64,000 bases of DNA from Diplonema papillatum. Lineage: Eukaryota > Euglenozoa > Diplonemea > Diplonemida > Diplonemidae. A program made the position numbers and the translations under genes. The stretch covers positions 420,862 to 484,861 of the forward strand of contig JAPJBO010000057.1 of the NCBI GenBank assembly GCA_030068145.1, in the 5' to 3' direction. The notes under the pieces are model-generated. The model was given only the letters and a program-made list of their open reading frames with translations. It was not told the origin of the DNA and made no database searches. This document shows, one piece after another, positions 1-64,000 of this stretch (position 1 is its first letter; each line of letters starts with the position of its first letter).

Positions 1-755
1 CTGGCGAAGCAACGATCATCAACCACATCACGACGCGTCCGTCGTACAGCAGCTTCCGTCCCCCTATTGAAGGATTGCACGGAACTGCCCACGTTTGGGT
101 TGGAGGGCACATGGCCGGCGTCTCCACTGCACCGGAAGACCCACTGTTTTGGATGCATCACTGCAACATCGACAGAATGTGGGCCCTGTGGCAAGATTAC
201 CACGGGTACGACGAGGTCGCAAAGAACTTGTACACGAACCTACACTACGCCAATTCGGCCGCGTTGAACAACATCATGCCGATGGACATTGACGCTGGCG
301 GCAGTGTTATGTCTTACTTCACGACTCCTGTGTCGATCAGGGACATGATGCACATCCACGATATGCCAGGAGGGAACTCGTACACGTACGGCAGTGACAC
401 GATCGCGTTCACATTGGTGGCTCCTGTAAGCGGATCGTGGTCGTGGGTGACACCGGGTACGTTGCCCAGGGTGAACTGCTTTGCTGCCTGCTTCATCGAC
501 GTCATCAAAGACATTGCGTTCACGCCGATCTGGTTCCACAACACGGCCATCCCGCTGGAAAAGAACTTCAAGGCCCTGACTTGCAAGAAGGATACCACAG
601 AGTCGAGGCTCGAGGCCTTCAATACACTGGCTAAAGCCGAGTGCAAGATCCTTTCCAAGCAGCCGATGGTTTCAGAAGATTGGATTAAGACGATGTGGAG
701 GAACACGACGGACACTGACGTGTTCAAGCACTGCTACGGACTGGACGGCAATTAA
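1..755 (+). CDS. Tyrosinase (copy A), 3' part of second exon only
   Basis: This is the C-terminal half of a secreted di-copper tyrosinase; the 5' part lies outside the window. The frame is open from base 3 and ends with TAA at 753-755. It carries the whole CuB site: H-x3-H in LHGTAHVWVGGH, then DPLFWMHHCNIDRMW with the further copper-ligand histidine. The CuA site and the cysteine-rich exon are missing only because of the window edge. The encoded residues are nearly identical to copies B and C downstream, and the last residues (KHCYGLDGN) match theirs in place. The 3' flank also matches that of copy B, so A is the first visible member of a recent tandem array. The family oxidises mono- or diphenols with O2; the substrate here is unknown. 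Confidence 0.9.
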   Translation, partial: GEATIINHITTRPSYSSFRPPIEGLHGTAHVWVGGHMAGVSTAPEDPLFWMHHCNIDRMWALWQDYHGYDEVAKNLYTNLHYANSAALNNIMPMDIDAGGSVMSYFTTPVSIRDMMHIHDMPGGNSYTYGSDTIAFTLVAPVSGSWSWVTPGTLPRVNCFAACFIDVIKDIAFTPIWFHNTAIPLEKNFKALTCKKDTTESRLEAFNTLAKAECKILSKQPMVSEDWIKTMWRNTTDTDVFKHCYGLDGN

Positions 756-820
756 ACCACATCTAAAGTGGGAACACAAGTGGCCAGCTTACCGGCACCC
801 CTAAAGCACGCCAACACCCC

Positions 821-916
821 CAATCTATCGACTTTACTGCTACTGCTACGAGAACGAAACTGGAGAGTGGTGTGAAGAGCTTGATGCTACCACCACGCTC
901 CACTTCGAATGAAAAG
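821..916 (+). repeat. Tyrosinase 3'-flank repeat, copy 1
   Basis: A block of about 95 bases starting 66 bases after the stop codon, with core GAAGAGCTTGATGCTACC. It recurs after copy B (5321-5417), copy C (10341-10421) and copy D (about 19290-19370), and once away from any tyrosinase (about 41815-41880). It may be a 3' UTR or processing element, or a small mobile repeat; the stand-alone copy favours the latter. Confidence 0.75.
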
Positions 917-1047
917 GAAAATATACAGGAAAAACATGAAAGCGCGCGAAAAACAAGAAAAGCAACTTGCACCTCCATGAAAAAGTTTGCTATTTGATCG
1001 TATCGCGCCCGATGAGGATGCTTTTTTTGTGATGTGTCGGCGAAGCG

Positions 1048-1277
1048 TAGACTGAATCCTTGAGGTTGTGCTGCTGGTTTCGGTGCTATACGATCAAATT
1101 CGGAAACGCTTTTTATCAATTCCACTACGAAAGAAATACAAATCGGAGGACCTCCTGACTCCTTTTCGCGCTCGCATCTCGCTCGTCCTGGGTTCAAAAC
1201 TGCGAATTCGTTTGACGGTCATCTTGCAAGAGGCGCAGCAACTTGCAAGAACCTTTATTCTAAGTATATAGTGGGCT
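1048..1277 (+). repeat. 230-bp repeat, inverted twin at 14724-14953
   Basis: This stretch reappears in reverse complement at 14724-14953 with one mismatch that I can see (AAATCGGAGG versus AAATTGGAGG). The boundaries are sharp: homology stops after GTGGGCT on one side and at AGACTGAATCC on the other. It is far more alike than the tandemly duplicated spacers are to each other, so it was copied recently. Confidence 0.9.
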
Positions 1278-1369
1278 ACAACTGAAGAAGCCTCCGCACT
1301 GGTTTGCGCAAGAGTTTTTTGGCACTGTTCCGTATGATGCAGCAGAAGAGTAAGTTAGGAAATCCTCTG
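1144..1369. repeat. MITE-like block, degenerate
   Basis: It begins GGAGGACCTCCTGACTCC and ends AAGTTAGGAAATCCTC, a decayed version of the perfect 15-bp inverted repeats of the block at 5808-5938. Related blocks lie at about 10795-10940 and 19986-20185. Confidence 0.5.
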
Positions 1370-1805
1370 AAGAGAAAAAGTCAACGCGAAGTCCGGGGTG
1401 TACATCAGGGCTCGGTGTCCTTCTTTTACGGCTGAAATGTCTGCCGCGCTGCCTGGCTGGATGCTTGCGACAAGGCGTGCGACTTCGCTTGGTGCTCGGG
1501 CATCAGTGACAAGAGCGAGAACCTGCAAGTGCGGGCACACGTCGTCTGTAAAAAAACAGCAGGCCGTTGAGACGCATTTTAGCGCAGTTTCCTTCATCCA
1601 CGCAGGAAGTGCGGCGAGACAAGGTGCTGGAGCCTTGATGATCCCGATCGTCAAGTTGCTTACACCACAGAGCCGTTGCACACGACGCAGCACCATTCTG
1701 CATCGGGCTTCCATAGTTTTGATGGTTGTCGAAACATACCTCTCCTTCCATCCCACCTTGTCCCAGTGGAACACTGCAAAACACTGCAGCAACACCATTT
1801 TGATA

Positions 1806-1895
1806 CAATGCATTGTTGGTACTACAAAACATAGTCGGCAGCGTACTACACGAAACTTACCAAAGCAGGTGAGTTCCGCTGGTAGCGCACAAACA
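1806..1895 (+). repeat. Dispersed repeat containing a consensus 5' splice site
   Basis: About 90 bases with cores TAGTCGGCAGCG and AAGCAGGTGAGTTCCGCT. A second copy at 32601-32690 lies inside the intron of the first M-PPase gene. The embedded CAG|GTGAGT is a textbook 5' splice site. Confidence 0.65.
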
Positions 1896-2907
1896 AAAGA
1901 AAGCGCCGCACTAATGTTTTGCTTGCCATTCCTCGAACTCAAGGCTTTCCATCGTTTGTTTCGTGTGCACTTAACCATATTTAAGAAGACGACTGAAAGC
2001 ACAGACACAAAGATAGCTCAAAGCATTTGCAGAATAACACAAAAAGCCTCTAGGCAAAAACCCGTTGTCACATTTCTTTTCCAGGAAAGGAGTGGTGCTG
2101 ACCTGTTCGCCGGGGGCCGTTGTTCCTGGAACTTGTCACTGCCGCAATCAGTCTTTCACACAACCACTTGTCCTTCTTGACTGACGAAACGCACGAGAGC
2201 CCGTTTCTCGATTTGAACAACCACATGTGCGTCCCTTTCCTGTTTCGCGCGTTTTAGAACATGAAAATTCTTCCTCCGCCAGCGCTTCCAAGCAAACCAA
2301 GACTTTTTCCTTTGGAGAGCCGTGCGTTGAATTTTGAAATCTGCGTTCACAGAAAGCGAAATGTCGTGATTCGCCGGCATCATTCCAACAGGGGAACGCT
2401 GCAATGGGGAGTACCCCCAGCAACGAGTAGAAGAATGAAGAAGACACGGCAACATTAACCGCGGAATGTCGTGATCGCACGAAGGCCTCCAGTCCATACG
2501 TTTATACCCACCTTTTCATCCCCCATACACCTACACGCTCTGCTCACCTCTCTCTCGCTCTCTCGCTTCTCGCCACCCCATTATCGTCTCTTTCCTTTCT
2601 CTGCATTTTGGTCACACAACGTTCAAGAAGGTGACGGGGCAGTTTTAGACAACTATGTTGGCTTGGCCCAGTGCTTGTGCGAGGGTTCGCTTAGTTGTGG
2701 TTGGCGGTCAACCTACGGCCCAATGAACTGTCAGCGATACCTCCTCGTACCATTTCGTGCCGCAATGAACACCAGCTGACGACCCCTGCTTTTCAGGTTT
2801 ACACTTTATATAGCCAGGATTTTTTGCCAGGAAGAGGAGCTGGCGGCTACGCTCCCAACGTGCGAACACAGGAATATCCAATTCTTACACAACCAACACT
2901 GACGAAG

Positions 2908-5262
2908 ATGCGGGCGATTCTACCGCTTTGCGGTTTGTTCGCAGTCGCAGTTGCGCAGAGAACAACAGTCGGCAGCACTCCTACCACTGCAGTGGTGGCG
3001 AACCTGCCAGTGGCGAAGCTCAGTTGGGAGCTTGACATCGTGATCCGCCTGTACTGCACCACAAGTTGCGGTAAGACGGTAAAGAACGGCTGGTCGGGTT
3101 ACGTCGACGCGAGTGAGTGTACGAAGTGCACGTGTTTCAGTGGTGCACTCTCGTATTGCCAGACGGACTACGCTTGCCTGCGGAAGACGTACGGCAAACC
3201 CGAATGCCTCGGAGAAGATGACGACTGCGATGGTTTGGCCGAACACTGCCCTACTGGTACAAAGTGCACGAAAACGGAAAACGGCGAAATGAAATGCGTG
3301 CAGACTCCGAACAACGAAATCTGCGGCAGAATAAAGTGCGATACGCCCTTTGCAACATGCAAGGTGTCTGCCTACTCGACTGGTATTTGCAGGCTGGGTT
3401 GCCAGAAGTCGTGCGGCGGCTACGTCCCCCACGGGTGGTCCGGCTACGACGATGGCTCGAACCACTGCAACAGATGCTTCTGCCAATCCGGGCAGATGAC
3501 CTGCACGAAGATGTACTGCCTCGACTCCGACCCGTGCCCCGGCAGATGCACGCCGTACACACCACCAAAGCCTTGCTTCCTGACGGCTCTCAGCTCTTCG
3601 GAATTGCACATCGAGGCAGCCAAGCCGTTGACGGGCGCGCTGACATTCCGAAGACTTTGCTGGAATGCGGCGACGTGCAAGTGCGGCTTCTACCCTCGCG
3701 TGCTGTGCTTCCAGAACCCGTGCAACACTGTCAGCTGCAGGGCTGGGTACCACTGCGAGCCAAACTACTGCGGTGGTTGCCATCACAGGTACGTATTTAT
3801 ATCGAGAGTGTATCCGCAGGACGCACTCTTCGCTCAATGAAAGCTGAAGTTTCCCATCAAAGAGGGGCTGGCTAAACAACCAAGGGTCCGATCTGCCTGA
3901 TGGTTCGGATCGTCACCTGAAAACAGACTACGTACACGTCCCGGAAAAGTGATGGGGACAACGTGGTTCAACCTGATGCATTGTGCAGTAGCCTGTGCAA
4001 GCAATGATTCCTCATGTCTCGCCCCCCCTCGCAAAAATTGAAAGATATAATCACACCACAGATGCGTCAAGGACAAGTGCCCAGGCAGGGAGCGAAAGGC
4101 GTACTCGTCTCTGTCTTGCGCGGAGAGGAACTTGTTCGTGCGTGCCATAAAGGAGCTGAAGTCGACGAAGCCTTCCGAATGGGACGACTTTGTGTCGATG
4201 CACGGGCAAGCATGGTCGTACGCCCACGGCAGCAACGAGTTCTTCCCGTGGCACCGTTGGTACCTGGTTGGGTTCGAGAACGCTCTGCGATCGCTGGGTG
4301 GCGAATTCGAGTGCATCACGCTCCCGTACTGGGACTGGGAGAAGGACGCTGGCAGCGAATCATCGACCCCCCCCTTGCGATGCAACACGTTCGGGAGAAC
4401 CACAGGCACTGATGCTATGAATTGCGTTAACGAAGGTGTTAGCAACAAGGCGACCTGGTCGGTTTCCGGCGGAGGCTGTTTGAGGAGAAATTTCGGCAGC
4501 TTCAGCTTCACCGGCGAAGCAACGATCATCAACCACATCACGACGCGTCCGTCGTACAGCAGCTTCCGACCCCCTATTGAAGGATTGCACGGAACTGCCC
4601 ACGTTTGGGTTGGGGGGCACATGGGCGGCTCCGCGTCACCGGAAGACCCACTGTTCTGGATGCACCACTGCAACATCGACAGAATGTGGGCCCTGTGGCA
4701 AGATTACCACGGGTACGACGAGGTCGCGAAGAACTTGTACGCGAACCTACACTACGCCAATTCGGCCGCGTTGGACAACATCATGCCGATGGACATTGAC
4801 GCTGGCGGCAGTGTTATGTCTTACTTCACGACTCCTGTGTCGATCAGGGACATGATGCACATCCACGATATGCCAGGAGGCAACTCTTACACGTACGGCA
4901 GTGACACAATCGCATTCACATTGGTGGCTCCTGTAAGCGGATCGTGGTCGTGGGTGACACCGGGAACGTTGCCCAGGGTGAACTGCTTTGCTGCGTGCTT
5001 CATCGACGTCATCAAAGACATTGCGTTCACGCCGATCTGGTTCCACAACACGGCCATCCCGCTGGAAAAGGACTTCAAGGCCTTGACTTGCGAGAAGGAT
5101 ACCACAGAGTCGAGGCTCGAGGCCTTCACTACATTGGCTAAAAACGAGTGCAAGATCCTTTCCAAGCAGCCGATGGTTTCAGAAGATTGGATTAAGACGA
5201 TGTGGAGGGACCAGAAGAATATTGATGTGTTCAAGCACTGCTACGGACTGGACGACAACTAA
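2908..5262 (+). CDS. Secreted tyrosinase with N-terminal cysteine-rich domain (copy B)
   Basis: Two exons, 2908-3788 and 4062-5262, give 693 residues in frame. The 273-base intron begins GTACGT, ends CCACAG and interrupts codon 294 in phase 2. The start is the ATG before MRAILPLCGLFAVAVAQ, a clear signal peptide. Exon 1 is cysteine-rich: two related units (about 54-84 and 169-204) with GWSGY and CxxCxC, the second ending CNRCFCQSGQMTCTKMYC, which resembles pacifastin/VWC-type modules, then a C-rich tail PCNTVSCRAGYHCEPNYC (about 271-288). Exon 2 is the tyrosinase domain: CuA histidines 341, 349 and 358 (YAHGSNEFFPWHRWYL), CuB histidines 470, 474 and 495/496. Family function is copper-dependent oxidation of phenols; secretion is inferred from the signal peptide. 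The role of the cysteine-rich region is unknown; it could be a propeptide, inhibitor-like or wall-binding. Confidence 0.9.
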
Positions 5263-5320
5263 ATCTTACCGAGAGCAGGAACACAATTAAAAGCCTTACC
5301 CCAAGGGTACGCTATCACCA

Positions 5321-5417
5321 CCAATCTATCGACTTTACTGCTACTGCTACGAGAACGAAACTGGAGAGTGGTGTGAAGAGCTTGATGCTACCACCACGCT
5401 CCTATTCGAATGAAAAG
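5321..5417 (+). repeat. Tyrosinase 3'-flank repeat, copy 2
   Basis: Nearly identical to 821-916 and placed at the same distance after the stop codon (about 60 bases). Confidence 0.75.
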
Positions 5418-5807
5418 GGGGAAAAATTGGGAAAACTAAAATGAAAACACGCAAGAAAAAAACAACTTGCACCTACATACAAAAGTTTCCATGTTTTAGC
5501 GTATCGCACCGGTGGGGATCCTCTTCAGCATACCGGGCACGCACACTCAAAATGAAGAATACCGGTAGCTCACTAAAGGAAGAGGAGCAAGGCGACATGG
5601 CTAGATAACCCGAGCTGACCCCAGGAGAACTCAGGGTGGGCCCTCCATGATGTACCAATCCGGTAGCACTCCCGAACTAGCCCGAACCAGCAGCAAGATC
5701 AAAGAATGTCAGTCACGCCGCCCGTTTTTCTACACCGGTGCCAAGCGACCAAAAAACTCGGAAACGCAACTCACCAATTACACTATAAACGAATATCAAC
5801 AAATCGG

Positions 5808-5938
5808 AGGACTTCGTAACTTCTTCTCGCGCTCGCGTATCGCGCGTCCTCAACACTGCGCAGAGAGGCGAACCAGCAACCAGCGAACTTTCGGCACAGT
5901 GCTTCGTATGATGCGGCCAAAGTAAGTTACGAAGTCCT
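5808..5938. mobile_element. Small MITE-like element with perfect 15-bp inverted ends
   Basis: The left end AGGACTTCGTAACTT (5808-5822) is the exact reverse complement of the right end AAGTTACGAAGTCCT (5924-5938), giving a 131-base non-coding unit. Related but degenerate units lie in the other spacers, so it may have been carried by gene duplication and not by separate insertions. No target-site duplication is obvious. Confidence 0.6.
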
Positions 5939-7123
5939 CTGAACAGAAAAAAACAGAAAAACACACAACGCAAAGTCCGGGGTGTACTCGGTAGTGCGCC
6001 TCTGGACCATTGGTGTCCATTTATTTTTTTCCGGCTCAAATGTCTGCCGCGTTTCCTGTCTGGACAAGGGAGAAAGCCTCGCGACCGCAGGTATTGGCGC
6101 TTCAGCACAGTGCGGATGCAGTACTGAAAGGTCGATCCGTCCGTCGCCCGTTGCGAGGTGGCTGAACTCACTTCTCACAGGGCTTTGCCCTGGGTGCGAC
6201 AAAGGGAAAAACTAAGTATGCCGCCAGTAAATTTCAACGCGACTTCGAGACGCATCAATCACAGATTTCCTCCATCCATTCAGGAAGTGCGGCGAGGCAA
6301 GTTGCTGGAGCCTTGATGATCCCGATCGTCAAGTTACGTATAGCACTTTGCCCACGACAGAGCAGAACTACGCCGGGCTCTGATTACTAAAATGGTCGTC
6401 CACATATACCTCTCCCTCCCTGCCCCACCTTGTTCAATAAAACACTGCAGCAACACCATTTTCTGCTTGCCATTCTTCTAACCGAAGGCTTTACTTTTCG
6501 ATTGTTTCTCTTCCAGGGAAGGGGGTGGTGCTGACCTGTTCGCCGGGGGCCGTCGCTCCTGGAACTTGTCACTGCCGCAATCAGTCTTTCGCACAACTAC
6601 TCGTCCTTCTTGACTGACGAAACACACGAGAACCCGTTTCTTGATTTGACCAACCACGTGTGCGTCCCCCTTCCCTGTTTTGTGCGTTTTAGGATATGAA
6701 AAATTCTTGCTACGCCAGCGAGACTTCTTTTCTTCGGAGGGCCGTGTGTTAAACTTTGAAATCTGCGTTCGTAGAAAGCGAAGTGCCGTGATTCGCCGGC
6801 ATCATTCCAACAGGGCAACGCTGCAATGGGGAGTGCCCGCAGCAACAGAAAATCGAACAGGAGAAAAATAAAGAAGACACACGTCAACATGACCGCGGAT
6901 GCTACAACCGCATTGAAGCATTGAACAGGCCCTCCAGCCCACACGTTTATGCCCACTTTTTCATCCCCCACACACATACACGCTCTGCTCACCTCTCTTC
7001 CTCTCTCCATCTTTCTCTCGTTTCTCGCCACCTATTATCGTCTCTTCCTTTTCTCTGCATCTACTAGGAGCGGGTGTCTTAGGTGAGAAGGTAGACAATA
7101 TCGAGAGTTGCGTCAACGATGCG

Positions 7124-7229
7124 TCGTCGATATCGGTGTCTTAGTTGGTGATAGACTCCGCTCCAAGCGCTGCTTTGATACTCGTCGATATCGGTGTCTT
7201 AGTTGGTGATAGACTCCGCTCCAAGCGCG
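7124..7229 (+). repeat. 58-bp direct repeat, two copies
   Basis: TCGTCGATATCGGTGTCTTA and the following bases occur at 7124 and again at 7182, both ending CTCCGCTCCAAGCGC. It lies 150 bases before the start codon of copy C, so it may be within the promoter or 5' UTR. Confidence 0.85.
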
Positions 7230-7380
7230 CTGCACGAGCGCTTTGCCGGGATGCGCCAATAGTCCTGCGTTTCCGGTGTACACTGTATCAAGATCATTCG
7301 CCAGGAAGAGGCGCTGGAGGCTACCCCCCCAACGTGCGAACCCAGGATATCCAATTCTTACACAACCAACACTGACGAAG

Positions 7381-10281
7381 ATGCGGGCGATTCTACCGCT
7401 TTGCGGTTTGTTCGCAGTCGCGGCTGCGCAGAAAACAACAGTCGGCAGCACTCCTACCACTGCAGTGGTGGCGAACCTGCCAGTGGCGAAGCTCAGTTGG
7501 GAGCTTGATATCGTGATCCGCCTGTACTGCACCACAAGTTGCGGTAAGACGGTAAAGAATGGCTGGTCGGGTTACGTCGACGCGAGTGAGTGTACGAAGT
7601 GCACGTGTTTTAGCGGCGCACTCTCGTATTGCCAGACGGACTACGCTTGCCTGCGGAAGACGTACGGCAAACCCGAATGCCTCGGAGAAGATGACGACTG
7701 CGATGGTTTGGCCGAACACTGCCCTACTGGTACTAAGTGCACGAAAACGGAATACGGCGAAATGAAATGCGTGCAGACTGCAAACAACGCAGTCTGCGGC
7801 AGAATTAAGTGCGACACGCCCCTTGCAACATGCAAGGTGTCTGCCTACTCGACTGGTATTTGCAGGCTGGGTTGCCAGAAGTCGTGCGGCGGCTACGTCC
7901 CCCACGGGTGGTCCGGCTACGACGATGGCTCGAACCACTGCAACAGATGCTTCTGCCAATCCGGGCAGATGACCTGCACGTTGATGTACTGCCTCGACTC
8001 CGACCCGTGCCCCGGCAGATGCACGCCGTACACGGAACCGAAGCCTTGCTTCCTGACGGCCCTCAGCTCTTCGGAATTGCACATCGAGGCAGCCAAGCCG
8101 TTGACGGGCGCGCTGACATTCCGAAGACTTTGCTGGAATGCGGCGACGTGCAAGTGCGGCTTCTACCCTCGCGTGCTGTGCTTCCAGAACCCGTGCAACT
8201 CTGTCAGCTGCAGGGCTGGGTACCACTGCGAGCCAAACTACTGCGGTGGTTGCCATCACAGGTATGCACTTATATCGAGACAGCTGTTCCGACTGTGAAG
8301 GATGTCAGTGCTTACCGTAGTGGAAATCTGTTGGACCGGCCTTACATTGGACCGGACCAATCTTGGAACCTTAGGCCAAAAATTGGTAACTTGGGCCTTT
8401 GTCCGGCCCCACATGATTTTTCAGTTGGCACAAAGAGCAATGCGCACTTAGAAAGGGCACTGGAAGAGTTGCGGCACAAATGGTACACTCAAACGGAAGT
8501 GAGGACCGCCTCCAGCAGGGACCCACACCGCCCTCGCCCTTGTGGCTATCCGGAAGCCCCAATGCGTGGTCACTACGGGCTTTGAGTGGGTAACGTCTGA
8601 AGCAAATTACAGCCCACTTGTCGCTGAGTGGGCAACGTCTGAAGCGAATTACAGCCCACTTGTCTTTAGCCATACTTCAACTCACTTTTCACCAGTCGGC
8701 TTTGAGTTTCCGACTCGCTGCTTTTGGGTCCTGTGGCTCTCCGAAGGGAGGGTGGGGCGGGATCCTTCGGAGGTCGGATAGAGCATGGGGGGCTGGCAGC
8801 TTCTCCATCCGGCACTCGGCTCGAACTTAAACACACACACTCCGAGGGTGACGGGGCTGCGGCCCGCAACGCGGCTCTGACAAAACGACTTGTACCCGCC
8901 AAAGTACGAGTAGGTGTGCGTAGGTGACTGCAAACTCCTCGGAGATGCTCCGTGCACTCGAGCTCGTCCGCCTCTTTCTCTGCTGCAGGCATAGACTCCT
9001 TCCTACTCGCTCCCTGCAGAATTGAAGGATATAATTTCAAACCACAGATGCGTCAAGGACAAGTGCCCGGGCAGGGAGCGAAAGGCGTACTCGTCTCTGT
9101 CTTGCGCGGAGAGGAACAGGTTCGTGCGTGCCATAAAGGAGCTGAAGTCGACGAAGCCTTCCGAATGGGACGACTTTGTGTCGATGCACGGGCAAGCATG
9201 GTCGTACGCCCACAGCAGCAACGAGTTCTTCCCGTGGCACCGTTGGTACCTGGTTGGGTTCGAGAACGCTCTGCGATCGCTGGGTGGCGAATTCGAGTGC
9301 ATCACGCTCCCGTACTGGGACTGGGAGAAGGACGCTGGCAGCGAATCATCGACCCCCCCCTTGCGATGCAACACGTTCGGGAGAACCACAGGCACTGATG
9401 CTTCGAATTGCGTTGACGAAGGTGTTAGCAACAAGGCGACCTGGTCGGTTTCCGGCGGAGGCTGCTTGAGGAGAAATTTCGGCAGCTTCAGCTTCACCGG
9501 CGAAGCAACGATCATCAACCACATCACGACGCGTCCGTCGTACAGCAGCTTCCGACCCCCTATTGAAGGATTGCACGGAACTGCCCACGTTTGGGTTGGG
9601 GGGCACATGGCCGGCGTCGCTTCACCGGAAGACCCACTGTTCTGGATGCACCACTGCAACATCGACAGAATGTGGGCCCTGTGGCAAGATTACCACGGGT
9701 ACGATGAAGTCGCGAAGAACTTGTACGCGAACCTACACTACGCCAATTCGGCCGCGTTGGACAACATCATGCCGATGGACATTGACGCTGGCGGCAGTGT
9801 TATGTCTTACTTCACGACTCCTGTGTCGATCAGGGACATGATGCACATCCACGATATGCCAGGAGGCAACTCTTACACGTACGGCAGTGATACGATCGCG
9901 TTCACATTGGTGGCTCCTGTAAGCGGATCGTGGTCGTGGGTGACACCGGGAACGTTGCCCAGGGTGAACTGCTTTGCTGCGTGCTTCATCGACGTCATCA
10001 AAGACATTGCGTTCACGCCGATCTGGTTCCACAACACGGCCATCCCGCTGGAAAAGGACTTCAAGGCCTTGACTTGCGAGAAGGATACCACAGAGTCGAG
10101 GCTCGAGGCCTTCACTACACTGGCTAAAAACGAGTGCAAGATCCTTTCCAAGCAGCCGATGGTTTCAGAAGATTGGATTAAGACGATGTGGAGGGACCAG
10201 AAGACTACTGACGTGTTCAAGCACTGCTACGGACTGGACGACACCAGCGACGCCAATGCTGCTAGTAGCAAAGGCAACTAA
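7381..10281 (+). CDS. Secreted tyrosinase with N-terminal cysteine-rich domain (copy C)
   Basis: Exons 7381-8261 and 9048-10281 give 704 residues. The intron (8262-9047, GTATGC...CCACAG) is 786 bases, nearly three times that of copy B, but lies at exactly the same codon and phase, and its last 25 bases still resemble copy B's. The signal peptide MRAILPLCGLFAVAAAQ, the cysteine-rich units, the CuA site (YAHSSNEFFPWHRWYL) and the CuB site (LHGTAHVWVGGH, DPLFWMHHCNIDRMW) are intact. The C-terminus runs eleven residues past copy B (TSDANAASSKGN in place of N). Apart from that the proteins differ at only a few dozen positions, so this is a young duplicate and expected to be active. Confidence 0.9.
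8588..8672 (+). repeat. Tandem duplication inside the copy C intron
   Basis: GAGTGGGYAACGTCTGAAGC followed by AATTACAGCCCACTTGTC occurs twice about 40 bases apart. It is part of the extra material that makes this intron longer than its paralogues. Confidence 0.8.
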
Positions 10282-11585
10282 ACCGCATCGAGCGCGGGAA
10301 CACAACTGAACAACTTACCTCTCGGGTACGCCAACACCACCAGCATATCGACTTCACTGAGAGAACAAAACTGGAGAGTGGTGTGCAGGTCTTGATGCTA
10401 CCCACGCTCCTCCTCGAATGCAAGAAGAAAAACACAAAAACAAAATATGCCCACTTGAATCAATTCGTGTCGCACCGATGGGGATGCTATTGGGACGAGG
10501 TCTCTTGGATTAGAGTACCCTTCCTGAGGAGGCAGTTACGCCGACAACTGCAACAGAGAAGGCTCGGCAATCCATTATAGGATGCCAATCAGCCAAGGTC
10601 TTGCTTGCCGTGTTGGCCCGACTGCGACGACAGCTACACACCCGGCGCGCTTCCAAGAGTGAATTCCACCCCCCGCCGAAGTCCCTATAGCGGCCCCCCC
10701 GTCCGGTGCAACGCGCCAAGAGAATTCGCAAACGCAACCATACCGATTACACTCACCCCCGGAGAAATTAGGAAAGAAAGAAATGCAAAAATCGGAGGAC
10801 CCCCGGATCTCTTGTCGCGTTCGAGCACCGCGCGTCATGTCGACGGCCAACTACAGTTTAACCCGCGGACGAGCCCCCACAGTTTTTGTGGGCACTGCTT
10901 TGCACGACGCGGCCGGAGCAAGTTCGGAAGTCCTCTGAAAGGAAAAAAGAAAAACGAAGGAAAAGGAGCGAAATGCTCAAAATGCGAGTTGTAGCTCTGA
11001 AACATACTGCAAAGTCCGAGAGGAACTTATGGATGGGTGGCGTGCACCTCTGGACTTGGGTGTTCTTTTTCCGGCTGAAATGTCTGCCGCACATTGCCTG
11101 TCTGGATGCTTGTCTGGGACAACGATTACATTTTTCTGCAAGAATTGAGGCAGTAGGCAGTTGTGCTAACGCTTGTCGTTGCATGCGGGCAGTACTGCAA
11201 TGGCTCAGCCAGAAAGGCTGTCGATCGATCTTGCCGGGTTGCGGAAAGTTGTTCTGCTGTTGCAATTTACTGCACGTCGTCGGTAAAAAAGGAGAACAGC
11301 GAGACTTTCCGACCAAATCCGCAAGAGTTTTCCAGTTTGTCCACGCGGGAAGTGCGGCGAGACAAGTTGCCGGAGCCTTGGTGATCCCGATCGTCAAGGT
11401 TTGCTTAGAACACCTGCCCGAATCGACGAAGTGGGTGCGCTAAGCAATGCAGCGGGCAGCTGCAGGCTCTCGGGGGGAAAAATAAATAAACGTCGAAAGA
11501 CACCACACCTGTACATCAACCCCGGTTGATTGCCGGCAACACAATCAAACTCAATCTACAACTGACTGCGCGAATATCGCCGGCC
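10282..11585. other. C-D spacer, proximal part
   Basis: No gene seen. It contains the 3'-flank repeat (10341-10421), a degenerate MITE-like block (about 10795-10940), the AAATGTCTGCCGC block near 11080 and the GATCCCGATCGTCAAG block near 11382, in the order found in the other spacers. Confidence 0.65.
10341..10421 (+). repeat. Tyrosinase 3'-flank repeat, copy 3
   Basis: A shorter, more diverged version of the block after copies A and B, retaining GGAGAGTGGTGTG and CTTGATGCTACC. Confidence 0.6.
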
Positions 11586-11655
11586 TTCCAGCACCAATAG
11601 CGTATATTAATGCTGCTGCTGTTAAAAAGCTCGTAGTTGGATCCAGAGCTCAGGT
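11586..11655 (+). rRNA. Fragment of nuclear small-subunit (18S) rRNA
   Basis: The run TTCCAGCACCAATAGCGTAT followed by ATTAATGCTGCTGCTGTTAA and AAAGCTCGTAGTTGGATC closely matches the near-universal segment at the start of the V4 region of eukaryotic 18S rRNA. The canonical form has AGCTCCAATAGC and GTTGTTGCAGTTAAAAAGC. Flanking sequence, at least upstream of 11584, is not recognisable rRNA, so this is a dispersed fragment or pseudogene and not a functional rRNA gene. Homology may continue into the variable region to about 11750, which I cannot judge by eye. Confidence 0.8.
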
Positions 11656-12207
11656 TGCAAGGTGGCCCAGTTTGCTGGGCATCAGCGTATTGCTGGTATT
11701 CAGAAGGCTGGGATCAACCCCTCGCATTAAGACCTGTGCTCTATGAACGGTGGTAATGGTGCCTTGCAAGTAATCTCTTCATCGGGATGAAAGCGCTTAC
11801 GCGTCCACCATACGCATACGGGTCGACCACCGATGTTACTGTGAACAAACCAGCGTGCCCAAAGCAGGCGTTCGCCGTGAATGATAAAGCCCTGATCCAA
11901 TACACACAAGTAAAAGAATAAAGCAAAACTACGCATTTCTTTGACAGGAATAGCCTCTTGGCAAACCCGTTTTCGCAGGGAAGGGGGTGGCACTGGCCTG
12001 CCGTCGCTCCCGGAACTGGCCGCTGCCAGTCGTTCACAGCCACTTGCCCACTTGCGCGTTTTCAGGACGATGCAGAAAAAGCGGACGCAACCTGCGCTTT
12101 CTTGAGATGCGTGCGCAGGCGGCGTCCACTGTCCGGCACGGCGCCTGCGGTAAGTGAGACAGGCGAGCTGCAAGGTCAACTTCAGGGATTAGTCGGCGCA
12201 CATCTGT
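11656..12207. other. Non-coding DNA between two rRNA fragments
   Basis: No gene seen. It includes the AGGGAAGGGGGTGGCACTGG block (about 11980) seen in other tyrosinase spacers, and a stretch near 11838-11880 (TGTGAACAAACCAGC, AGGCGTTCGCC) that recurs at about 44545-44580. Confidence 0.5.
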
Positions 12208-12312
12208 TACACGTTAACGCAGGTGTCCTAAGGCAAGCTCAGCGGGAACAGAAATCTCGCGTAGAGCATAAGGGTAAAAGCTTGCTCGATACACGATCTT
12301 CAGTACCGACGC
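12208..12312 (+). rRNA. Fragment of nuclear large-subunit (28S) rRNA
   Basis: TTAACGCAGGTGTCCTAAGG, then CAAGCTCAGCGGGAACAGAA, GTAGAGCATAAGGGTAAAAG and TTCAGTAC follow a highly conserved part of eukaryotic LSU rRNA (canonical CGCAGGTGTCCTAAGGCGAGCTCAG, GTGGAGCAGAAGGGCAAAAGC, TTTTCAGTACGAA) at roughly 80-85% by eye. Isolated from the rest of the rRNA and with changes at conserved sites, it is a dispersed fragment and not a functional gene. Confidence 0.8.
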
Positions 12313-12484
12313 CCTTCATGAGAATACGGGGCGATGAATAGAACAACCCTACTACTACTAATGGCCGCAAATTGTTGCTGCATACTTATTAAGTTGAACT
12401 TCTACGCCGACTATCTTCTTGCACCAGTTTTTTGAAAACGAGACTCTTGCTTTTGCAGGATACCATCCCCTTGTTATTGAGGGA

Positions 12485-12715
12485 GATGAGTAGCCCGATG
12501 CGTGCCGAGTACACCTTGTATTCAAACTGCACCGAATTATTGCAGCTGAACGTGGTGGGTGGGCTGGCCTAAAAGAGCACCATACCTTGATTTCAAGGGC
12601 GATGAGTAGCCCACGCAGGGCCAGTTGCACGTCTCATTCATGCAAGCTGCAGGTGAGGGGTCAGGCCTAAAAGAGCACCATCCCCCCCGGACGAGGGAGA
12701 TGAGTAGCCCACGAT
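12485..12715 (+). repeat. Imperfect tandem repeat, about 100-115 bp units
   Basis: GATGAGTAGCCC occurs at 12485, 12601 and 12699, and CTAAAAGAGCACCAT at about 12569 and 12666, so about two and a half degenerate units are present. Related single motifs occur near 21229 and 21382 (AAAGAGCACC). Confidence 0.65.
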
Positions 12716-13560
12716 GTGCCGTCACCCCCATCCATGCAACCTGCATCGAATGGCAACTGTAAGCAGCTTAAGGGAGAAGCTGAAAGAACGAATCCTGTTC
12801 CTCACCCCCCCTCTCTCTCGCAACGCTACCTTCTCTCTTTCGTTCTGCACTGTGTTTCCTCCTTTCTGCCACGTTCGTTCACGTTCTTCGGTGACGCAAG
12901 CTGGTAATATCTTCCCGATTTGATAAACACCGAAGACCATGCTTTGTCTATGCTTGATTACCGAGCAACAAAATGCCGAAATACTACGCTTGACGGATCA
13001 ACCCATCTGTCAACTGGTTCATGGTGCTGGTATCGTCAGCTTCTTGGCTTTTCGGTGCGCATTGAAAGGAACAATGGAAACACCAACACGAAAACCCCGT
13101 CATGTTTTGTTTTATCAAAACATGACGGGAAAGATCGCAAATGAAGAAAAAGCAGAAACATCCCCGGAAAGGAAGTCAAAAAGCGCAGAGGACCCCTCCG
13201 CCGCCGCGTTTCAAGGAAAATAGCACCGTTCTTTTGTTTCCGTGTTCAGACTTTGAAGTCTTCGTTCGTAGAAAGCGAAAAGATGACGTGATTTCGCCGG
13301 CATCATTCCAACTGGGCTACGCTGCAATGGCGAGTACCCGCAGCAACGAGAAATCGAACAGGAGAAGAATAAAGAAGACACACGAACCACACCATTAGGC
13401 CTTCGGTACAGGTTCACTTTTTTATACACACACAATCGCCTACCTCTTCCTCTCGCTCTCTCTCTCTCTCGTTCCTCACCGCGCTTACCACAACACATAG
13501 TTGCTGATACTTTCGTTTCTTACTTTCTCGTTGTTCTTTCCGCGTTTTGTTGTAGGATAC
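12716..13560. other. C-D spacer, middle part
   Basis: No gene seen. At about 13240-13390 it carries the GCCGGCATCATTCCAACTGG block that precedes copies B and C, followed by pyrimidine-rich DNA (13435-13550). Confidence 0.6.
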
Positions 13561-14723
13561 TGGGAGGAGGCTCGTATTAAACATGGCCCGGCTAAAATTG
13601 ACCATTCAGGGTGATCGGGGGGAGGTCTGACCTGATTATTCACACTTCGGAATCCTTGACCCTTTGACCCAGCCCTCGAAGTTGTTTTCCAAGTATATGT
13701 CGTTTTGCGAGCATTCCACCGAGGACCTCTCGTCCTTCCCGTTCGCCCTAATCGCCCCAGCCGACAAGAAGCCTCGTGCGTACCAGGGTTGCAAGCTCTG
13801 AATGGGGAAGGACCTGGGTGCATGCCGAGGTCGCTGTAGAAGACGTGGCAGAACGTGGTGTCTGGTCTGGATTATATGGCCGGACAAATACCGAAGGTGC
13901 GCAATTTGCCGCGGCGTCCACCAGACTTGAGCGTCGCCCAGACCGTCAGGCAGAAGCTGGAAGCGAGAAGCCGTTCACTGACGGCACCGGCGCGTAAAGG
14001 AAGGATTGCACAGCTGGAGAACAAGATGCAAAACCTCCACTGTGCTAACAAAGTGTAGTTGCTGACCGTGGTGCAGGAAGAAGAGGGCGGATGGCCTAGT
14101 GGCGCTGAAGGTGGAGGGGCAGTACACGGCAAACGCACGGCAGATCGATGCGGCGTTGCAGAAGGAGTGGGCGCCGGTTAACCGGATGTACGAGTGCAAA
14201 GTGGAGCCAAGCTATGAAGCGTTCCGGACGGAGTATGCTGAGTACATGGAACATCGTCCGATGGAGTGCCGAGATTTGACGGGCGAGGATCTGAAAAGCA
14301 TTCTTGGAAAGAAGCGAGGAAGTGCTTCATCTCGACGCCGCCACGCTTGGCGGGTAACGGTGGTCGACTCTTGCGAGAGAGCTGGGACAGACACCGGTCG
14401 CGACGCGAGTTCGGCGGGGTGCGACGCTGCAGCTTCGTGGCGAGCAGACGGGGTGGAGTGCGAGTATATCGCACTCACATGCGAGCGATGGAGGGCAGTA
14501 TTGCGATGCCATCGGCAGTGAACATTCTCAGCTTTCGCCCGCGAACATTTCAACATGCGTTGCAGGAGTGTGGCACGCTTACCGGAGCTGGACACTTCAG
14601 GTGTCGAGCTTCTGCCTCCAACACGGTATCAGATTCCAGCCCAATCCGGAGACAGTGTACACAGTACCGTACAACCGGCTCAGCCGAGGGAGACCCCACC
14701 CAGCCAACGTCTTCTTCCTGGCC

Positions 14724-14953
14724 AGCCCACTATATACTTAGAATAAAGGTTCTTGCAAGTTGCTGCGCCTCTTGCAAGATGACCGTCAAACGAATTCGCA
14801 GTTTTGAACCCAGGACGAGCGAGATGCGAGCGCGAAAAGGAGTCAGGAGGTCCTCCAATTTGTATTTCTTTCGTAGTGGAATTGATAAAAAGCGTTTCCG
14901 AATTTGATCGTATAGCACCGAAACCAGCAGCACAACCTCAAGGATTCAGTCTA
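14724..14953 (-). repeat. Inverted twin of the 230-bp repeat at 1048-1277
   Basis: Reverse complement of 1048-1277 with one visible mismatch. It carries part of the MITE-like block of the tyrosinase spacers, moved here in opposite orientation. Confidence 0.9.
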
Positions 14954-15000
14954 ACCCGCGGGTTCAGAGCGGTGATCTCGGCCACTTTAAGAACAATTTT

Positions 15001-15180
15001 GGCGAGCGACCAAAAGAATAGGCGCTGAAGTCCCCCGCAAAGCCTGCACCGAAGCGTCCCGGCTGACCACCAAAAGAACAGGCGCCGAAGTCCTCCGCCA
15101 AGGCTGCACCGAAGCACCCCGGCCGACCACCAAAAGGACCGGCACAGAAGCCCCCCGCAAACCCAGCACCGCGAGGCCGC
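15001..15180. repeat. 60-bp minisatellite, three units
   Basis: Three units of exactly 60 bases, each with ACCAAAAG or ACCACCAAAAG near the start and GCACCGAAGC or a variant near the end. Because 60 is a multiple of three, frames stay open; one on the - strand (14964-15209) reads as 20-residue Gly/Phe/Ala repeats. I treat it as non-coding for lack of other support. Confidence 0.8.
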
Positions 15181-16604
15181 CCACCGAATACTGAGAGCGC
15201 TGCGGTCAAGGCGGCAGGTGCAGATAGGTAACAAGCGCCGGAAGCATGACACGGTGCGCTCTAAGAGGTAGTCACGAAAGAGAACAGATGCAGAGTATCG
15301 CCACAGGTTCTTTGCATTCTAGATCATGTCCTTGTCGTGGAGCAGCAACAGCACAGTCGAGCCCAACCCCGAATTCCCGTTCACCGCCAAGAAGGCCGGT
15401 CCGAATCCGTCCTACGACCTTCGACGAGGGTTCCTCCCACTGGCATCTTCAGATGTATGTTCACCGACCTGGTGGTCACCCAGGTCATTGGGCATGCGCG
15501 TGTATGCTGCAGGGAAAGGGAGTATCTCGATATTGCGAGTTTCTTCGCTGGTGTGCTGTCACATTGGCGATGGGGTTGTCCGTAAAACGCACACACAGGA
15601 TCTCTACTCGTACTGGTCCGTGGACCCTATCGAACAGGGCAACACCGTGCGAGAGAACTCGGATGCATCTACCAACTGTAGGTTGGACTCCTAGGCAGTT
15701 GTTGAGGCATACCCTGCAGCCTGCGGATTCGGAGAGCCTCAAGGCGAACCAGCAGTTGCTGGAAAACCTGCAGGATCTGCCTTTGAGTCCTTGGACACAG
15801 GGAGGAGTCTGGAACAGGACGCGTCTTGTGCATGAGCGCAGATTCAACCATCATCTGACTCTTCTGTTTGCGGTTGCAACCTTCGGTACCACGAGTTTGC
15901 CATCCTTATGTCAAACTCTTCAATTCCAAGCAGTATTCGCGCCCGCCATCTCCCGATGACCTTCCCACTTCTGACCACGCTGCAGCAGTCACGTGTAAAC
16001 CGGGCAGACCCAGTCGTCCCCCATCTGGTCCCGAACGACGAGCACCGCTCCTGCACCCGAGTTTAGCCTTCGATGGTGGAAGCCGTATCGGAAACAGTGA
16101 GTCAACCCATCCCGGAATTCGTGCACCCGGTTGAAAGGAGTGTCCACTTCGGAGTCCACATTCACTTATGTAAAAAGTTGTAGAGTACGGGAGGAACGCA
16201 CAAGTGCAAACATCAGATTCTCGGTGTCACTTTTTCGGGAGACGCGGCTTTTGTATGAAACGTGCGAATACCAGGGCAAGTTGGAAGGCCAAATCAGGAA
16301 GGTTCATAGTCAAAGTGACCTACTCGTCGGACAGTCTCGTTGTGCAATGTGACGCTCTGGCGAATGAGTACTAACAGTAAGTAGTGCATGCTAATCCATG
16401 TGGTTCATGTACTCAAAAGAACTCAATACTAACAGTGATTGACGTGTCCGCTTGATTGCTGCAGCCACAGCTGATGGGCCCTGCTGTTCAGTATGCTTAC
16501 GACGAGGAATCCTCGTTCGCAACACCTTTCGAACCTAAACGAGTGGTTGGCGTGGCGAACGTGCCGATACAGGATACCATTTCTCACAATATACCCCGAC
16601 AAAT

Positions 16605-18918
16605 ATGCGGGCGATTCTACCGCTTTGCGTGTTCTTCGCCGTCGCAGCCGGCGTGTCGCCAACACAGGAGCTCAGCTGGGAACTCGACGTCGTGATCCGC
16701 AAGCACTGCACCACAACTTGCGGTGTGAAAGTAGCGGATGGCTGGTCGGGATACGTCGACGCGAATGAGTGTACGAAATGCACGTGTTTTAGCGGCGCAC
16801 TCTCGTATTGCCAGACGGACTACGAATGCGTGCGGAGGACGTACGGCAAACCCGAGTGCCTCGGCGAAGATGACGACTGCGATGGCCTAGATATCTACTG
16901 TCCTGCTGGTACTAAGTGCATGAAAACGGAATACGGCGAAACGAAATGCGTGCAGACTCCGAACAACGAAATCTGCGCCAAAGTTGCGTGCGACACGCCC
17001 CTTGCAGTGTGCAAGGTGTCCGCCTACTCGACTGGTATTTGCAGGCCGGGTTGCCAAAAGACGTGCGGCGGCTACGTCCCCCACGGGTGGTCCGGCTACG
17101 ACGACGGCTCGAACCATTGCAACCGATGCTTCTGCCAATCCGGGCAGATGACCTGCACGTTGATGTACTGCCTCAATGCCGACCCGTGCCCCGGCAGATG
17201 CACGCCGTACACACCACCAAAGCCTTGCTTCCTGACGGCCCTCAGCTCTTCGGAATTGCACATCGAGGCAGCCAGGCCGTTGACGGGCGCGCTGACGTTC
17301 CGAAGACTTTGCTGGAATGCGGCGACGTGCAAGTGCGGCTTCTACCCTCGCGTGCTGTGCTTCCAGAACCCGTGCAACACTGTCAGCTGCAGGGCCGGAT
17401 ATCACTGCGAGCCAAACTACTGCGGTGGTTGCAACCACAGGTACGGGCTTGTCTATTTTTCTGTGTTAACAATGCGCTGCAGGGAGCGAAGGGCTTCGTC
17501 ACCCCTGGACGGACAACACGACTCAACTTTTTCCCAAGCCGTGCGGTCCAAAAAAAAAAAAAAATTGCCGGAAACACAAAAAGACTTTAGTTCGGTTCGA
17601 GTCTTTTCATGATTCGGTTTTCTGTAGACCAAGCAGACACCCCTTATTACTCGCTCCCTCGGAAAAATTGAAGGGCATACTTTCAAACCACAGATGCGTC
17701 AAGGACAAGTGCCCAGGCCGGGAGCGAAAGGCGTACTCGTCTCTGTCTTGCGCCGAGAGGAACAGGTTTGTGCGTGCCATAAAGGAGCTGAAGTCGACGA
17801 AGCCTTCCGAATGGGACGACTTTGTGTCGATGCACGGGCAAGCATGGTCGTACGCCCACAGCAGCCAGGAGTTCTTCCCGTGGCACCGTTGGTACCTTAT
17901 TGGGTTCGAGAACGCTCTGCGATCGCTAGGTGGCGAATTCGAGTGCATCACAGTCCCGTACTGGGACTGGGAGAAGGACGCTGGTAGCGAATCGTCGACC
18001 CCGCCCCTGCGATGCAACACCTTCGGGAGAACCACAGGTATTGATGCTTCGAATTGCGTTGACGAAGGTGTTAGCGACAAGGCGACCTGGGCGGTTTCCG
18101 GCGGAGGCTGCTTGAGGAGAAATTTCGGCAGCTTCAGCTTCACCGGCGAAGCAACGATCATCAACCACATCACGACGCGTCCGTCGTACAGCAGCTTCCG
18201 GCCCCCTATTGAAGGATTGCACGGAACTGCCCACGTTTGGGTTGGAGGGCACATGGTCACCTCCGCGTCACCGGAAGACCCACTGTTCTGGATGCACCAC
18301 TGCAACATCGACAGAATGTGGGCCCTGTGGCAAGATTACCACGGGTACGACGAGGTCGCGAAGAACTTGTACAACGTGGTACACTACGCCAATGTGGGCG
18401 GGTTGAACAGCATCATACCGATGGACATTGACGCTGGCGGCAGTGTTATGTCTTACTTCACGACTCCTGTGTCGATCAGGGACATGATGCACATCCACGA
18501 TATGCCAGGAGGCAACTCGTACACGTACGGCAGTGACACGATCGCGTTCACATTGGTGGCTCCTGCAAGCGGATCGTGGTCGTGGGTGACACCGGGAACG
18601 TTGCCCAGGGTGCACTGCTTTGCTGCGTGCTTCATCGACGTTATCACAGATGTCCCGTTCACGCCGATCTGGTTCCACAACACGGCCATCCCGCTGGAAA
18701 CGAAGTACAAGGCCTTGAATTGCGAGAAGGATACCCCAGAGTCGAGGCGCGAGGCCTTCTATTCACTGGCACAGACCGAGTGCAAGATACTTTCCAAGCA
18801 GCCAATGGTTTCAGAAGATTGGATCAAGTCGATGTGGAAGGACTCGAACAGTACAGACGTGTTCAAGCACTGCTACGGAGTGGACGGCAGTGCCGACACT
18901 GCGGCTGGTAGGACCTGA
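16605..18918 (+). CDS. Secreted tyrosinase with N-terminal cysteine-rich domain (copy D)
   Basis: Exons 16605-17440 and 17694-18918 give 686 residues; the intron is 253 bases (GTACGG...CCACAG), at the same codon and phase as in B and C. The signal peptide MRAILPLCVFFAVAAG is followed directly by SPTQELSWELD: a 15-residue Thr/Val-rich linker present in B and C is missing. The cysteine pattern, CuA (YAHSSQEFFPWHRWYL) and CuB (LHGTAHVWVGGH, DPLFWMHHCNIDRMW) are intact. Divergence is scattered (for example NVVHYANVGGLNSIIPMD in place of NLHYANSAALDNIMPMD) and the C-terminus ends GVDGSADTAAGRT. It is an older duplicate than A-C. It should be catalytically competent by motif. Confidence 0.9.
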
Positions 18919-19289
18919 ACCACACCGCGAATGGAAACCGAAATGGAGTGAAGTCCCCTGAGCTGGCTGCGCCTACACTCAGAAACCGACCTTCCAATCC
19001 ACAAATAACGCTAGAAAATCAATCAAAATAAATTCCTCGGAGGCGCCGCCCCGGTGCGTATTTCGACGGAGACGAGGGCAGACACATTACACCCACACAC
19101 TGGAAGTTCTTCGTTGCATGCACACACTTCGTCATTAAAACCCGGGGTTACCTGTGTTCCGTTGGTTATTTACAGCCCACCTCCGTTGTGATCCGCATCT
19201 GGCGGCCTCCTCCAGTATTTCCTGCCAAGGAGGTGGCCGATGCAATACCGCAACTTACCCTTGGGTACTTACAGCACCAACCTTTTGTT

Positions 19290-19370
19290 GCTTGCTTTTT
19301 TGAAAGAACAGAGATGGAGCGGGGTGCGAAGAGCTTGATGCTACCTCCACGCTCCTCCCTCAAAAAGAAA
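19290..19370 (+). repeat. Tyrosinase 3'-flank repeat, copy 4
   Basis: Contains GAAGAGCTTGATGCTACCTC and CACGCTCCTCC, about 400 bases after the copy D stop codon. Confidence 0.55.
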
Positions 19371-19985
19371 AGAAGGAACAGCGTAGTGTTTTCGAAGCCG
19401 GCCTCCGGTTTGTGATCGTATTGCACCGATGGGGGTTGCCTTTAGCGCGCCTTTAGTGCCTTTAGCACAAGACGGACCCGACCCCTCGCTCCCGTCCGAT
19501 GGACCGCGATGTAGTGCGCTGTTTTCGATCGGCGATTATTGTGCAGATGGCGGGGTTTTCTTTCGCCCGTGTTCCATTATTGAGCCGAGCCGGTCCATCC
19601 CCTCTTGATAGACCGTGATAGACCGAAGAAAACAGCACCGGGCAATTCGATGCAGGTCTAGGGACTAGGGATGGACCTGATAGACCGTGGTGGACTGTGA
19701 TTCACTGTGAGAAACAGCGGCAGGCACTTCGATGCACTTCCAGACGGACGCACGTGCTGCCCTGCGATGCTACTAGCGATACCAAATTGAGCCGGTCCGT
19801 CCCTATCTCTTGAGTGCCTGCTGCAGTATGCAGCTCCCGCGCCGTTCGGCAACAGAAGCTTTTCGGCAGCCGCAATTAGCCCCATCGGTGCAAGGAACAA
19901 TTGAGAACGCAACGTACCGACCACATTTCGCAAAAAATAAACGCTGACTCCGCGATGATCGCCGGAAGCACCAAGAAAGCAGGAA

Positions 19986-20185
19986 ACGAATAGAAGTCGG
20001 AGGCTTCCTAACTTCTCCTGTCGCGCTCGCGAAGTCGCCCGTCTTGCGTTCAAAACCACGCGGCGGGGAGTCTGTAACAAAAGGCGGCTCTTGCACGCAC
20101 GCCAGCAAAGAGGCTTATTGTGCATGTTGCTTTGTGCTGTCGTGTTGTCTACGGTGCGGCCAGGGGAAGTTACGAAGTCATCTGA
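19986..20185. repeat. MITE-like block, degenerate
   Basis: The outer sequences CGGAGGCTTCCTAACTTC and GAAGTTACGAAGTCATC are an imperfect inverted repeat related to the perfect one at 5808-5938. Confidence 0.5.
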
Positions 20186-22962
20186 AAAGGGAACACCAAC
20201 GTGAAGTCCGAGTTGCCGTCGGGTGCCTGGGTCCTTTCGGCTCAAATGCTGGCCGCTCTTCCTGTCGATGCTCGAAGAGAGAGCAGCGTCACGCGCGTCG
20301 TTACGTGTGGCGGCCGCACTTCATTGGAGCGCTCGCCGAAAAACGACGGGACGCTGGTGAGGAACTAAGCACGAGTCTGTGCACGCCTGTTCCGGCAGCA
20401 AAACATCGCGAGCGTTACAGGGCACGATTCGTCAGAATTATCCCGCTGCTTCTTCCCGCAGGAGGTGTAGCGAGGCAGGTTGCCGGAGAGGGTTTGATGA
20501 TCCCGTCAGATCTTAGAAGATTAATACTATTCCGACGAAGAACTAACACTTGTACAAAGGTTATTACCCCGTCGCTCCCGAGAAAAACACCGTAATTTTA
20601 CCCCTCGCTTGGCAAGGATGCTCCACTGAACGGTGTACTAAGATCTCCCCTTGAACCTTGTCCCTATGGCGGTGTTGCGCAACTTCGCGCACCCCTCTAG
20701 GCTTCAGTTTCCTTGAGGTTCGTCCACCGACGTAGACCTTCAGAGCTGGCAAAGTCTTCGATGGGCCAGCACTGATACAATCAGACCCGTGAACCGCTGT
20801 GCTAGCGACGTGTGTCAAATCGTGTAGGTTGTCCTAGGCTGTCCGTGGCCCGCGGTACACGGCTATCTCCCCTTCTCGCAAATCCTGCAGGGAATAGTTG
20901 GCCAGACCTCGTGAGTTTGTGCTGCTCACAATTCCGGGAGTCGTCTGTCCGATCCCCGTTCAGAGACCCGAAACATGGCAGATAGGGACACATAACCCTT
21001 CCGAGCAGGTTCTTGCTGAGGAACACTCTCTTTCCCTTTGGTAGCCAGGGGACCAATTGCACGCACACGGATACCGCACTGAAGCATCCTTTCGCTACGT
21101 GGACTATCGCTACACAAAAGGAAATGAAGTGGACGGAAAGCACAAGATGAGCCGGCCCGCTCCTTTAAATTGAACCCGGTCAAGAAGCAGATTACAACTC
21201 CCCAATAGCTTTCATTGCCCGACTGGCCTGAAAGAGCACCATTTCCCTCACCAAGAGGGTGAAGAATGAGTCGCCCACGATGAGCCAGTCCATAACCACA
21301 GAAGCCGCAGTAATTGGGTGTTGATGAAGCTGTCCGTGTCTGCTGAGCGTTTCAAAACCGAAACGGAGCGGGTTGACCGAAAAGAGCACCGTCCCCTTTT
21401 GTCTCCTAATAAAAGGAACCATGAACCGGAAAAAAAAAAGAAAAGCATCGCCAAACACTGATTCTTGCCCTCCCCCGCCCTCTGTTTCCCTCTCTTTCGC
21501 TTGCTACTTTTTCTCTTTACACCAGTTCCTGAACGACCGAGCCATCCCGTCTTCTAGTTGCCGTCGCATAGCCTGGAAAAAAAGCATACTGTTCCAGAAC
21601 CAACTGGCACGGCGGAGCACCCTGCCCTCCTCTCTGGATTAGTTGCTCGCTTTTCGCGTGTGTTATGGTTTCGCCTCTGCGGTGGCGATGTACCATGCAC
21701 GACAGCGGCAGCGACGGTTTGCAGCTTCTGCGGAGACGGCTGACTGGCAAGCGGTCGCACTTGATTCGCACAGAGCTGCATCGCTTGTTTGCTGTCTCCG
21801 AAAACCCACACCGGAGCAGTTGCGGCTGCGTTAGGGAAAGTCAAAGAGAGACCCATACTCTGTCCACGCAAAGAACCAGCATCATATCCATCGTCATTTT
21901 CACCACGGTCTCCCGCGATGCGGGTTGCACTGATAGACAAAGGCTGATCAGTGCCACGGAAAAACATTATGGTTCTTCGCGTGTAAGGAGTGCGATCCCC
22001 TCTGGGTTTCCTGTACTTGGTGTTTCGTTAGCCGTTGTTCTGGAAATGTTCTGCCCGTACTACAAATGCACCACCGGTATTAGAAAACGAATGGAATCCG
22101 GAAACGGATGCAAGTGGAAGATGGAGGAAGGTCCGTCCTTTTTGCACGAGAAAAAGAAATTCAAAAAGCCAAAAGCAAAGCAAAACAAAAACAAAAACGT
22201 CAAACTGCTGCGATTCCCACACGGGATCGTCGGTATCACAACCGCTCACAGCCAACTAGAGCTTGAAAACATCGGCTTTTTTCAAAAGCACGTTACAGTC
22301 GAAACCATAGGTTTCTACAACAAACCTACGCATTCTTTTTTGAAAACCAGCTGCCCACCACGTTTTTGCAACCCCCCCCCCATTCACACAACGACACGCT
22401 CTGCCTATACCTCTCCACTCCAAGCGCTATCGCCACTCTCACTGCTTGTTCTTTTGTATAAGCACCTGCTTTGTAGGAAATACTTGAGGAGGCTGCCAGC
22501 TGCAAAAGATCAAAGGAGGTAAATGTGCTGTAGCCCACACGAAACACAGGTGAATCTGGGTGTAGTGGCAGGCGTAAGCGTTCAACAAAAGCGTTCTTCT
22601 GACCAATCCTCGCGTATTGCAGATGGGCCCGTCCATGTCAAGTCCAACGTTTTGCAGTTTTGAGTAGAAGAGTTCATGCACGGAAAATCCGTGCATGCGA
22701 CAGGGAGGGTGGGGCGAACATTTCCTCTGTTGGGTTCTTGCACTGCTAAACGAGAGAATGACGGTGGCCAAGCACATATTGTCGTCGCAGTGTCGCTACA
22801 TAGTATTCCGACAACTATGTATCAAGCGAACTTTCACTCTAAATAGGTGGTCCGCATCAATCGCGCCATCAGCATCGTCACCTGCAGGTCAGCAATACTT
22901 TCAAAAGAAACGCCGTCAAAGGCAACTGACTGAGCGAAGACCGCCGGAAACACACACTCGCC

Positions 22963-23297
<335 letters not shown>

Positions 23298-23302
23298 GCG
23301 GA

Positions 23303-25557
23303 ATGCGCCTCGTTCTCGTGTACGCGACGTTGCTTGCGGCCGCTCACAGCGGTCAGGGGCTCTCGCTTTCCTTTGGCGGACTGTCCATCGCAGTGAACGC
23401 GGGCGATGCTGTGAAGAAGGTCGGCGGCGTCGTGGGCGACCTGACGGCGCCTCTCTGGGACTTGCCGCCGGTCGCACGGAGCCAGTGCGCCACGAGCTGC
23501 GGGAAGTTGGTCAACGACGGGTGGCGCGTGTACATCGATCGCTGCAACTTCTGCACCTGCAGCAACGGCGCATTCACAAACTGCGTGCCGCAGGCGGGTT
23601 GCGTGGTGTCACAGCTAGCCAACGAACCAGACTGTTTCGAGGAAGACGAAGAGTGCTCTGGCCTCGAAAGTCTGTGCCCTTCTGGTACGAAGTGCTCGCA
23701 GGTCCATGGTGTAGCACGGTGCGTGCAATCTGGTCAAAATGCATGCTCAACCTTCCCGTGTGACGACGGGTCTGTCTGCAAAGTCTCTGCGCTCTCGACG
23801 CCTGTGTGCCGGAAAGGCTGCACGAAGACGTGCGGCGGCCGCGTTGAGCATGGGTGGAGTGGCAGGGACGACGGATCGAACCACTGCAACCGATGCTCGT
23901 GCCTCGACGGGCAGATGGTCTGCACGTTGATGGACTGCCTCGAGGCGCGGACGTGTCCCCAACAATGCACGGAGTACTCGGAATCGAGCCCGTGCCGCAT
24001 CGTAGCTGCCAGCCCTTTGGCCCTGCAGCTCGAGGTCCTCAAGCCTCTCACAGGGGCGCTGACGTTTCGAGGACTTTGCTACAACGCGGCGACGTGCAAA
24101 TGTGGGTTCCACCCCCAAGTGCTCTGCTCGCAAAACCCGTGCAACAACGTCAGCTGCAGAGACGGCTACCACTGCGAGGCGAGCTACTGCGGCGGTTGTA
24201 ACTACAGGTATGCTTCCACCGACGCTCGCTATACACGAGTGTAACCCCCCTCATCTCGGTTGCTGGACCCACAGTACGTTCAAAATCTTCGTGGCTCTTG
24301 AGGGAAGCTGCGATATTCTGCATGAAAGTCCGAGCGCAACAAACAAAATGCAGGTGTGCGAAGGACAAGTGCCCTGCGCGGGTGAGAAAGGCGTGGTCGG
24401 CGCTTCCGTGCACTGAGCGGAAGCTGTTTGTACGTGCCGTGAAGGAACTGAAGGTGACGCGGTTCTCGGAGTACGAAGGCTTCGTGTCAATGTATCGCCA
24501 GGGTTGGTCGTACGCCCACAGCAGCCAGGAGTTCTTTCCGTGGCACCGTTGGTACCTGGTTGGGTTCGAGAACGCTCTGCGATCGCTGGGTGGCGAATTC
24601 GAATGCATCACGCTCCCGTACTGGGACTCGGAGAAGGATGCTGGCAGTGAAAACAGCTCGTCTCCCTTGCGTTGCGATACGTTCGGTCGATCGACGGCCG
24701 TCAACGGGTCTGGCTGCGTGACAGAAGGTATTGGCGCTTACCCCGACTGGAAGGTTGCCGGTGGCGGTTGTCTGGTCAGAGCTTTTCATCCAGAATTCGC
24801 GTTCATTGGCGAGCCTTCACTCGCATCACGAATCATGTCTCAGTCATCGTACGCCGACTACCGCTACTCCATCGAAGGCGCTCCGCACTCAGCTCCACAC
24901 GTTTTCGTTGGCGGGCACATGGCCCGCTCATCATCGCCGGAAGACCCCCTCTTCTGGATCCACCACTGCAATCTCGACAGGCTCTGGGCCCTGTGGCAGG
25001 ACTACCACGGTTATGACGAGGTCGCCACAGCAGCCTACACGGATACCGAGTATTCAAAGGCGGCGCACTTGGATAACGTCATGCCAATGGACATCAACAA
25101 TTCCGGTTTGGTGCTGCCATACTTCAGCACACCCGTCAGGATCCGGGACATGATGCACATCCACAGCATACTGGGTTCCAACTCGTATTCGTACGGCACT
25201 GACTCGATGGCGTTTTTGCTGGGCAGCCCGCGTAGAGGGTCGTGGAATTGGTTTGCGACTGGCACGGAACAAAGGGTGTCATGCCACGGTAGTTGCAACC
25301 CGGCTGCGATCGAGGTTAACGTCGCGTTGACGATCCCGATTTGGTTCCACAACTTGGTGCTGCCGTTCGAGGAAGTGTTCCAGAAGCTGACGTGCGGCAG
25401 CGGCGTGCTCGACATTCAGTCGAAGCTCTCCGCTCTCCTCACGCTGGCGCGGCTCGAGTGCGACGAGCTTGCCGACAAAGCGACAGTCTCCGAAGAATGG
25501 ATATCTCTCTCGTGGCGAGAAAGCAGAGGCGCTTTCGACCGCTGTCTGGCTCTCTAA
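23303..25557 (+). CDS. Divergent secreted tyrosinase (copy E)
   Basis: Exons 23303-24207 and 24354-25557 give 702 residues, with a 146-base intron (GTATGC...ATGCAG) at the same place and phase as in A-D. The N-terminus MRLVLVYATLLAAAHSGQG is a signal peptide of different sequence, followed by a segment of about 35 residues unlike the other copies (SLSFGGLSIAVNAGDAVKKV). The cysteine-rich units (HGWSGRDDGSNHCNRCSC) and copper sites are kept: YAHSSQEFFPWHRWYL for CuA, PHSAPHVFVGGH and DPLFWIHHCNLDRLW for CuB. Overall similarity to B-D is moderate (about 60% by eye), much lower at the C-terminus, so this is an old paralogue. The stretch around the CuA site is strikingly conserved with the other copies, which could reflect local gene conversion. 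Confidence 0.9.
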
Positions 25558-27587
25558 ACTACGCCGCGCCTTCCGCGCCTATTTGCCATGTCTTTTTGCA
25601 TGCACGTTTGGCAGGTTGACAGTTGCGCTCTTGCCCCGGAGCGACCACATTTTCTTGTTATCGCTCTCCGAATGCCAAGCACAATATCAATTAAGAAACA
25701 GACTCACAATCTGTTTTCATGCCACAACCAATTTCTGCTTCCCCGGAGTATTTGTTGCAGCTAAAAAGAACGACGGCGGTTTAACGAGAACAGTTTGGGC
25801 GAACCGCACAAACAAAAATATTGCTCGTGCAGATGGCGCGCATTGAACTGAAGGCTGTCGACTGGTCTCCCATGGAGGTCGTCCTCGCCCCCGACGGGCG
25901 AAGCGCCTGCCGGACAACCCGGTCCATACGGCAAGGACATGACTACGTGGTTCCGGACCGCCCAGCTCTTCAGTAATTGTCCTCTACACACGCGCCTCTC
26001 CTCCCGTCTCACAAACCAGACTCGCATCGCTGTCCTATCTGCAGACACAGAGCTTCCGAGCTGATTATGTGTCCGTCTCGTGTCCGTGGCTTTTTGTACA
26101 GAAACACGGTGCAGGCAGGGCACGGTGTTGAGCACAAAACCATTCCAAGCATCCGCATTTCGGGTGTACATTTGCGTGCGTTTTGGTTGCCGGGAACAAA
26201 AAATACACTCCTCGCTCCCGTCAGTGGATCAGATTGATAACAAGCGAACCTGGTCTCAACACACCCGCCTCCATGCCTACCTGTGCCAGCATTTTTTTGT
26301 CGGAACATGCACCGACTTACACGCCACTTCTCTTTGTTCACTCCACCCGTTGCATAGCAAACAATGGGGGGTGGGCGGGGGGGTACTCTCCCTTTGTTTC
26401 ATTTTCCCCCTTCATTTTTGGGAGTCCAGCAAGCCGCGGCCCTCTTTTCTACCCACCTCCTCCCTTCTCTTCCTCTCGCGTCATTGTCGGGCATCAGCCC
26501 CACAAGATCGCATGATATGAATAAGTGCAAGCGCCGGCCACACGACTCGGTACTTGCGCGGCCATGAACCAACCTATGGAATACCAACAGGTGATACAAC
26601 ATGTGACACGTGATGTACGACATATGTGCACGTATTTCTTCTCTTTAGTAGCTCACATGTTGAAACCCGTAACAAGTGGGTCGTCAGTCTGGTGGGAAGG
26701 ACCGGGGGCAAAAGAGAGATAGAGACACCCCGGTTCACCAACCATTTTCAGCTCACGATGTCCGCACACGGTTCTCTAATGCAAGACGGCCTACTGATTG
26801 GCCAGGTCATGGCGAGCATCGTACCGCTATCTCTCTTTCTCTCTGTTCGCACGAACCAGCCCAGGCCCCCCTTCCAGAGCGCATTGACGTCCTATTGTAT
26901 CCTCTTCTGCCAGTACACTGAACGTCTTTCGGCATCGGCGGTGCACAGAACAGCACGCTGCGCGCACCGGTTTTTTTTCCTCTCCTAATAGGATCCCGCT
27001 TCGCCGGCGAGGACCCTCCGATGCAATCGGGGGGAGTGAACCATGCTTGGTCGCAATCTTCTTGTCTCGACCCTTTTGCTTTTTCAAGGATCGTTGCAAC
27101 CATCGCCGGAACCAGGCAGGCACCCTCCTGACAAACCAGATTCATATCGCCTTAGGTGATGAAGTAGGACCCAATCCGCGAAGTTGCGTACCTACCATTG
27201 ACTTACCAGGCTCAAAGCCGTCGAAATCGTCATAATCCTCGTCTCTCCTGCGGTTTCAGCCACGGGACACGAAGGCAAACAAGAAACAACCTCAGGATCT
27301 CAGAGAACAAAGGTCACACAGATGAGGCTGATTGCGGGGTGTGCGCCCGAAACCTTCAGGGTAATTATCCCTCGCAAACACGGGGGGTACCAAAACCTCA
27401 CCCCCGTGTTTAAGATTGGGGGTTCTCTCTCTTTTTGTGCGTGCGCACCTGCTTTGTAGGAAATACTCGAGGAGACTGCCAGTTGCGAAATCCCAAAGGA
27501 GGAGCAGAAGGCCGTCCCTCGAGTATTTCTCGGCCATGTTATCCATCCTAGTAAGGCGCGGAGGGGAGGTGTCACGAGGGGGGGGGA
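25558..27587. other. Intergenic region after the tyrosinase array
   Basis: No gene seen. Open frames here are short and lack recognisable domains. A block at about 27445-27505 (TGCTTTGTAGGAAATACTCG) repeats one at 22465. Confidence 0.6.
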
Positions 27588-29662
27588 ATGCGGGCCTGCT
27601 GCTTGGCGGCCGCGCTGGCGGCGGGGGCCGCGTTCGAAGGCGTGTCGCCGCTGCGAACCAACTCGCAGTTGGTCGTCGGCGTTAACGGGTCAGTCACGTA
27701 CTTGTCCGGGTACCGGCAGATGACGCTCGAACTCGCCACGGGCAAGCTTGCGCGCAGCCTCCCGGACCCGAGGCACCCGTCGGGGGGACGCTTCCTCACC
27801 GTGCAGCCGGCGGGGTTCTCCCTGCACGACGCGCGGGAGGCGGCCAATTTCTCGCACCCGACGCACTCGATCCCCCGCGAAAACGTCGCGCACCGCATCG
27901 CGACCGCGGCCCTGGGCCCGTCGACGCCGGGCTGCTTCGGCGGGTGGGCCCCAGGCAGCGGCGAGGGCCGCCCGGCGGCGGGGGTGGCAGACGCCGAAGT
28001 GTGCGACTTGTCGTTCGCGCTCGACTTGTGCACGGGCGGCAGCGGCGGTGGTTGCCCGGCGCACCGGCTGGCGGCGGTGCAGTCGCTGGAGATGCGGGGG
28101 CATGCCCGCAGCGGCCGGCAGGAGTTCCCGAACGCGGGCGGCGGCAGGGACGCCGCGTGCGCCGGCAAGCTGCTCCGCCCGCGCTCCCAGCCGCCCGCCA
28201 CGGCGGCGCCGCCCGCCGGCCGCTGGTACGACGGGGCCGCCGTGGCCGACTACGCGGGCGAGTGCTCGCCGTCGCGCAGCGGCGGCGGCGCGTTGGTCAC
28301 CACGTACAAGCTGGCGACAATCGCCGACGAGAAGGCGTCGGTGGCGGCGCGGTGGTTCCGGCAGAAAATGCGGGTCGACGTCGCGGCGGGGTACCGGGCC
28401 GTGAGCTACATGACGCTCGACGGCACGTGGCGCGCCGGCTGGCCGGGCGCCTCGCCGTCCTCCTCGCATGAGGACGAGATCGTCAAGCTCGAATTCTGCA
28501 ACGAGCTTGACGACCTGGACGACTGCATCACGTATGCGCAATTCTAACCCTTCCCCACTCACGGAGGGAATTGATGCACCACGAAAGTCGATACGAAAAC
28601 TATACACAGCCTTCAGGCTGTGGTTGGTTCAAAGAAACAGTCAAGTTAACTTGCACAACATCTTCTTCGAAGAAGACTTGATGCTAGCATCATTCATGCA
28701 TGAGAAGCAGTGTTCTGCCAAACATGAAACTATCATTTACCCCCCCGGAAAAAAGAGCACCGACTTAGCGGCGAAAAGCATAAAGCGGAAGAGAAAAGAA
28801 TGGGTCGAAGTTCTTCAGCATTTCCCCGGGGGGGGGGGGGCTTAGTGCCACCATCGAAACATGCACGAGAGGCAGCATCTTTGCCCCACGCCCGAAACAC
28901 ATCCGTCCAAACCTGTTCTTTGCGTTCTCCCCGGACGAATACCCGATTGCACACACAGGATGACCTTCGACACGTGGCACAACCGAGGGTCGCTGACCGC
29001 AGGAGACGTTGAGACTGTCGAAGTGACCCCCACAAGTGCGCCGCACAACCGAGTCTATGTTTGGGCCGAGGCGGACGGTCCCCTCGCCGGCGTGCTGTCG
29101 ATTGACTACCGACTCGACGAGGGCGAATATGCAGTGTTCTCGGTAGTCACGACCCACACATCCGGCGCTGATCGAACGGTGCGCCCCTCTCTTCATTGCG
29201 CGCGTCACGAGCGCAGGTTGTTTGCGTGCGTCTAAGGTTGAATCGCTTTTTTTCTAAGCTCGCACAGCAATCAATGCGATCGGGATATTAACGAGGGAAC
29301 GCACCGGCGAAGGACCAGAGGCGTCCCGCTTCTTCCCATGCGCATGCTATTTTCATTTCGTCATTGCGATGCAAAAAGCAAGGCCAATGCACGTTACGTA
29401 ATACCGGAGGCTCCCCAGTGAGATGTTCCCTCTACTCTAAATTGTCTCTCCCTCTGATAACGGGCGCAGGTTTTGGGAATGGGATGGGAGCCCGAGTTAG
29501 ACTCGGTTGAACGAGGCTAGCGCACATCAGGTGATCTCGTGTCTACTTGCCAAAGTAGATGCACTGTTCTAACTATCTGTCTTTCTCACGGTTACAACCG
29601 CTCCAATCACACAGGTGGTGTCCTTCATCGTTGCCTTTTTCGCCCTCACCGCGATGTTGTGA
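27588..29662 (+). CDS. GC-rich secreted protein of unknown function, possible GPI anchor
   Basis: I do not recognise the family. Proposed exons are 27588-28531, 28959-29178 and 29615-29662 (403 residues). The first exon begins MRACCLAAALAAGAAFEG, a likely signal peptide, and is GC-rich (around 70% by eye). Its end is DDLDDCIT, cut in phase 2 at CAC|GTATGC; the acceptor ACACAG|G restores ACG and continues MTFDTWHNRGSLTAGD. Exon 2 then reaches SGADRT|GTGCGC, phase 0. Exon 3 (ACACAG|GTG) reads VVSFIVAFFALTAML and stops. That is a hydrophobic tail with nothing after it, preceded by small residues SGA, as in GPI-attachment signals. If the second splice is not used, the frame instead ends at 29235. 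Intron 1 contains a copy of the palindromic repeat family (28661-28746). Exons 1-2 are moderately secure; exon 3 is a suggestion. Confidence 0.6.
28661..28746 (+). repeat. Palindromic dispersed repeat, copy 1 (intronic)
   Basis: TCTTCTTCGAAGAAGA and TGATGCTAGCATCA are adjacent perfect palindromes, followed by CATGCATGAGAAGCAGTG, TTCTGCC and a C-run. The same order occurs at 32762-32847 (intron of the first M-PPase gene) and, less completely, at 37232, 44911 and 57271. Confidence 0.75.
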
Positions 29663-30810
29663 TGCACCCTCTGGTCACATCGTCCGACACCAGCGACACC
29701 GGCGAGTGGCAAATGCCTCTCGTCACCGCAGTTCTTGAAGAGAGTGGCCAGCACCGCCTTCCAATGACCGACAAAAGCCGCCAAGCCGGCAAACGAACAA
29801 GAACAGCACCTGAACTTTGCATTTCTAAGGTTTGGCTTCAATCGTCTTGTCTCCTGCTGACGACACGGTTGTCGTCGTCCGGAAACAGTGCCCGAGCGAT
29901 CACCGGCTGTCCTGCGGTGTCTGGCGCGCGTCTCAGAGGAAAGACTCGTCCTCGCCACAAGCTGCAAACCGACTGGTTCTGATTACGAGCTTGTTACTAC
30001 ACTCCCCAGCAACGTTTGCAACCGCCACGCGTTGCACCACAACTAAGCGTGACAGAAAGTGGTTGTGACAGAGTTTTGTCACACCGGATGTTCCCATACT
30101 TTTACGGCAACGTGCCACGGTATGGAAAAGAGAAAAATCGGCAGCTGGCCCACGGCGAGTTCATTTCCATGCAACTTCGTGCGAGGATCGGAGGCAAGTC
30201 TCCCCATCACTCCCTCTTCTTTGGCCTCTTCCCATGCACATGAAAACATGTGTGTACACGGTTTGCAGGCAAAGCGGGTACACGCATGAAACAGCGGACG
30301 ATTAGCCCTAGCAGATGTTGTGTGCAGGAACAAGACATGCAAGAAACGGACTCCCTGAGTAGGGGGTATGCAACCTTGAGCGACCGGCCCCTTGTAGTAT
30401 TCTTCCTTTCACGCGGTGTTGTGCGTGCGCCGTCGTTCAACGTCTCGAGTTTCGCGAGCGGCTCAACACAACTAAGTTTCCCCCCCTACAGAGTCTGCGG
30501 GTCCTCTGCTCTGAGGGCACAGGTCTCTCTCTGCTCTCCAAAACGGAGAAGGCATCGATCCCACAGAACGCGGGAATAACCGACGATCTACAAAGATAGG
30601 ACAACCTCACCCCTTTCCATACGACATCTTCTTTCACCGAGAAAGACACCGATTCCCTGAGAAGACCTGCAAATGATAGAACAACCTCACCCCTTTTCTT
30701 TACCACACCTTCTTCGCCAACATTGATGACTAGCATCAATCACGACTAAACAAAAAACTAGGAGTTTCCCCGTTTCCCCCCCGGGAGGGGAACGAAGAGG
30801 ACACAAGACG
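29663..30810. other. Intergenic region before the first M-PPase gene
   Basis: No gene seen. At about 30589-30722 an imperfect 80-bp direct repeat occurs twice (GACAACCTCACCCCTTT ... CTTCTTTCACC and GAACAACCTCACCCCTTT ... CTTCTTCGCC), ending less than 100 bases before the start codon of the next gene, so it may lie in its promoter. Confidence 0.6.
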
Positions 30811-33800
30811 ATGGAGGCGAGGGAGCCGGCCCACTTGGAAGGCGCCACCCACGTAGGGGACATCGACCTGTCCCGGCTGCGCTCGCACGACCCGGGCGAC
30901 CGGGAGTGGGCGGAGATGGTGTGCACGCTGCGCGGGCAGGCGGCGGCGGCGGAGCAGGAAGCGGCGCGGGCGCACGCCGCGCCGCCGGGCCCGCTGCTGC
31001 TCGTCGCCGGCGTCGGGTGCGCGGCCGCCTGCTGCGGCTGCGCCGCGCTCGCCGCCGCCGCCGACTTGGCCGGCTCTTTTTCGCGCGACGACCGGTTCCA
31101 ACCTTCGTGGACCGCCCTGGCAGACCGGCACTTCGCGGCCTGGCCGTACGCATTCCGCGACAAAAACTGCGCGAACGCCACGATAGCCCGCGACTCGCCC
31201 CACACGACAGTTGACACCGGCACGGCGGAGTTGATCGCCGGGTGCCTGTATCCCGTGCCGTACGTGTCCGTCTGGCTCACGATGGCGGCTGCGTTCTTGG
31301 GGTTCGCTGCCGTCTGCGCGCACGCACGTGCGGTGCTCGCCCAGCCGCGGGGAACGGCGGCGACGCACGAGGCCGCGGAAGCCATCCACGCCGCCGCACT
31401 CGCGTGCCTGCGGCGGGCGGGTCTGTGGCTGGCTCCTCCGGTGGCGCTGCTGGCGGTGTTTCTGTTCGTCGCTGTCGACGGGCCGGAAAACGGGTGGAAG
31501 CCGGCGGTGTCGGCGTCGTTCGCCCTCGGCGCCGGCCTCTCCGCGGCTGCCGGCTGCTTCGGCGTGCGCATGGCCGCGGAAGGCAACTGCAGAACGGCGG
31601 CCGCCTGCCACTCCGACCGGACCGGCGGATTGACCAAAGGGCTCACCGTCGCCCTACAGACCGCAGCCTGCGCGGGCGTTGGAGCCGCAAGCGCAGCCGC
31701 CTTCGGACTGTCCCTGAGCTACGCGGTGTTCGCTGATACGGCCGCCCTCGGCGCCCTCGGCTTCGGTGCGTCGGCCGCGGCGTTGGTCGCCCGGGTCGCC
31801 GGCGGGATTCTGGCAGGGGCGGCGCACGCCCCAGCAGCCTCCCCGTCGAATGTTCCGGAGTGCAACCCCGGCGGCGGGGTGCGCGCAAAGGACGGCCACG
31901 GGACAGGAGCGGAACCCTGCCCGTCCGACGCCGCAGCACACGGTGCCGGGGACATCGCCGGCGGCGTCGGCGGGGTGTGCGTGGACCTCTTCGAGTCGCA
32001 CGCCGCGGCGGCGGCCGCGGCCGCGGCGCTGGGCGCGGCGGAGTTCGGCGGGAAAGGCGTCGCGCTGCCCCTTCGGGTGCTGGGGATCGGGGTGGTCTGG
32101 AGCGTCGTTTGCACTGCGCACGTGTTCGTCGAGCGCCGGAGGGACGGCGCCGTGCCGGGTCTCCCCGACCTGCTGCGGGGCTTGCGCAAAAACGCGGCGG
32201 CCGCGGCGGTGCTGACGGGGCTGTCGGCCTTCTTCGTGTGTGCGTACCTGTTCGAGCCGGAGGCCCGGTACTTGGCCGACCTCGGCGGGCCGCTGCCCTT
32301 CGAGCAGCGGCAGCCCGGCTGGCGGCTCTTCGGCTGCGTCGCCGTGGGGCTCGCTGCCGGCGCCGCTAAAGGCTTCGCGACGGAGTTCTTCACCAACCAC
32401 AGCGACGAGCCGGCTCGGTCCATCGGGAGAGCCACCGAGTTCGGGCCCGGACAGGTCATCATTCAGGTGTGCTCTTTTTGTGCTGACAATCTCGCGGGTT
32501 TGCCCTTCAATGTAAAGACGGAGGCAACGTGTTTAGGTGGTTGAACAGGTAGATGCAAGAGGGGAAACGATCAACCGACACGCACAAATACGGTCCTTCC
32601 ATGCAGTGTTGGTACCAAAAAGTAGTCGGCAGCGAACTACATGAAACTGACCTAAGCAGGTGAGTTCCGCTCGTGCTAACAGACAAAGTTCTTGCGTGCA
32701 GCACTCGTGGCATGCAGGGTAATACCCCGCTTTGAGAGACGTACACTCCCCGTACACCAATATCTTCCTCGAAGAAGACTTGATGCTAGTATCAACCATG
32801 CATGAAAGGCAGTGCTCTGCCTAAACGTTAAACTAAGATTTCCCCCCTTCCACGCAGGGCCTCGGCGTCGGCATGTGCTCGACGGTGCTTCCCCTGCTTC
32901 TCGTTTGCGTGGTGTTTCTCGGGGCGTACTCGATGGCTGGGTTCTACGGCACGGCGGTGGCCTGCGTCGGGATGCTGGCCACGGTCGGCGTGGCGGCGTC
33001 GACGGCCGCGTACGGCCCCGTGGCGGGCAACGCGGGCGGGATAGCGGAGACGGCGGGGCTGCCGGCGTGGGTCAAGGAGAGCACCGATGCGCTCGACGCG
33101 TTAGGCACCGCGACCGCGGCCACGGGAAGAGGCTTCGCGAACGGGAGCGCCGTGCTCAGCGCCCTGTCGGTGCTGCTCGCGTTTTCCCGGGTCGCGAACG
33201 TCGAAACCGCAGACCTCCTGCACCCTGTTGTGATCGCCGGGTTGCTGCTCGGCTCGCTGCTTCCGTTCGTGTTCGGAGCGATGACGATTCTCAGCGTCAC
33301 CAACGCCGCCCAGGCGATGCACGGCATCCGCCGGCAGTTTGCAGAAACCCGGACGACCCTCACCGATCCCTACCAGCGGCCCGACCACACCCGGTTCGTC
33401 GCCGCCGGCTGCGACGCGAGCCTGCGCGGAATGCTGATTCCCGGGGTGCTCGCCATCTTCTCACCCCTCGTCGTCGGCTTCCTCTTCGGCTCCCATGCGC
33501 TCGTCGGGTTCCTCCTGGGCGCCATCACCTCCGGGCACCTGTTGGGCGTCGTGGTGGGCAATGCCGGCGGGGCTTGGGGCAACGCGAAGAGGTGGGTGGA
33601 GGCTGGTCTATTCGAACGCGACGGCGTGCCCCAGAAGAAGGGCGGCGAGTGCCACAAAGCGGCGGTGTGCGGGGACGCGGTCGGGCGCCCGCTCAGAGAT
33701 GCGACGGGGCCTGCGCTCAACACCTTGGTCAAGCTCATGGCGCAGTTCGCGTTCGTGTGCGCGCCTCTGTTCGACGACGGTTGGAAGTACTGGTGGATAG

Positions 33801-33976
33801 GCCTTGTCCTGCTGGCTGGTGCGTGCGGCGTGGTCACCTGCATCAAGCTCTTCGGCATGCACGACACTAGTGAAAGCGGCAGCTCCCGAGTGGGCGAAGT
33901 TGTGACGGGCACGTCGGGGGTTGAAGCGGAACCGACCCACAGGTCCTCGGCATCTGGCGACCCAGCCGGCCGCTAG
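30811..33976 (+). CDS. Membrane pyrophosphatase paralogue lacking catalytic residues (M-PPase 1)
   Basis: Exons 30811-32466 and 32858-33976 give 924 residues; the intron (GTGTGC...CACGCAG) is phase 0 after VIIQ. The alignment to the intact gene at 50455-53242 is clear throughout (AEGNCRTAAAC, GRATEFGPGQVIIQGLGVGM, GFYGTAVACVGMLAT, NAGGIAE, ECHKAAVCGD), so it is a true M-PPase homologue with many membrane spans. The residues that bind Mg-PPi are gone: the KAADVGADLCGKV region is replaced by unrelated sequence, DNVGDVAGMGADLFES reads GAGDIAGGVGGVCVDLFES, DNAGGIAE reads GNAGGIAE, GNTTAATGKG reads GTATAATGRG, GAWDNAKKW reads GAWGNAKRW, and GDTVGDPFKD reads GDAVGRPLRD. It is GC-rich, unlike the intact paralogue. 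Likely without hydrolytic activity; the open frame of over 900 codons suggests it is kept for another role. Start chosen at the first ATG of the open frame. Confidence 0.85.
32601..32690 (+). repeat. Dispersed repeat with 5' splice site motif, copy in M-PPase 1 intron
   Basis: Matches 1806-1895, including AAGCAGGTGAGTTCCGCT. Confidence 0.65.
32762..32847 (+). repeat. Palindromic dispersed repeat, copy 2 (intronic)
   Basis: ATCTTCCTCGAAGAAGACTT then GATGCTAGTATCA, CATGCATGAAAGGCAGTG, CTCTGCC and AAACTAAGATTTCCCCCC. The pyrimidine run leads straight into the 3' splice site of M-PPase 1 ten bases later. Confidence 0.75.
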
Positions 33977-35053
33977 GGCAGCCACCGACGGCAACGCCCG
34001 AACCATTCCGCAAGCTCCCGGTATCTCAAAATCACCAATGGATGTGTTTGAAGCAATCGGCCCGTTGCACAATGCACCTGGTCCAGTGAGGCGCTGGGGC
34101 GCTCCTCGTCGGGTTGAAGGAGAACGGATGAACCCAAGTGTCAGCAGCGGTTGTGCTACATCGTCGGCGCGAGATCATTCAGCTCGTCGTCCGACGCCTT
34201 TCGTGGCTAACGACAGCTGAAGCCGGGTTCTGCCTTGAGGCTCTCGATTGAGCACTGCTGAGCGCCGCAGCTCGTCAGCACGGCGGTGCAGGCAGGGGCC
34301 TACCTGTCCCGCTATTCTTGCGCGTCGTGTGCGAATGTACGCACGACTGTACAATAACACTTTCTTCCCTTACAGCAATGCCTCCGGGGTTTGTTGGGCC
34401 TCGGTCTTTATCAAGAAACGAGGCCTCCGCATAACCCCCCGTCGAAACACTATTTCATCGACCGCACTGTGGTGCGGCTTAGTTATAGTTATGTCTCCCG
34501 TTATTGGGCCGAAGAGTGCTCGTCCCGTTTACTTTTGCTGCGCTCCAGAAGTGCTCGCTTTGAGCGGTCAGGCCCGTGGTCTGCCCAATCCGCCTGCTAC
34601 CGAAGGTTGACCCCTTCGTTCTATGGAAGCATGCAATTTCCCATGCAGATGCTAGCCGCCACCGTTGGCGGTGCGGTTGCCACAAAAGGAACGAGCCCGC
34701 GTCGTAAGGCGTCCGGGTACTCCCCGGAGAGAAGGTCTGCTTTCAACTCGCCGATCTCTCTCCGGACACTGACATTCACCTCCATGAAATACCTCGGGGG
34801 GGCAAGGACCCCGAATCATCGGAGTTCGAATTTCGCCATGTCCGACCACTTGCTCGAGATTTTCCACAACTCAGGATTCTGGTTCCCACTCCTAAGAAAG
34901 AACAAGCGACAACCAAGCACACCGCATTCGTTTTGTTTTGAAAAACGTTAACTCTAAAAAAGTCGACGCACACCAATCTGCGTGCCCGGACAATATCGTC
35001 GGATGCGCAGTTCGGGAACGTACTAAGACAGCTGAATAGGTCAGAAGCTGCCG
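33977..35053. other. Intergenic region before sulfotransferase 1
   Basis: No gene seen. From about 34340 it is alignable, with many differences, to the DNA upstream of sulfotransferase 2 (about 37880 on): both have CTTTATCAAGAAACGAGGC and AACCGCACTG-like stretches, so the duplication included the promoter region. Confidence 0.6.
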
Positions 35054-36709
35054 ATGAGCACCGCAGCCTGCAGACCTGTGCTCGTTGTTGCGTTCCTGAC
35101 GCTGTGTGTGTGCATGCTGCTCGTGGCACACGCATCGCCCACGCAGGAAATGCACACCGCGGCCTACGCAACGGCGCTGAAGAAAAGCCGGTTGTTGAGA
35201 AGGCTAGACCTCCTCGGCGACGAGTCCTTTAATACTGCCCTGGGAGGACCTGCGAGCAGTGACCAAGCCACCGGCCTGCTCACTACACCGACGGCCCCAC
35301 CTGCATCCCCGCCCCAGTCGGGAAGAACTCGGAAGCTCGCGAAGTTCCGCATCCCAGCACTGCCCGACCTCCCGACCGAGCCTCGGCTGCTGGCTTCGGG
35401 CATCACCGTGCGTAGCGTTGACCCGGAGCCCGAAAAAGACGAAGTCGCCCGCGCGTACTCCCTCCCAGGCGGAGTGCCGTTCACGGGCGAAATGCTGCCG
35501 CCTTTCCAGCTCGAACAAGACATCGGACCCGGGCTTTTGAGGCTCCCGGCCACCCCCGACTTACCGACGGGCGAAGCTGCCCTGCAGCTAGCACGGTCGT
35601 GGGGGCTGCCTGACCATTGGAACGCGCGGCATCACCCGACTCACTTCATCCTCGGATCTCCTAAAGCTGGGACGACATTCATCGAGAAGTGCTATTCTTC
35701 CGGTGCCTTTGCGGGGGATCGGGAGCACATGCCGTATCCTCGGCCGAACGTTAGATGGCCTGTTCGGAAGGACCGGCATGGAGAGCCGATCTCGTGGCAC
35801 ACCGCCTTTGCAAACGCTAACGCGTGGAACCGGACCGGGTTCAGACGATGGGATTTGGGCAAGGAGCCGAGAGTGTATCTGAGCTGCGAGAACTACACCC
35901 GTCCGATCTACTACCGGTCGTTTGAGAGCTTCCCGCCCATCGAAGAAGGATCGAAAAACTGGGAAATACTGGATGCGACTCCCACGTACTTGAGCAACCC
36001 GAGGGCGACAGAGAACATCTACATCGACCATTTACACGACCCGAAGCGTCCCCGGTTTGTGGTTGCGTGGCGTGAGCCGTTTGCAAGAATGTACAGTCAC
36101 TATGTCATGATCGCCGGGAAAAGACAGAGTCTGAACCCCGCTGCGTTTGTGATGCGCATACGCAAGGAGTACAAGATGCTTCTCGAGGTGCCGGGCTGCC
36201 GTGTCGTCGTCGATGACCCGGAGTCGCTAATGCGCGCCGAAAACAAGGACCTTCTGCGTTTCGTGCTCAACGACTGCTTCGTCTTTCCGAAGTACTTGTC
36301 GTACTCTTTGCCCGTGCTTGGCTTGCGGTACTGGCTGCACCACTTCGACGTTTCGCAGTTCACCGTGATCAAGACAACCGCAATGAGTAAAGCAGATCCG
36401 AAGTTCATGATCTCGACCCTCGAGCACGCATTCGACATCAAAGCCCTTCCGCAATGCAAACCAGGCCAAGATTGGAAGACGGAAAACTGTGCCGGGCCTG
36501 GGTTCTGGTCGCAAATCGAAGCCATGTGCTCCGACCCGAAGGCGAGGGGACAGAACCGCGCAGCGTCGTATAGTTCCAGGGGAAAAACGGAGTTGATCAC
36601 CAGGGGCACCGAGAAAGACCAAGCTCCCTTCGTCGCCCTGTTTGAAAAGTACGAAGCCCTCATGCAGCAGCTCATTAAAGACTTCAACCTCCGGCTCGTC
36701 GACGAGTGA
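35054..36709 (+). CDS. Type II membrane sulfotransferase (copy 1)
   Basis: One exon, 551 residues. The N-terminus MSTAACRPVLVVAFLTLCVCMLLVAH is a single hydrophobic segment after few residues, typical of a Golgi signal anchor, followed by a Pro-rich stem to about residue 180. The catalytic domain has the PAPS 5'-phosphosulfate loop SPKAGTTFIEKC (about 202-213) and the 3'-phosphate motif VVAWREPFARMYSHY (about 336-350), as in the carbohydrate/heparan-type sulfotransferase superfamily. Family function is transfer of sulfate from PAPS to a glycan or other acceptor in the Golgi lumen; the acceptor is unknown. It pairs with a second copy 3.4 kb downstream. From about residue 120 on, the two differ by only a few residues. 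It lies between two M-PPase genes, all on the + strand. Confidence 0.88.
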   Translation: MSTAACRPVLVVAFLTLCVCMLLVAHASPTQEMHTAAYATALKKSRLLRRLDLLGDESFNTALGGPASSDQATGLLTTPTAPPASPPQSGRTRKLAKFRIPALPDLPTEPRLLASGITVRSVDPEPEKDEVARAYSLPGGVPFTGEMLPPFQLEQDIGPGLLRLPATPDLPTGEAALQLARSWGLPDHWNARHHPTHFILGSPKAGTTFIEKCYSSGAFAGDREHMPYPRPNVRWPVRKDRHGEPISWHTAFANANAWNRTGFRRWDLGKEPRVYLSCENYTRPIYYRSFESFPPIEEGSKNWEILDATPTYLSNPRATENIYIDHLHDPKRPRFVVAWREPFARMYSHYVMIAGKRQSLNPAAFVMRIRKEYKMLLEVPGCRVVVDDPESLMRAENKDLLRFVLNDCFVFPKYLSYSLPVLGLRYWLHHFDVSQFTVIKTTAMSKADPKFMISTLEHAFDIKALPQCKPGQDWKTENCAGPGFWSQIEAMCSDPKARGQNRAASYSSRGKTELITRGTEKDQAPFVALFEKYEALMQQLIKDFNLRLVDE

Positions 36710-37231
36710 TCGCTGCTTCACGTGAAGCGTACTGGGGAATGGGGAGTTCACGTGGTTTGATGAAGGCTACGCGCTTGTGGCCAAGGGGGTTTGCTGCCAG
36801 CTCTCGGAGCTTTTGGGATGTATCCCAGTAGCCACAGGACAGGATCAGACGAAACGTCGTCCCGGTCCTTTCTTATGCTTGACCCATAGCGGCTGCTCCC
36901 AGGGTCCTTGACTTCGACTTTTTGGAGCGTTCACCTCCAGGCCAAGCCTTGTCGACAAGTGATTGCTGCTCCACGTGAAGTGTGATGCGTGTGGGGGCCT
37001 CAAAACGGATCTTGAATTGAACACAGGTACTCACTACCCCGCATAGTGTTGGTTTTGGCGACCGAACGTGCTCGCACCAGAACGGGGCTGAAAGTCCCCA
37101 TCCAAAGACCCACTGCAGAGCTGTAAGAGCTTCATGGGATGACGAAGAACGAGGGGCGCAACACCAAAAGAAAGCAGGGGTCGGGTCCTCATGATTGCTT
37201 CCTTTCTCTTATTTCGTCAAGGCAACTACCT

Positions 37232-37270
37232 CTCATCAAACATGCATGAGAGGCAGTTTTCTGCCGAAAC
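37232..37270 (+). repeat. Palindromic dispersed repeat, partial copy 3
   Basis: Only the right half is present: CATCAAACATGCATGAGAGG, CAGTTTTCTGCCGAAAC. Confidence 0.55.
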
Positions 37271-37509
37271 CAAAGCACCCGCTGTTACACTGCTAATAGA
37301 CTGTTTTCCGAGCGTTGAGTGACAAGGACACCAGCCACCAAGCTCGTCCGGATACCACCCACTGGCTACTGCCCAGTGGCGACAAATCGGACGGATGGCA
37401 CAACACACAGACCGTTCCGCTTGTCCAAACCTGTCTCCCTTTTTTCAATGTCAGCAGTGGGGCGACCGGATACTTCCCGGAGAGATGGTCCCTGCACTCT
37501 AGCTCGTCA

Positions 37510-37566
<57 letters not shown>
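37510..37566 (+). repeat. (TC)n microsatellite
   Basis: CT dinucleotides interrupted by two TTTC steps. Confidence 0.9.
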
Positions 37567-38484
37567 GGGAAAGGTCAACGCGGTAGCGGTGACCACGAGA
37601 ACACATACAGGTGGGTGGGGAGAGGCCCTGGGACTGCTAAGGCGTGACTAACCCTCGTCCCTGTCCCTCCCAGGGAGCCACCCCGGAACTAGCCTAGCCC
37701 ACCTGATGGTGGGGGCCCACCTGACGGTGGAGGCCCACACCCTTTGACTTGTCTTGATGTGTTCTCTCCCTCTCTCTCAATATCTTCTGTCCGGTAGTTC
37801 TTGCAGGCCTCTTGGCGTGTGGAGCGGCCCTAGGGGTAAACTCCTCGCCGACTCGTCACACGCTGCTGTTAAAGTCCGCACGACTGTTCAACAACTCTTT
37901 CTTCCGTACACCAATTCACGGGGGTGTGGGGCCTTGGTCTTTATCAAGAAACGAGGCTTCCCATACCACCCTATCCAAACACCGATTCATGAACCGCACT
38001 GCTTGTGCTGTGTTGCGACCACGCGACCTTTTCCTGTCTCCATTTTGTTCTTCCAGAGTGCTCGTCCCGTTTCCTATTGCTTTCGCTCCATAAGTGCTTA
38101 CTTTCAGTGCAGCCAGGCCGGGGTTTTGCCCAATCCGCCTGCTACCTCACTCAACAACTTTCTGGCCAGCCAGTTCTTAGCAGCGGCAGTGCTGTAGAGG
38201 GTGCATCGTTTTGTCTTGCACATTCAGCAAGAGAAAAGATCCCGGCGGGGGTGGGCCTACAAAGTGGGAACAGAGGAACGAAGCCTTGTCCAAACCCTTG
38301 TGTGTACGCCAGCGAGAGTCCTATACTCAACAACAGGATCCTGATTCCCACCCCCTTAGAAAGAAAACAAAATACCACATTCAAACAAACGGCTGCAAGA
38401 CACCACACCATCAAGCAAAAGGTCGAAAGACCAACCTGCATGCCCACGTGAGAGAGCTGGGTTCTTTCTACCCAGAAGCTGACG

Positions 38485-40167
38485 ATGTCCACCGAAGCCT
38501 GTAAGCCGATGTTCGTTGTTGCGGCACTGGCGGTTTGCTTGTGCATGCTCTTGTCCGTGCAACTCGCCGCCCCGCCCACGCAGAAAATGTACACCGCGAC
38601 CAGAGCAACGGCGCTGAAGAAAAGCTGGTTGCTAGAAAGATCAAACATCTACAACGACTGGGTCTTCAACCCCAGCGGCGAGACCTTGAACCAGGTCCTG
38701 GAAAAGCCGCTGGTTGGTGACCAAGCCACCGACCTGCTCACTACACAAACGGCCCCACCTGCATCCCCGCCCCAGTCGGGAAGAACTCGGAAGCTCGCGA
38801 AGTTCCGCATCCCAGCATTGCCCGACCTCCCGACCGAGCCTCAGCTGCTGGCCTCCGGCATCACCGTGCGTAGCGTTGACCCGAAGCCCGAAAAAGACGA
38901 AGTCGCCCGCGCGTACTCCCTCCCAGGCGGAGTGCCGTTCACGGGCGAAATGCTGCCGCCTTTCCAGCTCGAACAAGACATCGGACCCGGGCTTTTGAGG
39001 CTCCCGGCCACCCCCGACTTACCGACGGGCGAAGCTGCCCTGCAGCTAGCACGGTCGTGGGGGCTGCCTGACCATTGGAACGCGCGGCATCACCCGACTC
39101 ACTTCATCCTCGGATCTCCTAAAGCTGGGACGACATTCATCGAGAAGTGCTATTCTTCCGGTGCCTTTGCGGGGGATCGGGAGCACATGCCGTATCCTCG
39201 GCCGAACGTTAGATGGCCTGTTCGGAAGGACCGGCATGGAGAGCCGATCTCGTGGCACACCGCCTTTGCATACGCTAACGCGTGGAACCGGACCGGGTTC
39301 AGACGATGGGATTTGGGCAAGGAGCCGAGAGTGTATCTGAGCTGCGAGAACTACACCCGTCCGATCTACTACCGGTCGTTTGAGAGCTTCCCGCCCATCG
39401 AAGAAGGATCGAAAAACTGGGAAATACTGGATGCGACTCCCACGTACTTGAGCAACCCGAGGGCGACAGAGAACATCTACATCGACCATTTACACGACCC
39501 GAAGCGTCCCCGGTTTGTGGTTGCGTGGCGTGAGCCGTTTGCAAGAATGTACAGTCACTATGTCATGATCGCCGGGAAAAGACAGAGTCTGAACCCCGCT
39601 GCGTTTGTGATGCGCATACGCAAGGAGTACAAGATGCTTCTCGAGGTGCCGGGCTGCCGTGTCGTCGTCGATGACCCGGAGTCGCTAATGCGCGCCGAAA
39701 ACAAGGACCTTCTGCGTTTCGTGCTCAACGACTGCTTCGTCTTTCCGAAGTACTTGTCGTACTCTTTGCCCGTGCTTGGCTTGCGGTACTGGCTGCACCA
39801 CTTCGACGTTTCGCAGTTCACCGTGATCAAGACAACCGCAATGAGTAAAGAAGATCCGAAGTTCATGATCTCGACCCTCGAGCACGCATTCGACATCAAA
39901 GCCCTTCCGCAATGCAAACCAGGCCAAGATTGGAAGACGGAAAACTGTGCCGGGCCTGGGTTCTGGTCGCAAATCGAAGCCATGTGCTCCGACCCGAAGG
40001 CGAGGGGACAGAACCGCGCAGCGTCGTATAGCTCCAGGGCGAAAACGGAGTTGATCTCCAGGGGCACCGAGAAAGACCAAGCTCCCTTCGTCGCCCTGTT
40101 TGAAAAGTACGAAGCCCTCATGCAGCAGCTCATCAAAGACTTCAACCTCCGGCTCGTCGACGAGTGA
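38485..40167 (+). CDS. Type II membrane sulfotransferase (copy 2)
   Basis: One exon, 560 residues, with the same architecture as copy 1: signal anchor MSTEACKPMFVVAALAVCLCMLL, stem, then the catalytic domain with SPKAGTTFIEKC and VVAWREPFARMYSHY. The first 85 or so residues differ clearly from copy 1 and include a net insertion of nine residues (around YNDWVFNPSGETLNQVL). After that only about six residues differ (for example ANA/AYA, SKA/SKE, LITR/LISR), and the DNA is also nearly identical, synonymous sites included. The 3' flank is about 85% alike and the 5' flank less. Same biochemical prediction as copy 1; the different stem may alter localisation or oligomerisation. Confidence 0.88.
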   Translation: MSTEACKPMFVVAALAVCLCMLLSVQLAAPPTQKMYTATRATALKKSWLLERSNIYNDWVFNPSGETLNQVLEKPLVGDQATDLLTTQTAPPASPPQSGRTRKLAKFRIPALPDLPTEPQLLASGITVRSVDPKPEKDEVARAYSLPGGVPFTGEMLPPFQLEQDIGPGLLRLPATPDLPTGEAALQLARSWGLPDHWNARHHPTHFILGSPKAGTTFIEKCYSSGAFAGDREHMPYPRPNVRWPVRKDRHGEPISWHTAFAYANAWNRTGFRRWDLGKEPRVYLSCENYTRPIYYRSFESFPPIEEGSKNWEILDATPTYLSNPRATENIYIDHLHDPKRPRFVVAWREPFARMYSHYVMIAGKRQSLNPAAFVMRIRKEYKMLLEVPGCRVVVDDPESLMRAENKDLLRFVLNDCFVFPKYLSYSLPVLGLRYWLHHFDVSQFTVIKTTAMSKEDPKFMISTLEHAFDIKALPQCKPGQDWKTENCAGPGFWSQIEAMCSDPKARGQNRAASYSSRAKTELISRGTEKDQAPFVALFEKYEALMQQLIKDFNLRLVDE

Positions 40168-41814
40168 TTGCGGGTACTGCCCCAGCGTACTGGGGAACGG
40201 GGATTTAACGTGATTTTTTTTGATGAAGGCTACGCGCTTGTGGCCAAGGGGGTTTGCTGCCAGCTCTCGGAGCTTTCGGGATGAAACGAAACCCGCAGGT
40301 CCGAGTAGCCACAGGACAGGACCAGTTGTACGAAACATCGTCCCGGTTCTTTCTTATGCTTGACCCATAGCGGCCTGCTCACAGGGGTCCTTGACTTCGA
40401 CTTTTGGAGCAAGCGTGCGACTCTTTGCGCTCGCAATTCAGATAGAATCTGACGGCCTGCTAATTGTGGCTGTGCGAAAACCGTGTGCCACCGGCTCATT
40501 TGCATTCGCCTCCTTACTCGTGATGCTTCGCTTGTACCTCGTCTACCTTACTTGATCGTCACGTCCAAATCCACACGCGACGTCTTTCCTCTGTAGCTCG
40601 ACCAGGTTAACGGCCTGCGTCTGACTTACTTCGCGTCGGTATCGATGCTTGAGGTTGATCGTCGCTTCCTGCGCTGCGGCTGCTTTTGGATGCACCCGCT
40701 TTTCTTTCGCGTTCTGGTGCTGCTTTCCCGTGCCGTATCTGTACAGCACATCAGAGACCGCTGTAGGTCGAGGACGATCACTCTTCGCTCCCTACCCGTG
40801 GCAGATTCGCAGACGCCACTGCCCACACCGCACCTGGCCGTCTGTAGACGGGGATCCCCTCTTGTGCTTCTCCTGACTCTGTTTCCTGTGACAGTCAGGT
40901 GCCGTCAGCCTGTCGTGGCCATCCGATGTGCCAACGCAGTGACTGGGTGGTTCTGGCAGACTTCGGCCGAAATTCGTCCGGTGGTGATAGCATCACAGCA
41001 CTGTTTCATTCAACCCGTTGCGCAACTCGACAGAAGTTCGGCTCCAGGCCGAGGTCAACAAGAGAACGTGATGGCACCCGTGCAGTCATATTCGTTGCTC
41101 TCTTGTCTCGCTCTTGACTCGTCTCTCTCCTTTGTTTTTATGCCGTCTCTGAGACGGTCTCTGTCTCTCTCTCGATCGACACCTCTCGTTTTTTACGAGA
41201 ACCTTGTTACGTCAACAAACACACAAACACACAAACACACAAACACACACACACACACACAATTGCCAGCATTGCACCTCGCTGTGTGCTACAGGTGATT
41301 CACGTGGAACCCACGTGGTGACTTGCCACCACGACTAAGTCCACCAAGTGTTTGAAAGCTAGTCAGCAAACAGGGCACCTGTGCCAAAAGCAAGTATGCA
41401 CACCGACAGCTACAGAGTGCGTATTTGTCCCGCCCTTCGGGAGTTCACCGAACCCAAAAGCAGCGTGTCGGAAACTCTTAAGCCGATTGGTGAAAGTGAC
41501 AAGTGGGCTATGTTTCGATGTGTCGATTCAGCGTTATCCACTTAAAGCCATGGACTTTAACGCACACACACACACACACATAAATAAAGGAAAATAAACA
41601 TTCGCCAACGTATGCATTGCACCATGGTTTAGTATGTCGTAAGTAGGAGTCTGTACCTATTTCAGTTTGCCTATGGTTCATAGCAACGCTTGTGTGTTTG
41701 CTTTGACACTGAGCTAGAAGCAGGTCCAGCTAAACCGCACGAATCGGGGTCAAGAATGGTGTGGCCCGCTTGCTGGGGACAGCCAACGGCAGCACCATTC
41801 CTGTTATCACCTTT

Positions 41815-41880
41815 AGTTGAAAGAACGGAAATGGAGAGGTGGTGAGAAGAGCTTGATGCTACCATCACGCTCCTCCACAG
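41815..41880 (+). repeat. Stand-alone copy of the tyrosinase 3'-flank repeat
   Basis: GAACGGAAATGGAGAGGTGG followed by AAGAGCTTGATGCTACCATC and ACGCTCCTCC, with no tyrosinase sequence nearby. Confidence 0.65.
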
Positions 41881-44800
41881 AAAGATGTCTAGAACCCCAC
41901 GCAAGATCTCCTTCTTCGTATCGCACATCAGCAGTATCAACGGGGCTACTTTTAGCATAATATGCGATTCCGTCCATCCTCCTGAAAGGCACGCGACGGA
42001 CAGTCTGTCAGCTCCAGGAAGATAGACTCAAGGTCAAGATTCGCATACTACAACCAACCCTTCACTGGAATGAATATGGAAGGAATGAAAATCTAGTTTA
42101 GTTCGTGGCCCCCTGCCCAGGTGGCGCGCCATCATGCGGAATGAGAAGGGGTGACACTGTGATGGTCCCATGCCCATCGTAGTGAACAGTACCCGGCGCT
42201 CGGTGCTTGATGCAACATCGAATAAGATCACCTCTGAGGGCGAATTACCCTGGAATTACACCCACACACCGAAAAATTGTCGTCAGGGCGATGGAGGTAA
42301 TGGGCCACGAGCTTTACTGATATTGCATTCCGGCTTGCATAAAAAGTCACCGAGAAACGCTGTTCCAAAAAGGGAGGGGAAAAACCCCTCCGACTGCCAC
42401 GCTACGCCACCTTTCTCTATGTGACACCGGAAGGGTCATTTTTTGCCGCGCTCTCGTCGTGGTTGACGATTGTAAACGTTGATGCGAGCTAGCGACAAGC
42501 TCGTTATCAGCATCGCAACTCGTCTTCGCTTGCGCGTATCCGTCAGGCGGTGTGCTGAAAAGTGGTCGTGGGTTTCCACTTGATTTAGACCTGCATCCTT
42601 GTCGCTTTCCGCACAAACGTGTTAAAAGCGTGATCCGATAACGAGCGAAGAGTATCGGGTACGCAACGGCAGTGGGCTGTTGGAATTAGCTTGATACAGG
42701 TGATTCCACGCGTGCGCGCAACAACCTTTTCTTCTGGGTCATTAATGTGCGGACCAGACTTAAGAAACAAATTCTGCCTCACGGAACTGAGGCAGGATTG
42801 GGGAGTAGGAGGTAGGGAGGGGGCGTCACATGCACCGAGGGTGCATGGTGCATGTGTGGACGCGTATCCAGTGCAAACCTCGAGATCTGGAACCCTGTGA
42901 TGACTGATGCACACCAAGGCAGGGCTGAGTCGTGTTGTAGCCATGTTGTGCAGGAGACGGCTTCGGGACCTGCCTCTCCCTCATCATCACTGCACACTAC
43001 GTTCAACACCACGTGGCACAAACATTTTGCGAACGAACTTGGACAGTCGGGTTCCCATGAGAAAAAATGAAGCAAGACGTGTCCCTGTCACCGGCTGCTT
43101 CGGCAGTCCGACGACTACTACTAACGAAAAAAGGAGACGAAACAAACAAAGCAACACTAATCAACTCTTCAAGGAAGCCGTAACCAACCAGGTGCCCTAC
43201 ACAGAAGGATTCATCGACAAAACTTCAACCATCTCAAGCATTCAGGCAAAAAGTTGTAAAATTCTACTTTTTCTCTTCCAAACATCATAGTTAGAGCAAC
43301 CTCTTGAGTCTGTGCTGCCGATAGCAGGGAGACAATCGAGTGCAAAAAAAGTCACGACGGGCATTTATTTTCCACGGTAGGAGATCCAGCAACCGTGACA
43401 GCGGCAACGCAGCTGAACCACGGGAAAACGGCATATACAACCATTTTTCGACCGTGACCGTAGCCTCTACACGAGTCCTTGTTCGCGTGCAGGAGTCAGT
43501 CTCGCCACAATTACGAGTTGCTGGCGGCCCGTTTTTAGCTTGCTGGCAGAAGCCAGAAAAACAGAGAAAAAGAGTACCGTACAACTAAACATATTAGACC
43601 GTATGAAGCATGGGACACCCTTGAACTAGGCCCACGTGCTCCAGGTACGGCGCTACAGCATCGTTCAAGACCTTTGCTTAGCAAAAAAGAGTGGAGCGTT
43701 CTGTCAGCCCCGTGCTCACCTCCGGTGAACTTTTCCAGCAGGTGTACGGAGTGCCGCCTGCTGAAGCAGTGTTGGGTCCGACTCGCCAACTACTCGGTCG
43801 CTGCCCCATTCGGTATGGCACCCAAGCGGGACAGATAGAATCCAGCTCGACAGTGTGCAAGCACTTGGGAACCGGGGAGCCAGACAAACGCAATAAAAGA
43901 AAAAAATAATAATAAAAGAAAAGAAAGAAATAAAACGGCGGTCAACCACGACCTTGAGTCGAAGGCAGCGCAGCGCCACTCCCCCGTCCGCTCTGCCCTG
44001 TGGCTGACCGTCTCCAAGGTGCGCGCCTTGATGCTTTAGTTTGCGAAATCGGTAGCCACTTGGCCCGTAGGCCCGTAGCTCTGCAGTACCGCCGACCACG
44101 TGAAGCTAGGCTTCCGTGCGCCTTTCCCTGGTACACTCGAGCTCGCAATAGGGGCAAGTGTCGCTGCCCACCTGCCCTCCGTCCTGAAGTGGCCTCGGCC
44201 AGATCCAGCTGCTCCGGAGGAAACCAGGCAAACGCAACAAATAGCATAGTGAAAGTGTACGCCGAAGAAACAACCCACACCCACAAAGAACCTACAAAGG
44301 TTACCCGGAGACCCTAAAATCCCGGAATCTCAAGCGAACTTTAACTCTGGAAAGTGTCCCCGCACCAAAAAACGGTTCTGCTGCAACGACTTAGCACCGG
44401 GCGATCATAGTTTGTGACGTGGCTGATCGAACATGTACCGACCTCACGAGCTTCGCCAAAACCAGGCTGGCACCATGCTTCATTAACGTGGCAAGTGCAG
44501 AATTCTTTGTGAGCCATGATGATAGCATGATGTCAAACTACAGATGTTGCTGTGAACAAACCAGCAGGCGTTCGCCTTGATGGATCATGGGCAGGGGGTC
44601 GATTGTCTCGACTCTTTTTGTTGGTACCTTGACCCAAGAAACTCGGAACAAAGTTCTTTAGTAGGACCTCGGAATCAACGCGAAGACGACTTCTGCGAAA
44701 GCAGTCGACCATAACGTCTTCGGTAGCCAAGAACGAGAGGGTAGTTATCCAAGACGCAGATACACTGCTGCAAACGATGCCGTTTCCGGATCGAGGGAAG

Positions 44801-44910
44801 TGATCAGTGTCTCGGCACTCACCGAACGAAACAATGTAGCGTAGGACCCTAGTTGGATTTTTTCTAGCAGTTGACCGGTCCGGTATTAAACACATAACCA
44901 AGCACGTTCT

Positions 44911-44973
44911 CGCATCCTAGAAGACGTGATGCTAGTATCAAACGTGCAAGCATTTAAACTAAGACTTTCTCCC
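44911..44973 (+). repeat. Palindromic dispersed repeat, copy 4
   Basis: TAGAAGACGTGATGCTAGTA, TCAAACGTGCAAGCA and TTAAACTAAGACTTTCTCCC keep the start and end of the family consensus but have lost the middle. Confidence 0.6.
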
Positions 44974-45837
44974 GCTCTTGAAATGCAAAACAAACCTTTC
45001 CTCCCGTGCCCAAGGTGCCGTTTTGTGAGACCGGGCAAGTAGTATCTTCAATACTGTCAAAGAAAGTCGTCTCGTTGACCCTCACTAAACGTGCGTCACC
45101 AACACACTAGCATCATTGCTTGACCTTTCCTTTCTACTTTCGATTTGGCATCACACGATGAAGACGCAACCGTTGAGGTAAAAAGGAGCGGTTGGCAATG
45201 CATGCTTAGCTCCAAGGAGTCAATATGCAGCAGACACTCGTACTGATTCGCACGCAGTGGGGTTTGTTGCAGCCGGCTTGAAAAGTGGGCGAAACCGTCG
45301 GCCAAGTCGTCTTGCAATGGGGTGCCCGTTTCGAGTTAGCCGAGGAGTTCGCGGGAGTTACGAGGCGAAATGAACGGTAACGCGCTGGATTTGCCTCACA
45401 AGAAGAAGAAGAAAGAAAAAGGCCGCTCGAGCGTGACGGTCAACCACAGCTTGCAAAGCTGGAGTCGGAGGCAGCGCAGTGCTACAACCCTGTCTTGCCA
45501 CTTGGCCCGGTCTCCAGTACCCTCGAACACGTGAAGCTTGGCTCCCGTGTAGCAGGCTTTCCCTGGTACTTGCCTCAGACGGAAGAAATGTTATAGACCA
45601 GAGAAGCTACCCGTGGAACAAGGCAACCCGACCACAGTTCGCACGCGCCTTCAAACGGAAACAGAAGCATTGCAGAGCATGCAGCTATGGCATACTCCAA
45701 GACAAGGAAAAAGCATTTACCAACTGAGCAACCCTGAGTACGCCCCTAACCGTCCCCTTTCGGCATTATTCGCAGGACTCACACATATATATGGTTGGGT
45801 AAGGGCCATTTCCTGCAGGGGGGGCGTCCGAGCAGCA

Positions 45838-48800
45838 ATGCCTGCCGACACTTTGGATGCCGCTGCGGGGGCCAACGGACTGGGCGCGTCCTTCGAGCCG
45901 CAGCCGTCTGACGGCGGTGTGGTGGCGGAGGAGCCGGCTGCCGACGGGACTGGACCGGGGCCGGCGGGCGAGTCGCAGCAGGCGACGCGCGTGGCGGAGT
46001 TCTCCAACGACGACGACGCCGGCGGGTCCGAAACGGGGTTCGACGGCTCCGACCACGGGCGGGGCAGGCCGGCCAGTGGCACGCTCGGACACGCCCAGTC
46101 GGGGGATCTGACGTGCCGGCACACCCCCGTGGCGGGTGCAGGCCCCGCTGCGCCGCAAGCCCCGCCCGACGAGGGCGCGGCGGAGCCGTCTGCAGATGAG
46201 GCGAGCGAGTCTCGCGACCCGGCCGAGGACTCGTGGGAGCCGCAGCTGGCCGACGACTTCAAACCGGTGCCGCAGTGCGCCCGGATACGCGCGCCGTCGG
46301 AGTCGAGCAGCCGCCGCTCGTTCGCCCGGCGGACGCCCAGGGCCGCGTACGGCCAGGCAGCGGAGCCCGTGTACGGGCCGGTGCCCGTCAATTTGATGAT
46401 CGCCGGCGGGCTTTTTTTCACGCTGGCCGTCTGCTGCGTCGCCGTCAGCCTGGCCGCGCTGCACTACAACTTCTCGCGCGAAGATCGGTACCACCCGGGA
46501 CCTCTGGCCCTCTCCGAGAGGCACTGGACCAGCTACCGGGGACAGTTCGATAACATCCCGCACACTGTGGGTCTCGACAACGTGCAGTTGACCCAAGACC
46601 AAAGGCGCGCAGGGTGCATCGACACGACGATCTCGGGCGCGAGGGTGGGCAACCTGCCGAGGGAGGAGTACCCGTGCCGGTTTGAGGTACCGTACGTCGC
46701 GGTGCTTGCGGCGGCGGCCGTCTGCTTCGCGTGCTGCGGCGCGAGCTGCTTCGAGGGCTACTCCGTTTTGTGCCGCTGGCTCGGCGGCGACGCCTTGCGC
46801 AGCGCCCGGCTGCTGGTGAGGGGCGAGGTGGTCCGCGTGTACATGGGGCAGGGGACGGTGTTCCTCTGCGCTGCGGCGGCGCTGTTCGCGTTCCTGTTCG
46901 TCGGCCTCGACCAGCACGGGGAGGGAACCCACAACCCGGTGTACTGCACCTGTTTTTTGGTCGGCGGCGTCGCCACGTGGCTCGCAGCAGAAGCTGCCTC
47001 GCTGATGGCCGCCGAGGCCGCCGGGAGACTGGCCGCGTGGGGGTACGAAGGCACCCCCACGCCCGAGGGCTGTTTTTGGCTCGAGAGCCGGGTGGCGAGG
47101 AGGGGAGCCCTGGCGGCTGCCCTGGGGGCGAGCGCAGCCGTGCTGGCGGGATTCGCCGCGGTGTACGTGGGGTTCAGTGACGCCGTCGGGCTGCTGGCCT
47201 TCGCCCTCGGCAGCGCGACGGCAGCCTTCTGCCTCCGGCTCGCCGCGGCAACTGCGGGGGCCGCGGCTGAAGGAGCGCAGGGCCTGCTGGCCGCGGGAGC
47301 CGGCGCCGAGAGGTGCGGGCTGCCCTTCGCTTTTCAGGGCGGCGTCCGCGCCCGCAGCGCCGACGCGGCTTCGCCCGCGGCGGCCACAGGCGGCACGCCT
47401 CCCGACTCGCGCATCCTCCTCTCGCCCGGCTCTCCGCTGCGCGCTCGCTCGCCGTCCAGCAGGGGTTTCCACACCCCGTACCCAAACCCAGCGCCGGGCT
47501 GCGAAGACGCGGTGGTGGCGTCTGGGCGAGGGGGAGAGCTGGGGCCGTTGTCGGGCAGGGGCGCGTGTTACGTTGTCCGTCCGCCGGCGCCGCGCCCCGC
47601 CGCGACGGCGGCGGGAGGGCTAGGCCCTTTGTCGGGCAGGGGGGAGTGTTCCGTTGTCCGTCCGCCGGCGCCGGGCCCCGCCGCGAACGCGGGGGACGCG
47701 TGGGAGCCGGCGGGGGCCGCGCTGCGGCTGGCGGGCGGCGGCGCCGGCGCCGCGGCCGGGCTGCTGTGCTCGTGCGTGACGGCGGCGGCGGCTGCGTGCC
47801 TGCTGGGCGCGCCGGAGTTCGGGCGCGACGGCGTCGGGCTGCCGTTCAGCGTCGCCGCGGTCGGGTTGGGCAGCTCCGCGGTTGCGACCGGGTTCTTCTA
47901 CAGGCGCGCCGGCGACGCGTTGCCGGACGCGACGCGGCGCAAGGCGGTGCTCGCCAGCGCCGCCGTGCACGTTGCAGTGTCCGCGGCGGTGGTCGTCCCG
48001 TACTTCGGCGGCATCGCCGACACGGGGCTCTCCGGCAACCAGGACCACCCCGGACCCCGCCTGTACGGGTGCGTCGCCCTCGGAGCCGTCCTCGCGTGTG
48101 CGGTGCAGCTCGGCGCCGAGATTCACACGGCTCCGGCGCTCCTCCCGCAGCGCAGCGCCCGCGAACTGTTGGACCGCGGCCTGGCGGCCGGCATTCTGCA
48201 GGCATGTTCTTCAGACTCTCTTCCTTCTTTGGCTAGACCTCTTGAGTTTGTGCTAACCACGATTTGGGGAGGCGGGAGACCTACAAAGCCAAAAGCAGGA
48301 CCGACCCCCCCCGTTCGTGAGAAAAAGTGAAGCATAAATCCACCTGTCTTTGTCAAGAGCTGCGACTCAACTATTTTCAAGGGTTGCTAGCTTCGCGCGT
48401 ATGGCGGGCGTAAGCGTTCGACAAAAGAACACACACTTTCAACAGGGTCTGGGCATCGGCTCTGTGGCAGGCGCTTGCCACAGCATACTCTCGGCGGGGA
48501 TCGTGATCGCGACATATTACTTGGCAGGCTTCTTCGGAACGGCGGTCGCCAGCTGCAGTATGATGTCGATGCTCGTGGCGCCCATGACTGCGGCGGAGCT
48601 GAGTTCGTTGGCCGAGAGCTCGTATTCGATGTGCGTCATGGCCGGAATGTCGCCGTTGGGCGACGACCGAGCAGCCCAAATGCTACAGCTGCGCTCCTAC
48701 AGCCGCACAGCTTCGGCAGCAGCAGAGGCGTACGCTGAAGTCGGGCTGTGGATCAGCAGCGTATCGCTCGTCGTGGCATTCGGCAGGGCCTCCGGCTGCG

Positions 48801-49426
48801 ACGGCGTCGCAGCCTTCAAACCGGTGGTGATCTTCGGGCTTCTCGCTGGTCTGTCGTTCCCGCACTTGCTGACTTCTCTCCTGGTGTGGGGCGTGTTCGA
48901 TGTCAGCCGAGACATCAATCACAAGGTCCGCGCCGGCTTGTCCTACCTTGTCACGGGCAGGTTCATCCCCGTCTCGGTCCTGATGGCCCGCAGTGCACTG
49001 CGGGCGTTCGGCCCGTTGGTGGTCGTGGCGTGCGTCCCATTTTTACTGGGCTTCACGTTCGGGGCGCGCTCCCTGTTCGCATTCCTGGCCGGTGGAGTGA
49101 CCACGGCCTTGCTGAGCGGCCTTTCCGGCGGCGCTACGGGGTCGTTGATGCCGGATGCTGGAAGCACGAAACCGACCCGCGAATCGGCCTTCTTCGGCAC
49201 CTCGCTCCGAAACGTCGCAGCGCCGTCCCTAGCACTCGCGACCGCAATGGCCGTTTGTTTGGCAGTCCTTGCGGCGCCGCTGTTCGGCACCGGAGCACAA
49301 CACTTTGCGTTCGGCCTCGCCGTCCTAATCATGGGTCTGTTTGCAATCGTTACTTGGGAAGCGGTGATGCTTCGTCGCCACGAAAGAAACGGAGGCAGCG
49401 CCACGGGTATTTCAGGGTTCGATTGA
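45838..49426 (+). CDS. Highly diverged membrane pyrophosphatase paralogue, non-catalytic (M-PPase 2)
   Basis: Exons 45838-48201 and 48446-49426 give 1114 residues. The 244-base intron starts GC and ends AG; it is placed by the codon-exact match of its phase and position (ILQ|GLGIG) to the M-PPase 1 intron (IIQ|GLGVG). A tail of about 180 residues, acidic then basic and Pro-rich, precedes the first membrane span. The loop between spans 1 and 2 keeps family features (HYNFSREDRYHPGPLALSER, CIDTT, YPCRFEVPYVAV). Where an active enzyme has its PPi-binding loop there is a low-complexity insert of about 125 residues with two copies of LGPLSGRG(A/E)C(Y/S)VVRPPAP; homology resumes at LGAPEFGRDGVGLPF. 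The DNAGGIAE, GNTTAA, WDNAKK and DCHKAAVCGD motifs are all absent. So it is predicted inactive. It is GC-rich. In-frame codons continue upstream, so a further 5' exon or start is possible. Confidence 0.75.
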
Positions 49427-49867
49427 GCCCAGGAGCGTAGAGTCCTTCCAGGACAGTCATCCCCTCCGTAAATGAACAACCAAAGACGAAGAACCATGCT
49501 CTCCGATGTTATGCGCATAGCTGATCGGGGCACGGTTCATTTTGTCGTTTTAATTCTTGCCAACTGAATATCAAACAAATTGTCCCAGCGGCAGCTCAAT
49601 AGGTTTTCACTGCACGAAGTGAGACAATAGAAACGAACGAAATCAGAGTCGCTCAACCAGTTAGAGTTAGTTGCAACAACGAACGAACACGGCAAGAGAG
49701 CAACACGCACCGGTCCTACAAGTTTGGCGACAAGGCTGTTGACTCGGAGTGGCTAACCTGTTTCACCGATTTCCCGCTCTTTTGCATTCCATTATAGAAC
49801 AGGCGCGAAACGCATCGAAAACGCCTACCTGTCGATCGAGTTGAACGAGTATGGAGTGGAAACATTG
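49427..49867. other. Intergenic, nothing recognised
   Basis: About 440 bases of unremarkable sequence; no open frame or repeat that I can support. Confidence 0.5.
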
Positions 49868-50110
49868 CTCCCGTCACTGGGGACTTATCGACCTATTCGG
49901 TTTACCTCCTCCCGGCACTGGGGACGACTCGACCTATTCGGTTACCTCCTCCCGTCACTGGGGACGTCTCGACCTATTCGGTTACCTCCTCCCGTCACTG
50001 GGGACGTCTCGACCTATTCGGTTACCTCCTCCCGTCACTGGGGACGTCTCGACCTATTCGGTTACCTCCTCCCGTCACTGGGGACGTCTCGACCTATTCG
50101 GTTTACCTCC
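49868..50110 (+). repeat. 40-bp minisatellite, six units
   Basis: Units of GGTTACCTCCTCCCGTCACT plus GGGGACGTCTCGACCTATTC, with GTTACCTCCT at exactly 49941, 49981, 50021 and 50061; the outer units are degenerate. The period is not a multiple of three. It lies about 350 bases before the proposed first exon of M-PPase 3. Confidence 0.93.
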
Positions 50111-50454
50111 GTCCCCCGGGTATCAGGCGGTTCCATCAGGCATGCAGAACCAGCCAGCCGATTGCTGTGGAGCGTGTGCAATTGCAGCTCATGGATGTGT
50201 AACCACCACGCCCTCAGGATCAGTTCTCTGTTATCACGAAAAAAGAAGAAAGACATGGGTGTTAAAAATGAGCCGATTGACGATCCTGTGGCGGTATGTA
50301 CATTTTCTTTCACCTTCCTGTGGCCCTTCGGTATATCGTGCTTTCGCGGTAGCACGCCGTCGTCATTCGGCAAGTGCCGAGGTCATCGCCTCCTGTGGCG
50401 ATCCTCACAACACCAGAAAATAGCGTGAGCCATTCAGTCCGAATTCATCCTTCC

Positions 50455-53242
50455 ATGAAACAGGTCCTAAATCCCCATAATCCGCCCGTGCTTGTTTTAT
50501 TTTGCGCACTCGAAAAGCTTGCCAGAAGAACGTGGACGCCAAGAAAATCCCAGTATCTTCTGCACATTAGAGCTTTTGCCCCCCAGTCAAAAATGGCACA
50601 CTCAGGATGCGCCGCCCGTTGTGCAGGATGACGAGACGCGAGACGTCGTCGTGGAAGAAGAGGTCGTAGTGAAGGAGTGCCAACCGTGGGACACCGTTCC
50701 GGGCCGCTCTTCGCCCATGTTCCTCGTCCTGACCGGCCTCCTCCTCGTCTGCGCGGGTTGCGCTGTTGTTCTGTGCCTCTTCGCAGAATACACCGATGAC
50801 TTCGATCGCTATGACGAATTCAACCCCGAGCTTGTGGCCCTGAAGTCGCGTCACTGGTACGACTTCAAATACCAGTTCGAGCCCATCTCTGACCTGACTG
50901 GCAGCAGCAACCAAGGCCTGACTCTCATGCAGAGAAAGGAGGCCTGCATCATCACTACGCTTAACGGCGAATCGGCGGTAGGCACTATTTTCCGCAAGCA
51001 TTACCCGTGCCAGTACCATATCCCTTATGCGGCGGTGTGGGCAGCCATGGCGTGCTCCTTCGCGGGAATGGCGGCCGTGTGCTTCTACGCGAGCAGTGTG
51101 CTGGCGCAGCCGCGTGGTACCGACGAGATGAGCCGTCTTGCGGAGATCATCCACGACGCTGCGATGACGTTCTTGCACCAAGAGTACATGTGGTTGGCCC
51201 CTTTCGTGGCTCTTCTGTGGATCTTCCTGTACACTGCGGTTGACGGTGAGGAGAACGACTGGGTGCCGTCGACGTCTGTGTCTTTCTTGATCGGTGCGTT
51301 CCTGTCTGCGTCGTGCGGGTACTTCGGTATGCACATTGCCACGGAGGGTAACTGCAGGACTGCGGCAGCGTGCTACTCGGACAGGGACGCTGGTGTCTCG
51401 AACGGAATGGGAGTGGCGTTCCGCACCGGCGCGTGCATGGGTCTTGCCGTGGTCAGCTTCGGTATCTTCGGTCTGGCTCTGTGCTACGTGACGTTCGGAA
51501 ACACCAACTCCCTTGGTGGATTCGGTTTCGGTTCGTCTGCTGTGGCTCTGTTCGCACGTGTGGGTGGTGGTATCTACACGAAGGCTGCCGACGTGGGAGC
51601 TGACTTGTGCGGGAAGGTTGACAACGCGCTCGCTGAGGACTCGCCGAAGAACCCCGCCACGATTGCTGACTGTGTTGGAGACAACGTGGGTGACGTTGCC
51701 GGTATGGGTGCTGACTTGTTCGAGTCGTTCGTCGGAGCTGTCGTGGCTGCGTGCGTGATGGGCGCCCCTGAGTTCGGAAAGAGAGGTGTTGCCCTCCCGT
51801 TCTATATTGTGTCGATCGGCCTTGTCTGGAGCATTGTGTGCACGATGTACGTCCGTGTCGGAGTGAAGGCTGACGGCTCGATCCCGACGCTTGACGACTT
51901 GCTGAAGGCGTTGCGCTTGAACATCTTCGCTGCAGGCATCCTGATCACGATCACGACCCTCTTCCTCTGTGTGTTCTTCTTCGATGATGAAGCCGACATT
52001 CTCGACGACGTCCCCAACGTCCCGAAGAACCAGCTGAACCCGGGTCCCCGTCTGTTCGGATGCATCATGCTCGGTCTCGTTGTCGGTATCCTCATCGGCA
52101 TGGTGACAGAGTACTTCACGAGCCACACTGAGGAGCCGACTCAGTCGATTGGCCGTGCCACCGAGTTCGGACCTGGCCCCGTGATCATCCAGGGTCTCGG
52201 TATGGGTATGTACTCGACGGTTGTGCCGCTTCTGCTGATCGTGGCTGCTGTGCTGGGCGCCTACTACCTGTGCGGCTTCTACGGCACTGCGATTACTGTG
52301 TGCGGTATGTTGTCGACGCTCGGAGTGACGATGTCTACGGACGCTTTCGGCCCTGTTGCTGACAACGCTGGTGGTATTGCGGAGATGAGCGAGTTGCCTG
52401 AGTGGGTTCGTGACTACACTGACGCCCTCGACTCGTTGGGTAACACGACTGCTGCCACTGGAAAGGGTTTCGCCAACGGTAGTGCTGTGCTGAGTGCGAT
52501 CTCGCTCCTTGCTGCCTTCGCCCGCGTTGCTGGAATCGAGGAAGTTGATCTGATGCGTCCGGTTGTTGTGATCGGTGTTCTGATCGGATCGCTGCTTCCG
52601 TACATCTTCGGAGCCATGACGATGTTGAGTGTGAACAAGGCTGCTCAGGAGATGATGCACGAGGTGCGTCGTCAGTTCCGTGCTGACCCGCTGATCCTGA
52701 CTGACCCTACGCACAAGCCGGACTACACGAGATGCATCACGATCAGCTGCACGTCGTCGCTGAGAGAGATGCTCATGCCTGGAGTTCTGGCGATCTTCGC
52801 GCCGCTGATCATGGGTTTCGGCTTCGGCTCGCACTGCCTGGTCGGAGTGCTGGTCGGTGCCATCGCCTCAGGCTACCTGCTGGGTGTGCAGATGAGCAAC
52901 ACGGGTGGTGCTTGGGACAACGCCAAGAAGTGGATCGAGGCCGGCAACTTCAAGGTTGACGGAGTCGTGCAGGGCAAGAGAACTGACTGCCACAAGGCTG
53001 CTGTGTGTGGTGACACGGTGGGAGACCCGTTCAAGGACACGTCTGGTCCGGCTCTCAACATTCTGATCAAGTTGATGACCCGATTCTCGTTCGTGTGCGC
53101 TCCTCTCTTCGACGAGAGCTGGGACTTCTGGTGGATCGGAGTCATCTTGCTCGCCGTGACCGTTGTCCTTGTTGCCATCATCCAGCTGGTCATCCTCAAG
53201 AAACCGGTCAGCGAAGCGGAAGCGGAACCGGCCCAGGTATGA
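50455..53242 (+). CDS. Membrane-bound proton pyrophosphatase, intact (M-PPase 3)
   Basis: A full-length type I M-PPase that couples PPi hydrolysis to H+ pumping into vacuoles or acidocalcisomes. All hallmark motifs are present: GGGIYTKAADVGADLCGKV (nt about 51564-51620), DNVGDVAGMGADLFES, ATEFGPGPVIIQGLGMGM, DNAGGIAEM, GAWDNAKKWIE and DCHKAAVCGDTVGDPFKD (about 52987). Alanine in GNTTAATGKG is the signature of the K+-dependent class. The body is one uninterrupted exon. The N-terminus is uncertain: the frame has no ATG until 50717, which lies at the first membrane span, yet an acidic segment (VQDDETRDVVVEEEVV) is open before it. I propose a tiny first exon 50455-50463 (Met-Lys-Gln) and a 142-base intron ending at 50605, joining in frame to 50606 (881 residues in all). 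Codon use favours GCT, GGT and CGT, unlike its two GC-rich paralogues, which fits high expression. Confidence 0.93.
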
Positions 53243-56200
53243 ATTACCGAAGCAGCTCTCGGTAATCAGTACCCCCTGCCAGACCACTGACCAGGGGGTT
53301 GTTTTCTTTGCTCCCTCTCTGTGTCTTCAGAAGGCCAGTACCCCCTGGCAATGATACACGACATTGGATCGATCATGGACACGTCTTGTTTGTGACAACT
53401 TATGAGTCTGTACGTAATCTGGATAAGTCGGTACGTCCGCTGAGTCTGTATAGCTTCCCCGAGCTTCGATGTCAATCCGAACGCAACAAATACAGGAGGA
53501 AGCGTGAGCCTCGACTCTTAGCTGTCGGTGACTTTGACTCTCCTCGTGGACCGGCCCTGCGCCGGTACTTGGCTGTGTCTTTTTTCCATCTTTCCGACTC
53601 TTTTGGCAAGACGTGAGACCGCTACCGGTAATTCTTTTTGTCCACTCTCATTCTTGTTTTTTTCTTTTCCTCGTCCCCCCGACGCCCCGGCCCCTCAGAC
53701 CGACAACTTTCGTTTTCCGGCAAGTCTTTGCGTTCTTTTCTTTCTCTCTTGGGTTTCCTCTGCTGAGCGAGCTTTGCCTCCTTCATCGAACACACTCTTT
53801 CAATGAATCGCGCACAGCCACCAGGCAGAGGTAGACGAGACGTTCTGCATGCCTTCATGACGGTGGCCGAACACTTTTAAAGTGGCAAATTGAAAGCACA
53901 GGTACGGAAAGCCAAGCCGAGAAAAAAAGGAGGCGATGCCAAAGAACGGCGACTGACAGCAGTCGGCTCTCTCTCTCTCTCCTTTTTTTTTTCACCCCCT
54001 TCGTTTCTGCACTTTTCCTTCATATTTTTTTCTTGAAGGTATTGAAATCCTGCAGCGGGAATAGTTGACCAAACCTCTTGAGTCTTGTGCCGCTTTCGTG
54101 AGAACCCGCGGAGAACAGAAAAACTGCCTGCGCGAATTTCGACGGAAACACAAAGAAAATCACCCTTTGTTCTTCTGAGAGTCTTTTCCGTTCATAGTCG
54201 AGAGCTGGGAATCAACTATTCTCGCCGAGGTACCTGGCTTCCACAGCAAAGAGGTGGACGCATTCCGGTGCAACCCCAACAAACTCCAGATGTCTCCGTC
54301 CCTGGAACAGCTGCGGCTGCCGCTTAAGGACCGCGCAGGTACAAGAAACCCAGGAGGCGAGCTTCCTTCTTGTTTGGTGTGCACAGCGCGAATACCGAGG
54401 AGAGGGGGGATTGGTAGAACCGTCAGAAAGCAGAGCAGTCACCGGCCCGCCCCCGTGCGAAAAGATCGACGACCCCCCCCCTGATGCATTGCACCCCCCC
54501 CCCCCCCCCCCCCCCACCCCCCCCCCCCCCTGTGATTTGCCTTGTGTTCCTCGGACCTTTTAGCTTCCCCCGCCTGAACCCCCTTCCGCAGCCATTGGGG
54601 ACTGACCCCCACGGTTTGGGGTTCTCGATGGGCCCATGGGGACCCCCCCCCTAGCTCCTCTACAGCAGAGCACGAGAAAGTGTCGCGAATGTGAGGCGTT
54701 GTCACCAACTACCCCGCTGCTGCATTGTGCTGCTCCCTAACTCTTTGCTGCAAAAGGAGGACGTGAAGCGTCCCCCCCAGAGTTTAAAGTGGAGTCAAGC
54801 GAATTTCATCATCGCGTTGGAAAAAGCGAAGAATGCTAACGACCCCGATTTCGGGTTCCCGGGTTCGAGGTCTAATGGCGGGTCCTGTTCGCGTGAATGG
54901 ATACAGCGTGCGCAGTCTCGTTGACATTTCGTGGCGTTCTTGGGCGAAAATTTTGATTTTTCGCATTCGACACATCCGACACCCCCTTCACATTTCTTTT
55001 TGCTTTTTTTTTTTCTTTGGAGTGCCCGTGCACGCCGGCACGAAGCACCCGACTACAAGCCAAGCCAAAACAACACTTTTATTGGCCATCATCAAACGCT
55101 TTTTTTTTTTTTTTTTTACCTAACATGAAATGTTGGAGGAAATGAGAAGCTCGTCGCCGCAAACCGTGGCGTTTTCACTTGCGTCCTCAATCCAGCTTTA
55201 CGTAAAAACCGATCAGGCACTGCGTTCAACGAAAACAACTCTCTCTTCCCGTCATCATCATCATTACTTTTGTATCAGCCGCGGTTGTGCGAGTGACGAG
55301 CTCTTATTTTTTACTTTTTTCTTTGAAAGCATTCGGTTTTTTTTTTTTTTTTTTGACGTCTGCTGTCCGGGCTGTCGCAGCGCAGCTCGGGTGCACTTAG
55401 CGACGTCTTTAGCGGTTTACTTTTTTGCGTAGGAAAGTTGCAACGAAAACAGTGTAGTACAGAACGAGGGCGACACAACAGAGGATATGTGATGACTCAT
55501 GTGTGTGAGAGATTTTAAGGCTCGGTCCGGCCGGTATGTGATGACTCATGTGTGTGAGAGATTTTAAGGCTCGGTCCCGGCCGGCACACGAACTTCGGGC
55601 GGCGCGAACAATTTTACCTTCCGTCCGCGAAAAAAAAGCCACCTCAGGAAGCGGGTCTTGCGGGGTAGCGTAGCATTTCTCTCGTTGTGCCAGCACTCGT
55701 TCACGAAACACCCCCCCCCCCCTTGCAAGCGGCCTGGTTTTAGCGCGTCGTGGGGGCAACACCATAATAGGCGAGAAGGTAGGTGGTACCATGAAACTCC
55801 CGTTCAACGATCCCGTCGGGTTGCTGCGGTGCGATTGAGTCGAGCGTGTTTGGCCCAAGGCCCTTTGACGCGGAGAATTCTCGTGTCGTGAATTGCGGCC
55901 ACCTACTGCTCCTGTGCCGCCCACACACACCCCCCCACTAGCTTCTTTCCTTCCGCACTCGACCCCCCCTCCCCGCCAACCCCCGCGTTTCCCCGTTGCC
56001 TGACCCCCAACTTATGGATCCCACGTTCAACGAAGCACAACTCTACTTCGTGGTGAAATTTGGGTGCCTCGTCCCTGCCCCACCCACTCCACTGAATAGC
56101 ACAAAAACGAATGAGTAGTGTACCCGATCTGTGTGAGCCAGTTCACCCTCATCTCGTGGAACTGCATCGAATGACCGCCCGTTTGTTTGTCTCATCACCT

Positions 56201-57107
56201 GTCCGACATGGCACAAACCATCTTGGCATCGGCTTATAGTTGGGTAGTACGGTCACGGGTCTGCGGGCGTACGTACTGGAAGGAATCAGCGGCCAGACTA
56301 GATGCTAGTTGGCCTGTGAAACTCCTCCCACCCCACCACTGTCAGCATCAGATTTTGAGAAAAAAATCCCCCGTTTTTCATTTTCTCAAAAACACCCCCT
56401 CCCCTCCTTCCCTGATCCCCGTTTGCAGGTTCACATTCTTTTTCTTTTGACATCGTCCACTTGGCAACCACACCCCAGCCCCTTCCGTTTCTTTTTTTCA
56501 TTTCGACGAATGCGCCGGATATGACTATTAGCTCTTTCGTTTTGTTCGTTTGTGCTTTTTTCCTTTTTTTGTGGCCTTCCTGAGCCTTTCCCCGTATTGC
56601 AGGACCCTTCTTTTTTTTCTGTGTAGACGTGTGTCATGTTTTCATCCATTGCAACTTGTACCTTGCGACACCGACTCGAGTTCAGAGGAGTGACACCTAG
56701 AGCAGTGCAGAGGCGCGGTACAGGGCGTGCCAACACTACGGGCAGTGCAGAGGTGAAGCTTTCGGTTCGTGCGATTCGTCTCGAGAACTTGTTTCGGAAC
56801 CATTCAAGCACATCTCCCAGCAAACACGAACGCACAAAAACAGGCGGGTCTCCGATTGCTCTAATGGGACAGAAGGTGTCGAAGAGGCTACCAGACGGAA
56901 AGAAGAGGCGACAGGGGGTGCCAGCAGCAGAGCTCGGAAAACAGCGACGATCCTTGCTGTGGTTGGAAAGTGGACGGGACGAAGCGACCGTTGCTGGTGC
57001 GCCACGACTTGCTGAGAGGGGTCAGCGGTACAACACACACTGTCAACCCCGTGACCGTACAGAGGGTACAGGGCAGAAATATATATATATAATATTTTAG
57101 AGGTAGA
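53243..57107. other. Gene-poor region rich in homopolymer tracts
   Basis: No convincing gene. Notable are C-runs at about 54492-54530 and 55709-55722, T-runs near 55099-55118 and 55337-55355, a block at about 54040-54100 (CTCTTGAGTCTTGTGCCGCT) of the same family as 20890 and 48240, and an imperfect 53-54-bp direct repeat at about 55484-55585 (TATGTGATGACTCATGTGTG then AGAGATTTTAAGGCTCGGTC, twice). Confidence 0.55.
55484..55585 (+). repeat. 53-bp direct repeat, two copies
   Basis: TATGTGATGACTCATGTGTG ... TTTTAAGGCTCGGTC(C)CGG, twice in tandem; the second copy has one extra C. Confidence 0.9.
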
Positions 57108-57187
57108 GACGATGCCAAAAGGGGGGGGGGGGGGGCAGCGCTCTTGTTAAGGATCAGCCACTTTGGCCGGATGGCCGGATAAACCAG

Positions 57188-57223
<36 letters not shown>

Positions 57224-57860
57224 AGAAAACGGAAAAAAGAAGAAAAAGAAGAAAAAAGACTCTGCATTCCGCGAAGAAGACTTGATGCTAGCATCAAACA
57301 CTTAGAGGCAAGTAGCGCCTGAACACGAAACTAAGATTTTCCCCCCTCTACAGTGCAGTTGCCTTGGAGGCTGGGTGTCAAATTCTGGAAGGTGAACTGG
57401 TCAAAATTCCCTGCCAAAAGTGGGCCCACAAAAATTTTCCAAAGTGTGGTATTTGGGGTATTTGGGGCAAAAAAAAAATTTTTTTTTCTGACCGCCCACC
57501 GTGGTGACCACCTTAGAGTGTGACAGGTAGCGTCTCCCCCCTCCGAAAAATAGCCTGTGGGGGGGGGGGGGGGGGGGGGCAGCGCTCTTGTTAAGGATCA
57601 GCCACTTTGGCCGGATGGCCGGATAAACCAGACCCCCCCCCCTCTATACAGTGCAGTTGCCTTGGAGGCTGGGTGGTCAAATTCTCTAAGGTGAAATGGT
57701 CAAAATTCCCTGCCAAAAGTGGGCCCACAAAAATTTTCCAAAGTGTGGTATTTGGGGTATTTGGGGCAAAAAAAAAAATTTTTTTTTCTGACCGCCCACC
57801 GTGGTGACCACCTTAGAGTGTGACAGGTAGCGTCTCCCCCCTCCACAGTGAAAATAGCCT

Positions 57861-57907
<47 letters not shown>

Positions 57908-58017
57908 CAGCCGGCTGAATGGATGGATGGATGGTTCTTAACAAGATGCCGGGGGGGGGGGGGGGGGGGGGGGTCAGCCGGCTGATGGATGGATGGATGG
58001 TTCTTAACAAGATGCCT
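57108..58017. repeat. Composite of G/C homopolymers and duplicated blocks
   Basis: It opens GACGATGCCAAAA then 15 G. The segment CAGCGCTCTTGTTAAGGATC to ATAAACCAGA, bounded by a G-run and a C-run, occurs at 57136-57189 and again near 57580-57632. A block of about 215 bases (AGTGCAGTTGCCTTGGAGG to GACAGGTAGCGTCTCCCCCC) occurs at about 57352-57543 and 57651-57843. The end has two copies of a G-run plus TCAGCCGGCTGA, (ATGG)n and TTCTTAACAAGATGCC (57907-57950, 57974-58016), which is an inverted relative of the GTTAAGGATCAGCC segment. Runs include 44 C (57190-57233), 46 G (57861-57906) and 23 G (57951-57973). Run lengths are unreliable in any assembly. Confidence 0.75.
57271..57353 (+). repeat. 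Palindromic dispersed repeat, copy 5
   Basis: Contains the longest perfect core, TTGATGCTAGCATCAA (57282-57297), then AAACTAAGATTTTCCCCCC and CTCTACAG, which looks like a 3' splice site. Confidence 0.75.
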
Positions 58018-58203
58018 GGGGGGGGGTTGGGCAGATGTTTTCTGGTATAGTCAGATACTGGGCATGTGGGGTATAGGACCCATACCCCCCCAGAAACCAT
58101 GTTTTCGGGCCGATTTTGGGGTCCAATGCCCTCGGAGAACCTTTTTCTGAGCGCAAAACTCAGTTGTTGTGGAGGAGGCCCCAGGTAGGGTTACGACTGT
58201 ACA

Positions 58204-58860
58204 ATGCGGCAGCACCCACCCAGAACAGGAACTTAACTCTGTTCTCAGAATGCGTGACTCGTAAATGCGTTTCGTTCGAAGAATTGGCTCAAAAATTTGC
58301 AAGGCAAGATGCACACGAAGTACGATAGGTCACAGGGCTCCATGCGGAGACACTTTAGAGCGACGAGAGCCTTTCTGATGAAAGCTGCAGGAGTTGACCC
58401 GATTGCGCCCGGGGTCTCTGTACAGAGGGCGACCGACAAAGGTGACCCATGAGGCAGCAGGCATTCGACGATCTCGTGGAGGCAACCACCGACGTCGTGG
58501 GTCACGGAAAAGCTGTCGTGCACAAGACGTTCGTCGCACAAATCCTTCTAGCACAGGCTGGTGGACGAAGAAGGCCAACTAACGGCAAAGGTGTCGTACA
58601 CCACGTACCGCCAGCTACGTGGTGCCCGGTTCGAACACCTGGCCGGACGTGTGCGACACCTGCAGAAGGGAACACGATTAGCCATCGCCTTCGTGAGGTT
58701 ACCAGCAGCAAACTCACTTCTTTCGATCCGACAAGCCGATTTCTGCCAATAAAAGTTGCCAATACTGCCAGAAGAACCTGGGGTCAGCTTTTTTAACAAC
58801 CAGGGGCCTCGCCTCCTTGATGATTGATTTGCGTTGGACGACAGGTGACTCGATCCAACT
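58204..58860 (+). pseudogene. Transposase pseudogene
   Basis: It corresponds to roughly the first 350 codons of the intact gene at 61916, with recognisable stretches (MRDS-like start, RAFLMKAAGVDPI, RQQAFDD, VSYTTYRQLRGA, EEPGQLF, TGDST) scattered over different frames. About 180 bases are missing after CTCTGTACAGAG, a further stretch is missing before the CCAATACTGCCAGAAGA segment, and everything after TGGACGACAGGTGACTCGAT is gone, including two of the three proposed catalytic regions. It cannot encode an active enzyme. Confidence 0.8.
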
Positions 58861-58884
58861 TGGGGAACTGTTTTAGCTGGTGTA

Positions 58885-58995
58885 CAGTGGGTTTCACACT
58901 GGATTTGCGGGTGTCACACTGGATTCCGCACTGGATTTTTGGGTGTCAGTGGATTTCACGCTGGATTTGCGGGTGTGGCACACTGGATCTAGCAG
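58885..58995 (+). repeat. Minisatellite inside the deleted transposon
   Basis: Variants of CACTGGATTTGCGGGTGT repeat about five times at irregular spacing. Confidence 0.7.
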
Positions 58996-59522
58996 GTGTG
59001 CCCACGCCCGACACTTTGGCCGCACAGTTAACACCCCCACACGATGCTGGAGTGCACCGTGCGGGGCCTCGAAACCCACAGAAACAGAGTTTTGCGCTCA
59101 GAAAAAGGCTCTCCGAGGGCATTTGGCCCCAAAACCGGCCCGAAGAAATGGTTTCAGGGGGATATGGGTCCCATACCCCACATGCCCAGTATCTTACTAT
59201 GCCATAAAACATCTGCCCAACCCCCCCCCCTGCAAACCCGTGAATAGGTGCTACCGGAGTATCTGGCAACCGCTGCTTAACACTCCACGTGGTTCATGTA
59301 CTTAAAAGAACTCAATGCTTAACAGTGCTCACGTGGGCGGTGTCTTCGGACAGCACCTCGTGATGTTCGCATCACAAAACAAAGAAGACAGTGAAATGGT
59401 CGTTACCTGGTCGGGTTTCGCTCGCGACCGTTTCCTGAACAATCCTTCACTAAATCCGCGGTTAAATAACCTGGCCTCAGTGGTGCAAGCACCACGCGCT
59501 CTTCAAACCCAAGAAACATTTT

Positions 59523-59544
59523 CCCCCCCCCTTTTGGCATCGTA
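59523..59544 (-). repeat. Isolated transposon-type terminus
   Basis: CCCCCCCCCTTTTGGCATCG plus TAC is the exact reverse complement of GTACGATGCCAAAA plus G-run at 61706. It may be the right end of an older element that began at 57108 (GACGATGCCAAAA plus G-run). Confidence 0.6.
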
Positions 59545-59579
59545 CACGGTGCACTAGTCAAGGACTTTTTTAACTTTAA

Positions 59580-59689
59580 CTAGTGGTTTTACTAGTCAAA
59601 ATTTTGACTAGTAAAATGACTAGTGCCACTAGTAAAAATGACTAGTGCACTAGTAAAAATGACTAGTGCACTAGTAAAAATGACTAGTG
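59580..59689. repeat. 21-bp tandem repeat built on ACTAGT
   Basis: CACTAGTAAAAATGACTAGTG repeated about three times, preceded by degenerate units; ten ACTAGT palindromes in 110 bases. Confidence 0.9.
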
Positions 59690-61274
59690 ATTTAGACAAA
59701 ATCCACCTAACCTGGACCCAAGTCCTGGGTGTTTTGAGAGTTTTCGAGGGGTTCCACGGCACTACCGTGACCACCGGTGCCCAGACACCACAAACCACCT
59801 GGGCAACCCCAGTTTTCGCGAGACAGGCCGAGTTGCGAGGGTTTTGGTTGGTTTCTTGGGAAAGTCCCTGGCTTAGCAAACATAGTGCAAACGACAGTGC
59901 TATCCCTGCACGGTGAGGTCAGAGACATGTCGTGACAGGTTTCAGACACTGGAATAATGCGGGCTTCCGACCACATTCAAACTCTGGTCCGTAGATTCGG
60001 TTTGTCGTTCATAGCGCTCCTATCGCCTTGGCATCGCACCGGACACAGTGCATTTACAGTAGTGGGTTCCCTAAAACCCACGATTCTTGCCGAGCTTCCC
60101 AACATGAATGTGCAACAGGTGCTGGCTTTGTCCGCCTGTGAACTGTTTGCATGCAAGGCTTTGTGTTGCGCACATTCCACAAATAGTGTCGTTGCTCACT
60201 GCTATGTGCTCCGCTTTCTAGTGTTGGAGGCACTCTCCCATTGCGTGCTTCCTCTTTCACGCCGCCGCGGAAAACCAGTCTTGTAGCCTGTGGCGCGCGC
60301 GTTGTGTGCCAGTCAACACGTCGTGGTGCTTTGTCCAGGCATTTCGAATGCCTGGAAGTCACGTTTCTTTGTAGTTTCGGGACGTGCTAACGACCATTGA
60401 GCCCACCGATCAACTGCTCAAAGCTTTCGTCGGGTGGGACACCAGCAGGTTCTGGTTTCTACTCGTCGGGTCTACCGCACAGTAAGGTGAATCGCGTAGC
60501 CGGTGTACTATTTGTGAAAGCAGCTTCTTTCGCATCTTCGGTTGTTCACAACGACAATAAAAATCACCGCCTCGGATTAGCTTGAATTCACAACGCACTG
60601 TCTATCGGGCATTGAGAGCTACTAGTAGTAAGTGCGGAAGAGCATGAGGCAGGCAAGCTGTATAACGCTCCCAGTAGGCAACAAGTTCCCAGAAACTCCC
60701 CGTCCTCAGCTGTGGTGCTGCTTGCCTTCATGGCACTTGCACTTTCTAGAACTCAATACTCAGCCCGGTTCCTGTGGGGGAAGAGTCGGGGTGGCCCACC
60801 AAAAAAGCGACCACAGTTCTGCATGTTCAGCCGCAAAACACAAACCGACGAGTAATCGTAACTTATTCCTGCAGAACTGGCTTTGTTGAATGATGCTCGT
60901 GACAGACAACTGACCCCCAGCTTTCGTCTATCGCACAGTAAGGAATCGCGTTGGGAACCGCATTCGGAAAAATATTGGACCGGAACTTCTTTGGACCGGA
61001 ATCTTTTTGGACTTTTTAGAGTTAAAGTTTTGGGCTTTTGGAGGTTCTGAAAGTTTTGGACTTTTCCCTGGGGTTTTCAGTTTTTGGCGGTATTTTGAAG
61101 TCTGACCGAAGCAGCTTTTGCACTGATTCATGTTTCCGTTACACCAATGATGGGACCGGCAGATTGTGCGAACATTCCAAAGCTTCCCGAATTCCGGGCC
61201 GCAAACGCGTCCAAATTGGTTCAGGTTACCTTTATTTCTGTTCGTCCTTAAAACTCGTGGTTGCATGATCATGA

Positions 61275-61622
61275 CTATGGGCGTAGCCTGGGTCGCGTAG
61301 ACAAGCAGCTCGGGTGAGCATGGCGGGGCGACTCATGAGATTGCCCCCGTCGCCGACCACGTGCCGGAACACGACGTCCGGGACTGGCTATACTGATCAA
61401 CTCCTTGAACGCCAGCAGCCCGCTGTCGTCGGCATCCACCGTCAAAAACGCGCGTGACCGCCACTCGGCGGCCAGGACGTCGCCTTCACTCAGCGACGCT
61501 CGCTTCACTACGAGCTCGCCGAGGTCGAGTCCTTCCGCGGGCATGCCGCCGGCCCTGCTCAGTATGGCCCGGCGACGCCGCGTGCCGACTACGCTCAGCG
61601 ACTCGCCACCTTCTGCGTCTGG
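61275..61622 (-). pseudogene. Possible EF-hand exon or gene fragment
   Basis: On the - strand a GC-rich open frame reads LTVDADDSGLLAFKELI, a canonical EF-hand loop (D, D, S, G, L, E at positions 1, 3, 5, 6, 8 and 12; nt 61401-61436), preceded by a plausible amphipathic stretch. A CCAG before the frame's upstream end could be a 3' splice site. No start, donor or further exons were found, so it may be a stranded gene fragment beside the transposon or one exon of a gene I cannot assemble. Confidence 0.4.
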
Positions 61623-61719
61623 CTAAAGTAGCGACCTCCAAGTTGTAGGGCGCTGTTAACGGACTTGGGCGCGCCCTTGACTGTAGGCACCACATGTATC
61701 ATATGGTACGATGCCAAAA

Positions 61720-61888
61720 GGGGGGGGGGGGGGGTTTGGGCAGATGTTTTCTGGCACAGTAAGATACTGGACAAGTGGGGTATAGGACCTACGGCCCCCC
61801 AAAAACCATGTTTGCGAGCCGATTTCGAGCTCAAATGCTCTCGGCGAGCCTTCTTTTGAGCACAAAACGCGGTTTTTCTGGATTTCGA
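61720..61888 (+). repeat. Left terminal inverted repeat
   Basis: About 169 bases, G-run first; pairs with 63826-63997. It contains the motif TGGGGTATAGGACC, also in the deleted relative at 58.0 kb. Confidence 0.9.
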
Positions 61889-61915
61889 GGCCCCAGGTAG
61901 GGTAACGCCTGTACA

Positions 61916-63766
61916 ATGACTTTGATACAGCACCCACCCACCAAAGGAACTGAACAAAATCTTAAAATGCGCGACTCGGGAATGCGTTTTGTCGAAACAT
62001 CGGTTGAAGAATTCGCGAGGCAAGACGCGTATACGAAGTACGATAAGTCATCGGGCACCATGAAGAGACGCTTCAAAGTGACGAGAGCCTTTCTGGAGAA
62101 GGTCGCAGGAGCTGACCCGATCGGGTTCGTTGTATCTCTGTGTACAGAGACTGAGAAGGCCCGAATCTGGCGTGAGTTATCCGGTTCATTTCCTGAAACG
62201 TTCAACAGCATCACGCACGAGCTGACACGGCGCAAGATCGTGCAGGGTTTGGGATGGGTGAGGCAGCGGTACGCGGTAGTGGGCATGAAAGTTGGGGACA
62301 AGCTGTGGGCCAACAGACAGAACGGGGAAGAGGTGGCAAGAGGCGGGCGACCAACAAAGGTGACCCCGGAAATGAGGCAGCAGGCATTCGACGATCACGA
62401 GCAGGCATCGACACCAACGTCACGTGTCATCAAAAAGCTTTGCACCGCAGACGAGACGGTTGTCGCACAGAACGTTCTCGTACCCTTCCAGCTGGTGTAC
62501 GAAGAAAGCGACCTGAATCAAAAGGTGTCGTACACCACGTACCGCCGGCTACGTGGAGCCCAGTTCCAGCACCTTTCTCGACGGACCGATGTGTGTGACA
62601 CCTGTGCAGAAGGGAACATGATTAACAATCGCCTTCGTGAGTACATTGCCAGTAACAAGAAGTGGCTCACTTCGCAGTACTGGCGATCAGACGCGAGCCC
62701 CTTTTTTCTGTTCGGCGCTTTGGACGAACCTACTATTCCCCCCCAAGTCAAGAGCAGTTTAGCAGTTATGTTGCACCAGCTCATGGAAGTCCAGCTTCAT
62801 CAGGAATCTGCGGCACGACAGAGGGCAGCTTACAATGCTCACCTCAAGAACCCACCACCCGGCTGTGTCGTGGTGACATTCGACTTTAAGCAGAAGGGAA
62901 AGTTGCCGATGCTGCCAGAAGAGCCTGGTCAGCTTTTTTACAACCAGGGGGCCTTCTCTCTCCTTGGGTTTGGCTTGCATTGGACAACTGGTGATTCGAC
63001 CAAACGCCAGCACATTGACATACTGATGCGCACGCACAATCAGTGCTCGTTTGCCGCAGTGCGTGCTCTGGAGCGGGCAAAGGAATTCTTTCCGGAAGAC
63101 AAAAAGTGTGTTTACTGGTGTGATTCTGGTAGGCATTTCCGAAGCCTCCTCTTCATCAGTCGCCTTCTCGAAGAAAAATCGACGGCTTCGATAAACTTCT
63201 TTGAGGGCGGGCACGGCAAGAACGACCGTGACCAGCACTTCGGCTCTGTTAGCCGGGCACTCGACATGGCATCCCGCAAGAACGCCGTGCAAACGTTGAA
63301 CGATGTCAAAGGAGTGATAGAAAGGATTGCTTGCACAGCGGCAGTTCAAGTTCGTATCCGTTCACAAACCGCCACTTTCAACGTCAGAAAGATAGGGAAC
63401 GTCATGGTCATCGGGTCATATGAGAAAGACAGCCTTGGCAATGTGACAGTTCATGACTTCAGTGGTGAACCGGGGTGCAAACTTCGAGCGAAAACCCGCC
63501 CTGTGGCCTTCACGTTCACGCCAAAGGTCTCGGACAAGCTGCCGCTGTGCAACTCAGATAGTGAGTGTGACGTACTGAGTAGCAGGAGTGAGTGCTCGTC
63601 ATCTAGCTCAAGCGAAGGTCTGAAAGGAAGGCTCCATAAAAAGCGGCTCAAGAAGAAACAGGTTTTCGACGAGCTGGCTGCGAAAGACCAAAAAGAGGCT
63701 AAGAGAGCAAGAACCACTGGCAGGAAACCTGTAGCAAAGTCAGCAAGTCGCGGCACGAAGCGGTAG
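61916..63766 (+). CDS. DDE-type transposase, intact
   Basis: 616 residues in one exon, starting at the first ATG after the left inverted repeat. The N-terminal third contains a DNA-binding-like segment (RGGRPTKVTPEMRQQAFDD, about 142-160). A CDTCAEGN motif (about 226) may bind zinc. Three acidic regions fit an RNase H-like core: VVVTFDFKQKGKLPM (about 320), CVYWCDSGRHFRSLLFI (about 400) and FFEGGHGKNDRDQHFG (about 430). The C-terminus is Ser-rich, then Lys/Arg-rich (KKRLKKKQ to RGTKR), as a nuclear localisation signal. I do not recognise the superfamily with certainty; the family assignment rests on the acidic motifs and on the flanking inverted repeats. A decayed relative at 58204-58860 lacks the second and third acidic regions. 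Confidence 0.85.
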   Translation: MTLIQHPPTKGTEQNLKMRDSGMRFVETSVEEFARQDAYTKYDKSSGTMKRRFKVTRAFLEKVAGADPIGFVVSLCTETEKARIWRELSGSFPETFNSITHELTRRKIVQGLGWVRQRYAVVGMKVGDKLWANRQNGEEVARGGRPTKVTPEMRQQAFDDHEQASTPTSRVIKKLCTADETVVAQNVLVPFQLVYEESDLNQKVSYTTYRRLRGAQFQHLSRRTDVCDTCAEGNMINNRLREYIASNKKWLTSQYWRSDASPFFLFGALDEPTIPPQVKSSLAVMLHQLMEVQLHQESAARQRAAYNAHLKNPPPGCVVVTFDFKQKGKLPMLPEEPGQLFYNQGAFSLLGFGLHWTTGDSTKRQHIDILMRTHNQCSFAAVRALERAKEFFPEDKKCVYWCDSGRHFRSLLFISRLLEEKSTASINFFEGGHGKNDRDQHFGSVSRALDMASRKNAVQTLNDVKGVIERIACTAAVQVRIRSQTATFNVRKIGNVMVIGSYEKDSLGNVTVHDFSGEPGCKLRAKTRPVAFTFTPKVSDKLPLCNSDSECDVLSSRSECSSSSSSEGLKGRLHKKRLKKKQVFDELAAKDQKEAKRARTTGRKPVAKSASRGTKR

Positions 63767-63825
63767 CCAACTCGATGGTATTCCGCTGCTCTTTTCCTTC
63801 CTTCATCAGAATCAATCAAGGGACA

Positions 63826-63997
63826 TCGAAATCCAGAAAAACAGCGTTTTGTGCTCAAAAGAAGGCTCGCCGAGAGCATTTGAGCTCGAAATCGGCTCGC
63901 AAACATGGTTTTTGGGGGGGTGTGGGTCCTATACCCCACTTGCCCAGTATCTTACTATGCCAGAAAACATCTGCCCAACCCCCCCCCCCCCCGCCCC
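63826..63997 (-). repeat. Right terminal inverted repeat
   Basis: TCGAAATCCAGAAAAACAGC to the C-run; reverse complement of 61720-61888 with a few mismatches, and one G within the terminal C-run. Confidence 0.9.
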
Positions 63998-64000
63998 TTT

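What the first reader, a model, noticed from the sequence alone, without database searches (positions are those of the whole stretch)
30811..33976. A full-length M-PPase paralogue with its PPi-binding residues removed
The frame of 924 codons is undamaged and still recognisable end to end as a membrane pyrophosphatase. Yet every aspartate/lysine cluster that holds Mg-PPi in characterised enzymes is altered: the KAADVGADL loop is replaced, DNVGD is lost, DNAGG reads GNAGG, WDNAKK reads WGNAKR, and GDP reads GRP. Selective loss of catalytic sites with the membrane scaffold kept looks like a pseudoenzyme and not a pseudogene. M-PPases work as homodimers, so a dead subunit could form regulatory heterodimers or serve as a channel or sensor.
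Basis: partly seen in the sequence, partly recalled or inferred. Interest (0 to 1): 0.82.

Follow-up and report, generated by a model that had tools for sequence, protein, structure and literature searches.

The report
Maintained dead twin of an ion pump
A marine flagellate, apparently a diplonemid, carries a complete copy of a pyrophosphate-driven ion pump whose fuel-binding residues are mostly gone while its membrane frame and ion gate are kept, which suggests the copy was kept for a job other than burning pyrophosphate.

Summary
Gene A (exons 30811-32466 and 32858-33976, GT-AG intron) encodes a 924-aa membrane pyrophosphatase (M-PPase) paralogue without stops. Of 16 published hydrolytic-centre residues 12 are changed, against 30 of 123 other near-invariant positions (p=1e-4); all five ion-gate residues are kept. 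Neutral drift does not reproduce this: 0 of 400 runs matched and 0 of 400 stayed stop-free. Omega=1 on A's branch is rejected, though dS is saturated. Exons are 72% GC, the intron 49%. A looks like a maintained pseudoenzyme, not a pseudogene; expression is untested.

The same genome holds a second full-length paralogue with 10/16 changed (L015), a more eroded one in the window (B), and intact copies (C, L010, L012). A, B, C, L009, L010 and L015 form one clade beside bacterial Na+-PPase-type enzymes, apart from the genome's own VP1 and VP2. The diplonemid spliced leader (recalled) matches 616 times; Diplonema papillatum fits.

Mechanism, inferred: a non-hydrolysing partner subunit of the intact pump; a stand-alone ion conduit or sensor is the main rival.

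The parts
30811..32466 (+). Gene A exon 1 (552 codons): N-terminal extension, extra helix TM0, extracytosolic segment, canonical TM1-TM9 and the start of TM10
   Evidence: model; AlphaFold model of this exon (pTM 0.65); start codon not verified
32467..32857 (+). Gene A intron, 391 nt, GT-AG, GC 0.49; same position as the introns of L009 and gene B
32858..33976 (+). Gene A exon 2 (372 codons plus stop): TM10-TM16 and a C-terminal extra helix
   Evidence: alignment and hydropathy; not modelled
31816..31965 (+). Replaced substrate loop (end of TM5, loop 5-6, start of TM6): K250G D253H D257A E268G D269G D279H D287G, D283 kept, with an in-frame insertion
   Evidence: pLDDT under 50 at residues 337-372
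31984..31998 (+). Kept ion-gate residues of TM6 (D6.50, E6.53, S6.54) in DLFES
33026..33028 (+). D507G (the GNAGG motif)
33107..33130 (+). N534T and K541R (TM12)
33575..33592 (+). WGNAKR: D691G, K694 kept, K695R
33680..33700 (+). VGRPLRD: D727R, K730R, D731 kept
33719..33733 (+). Kept ion-gate residues of TM16 (N16.46, K16.50)
30997..31251 (+). Extra N-terminal helix TM0 and extracytosolic segment with two cysteines aligned in C, L010, L009, A, L015 and B
   Evidence: modelled in C and A with pLDDT mostly under 50
45838..49426 (+). Gene B: a more eroded M-PPase paralogue, 1114 aa, exons 45838-48201 and 48446-49426, GC-AG intron 48202-48445; hydrolytic centre 13/16 changed (gaps counted as changes), of the gate only S6.54 kept
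50492..53242 (+). Gene C: intact M-PPase paralogue, all 16 hydrolytic and 5 gate residues present, E6.53 with A12.46 and G12.49; no ATG before residue 76, so its 5' end may lie in another exon

Best explanation
Gene A is a selectively maintained pseudoenzyme of the membrane pyrophosphatase family in a diplonemid, one of several paralogues that lost the fuel site inside an expansion, within this genome, of a bacterial-type, Na+-PPase-like pump. Shown by sequence: the Mg-PPi site is dismantled while most scaffold positions, the ion gate and the extra N-terminal segment are kept. Inferred: A cannot hydrolyse PPi. Inferred, less sure: A dimerises with an intact paralogue such as C and acts as the silent half of a half-of-the-sites dimer. 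It would pass or block the conformational signal through TM10/TM13 and so set turnover, relieve excess-substrate inhibition or change ion coupling.
For: Loss concentrates in the hydrolytic centre: 12/16 against 30/123 (p=1e-4), or against 8/24 among other D/E/K/N/R positions (p=0.011); L015 shows 10/16 against 27/123 (p=0.0015). All 5 gate residues kept in A, 4 of 5 in L015. Drift to A's 51% identity leaves a mean of 5 to 17 stops, and 0 of 400 runs had none; with stops forbidden, 0 of 400 runs reach at least 12/16 with at most 30/123. Omega=1 rejected for A (p=3e-10 and 1.4e-11). Exon GC 0.716 (GC3 0.867), intron 0.494, flanks 0.54-0.56. An A-derived relic on C209 (two pieces, 137 and 28 columns) has three indels in its larger piece. 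A against C identity: dimer helices TM10/13 0.66, catalytic TM5-6 0.47 (p=0.016); the 79 prokaryotic rows show the reverse, 0.47 and 0.66. [quoted passage not shown]
Against: No transcript or protein evidence was available. dS is saturated and several branch lengths sit at the fitting bound, so omega values are rough. In L015 the residue-matched control is not significant (8/24, p=0.068) and its dimer and catalytic helices do not differ (0.61 and 0.60, p=1). No direct evidence for heterodimers; lying about 17-20 kb from C follows from duplication alone. B looks eroded throughout (79/123 others changed, p=0.14), so part of this family may simply be decaying. High exon GC3 is not special to A: a VP2 exon has 0.867 and another window ORF 0.928.
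Confidence: 0.5

Rival explanations
1. A works alone as a passive or gated cation conduit, or as a sensor: the pump's ion gate is kept, fuel binding is lost, and the remaining basic pocket residues might still bind phosphate or another anion.
For: Gate 5/5 kept in A and 4/5 in L015 while most of the hydrolytic centre is lost; K541R, K694, K695R and K730R keep their charge in A.
Against: Gate residues may be kept only because they hold the fold together; K to R is also a GC-raising change, so kept charge may be mutational. No transport data.
Confidence: 0.2
2. A is a gene in early decay: function was lost recently after a long constrained history, with no present role.
For: A's branch is long (0.77, against about 0.085 for stem plus tip of C) and A is Ala/Gly-rich; B is more eroded; no expression evidence.
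Against: Twelve catalytic losses with only 30/123 other losses, no stop, and exon GC3 0.867 where the introns and spacers sampled run near 0.50.
Confidence: 0.17
3. A is catalytically active on another substrate, its pocket remodelled by gained His and Arg residues.
For: Gained residues at ligand positions: D253H, D279H, D727R.
Against: Nine of the twelve acidic residues of the centre are gone and loop 5-6 is modelled with low confidence; L015 changed many of the same positions to other residues.
Confidence: 0.07
4. Annotation artefact: the exons belong to a differently spliced gene.
For: The start codon and the splice sites are predictions.
Against: Canonical GT-AG intron at the position shared with L009 and B; Pfam match on both sides.
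Confidence: 0.03

Closest known systems
K+-dependent Na+-PPase (Thermotoga maritima; PDB 4AV3, 5LZQ, 8B21)
   Same: The AlphaFold model of C has T. maritima chains as its first eight Foldseek hits (TM-score by target 0.85-0.89); E6.53, S6.54, A12.46 and G12.49 present in C and A.
   Different: A lacks 12 of 16 hydrolytic-centre residues; the family has an extra N-terminal helix with an extracytosolic segment and an extra C-terminal helix (low model confidence there).
Plant and protist vacuolar H+-PPase VP1 (Vigna radiata 4A01) and VP2
   Same: Same fold and residues in the intact copies; the genome has its own VP1-like (C402) and VP2-like (C737) genes, named by me from their motifs.
   Different: Own VP1 joins Vigna (100/100), away from the A-B-C clade; Vigna and own VP1 carry the glutamate at 6.57, the clade (except B) at 6.53.
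Pseudoenzyme subunits of oligomeric enzymes in general (recalled)
   Same: Fold kept, catalytic residues lost, active paralogue in the same genome.
   Different: None found for M-PPases in the listings, which were capped lists from a library that lacks most subscription journals.

Membership tests
Membrane pyrophosphatase (PF03030) | Sequence match to the family profile | tested here: met
   1e-41 (exon-1 ORF), 7e-93 (exon-2 ORF)
Membrane pyrophosphatase (PF03030) | Canonical 16-helix fold | tested here: inconclusive
   Met for C. For A only exon 1 was modelled (TM1-TM9 seen); TM10-16 rest on alignment and hydropathy
Membrane pyrophosphatase (PF03030) | Mg-PPi hydrolytic centre (16 residues; list read in PMC6882861) | tested here: not met
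   A 12/16 changed; C and L010 0/16; 0 of 79 prokaryotic rows changed, though row choice required the AWDNAKK motif
Membrane pyrophosphatase (PF03030) | PPi hydrolysis coupled to H+ or Na+ transport | not testable with these tools
   needs biochemistry
Na+-PPase subclass | E6.53 with A12.46 and G12.49 | tested here: met
   C and A; dual Na+,H+ pumps and some H+ pumps share features of it, so pumping specificity stays open
Pseudoenzyme | Loss of catalytic residues with the fold conserved | tested here: met
   fold of A's second half not modelled
Pseudoenzyme | Purifying selection persists | tested here: met
   paralogue-based, no orthologue from another species was available
Pseudoenzyme | Expressed as protein | not testable with these tools
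   no transcriptome or proteome on hand
Pseudogene | Disabling mutations or neutral evolution | tested here: not met
   0 stops in 924 codons; omega=1 rejected

The most novel reading that the evidence does not exclude
Diplonemids built naturally asymmetric M-PPases: a transferred Na+-PPase-type pump was duplicated, and at least two copies lost the fuel site but kept the gate. The pump would then run as a one-engine heterodimer, or the dead copy would serve as a fuel-free Na+ conduit. To my knowledge no pump of this class is known to use a dead subunit.
Probability: 0.3. Interest if true: 0.85.

Novelty: new variant of a known kind. Interest (0 to 1): 0.63.

Why it matters
How the two subunits of M-PPases talk to each other is debated: the passages read report both positive and negative cooperativity, and half-of-the-sites reactivity. 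A natural dead subunit next to a live one would be a ready-made test of inter-subunit coupling. The family also suggests a Na+-type M-PPase in a eukaryote, in one of the most abundant groups of ocean protists, in a species for which homologous knock-ins have been published.

Tried and rejected
Pseudogene reading: tested by stops, simulation, codon model and GC contrast and disfavoured. Introner reading of A's intron: part of the intron (window 32762-32847) repeats across the genome (36 listed places), but in the 12 loci looked at the repeat ends in a C-rich run and the flanks beyond it differ, so I read it as the tail of a dispersed repeat. Haplotype test of selection: C2400 matches C57 with one synonymous difference in C and none in the part of B that it covers, so it is uninformative, and it does not cover A. 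Mutational bias as the cause of the contrast: residue-matched control and GC-0.87 simulation did not explain it for A. Organism by rRNA: no answer or no match (below).

My first ligand list (18 residues, from memory; A 14/18 against 28/121, p=1e-5; L015 12/18 against 25/121, p=1.5e-4) was replaced by the published list, which gives weaker p-values; both are reported. The paper prints the polar TM12 residue as N12.53; I used N534, which counts as 12.43, taking the printed number for a slip.

Full report
What is there. Gene A spans 30811-33976 on the + strand. Exon 1 (30811-32466), a 391-nt GT-AG intron (32467-32857) and exon 2 (32858-33976) give 924 codons with no stop. Both exon ORFs match Pfam H_PPase (1e-41 and 7e-93). 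Unspliced, the frame stops at 32542-32544, so the observation depends on the intron. Its position is shared with paralogues L009 (255 nt) and B (244 nt, GC-AG).

Residues. The reference set is 79 prokaryotic M-PPases (the best 80 loci of a capped scan, one dropped) and part of Vigna. I used the 16 hydrolytic-centre residues listed in PMC6882861 (passages). Intact paralogues C and L010 have 0/16 changed, A 12/16, L015 10/16, B 13/16 (gaps counted), L009 1/16. Among 123 other positions near-invariant in prokaryotes and shared by C, L010 and Vigna, A changed 30 (p=1e-4), L015 27 (p=0.0015), B 79 (p=0.14), L009 8 (p=0.68). Restricting the comparison to D/E/K/N/R positions: A 8/24 (p=0.011), L015 8/24 (p=0.068, not significant). 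A keeps all five ion-gate residues (D6.50, E6.53, S6.54, N16.46, K16.50), L015 four; B keeps only S6.54. That no prokaryotic row (0 of 79) lacks any of the 16 is partly built in: one search searched with two peptide patterns, one of them AWDNAKK, and my script required AWDNAKK.

Selection. Drift without selection from L010 to A's 51% amino-acid identity gives a mean of 16.6, 15.2, 8.6 or 5.0 stops at equilibrium GC 0.50, 0.55, 0.72, 0.87, and 0 of 100 runs at each had none. With stops forbidden, 0 of 200 runs at GC 0.50 and 0 of 200 at 0.87 reached at least 12/16 hydrolytic with at most 30/123 other losses. Three-taxon codon models reject omega=1 for A (p=3e-10 with L010 and L009; 1.4e-11 with L010 and L015; omega 0.10 and 0.075), but dS is saturated and several branch lengths hit the upper bound, so the estimates are rough. 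A's exons are GC 0.716 with GC1/2/3 of 0.709/0.574/0.867, its intron 0.494, flanks 0.54-0.56; stretches between exons of VP1 and VP2 are 0.50-0.51. Drift toward that background would lower GC3; A's stands above that of C (0.723). High GC3 is not special to A (a VP2 exon 0.867, another window ORF 0.928). A relic of A on contig C209 (137 columns at 93% with three indels, and 28 bp further on) shows what an unconstrained piece looks like here. In one search, which scored 40 of 1,771 candidates, no other near-identical copy of A was listed.

Scaffold. AlphaFold on C with 14 prokaryotic rows gives pTM 0.75; Foldseek ranks T. maritima Na+-PPase chains first. The helices of C show the 16 canonical segments, one extra helix before them (75-107) and one after (880-903); the first has pLDDT under 50, the second about 45-61, so these two also rest on hydropathy and alignment. 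On A's exon 1, helices matching TM1-TM9 are predicted, while residues 337-372 (loop 5-6) fall under pLDDT 50; this model rests on 15 rows and says little about detail. A is closest to C in TM11, 12, 15, 16 (0.69) and in TM10/13 (0.66), named as the main dimer interface in PMC5150537 (passage); less in the helices that I grouped as lipid-facing (0.52, grouping recalled) and in catalytic TM5-6 (0.47). Prokaryotes show TM5-6 0.66 and TM10/13 0.47. L015 shows no such difference (0.60 and 0.61). In the six paralogues aligned, two cysteines of the extracytosolic segment line up.

Family and organism. In a 35-row tree (26 of the 79 prokaryotic rows; L012, whose translation looks the same as L010 over the shared part, left out), A, B, C, L009, L010 and L015 form one clade (100/100). 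It groups with Caldilineaceae (92/85) and in a ten-row set with two further Chloroflexota rows (98/96). Own VP1 joins Vigna (100/100); own VP2, a long branch that I also used as drawing root, sits by an archaeal row (98/98). B is a very long branch, and odd composition was flagged for A, B, C, L010 and L015. This fits transfer from bacteria and later expansion, but no eukaryote collection could be searched, so direction and age are open. The genome (271 Mb) gave no match to the chlorophyll a/b-binding family (six frames, no intron model) and 616 matches (325 + 291, up to 3 mismatches, control 0) to the diplonemid spliced leader recalled from memory. PMC10161547 (start of abstract, passages) describes D. 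papillatum with a 280-Mb assembly, GT-AG and a few GC-AG introns, transposable elements in introns, horizontal transfers and homologous knock-ins; these fit. The species name is inference.

Mechanism. Published work reports half-of-the-sites reactivity, PPi binding in one subunit at a time after ion binding at the gate, and signalling through the dimer interface (PMC10897367, PMC5150537, PMC6882861; passages). A subunit with a kept gate and interface but no fuel site would be a natural silent partner. That step is inference. The conduit rival rests on the same kept gate. Recent decay is the main sceptical reading and is disfavoured, not excluded.

Novelty. Searches listed no report of a catalytically dead M-PPase; one returned nothing, and the others were capped lists (for example 15 of 104, 8 of 238, 12 of 5,584) of which I saw titles and abstract starts. 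Papers seen by passages: PMC5150537, PMC10897367, PMC11486809, PMC6882861, PMC9408878, PMC10161547. No supplement was read, so whether the D. papillatum gene tables already list gene A is unknown.

Noticed in passing
45838-49426: Gene B, a second degenerate M-PPase paralogue with an open 1114-aa spliced frame; its extracytosolic segment stays closer to C (0.40) than that of L009, A or L015 (0.24-0.29) while most of the core has diverged.
   Followed up: partly
L015 3772-6681: Another full-length single-exon paralogue with 10 of 16 hydrolytic residues changed and 4 of 5 gate residues kept.
   Followed up: yes
L009 (C486, minus strand): A near-intact paralogue with D691N, K695R and D500A, possibly an early step toward loss of activity.
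   Followed up: partly
50492-53242: Gene C has E6.53, S5.43, A12.46 and G12.49, a pattern of Na+-PPases, in a eukaryote; the passages read name prokaryotes as their sources.
   Followed up: partly
2695-25557: Four tandem pairs of a Cys-rich ORF followed by a tyrosinase-type ORF; Pfam was run on one of each only, the rest by DNA similarity or by eye.
   Followed up: no
61721-63992: A 616-aa ORF with no Pfam match between inverted repeats of about 170 bp (95% alike) starting with a poly-G run: looks like a DNA transposon.
   Followed up: no
35054-40167: Two tandem ORFs of 551 and 560 aa, DNA about 96% alike, resembling sulfotransferases by eye; no Pfam match for the second, the first not run.
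   Followed up: no
32762-32847: A piece of A's intron belongs to a dispersed repeat: 36 listed places at 83-98% identity, ending in a C-rich run.
   Followed up: partly
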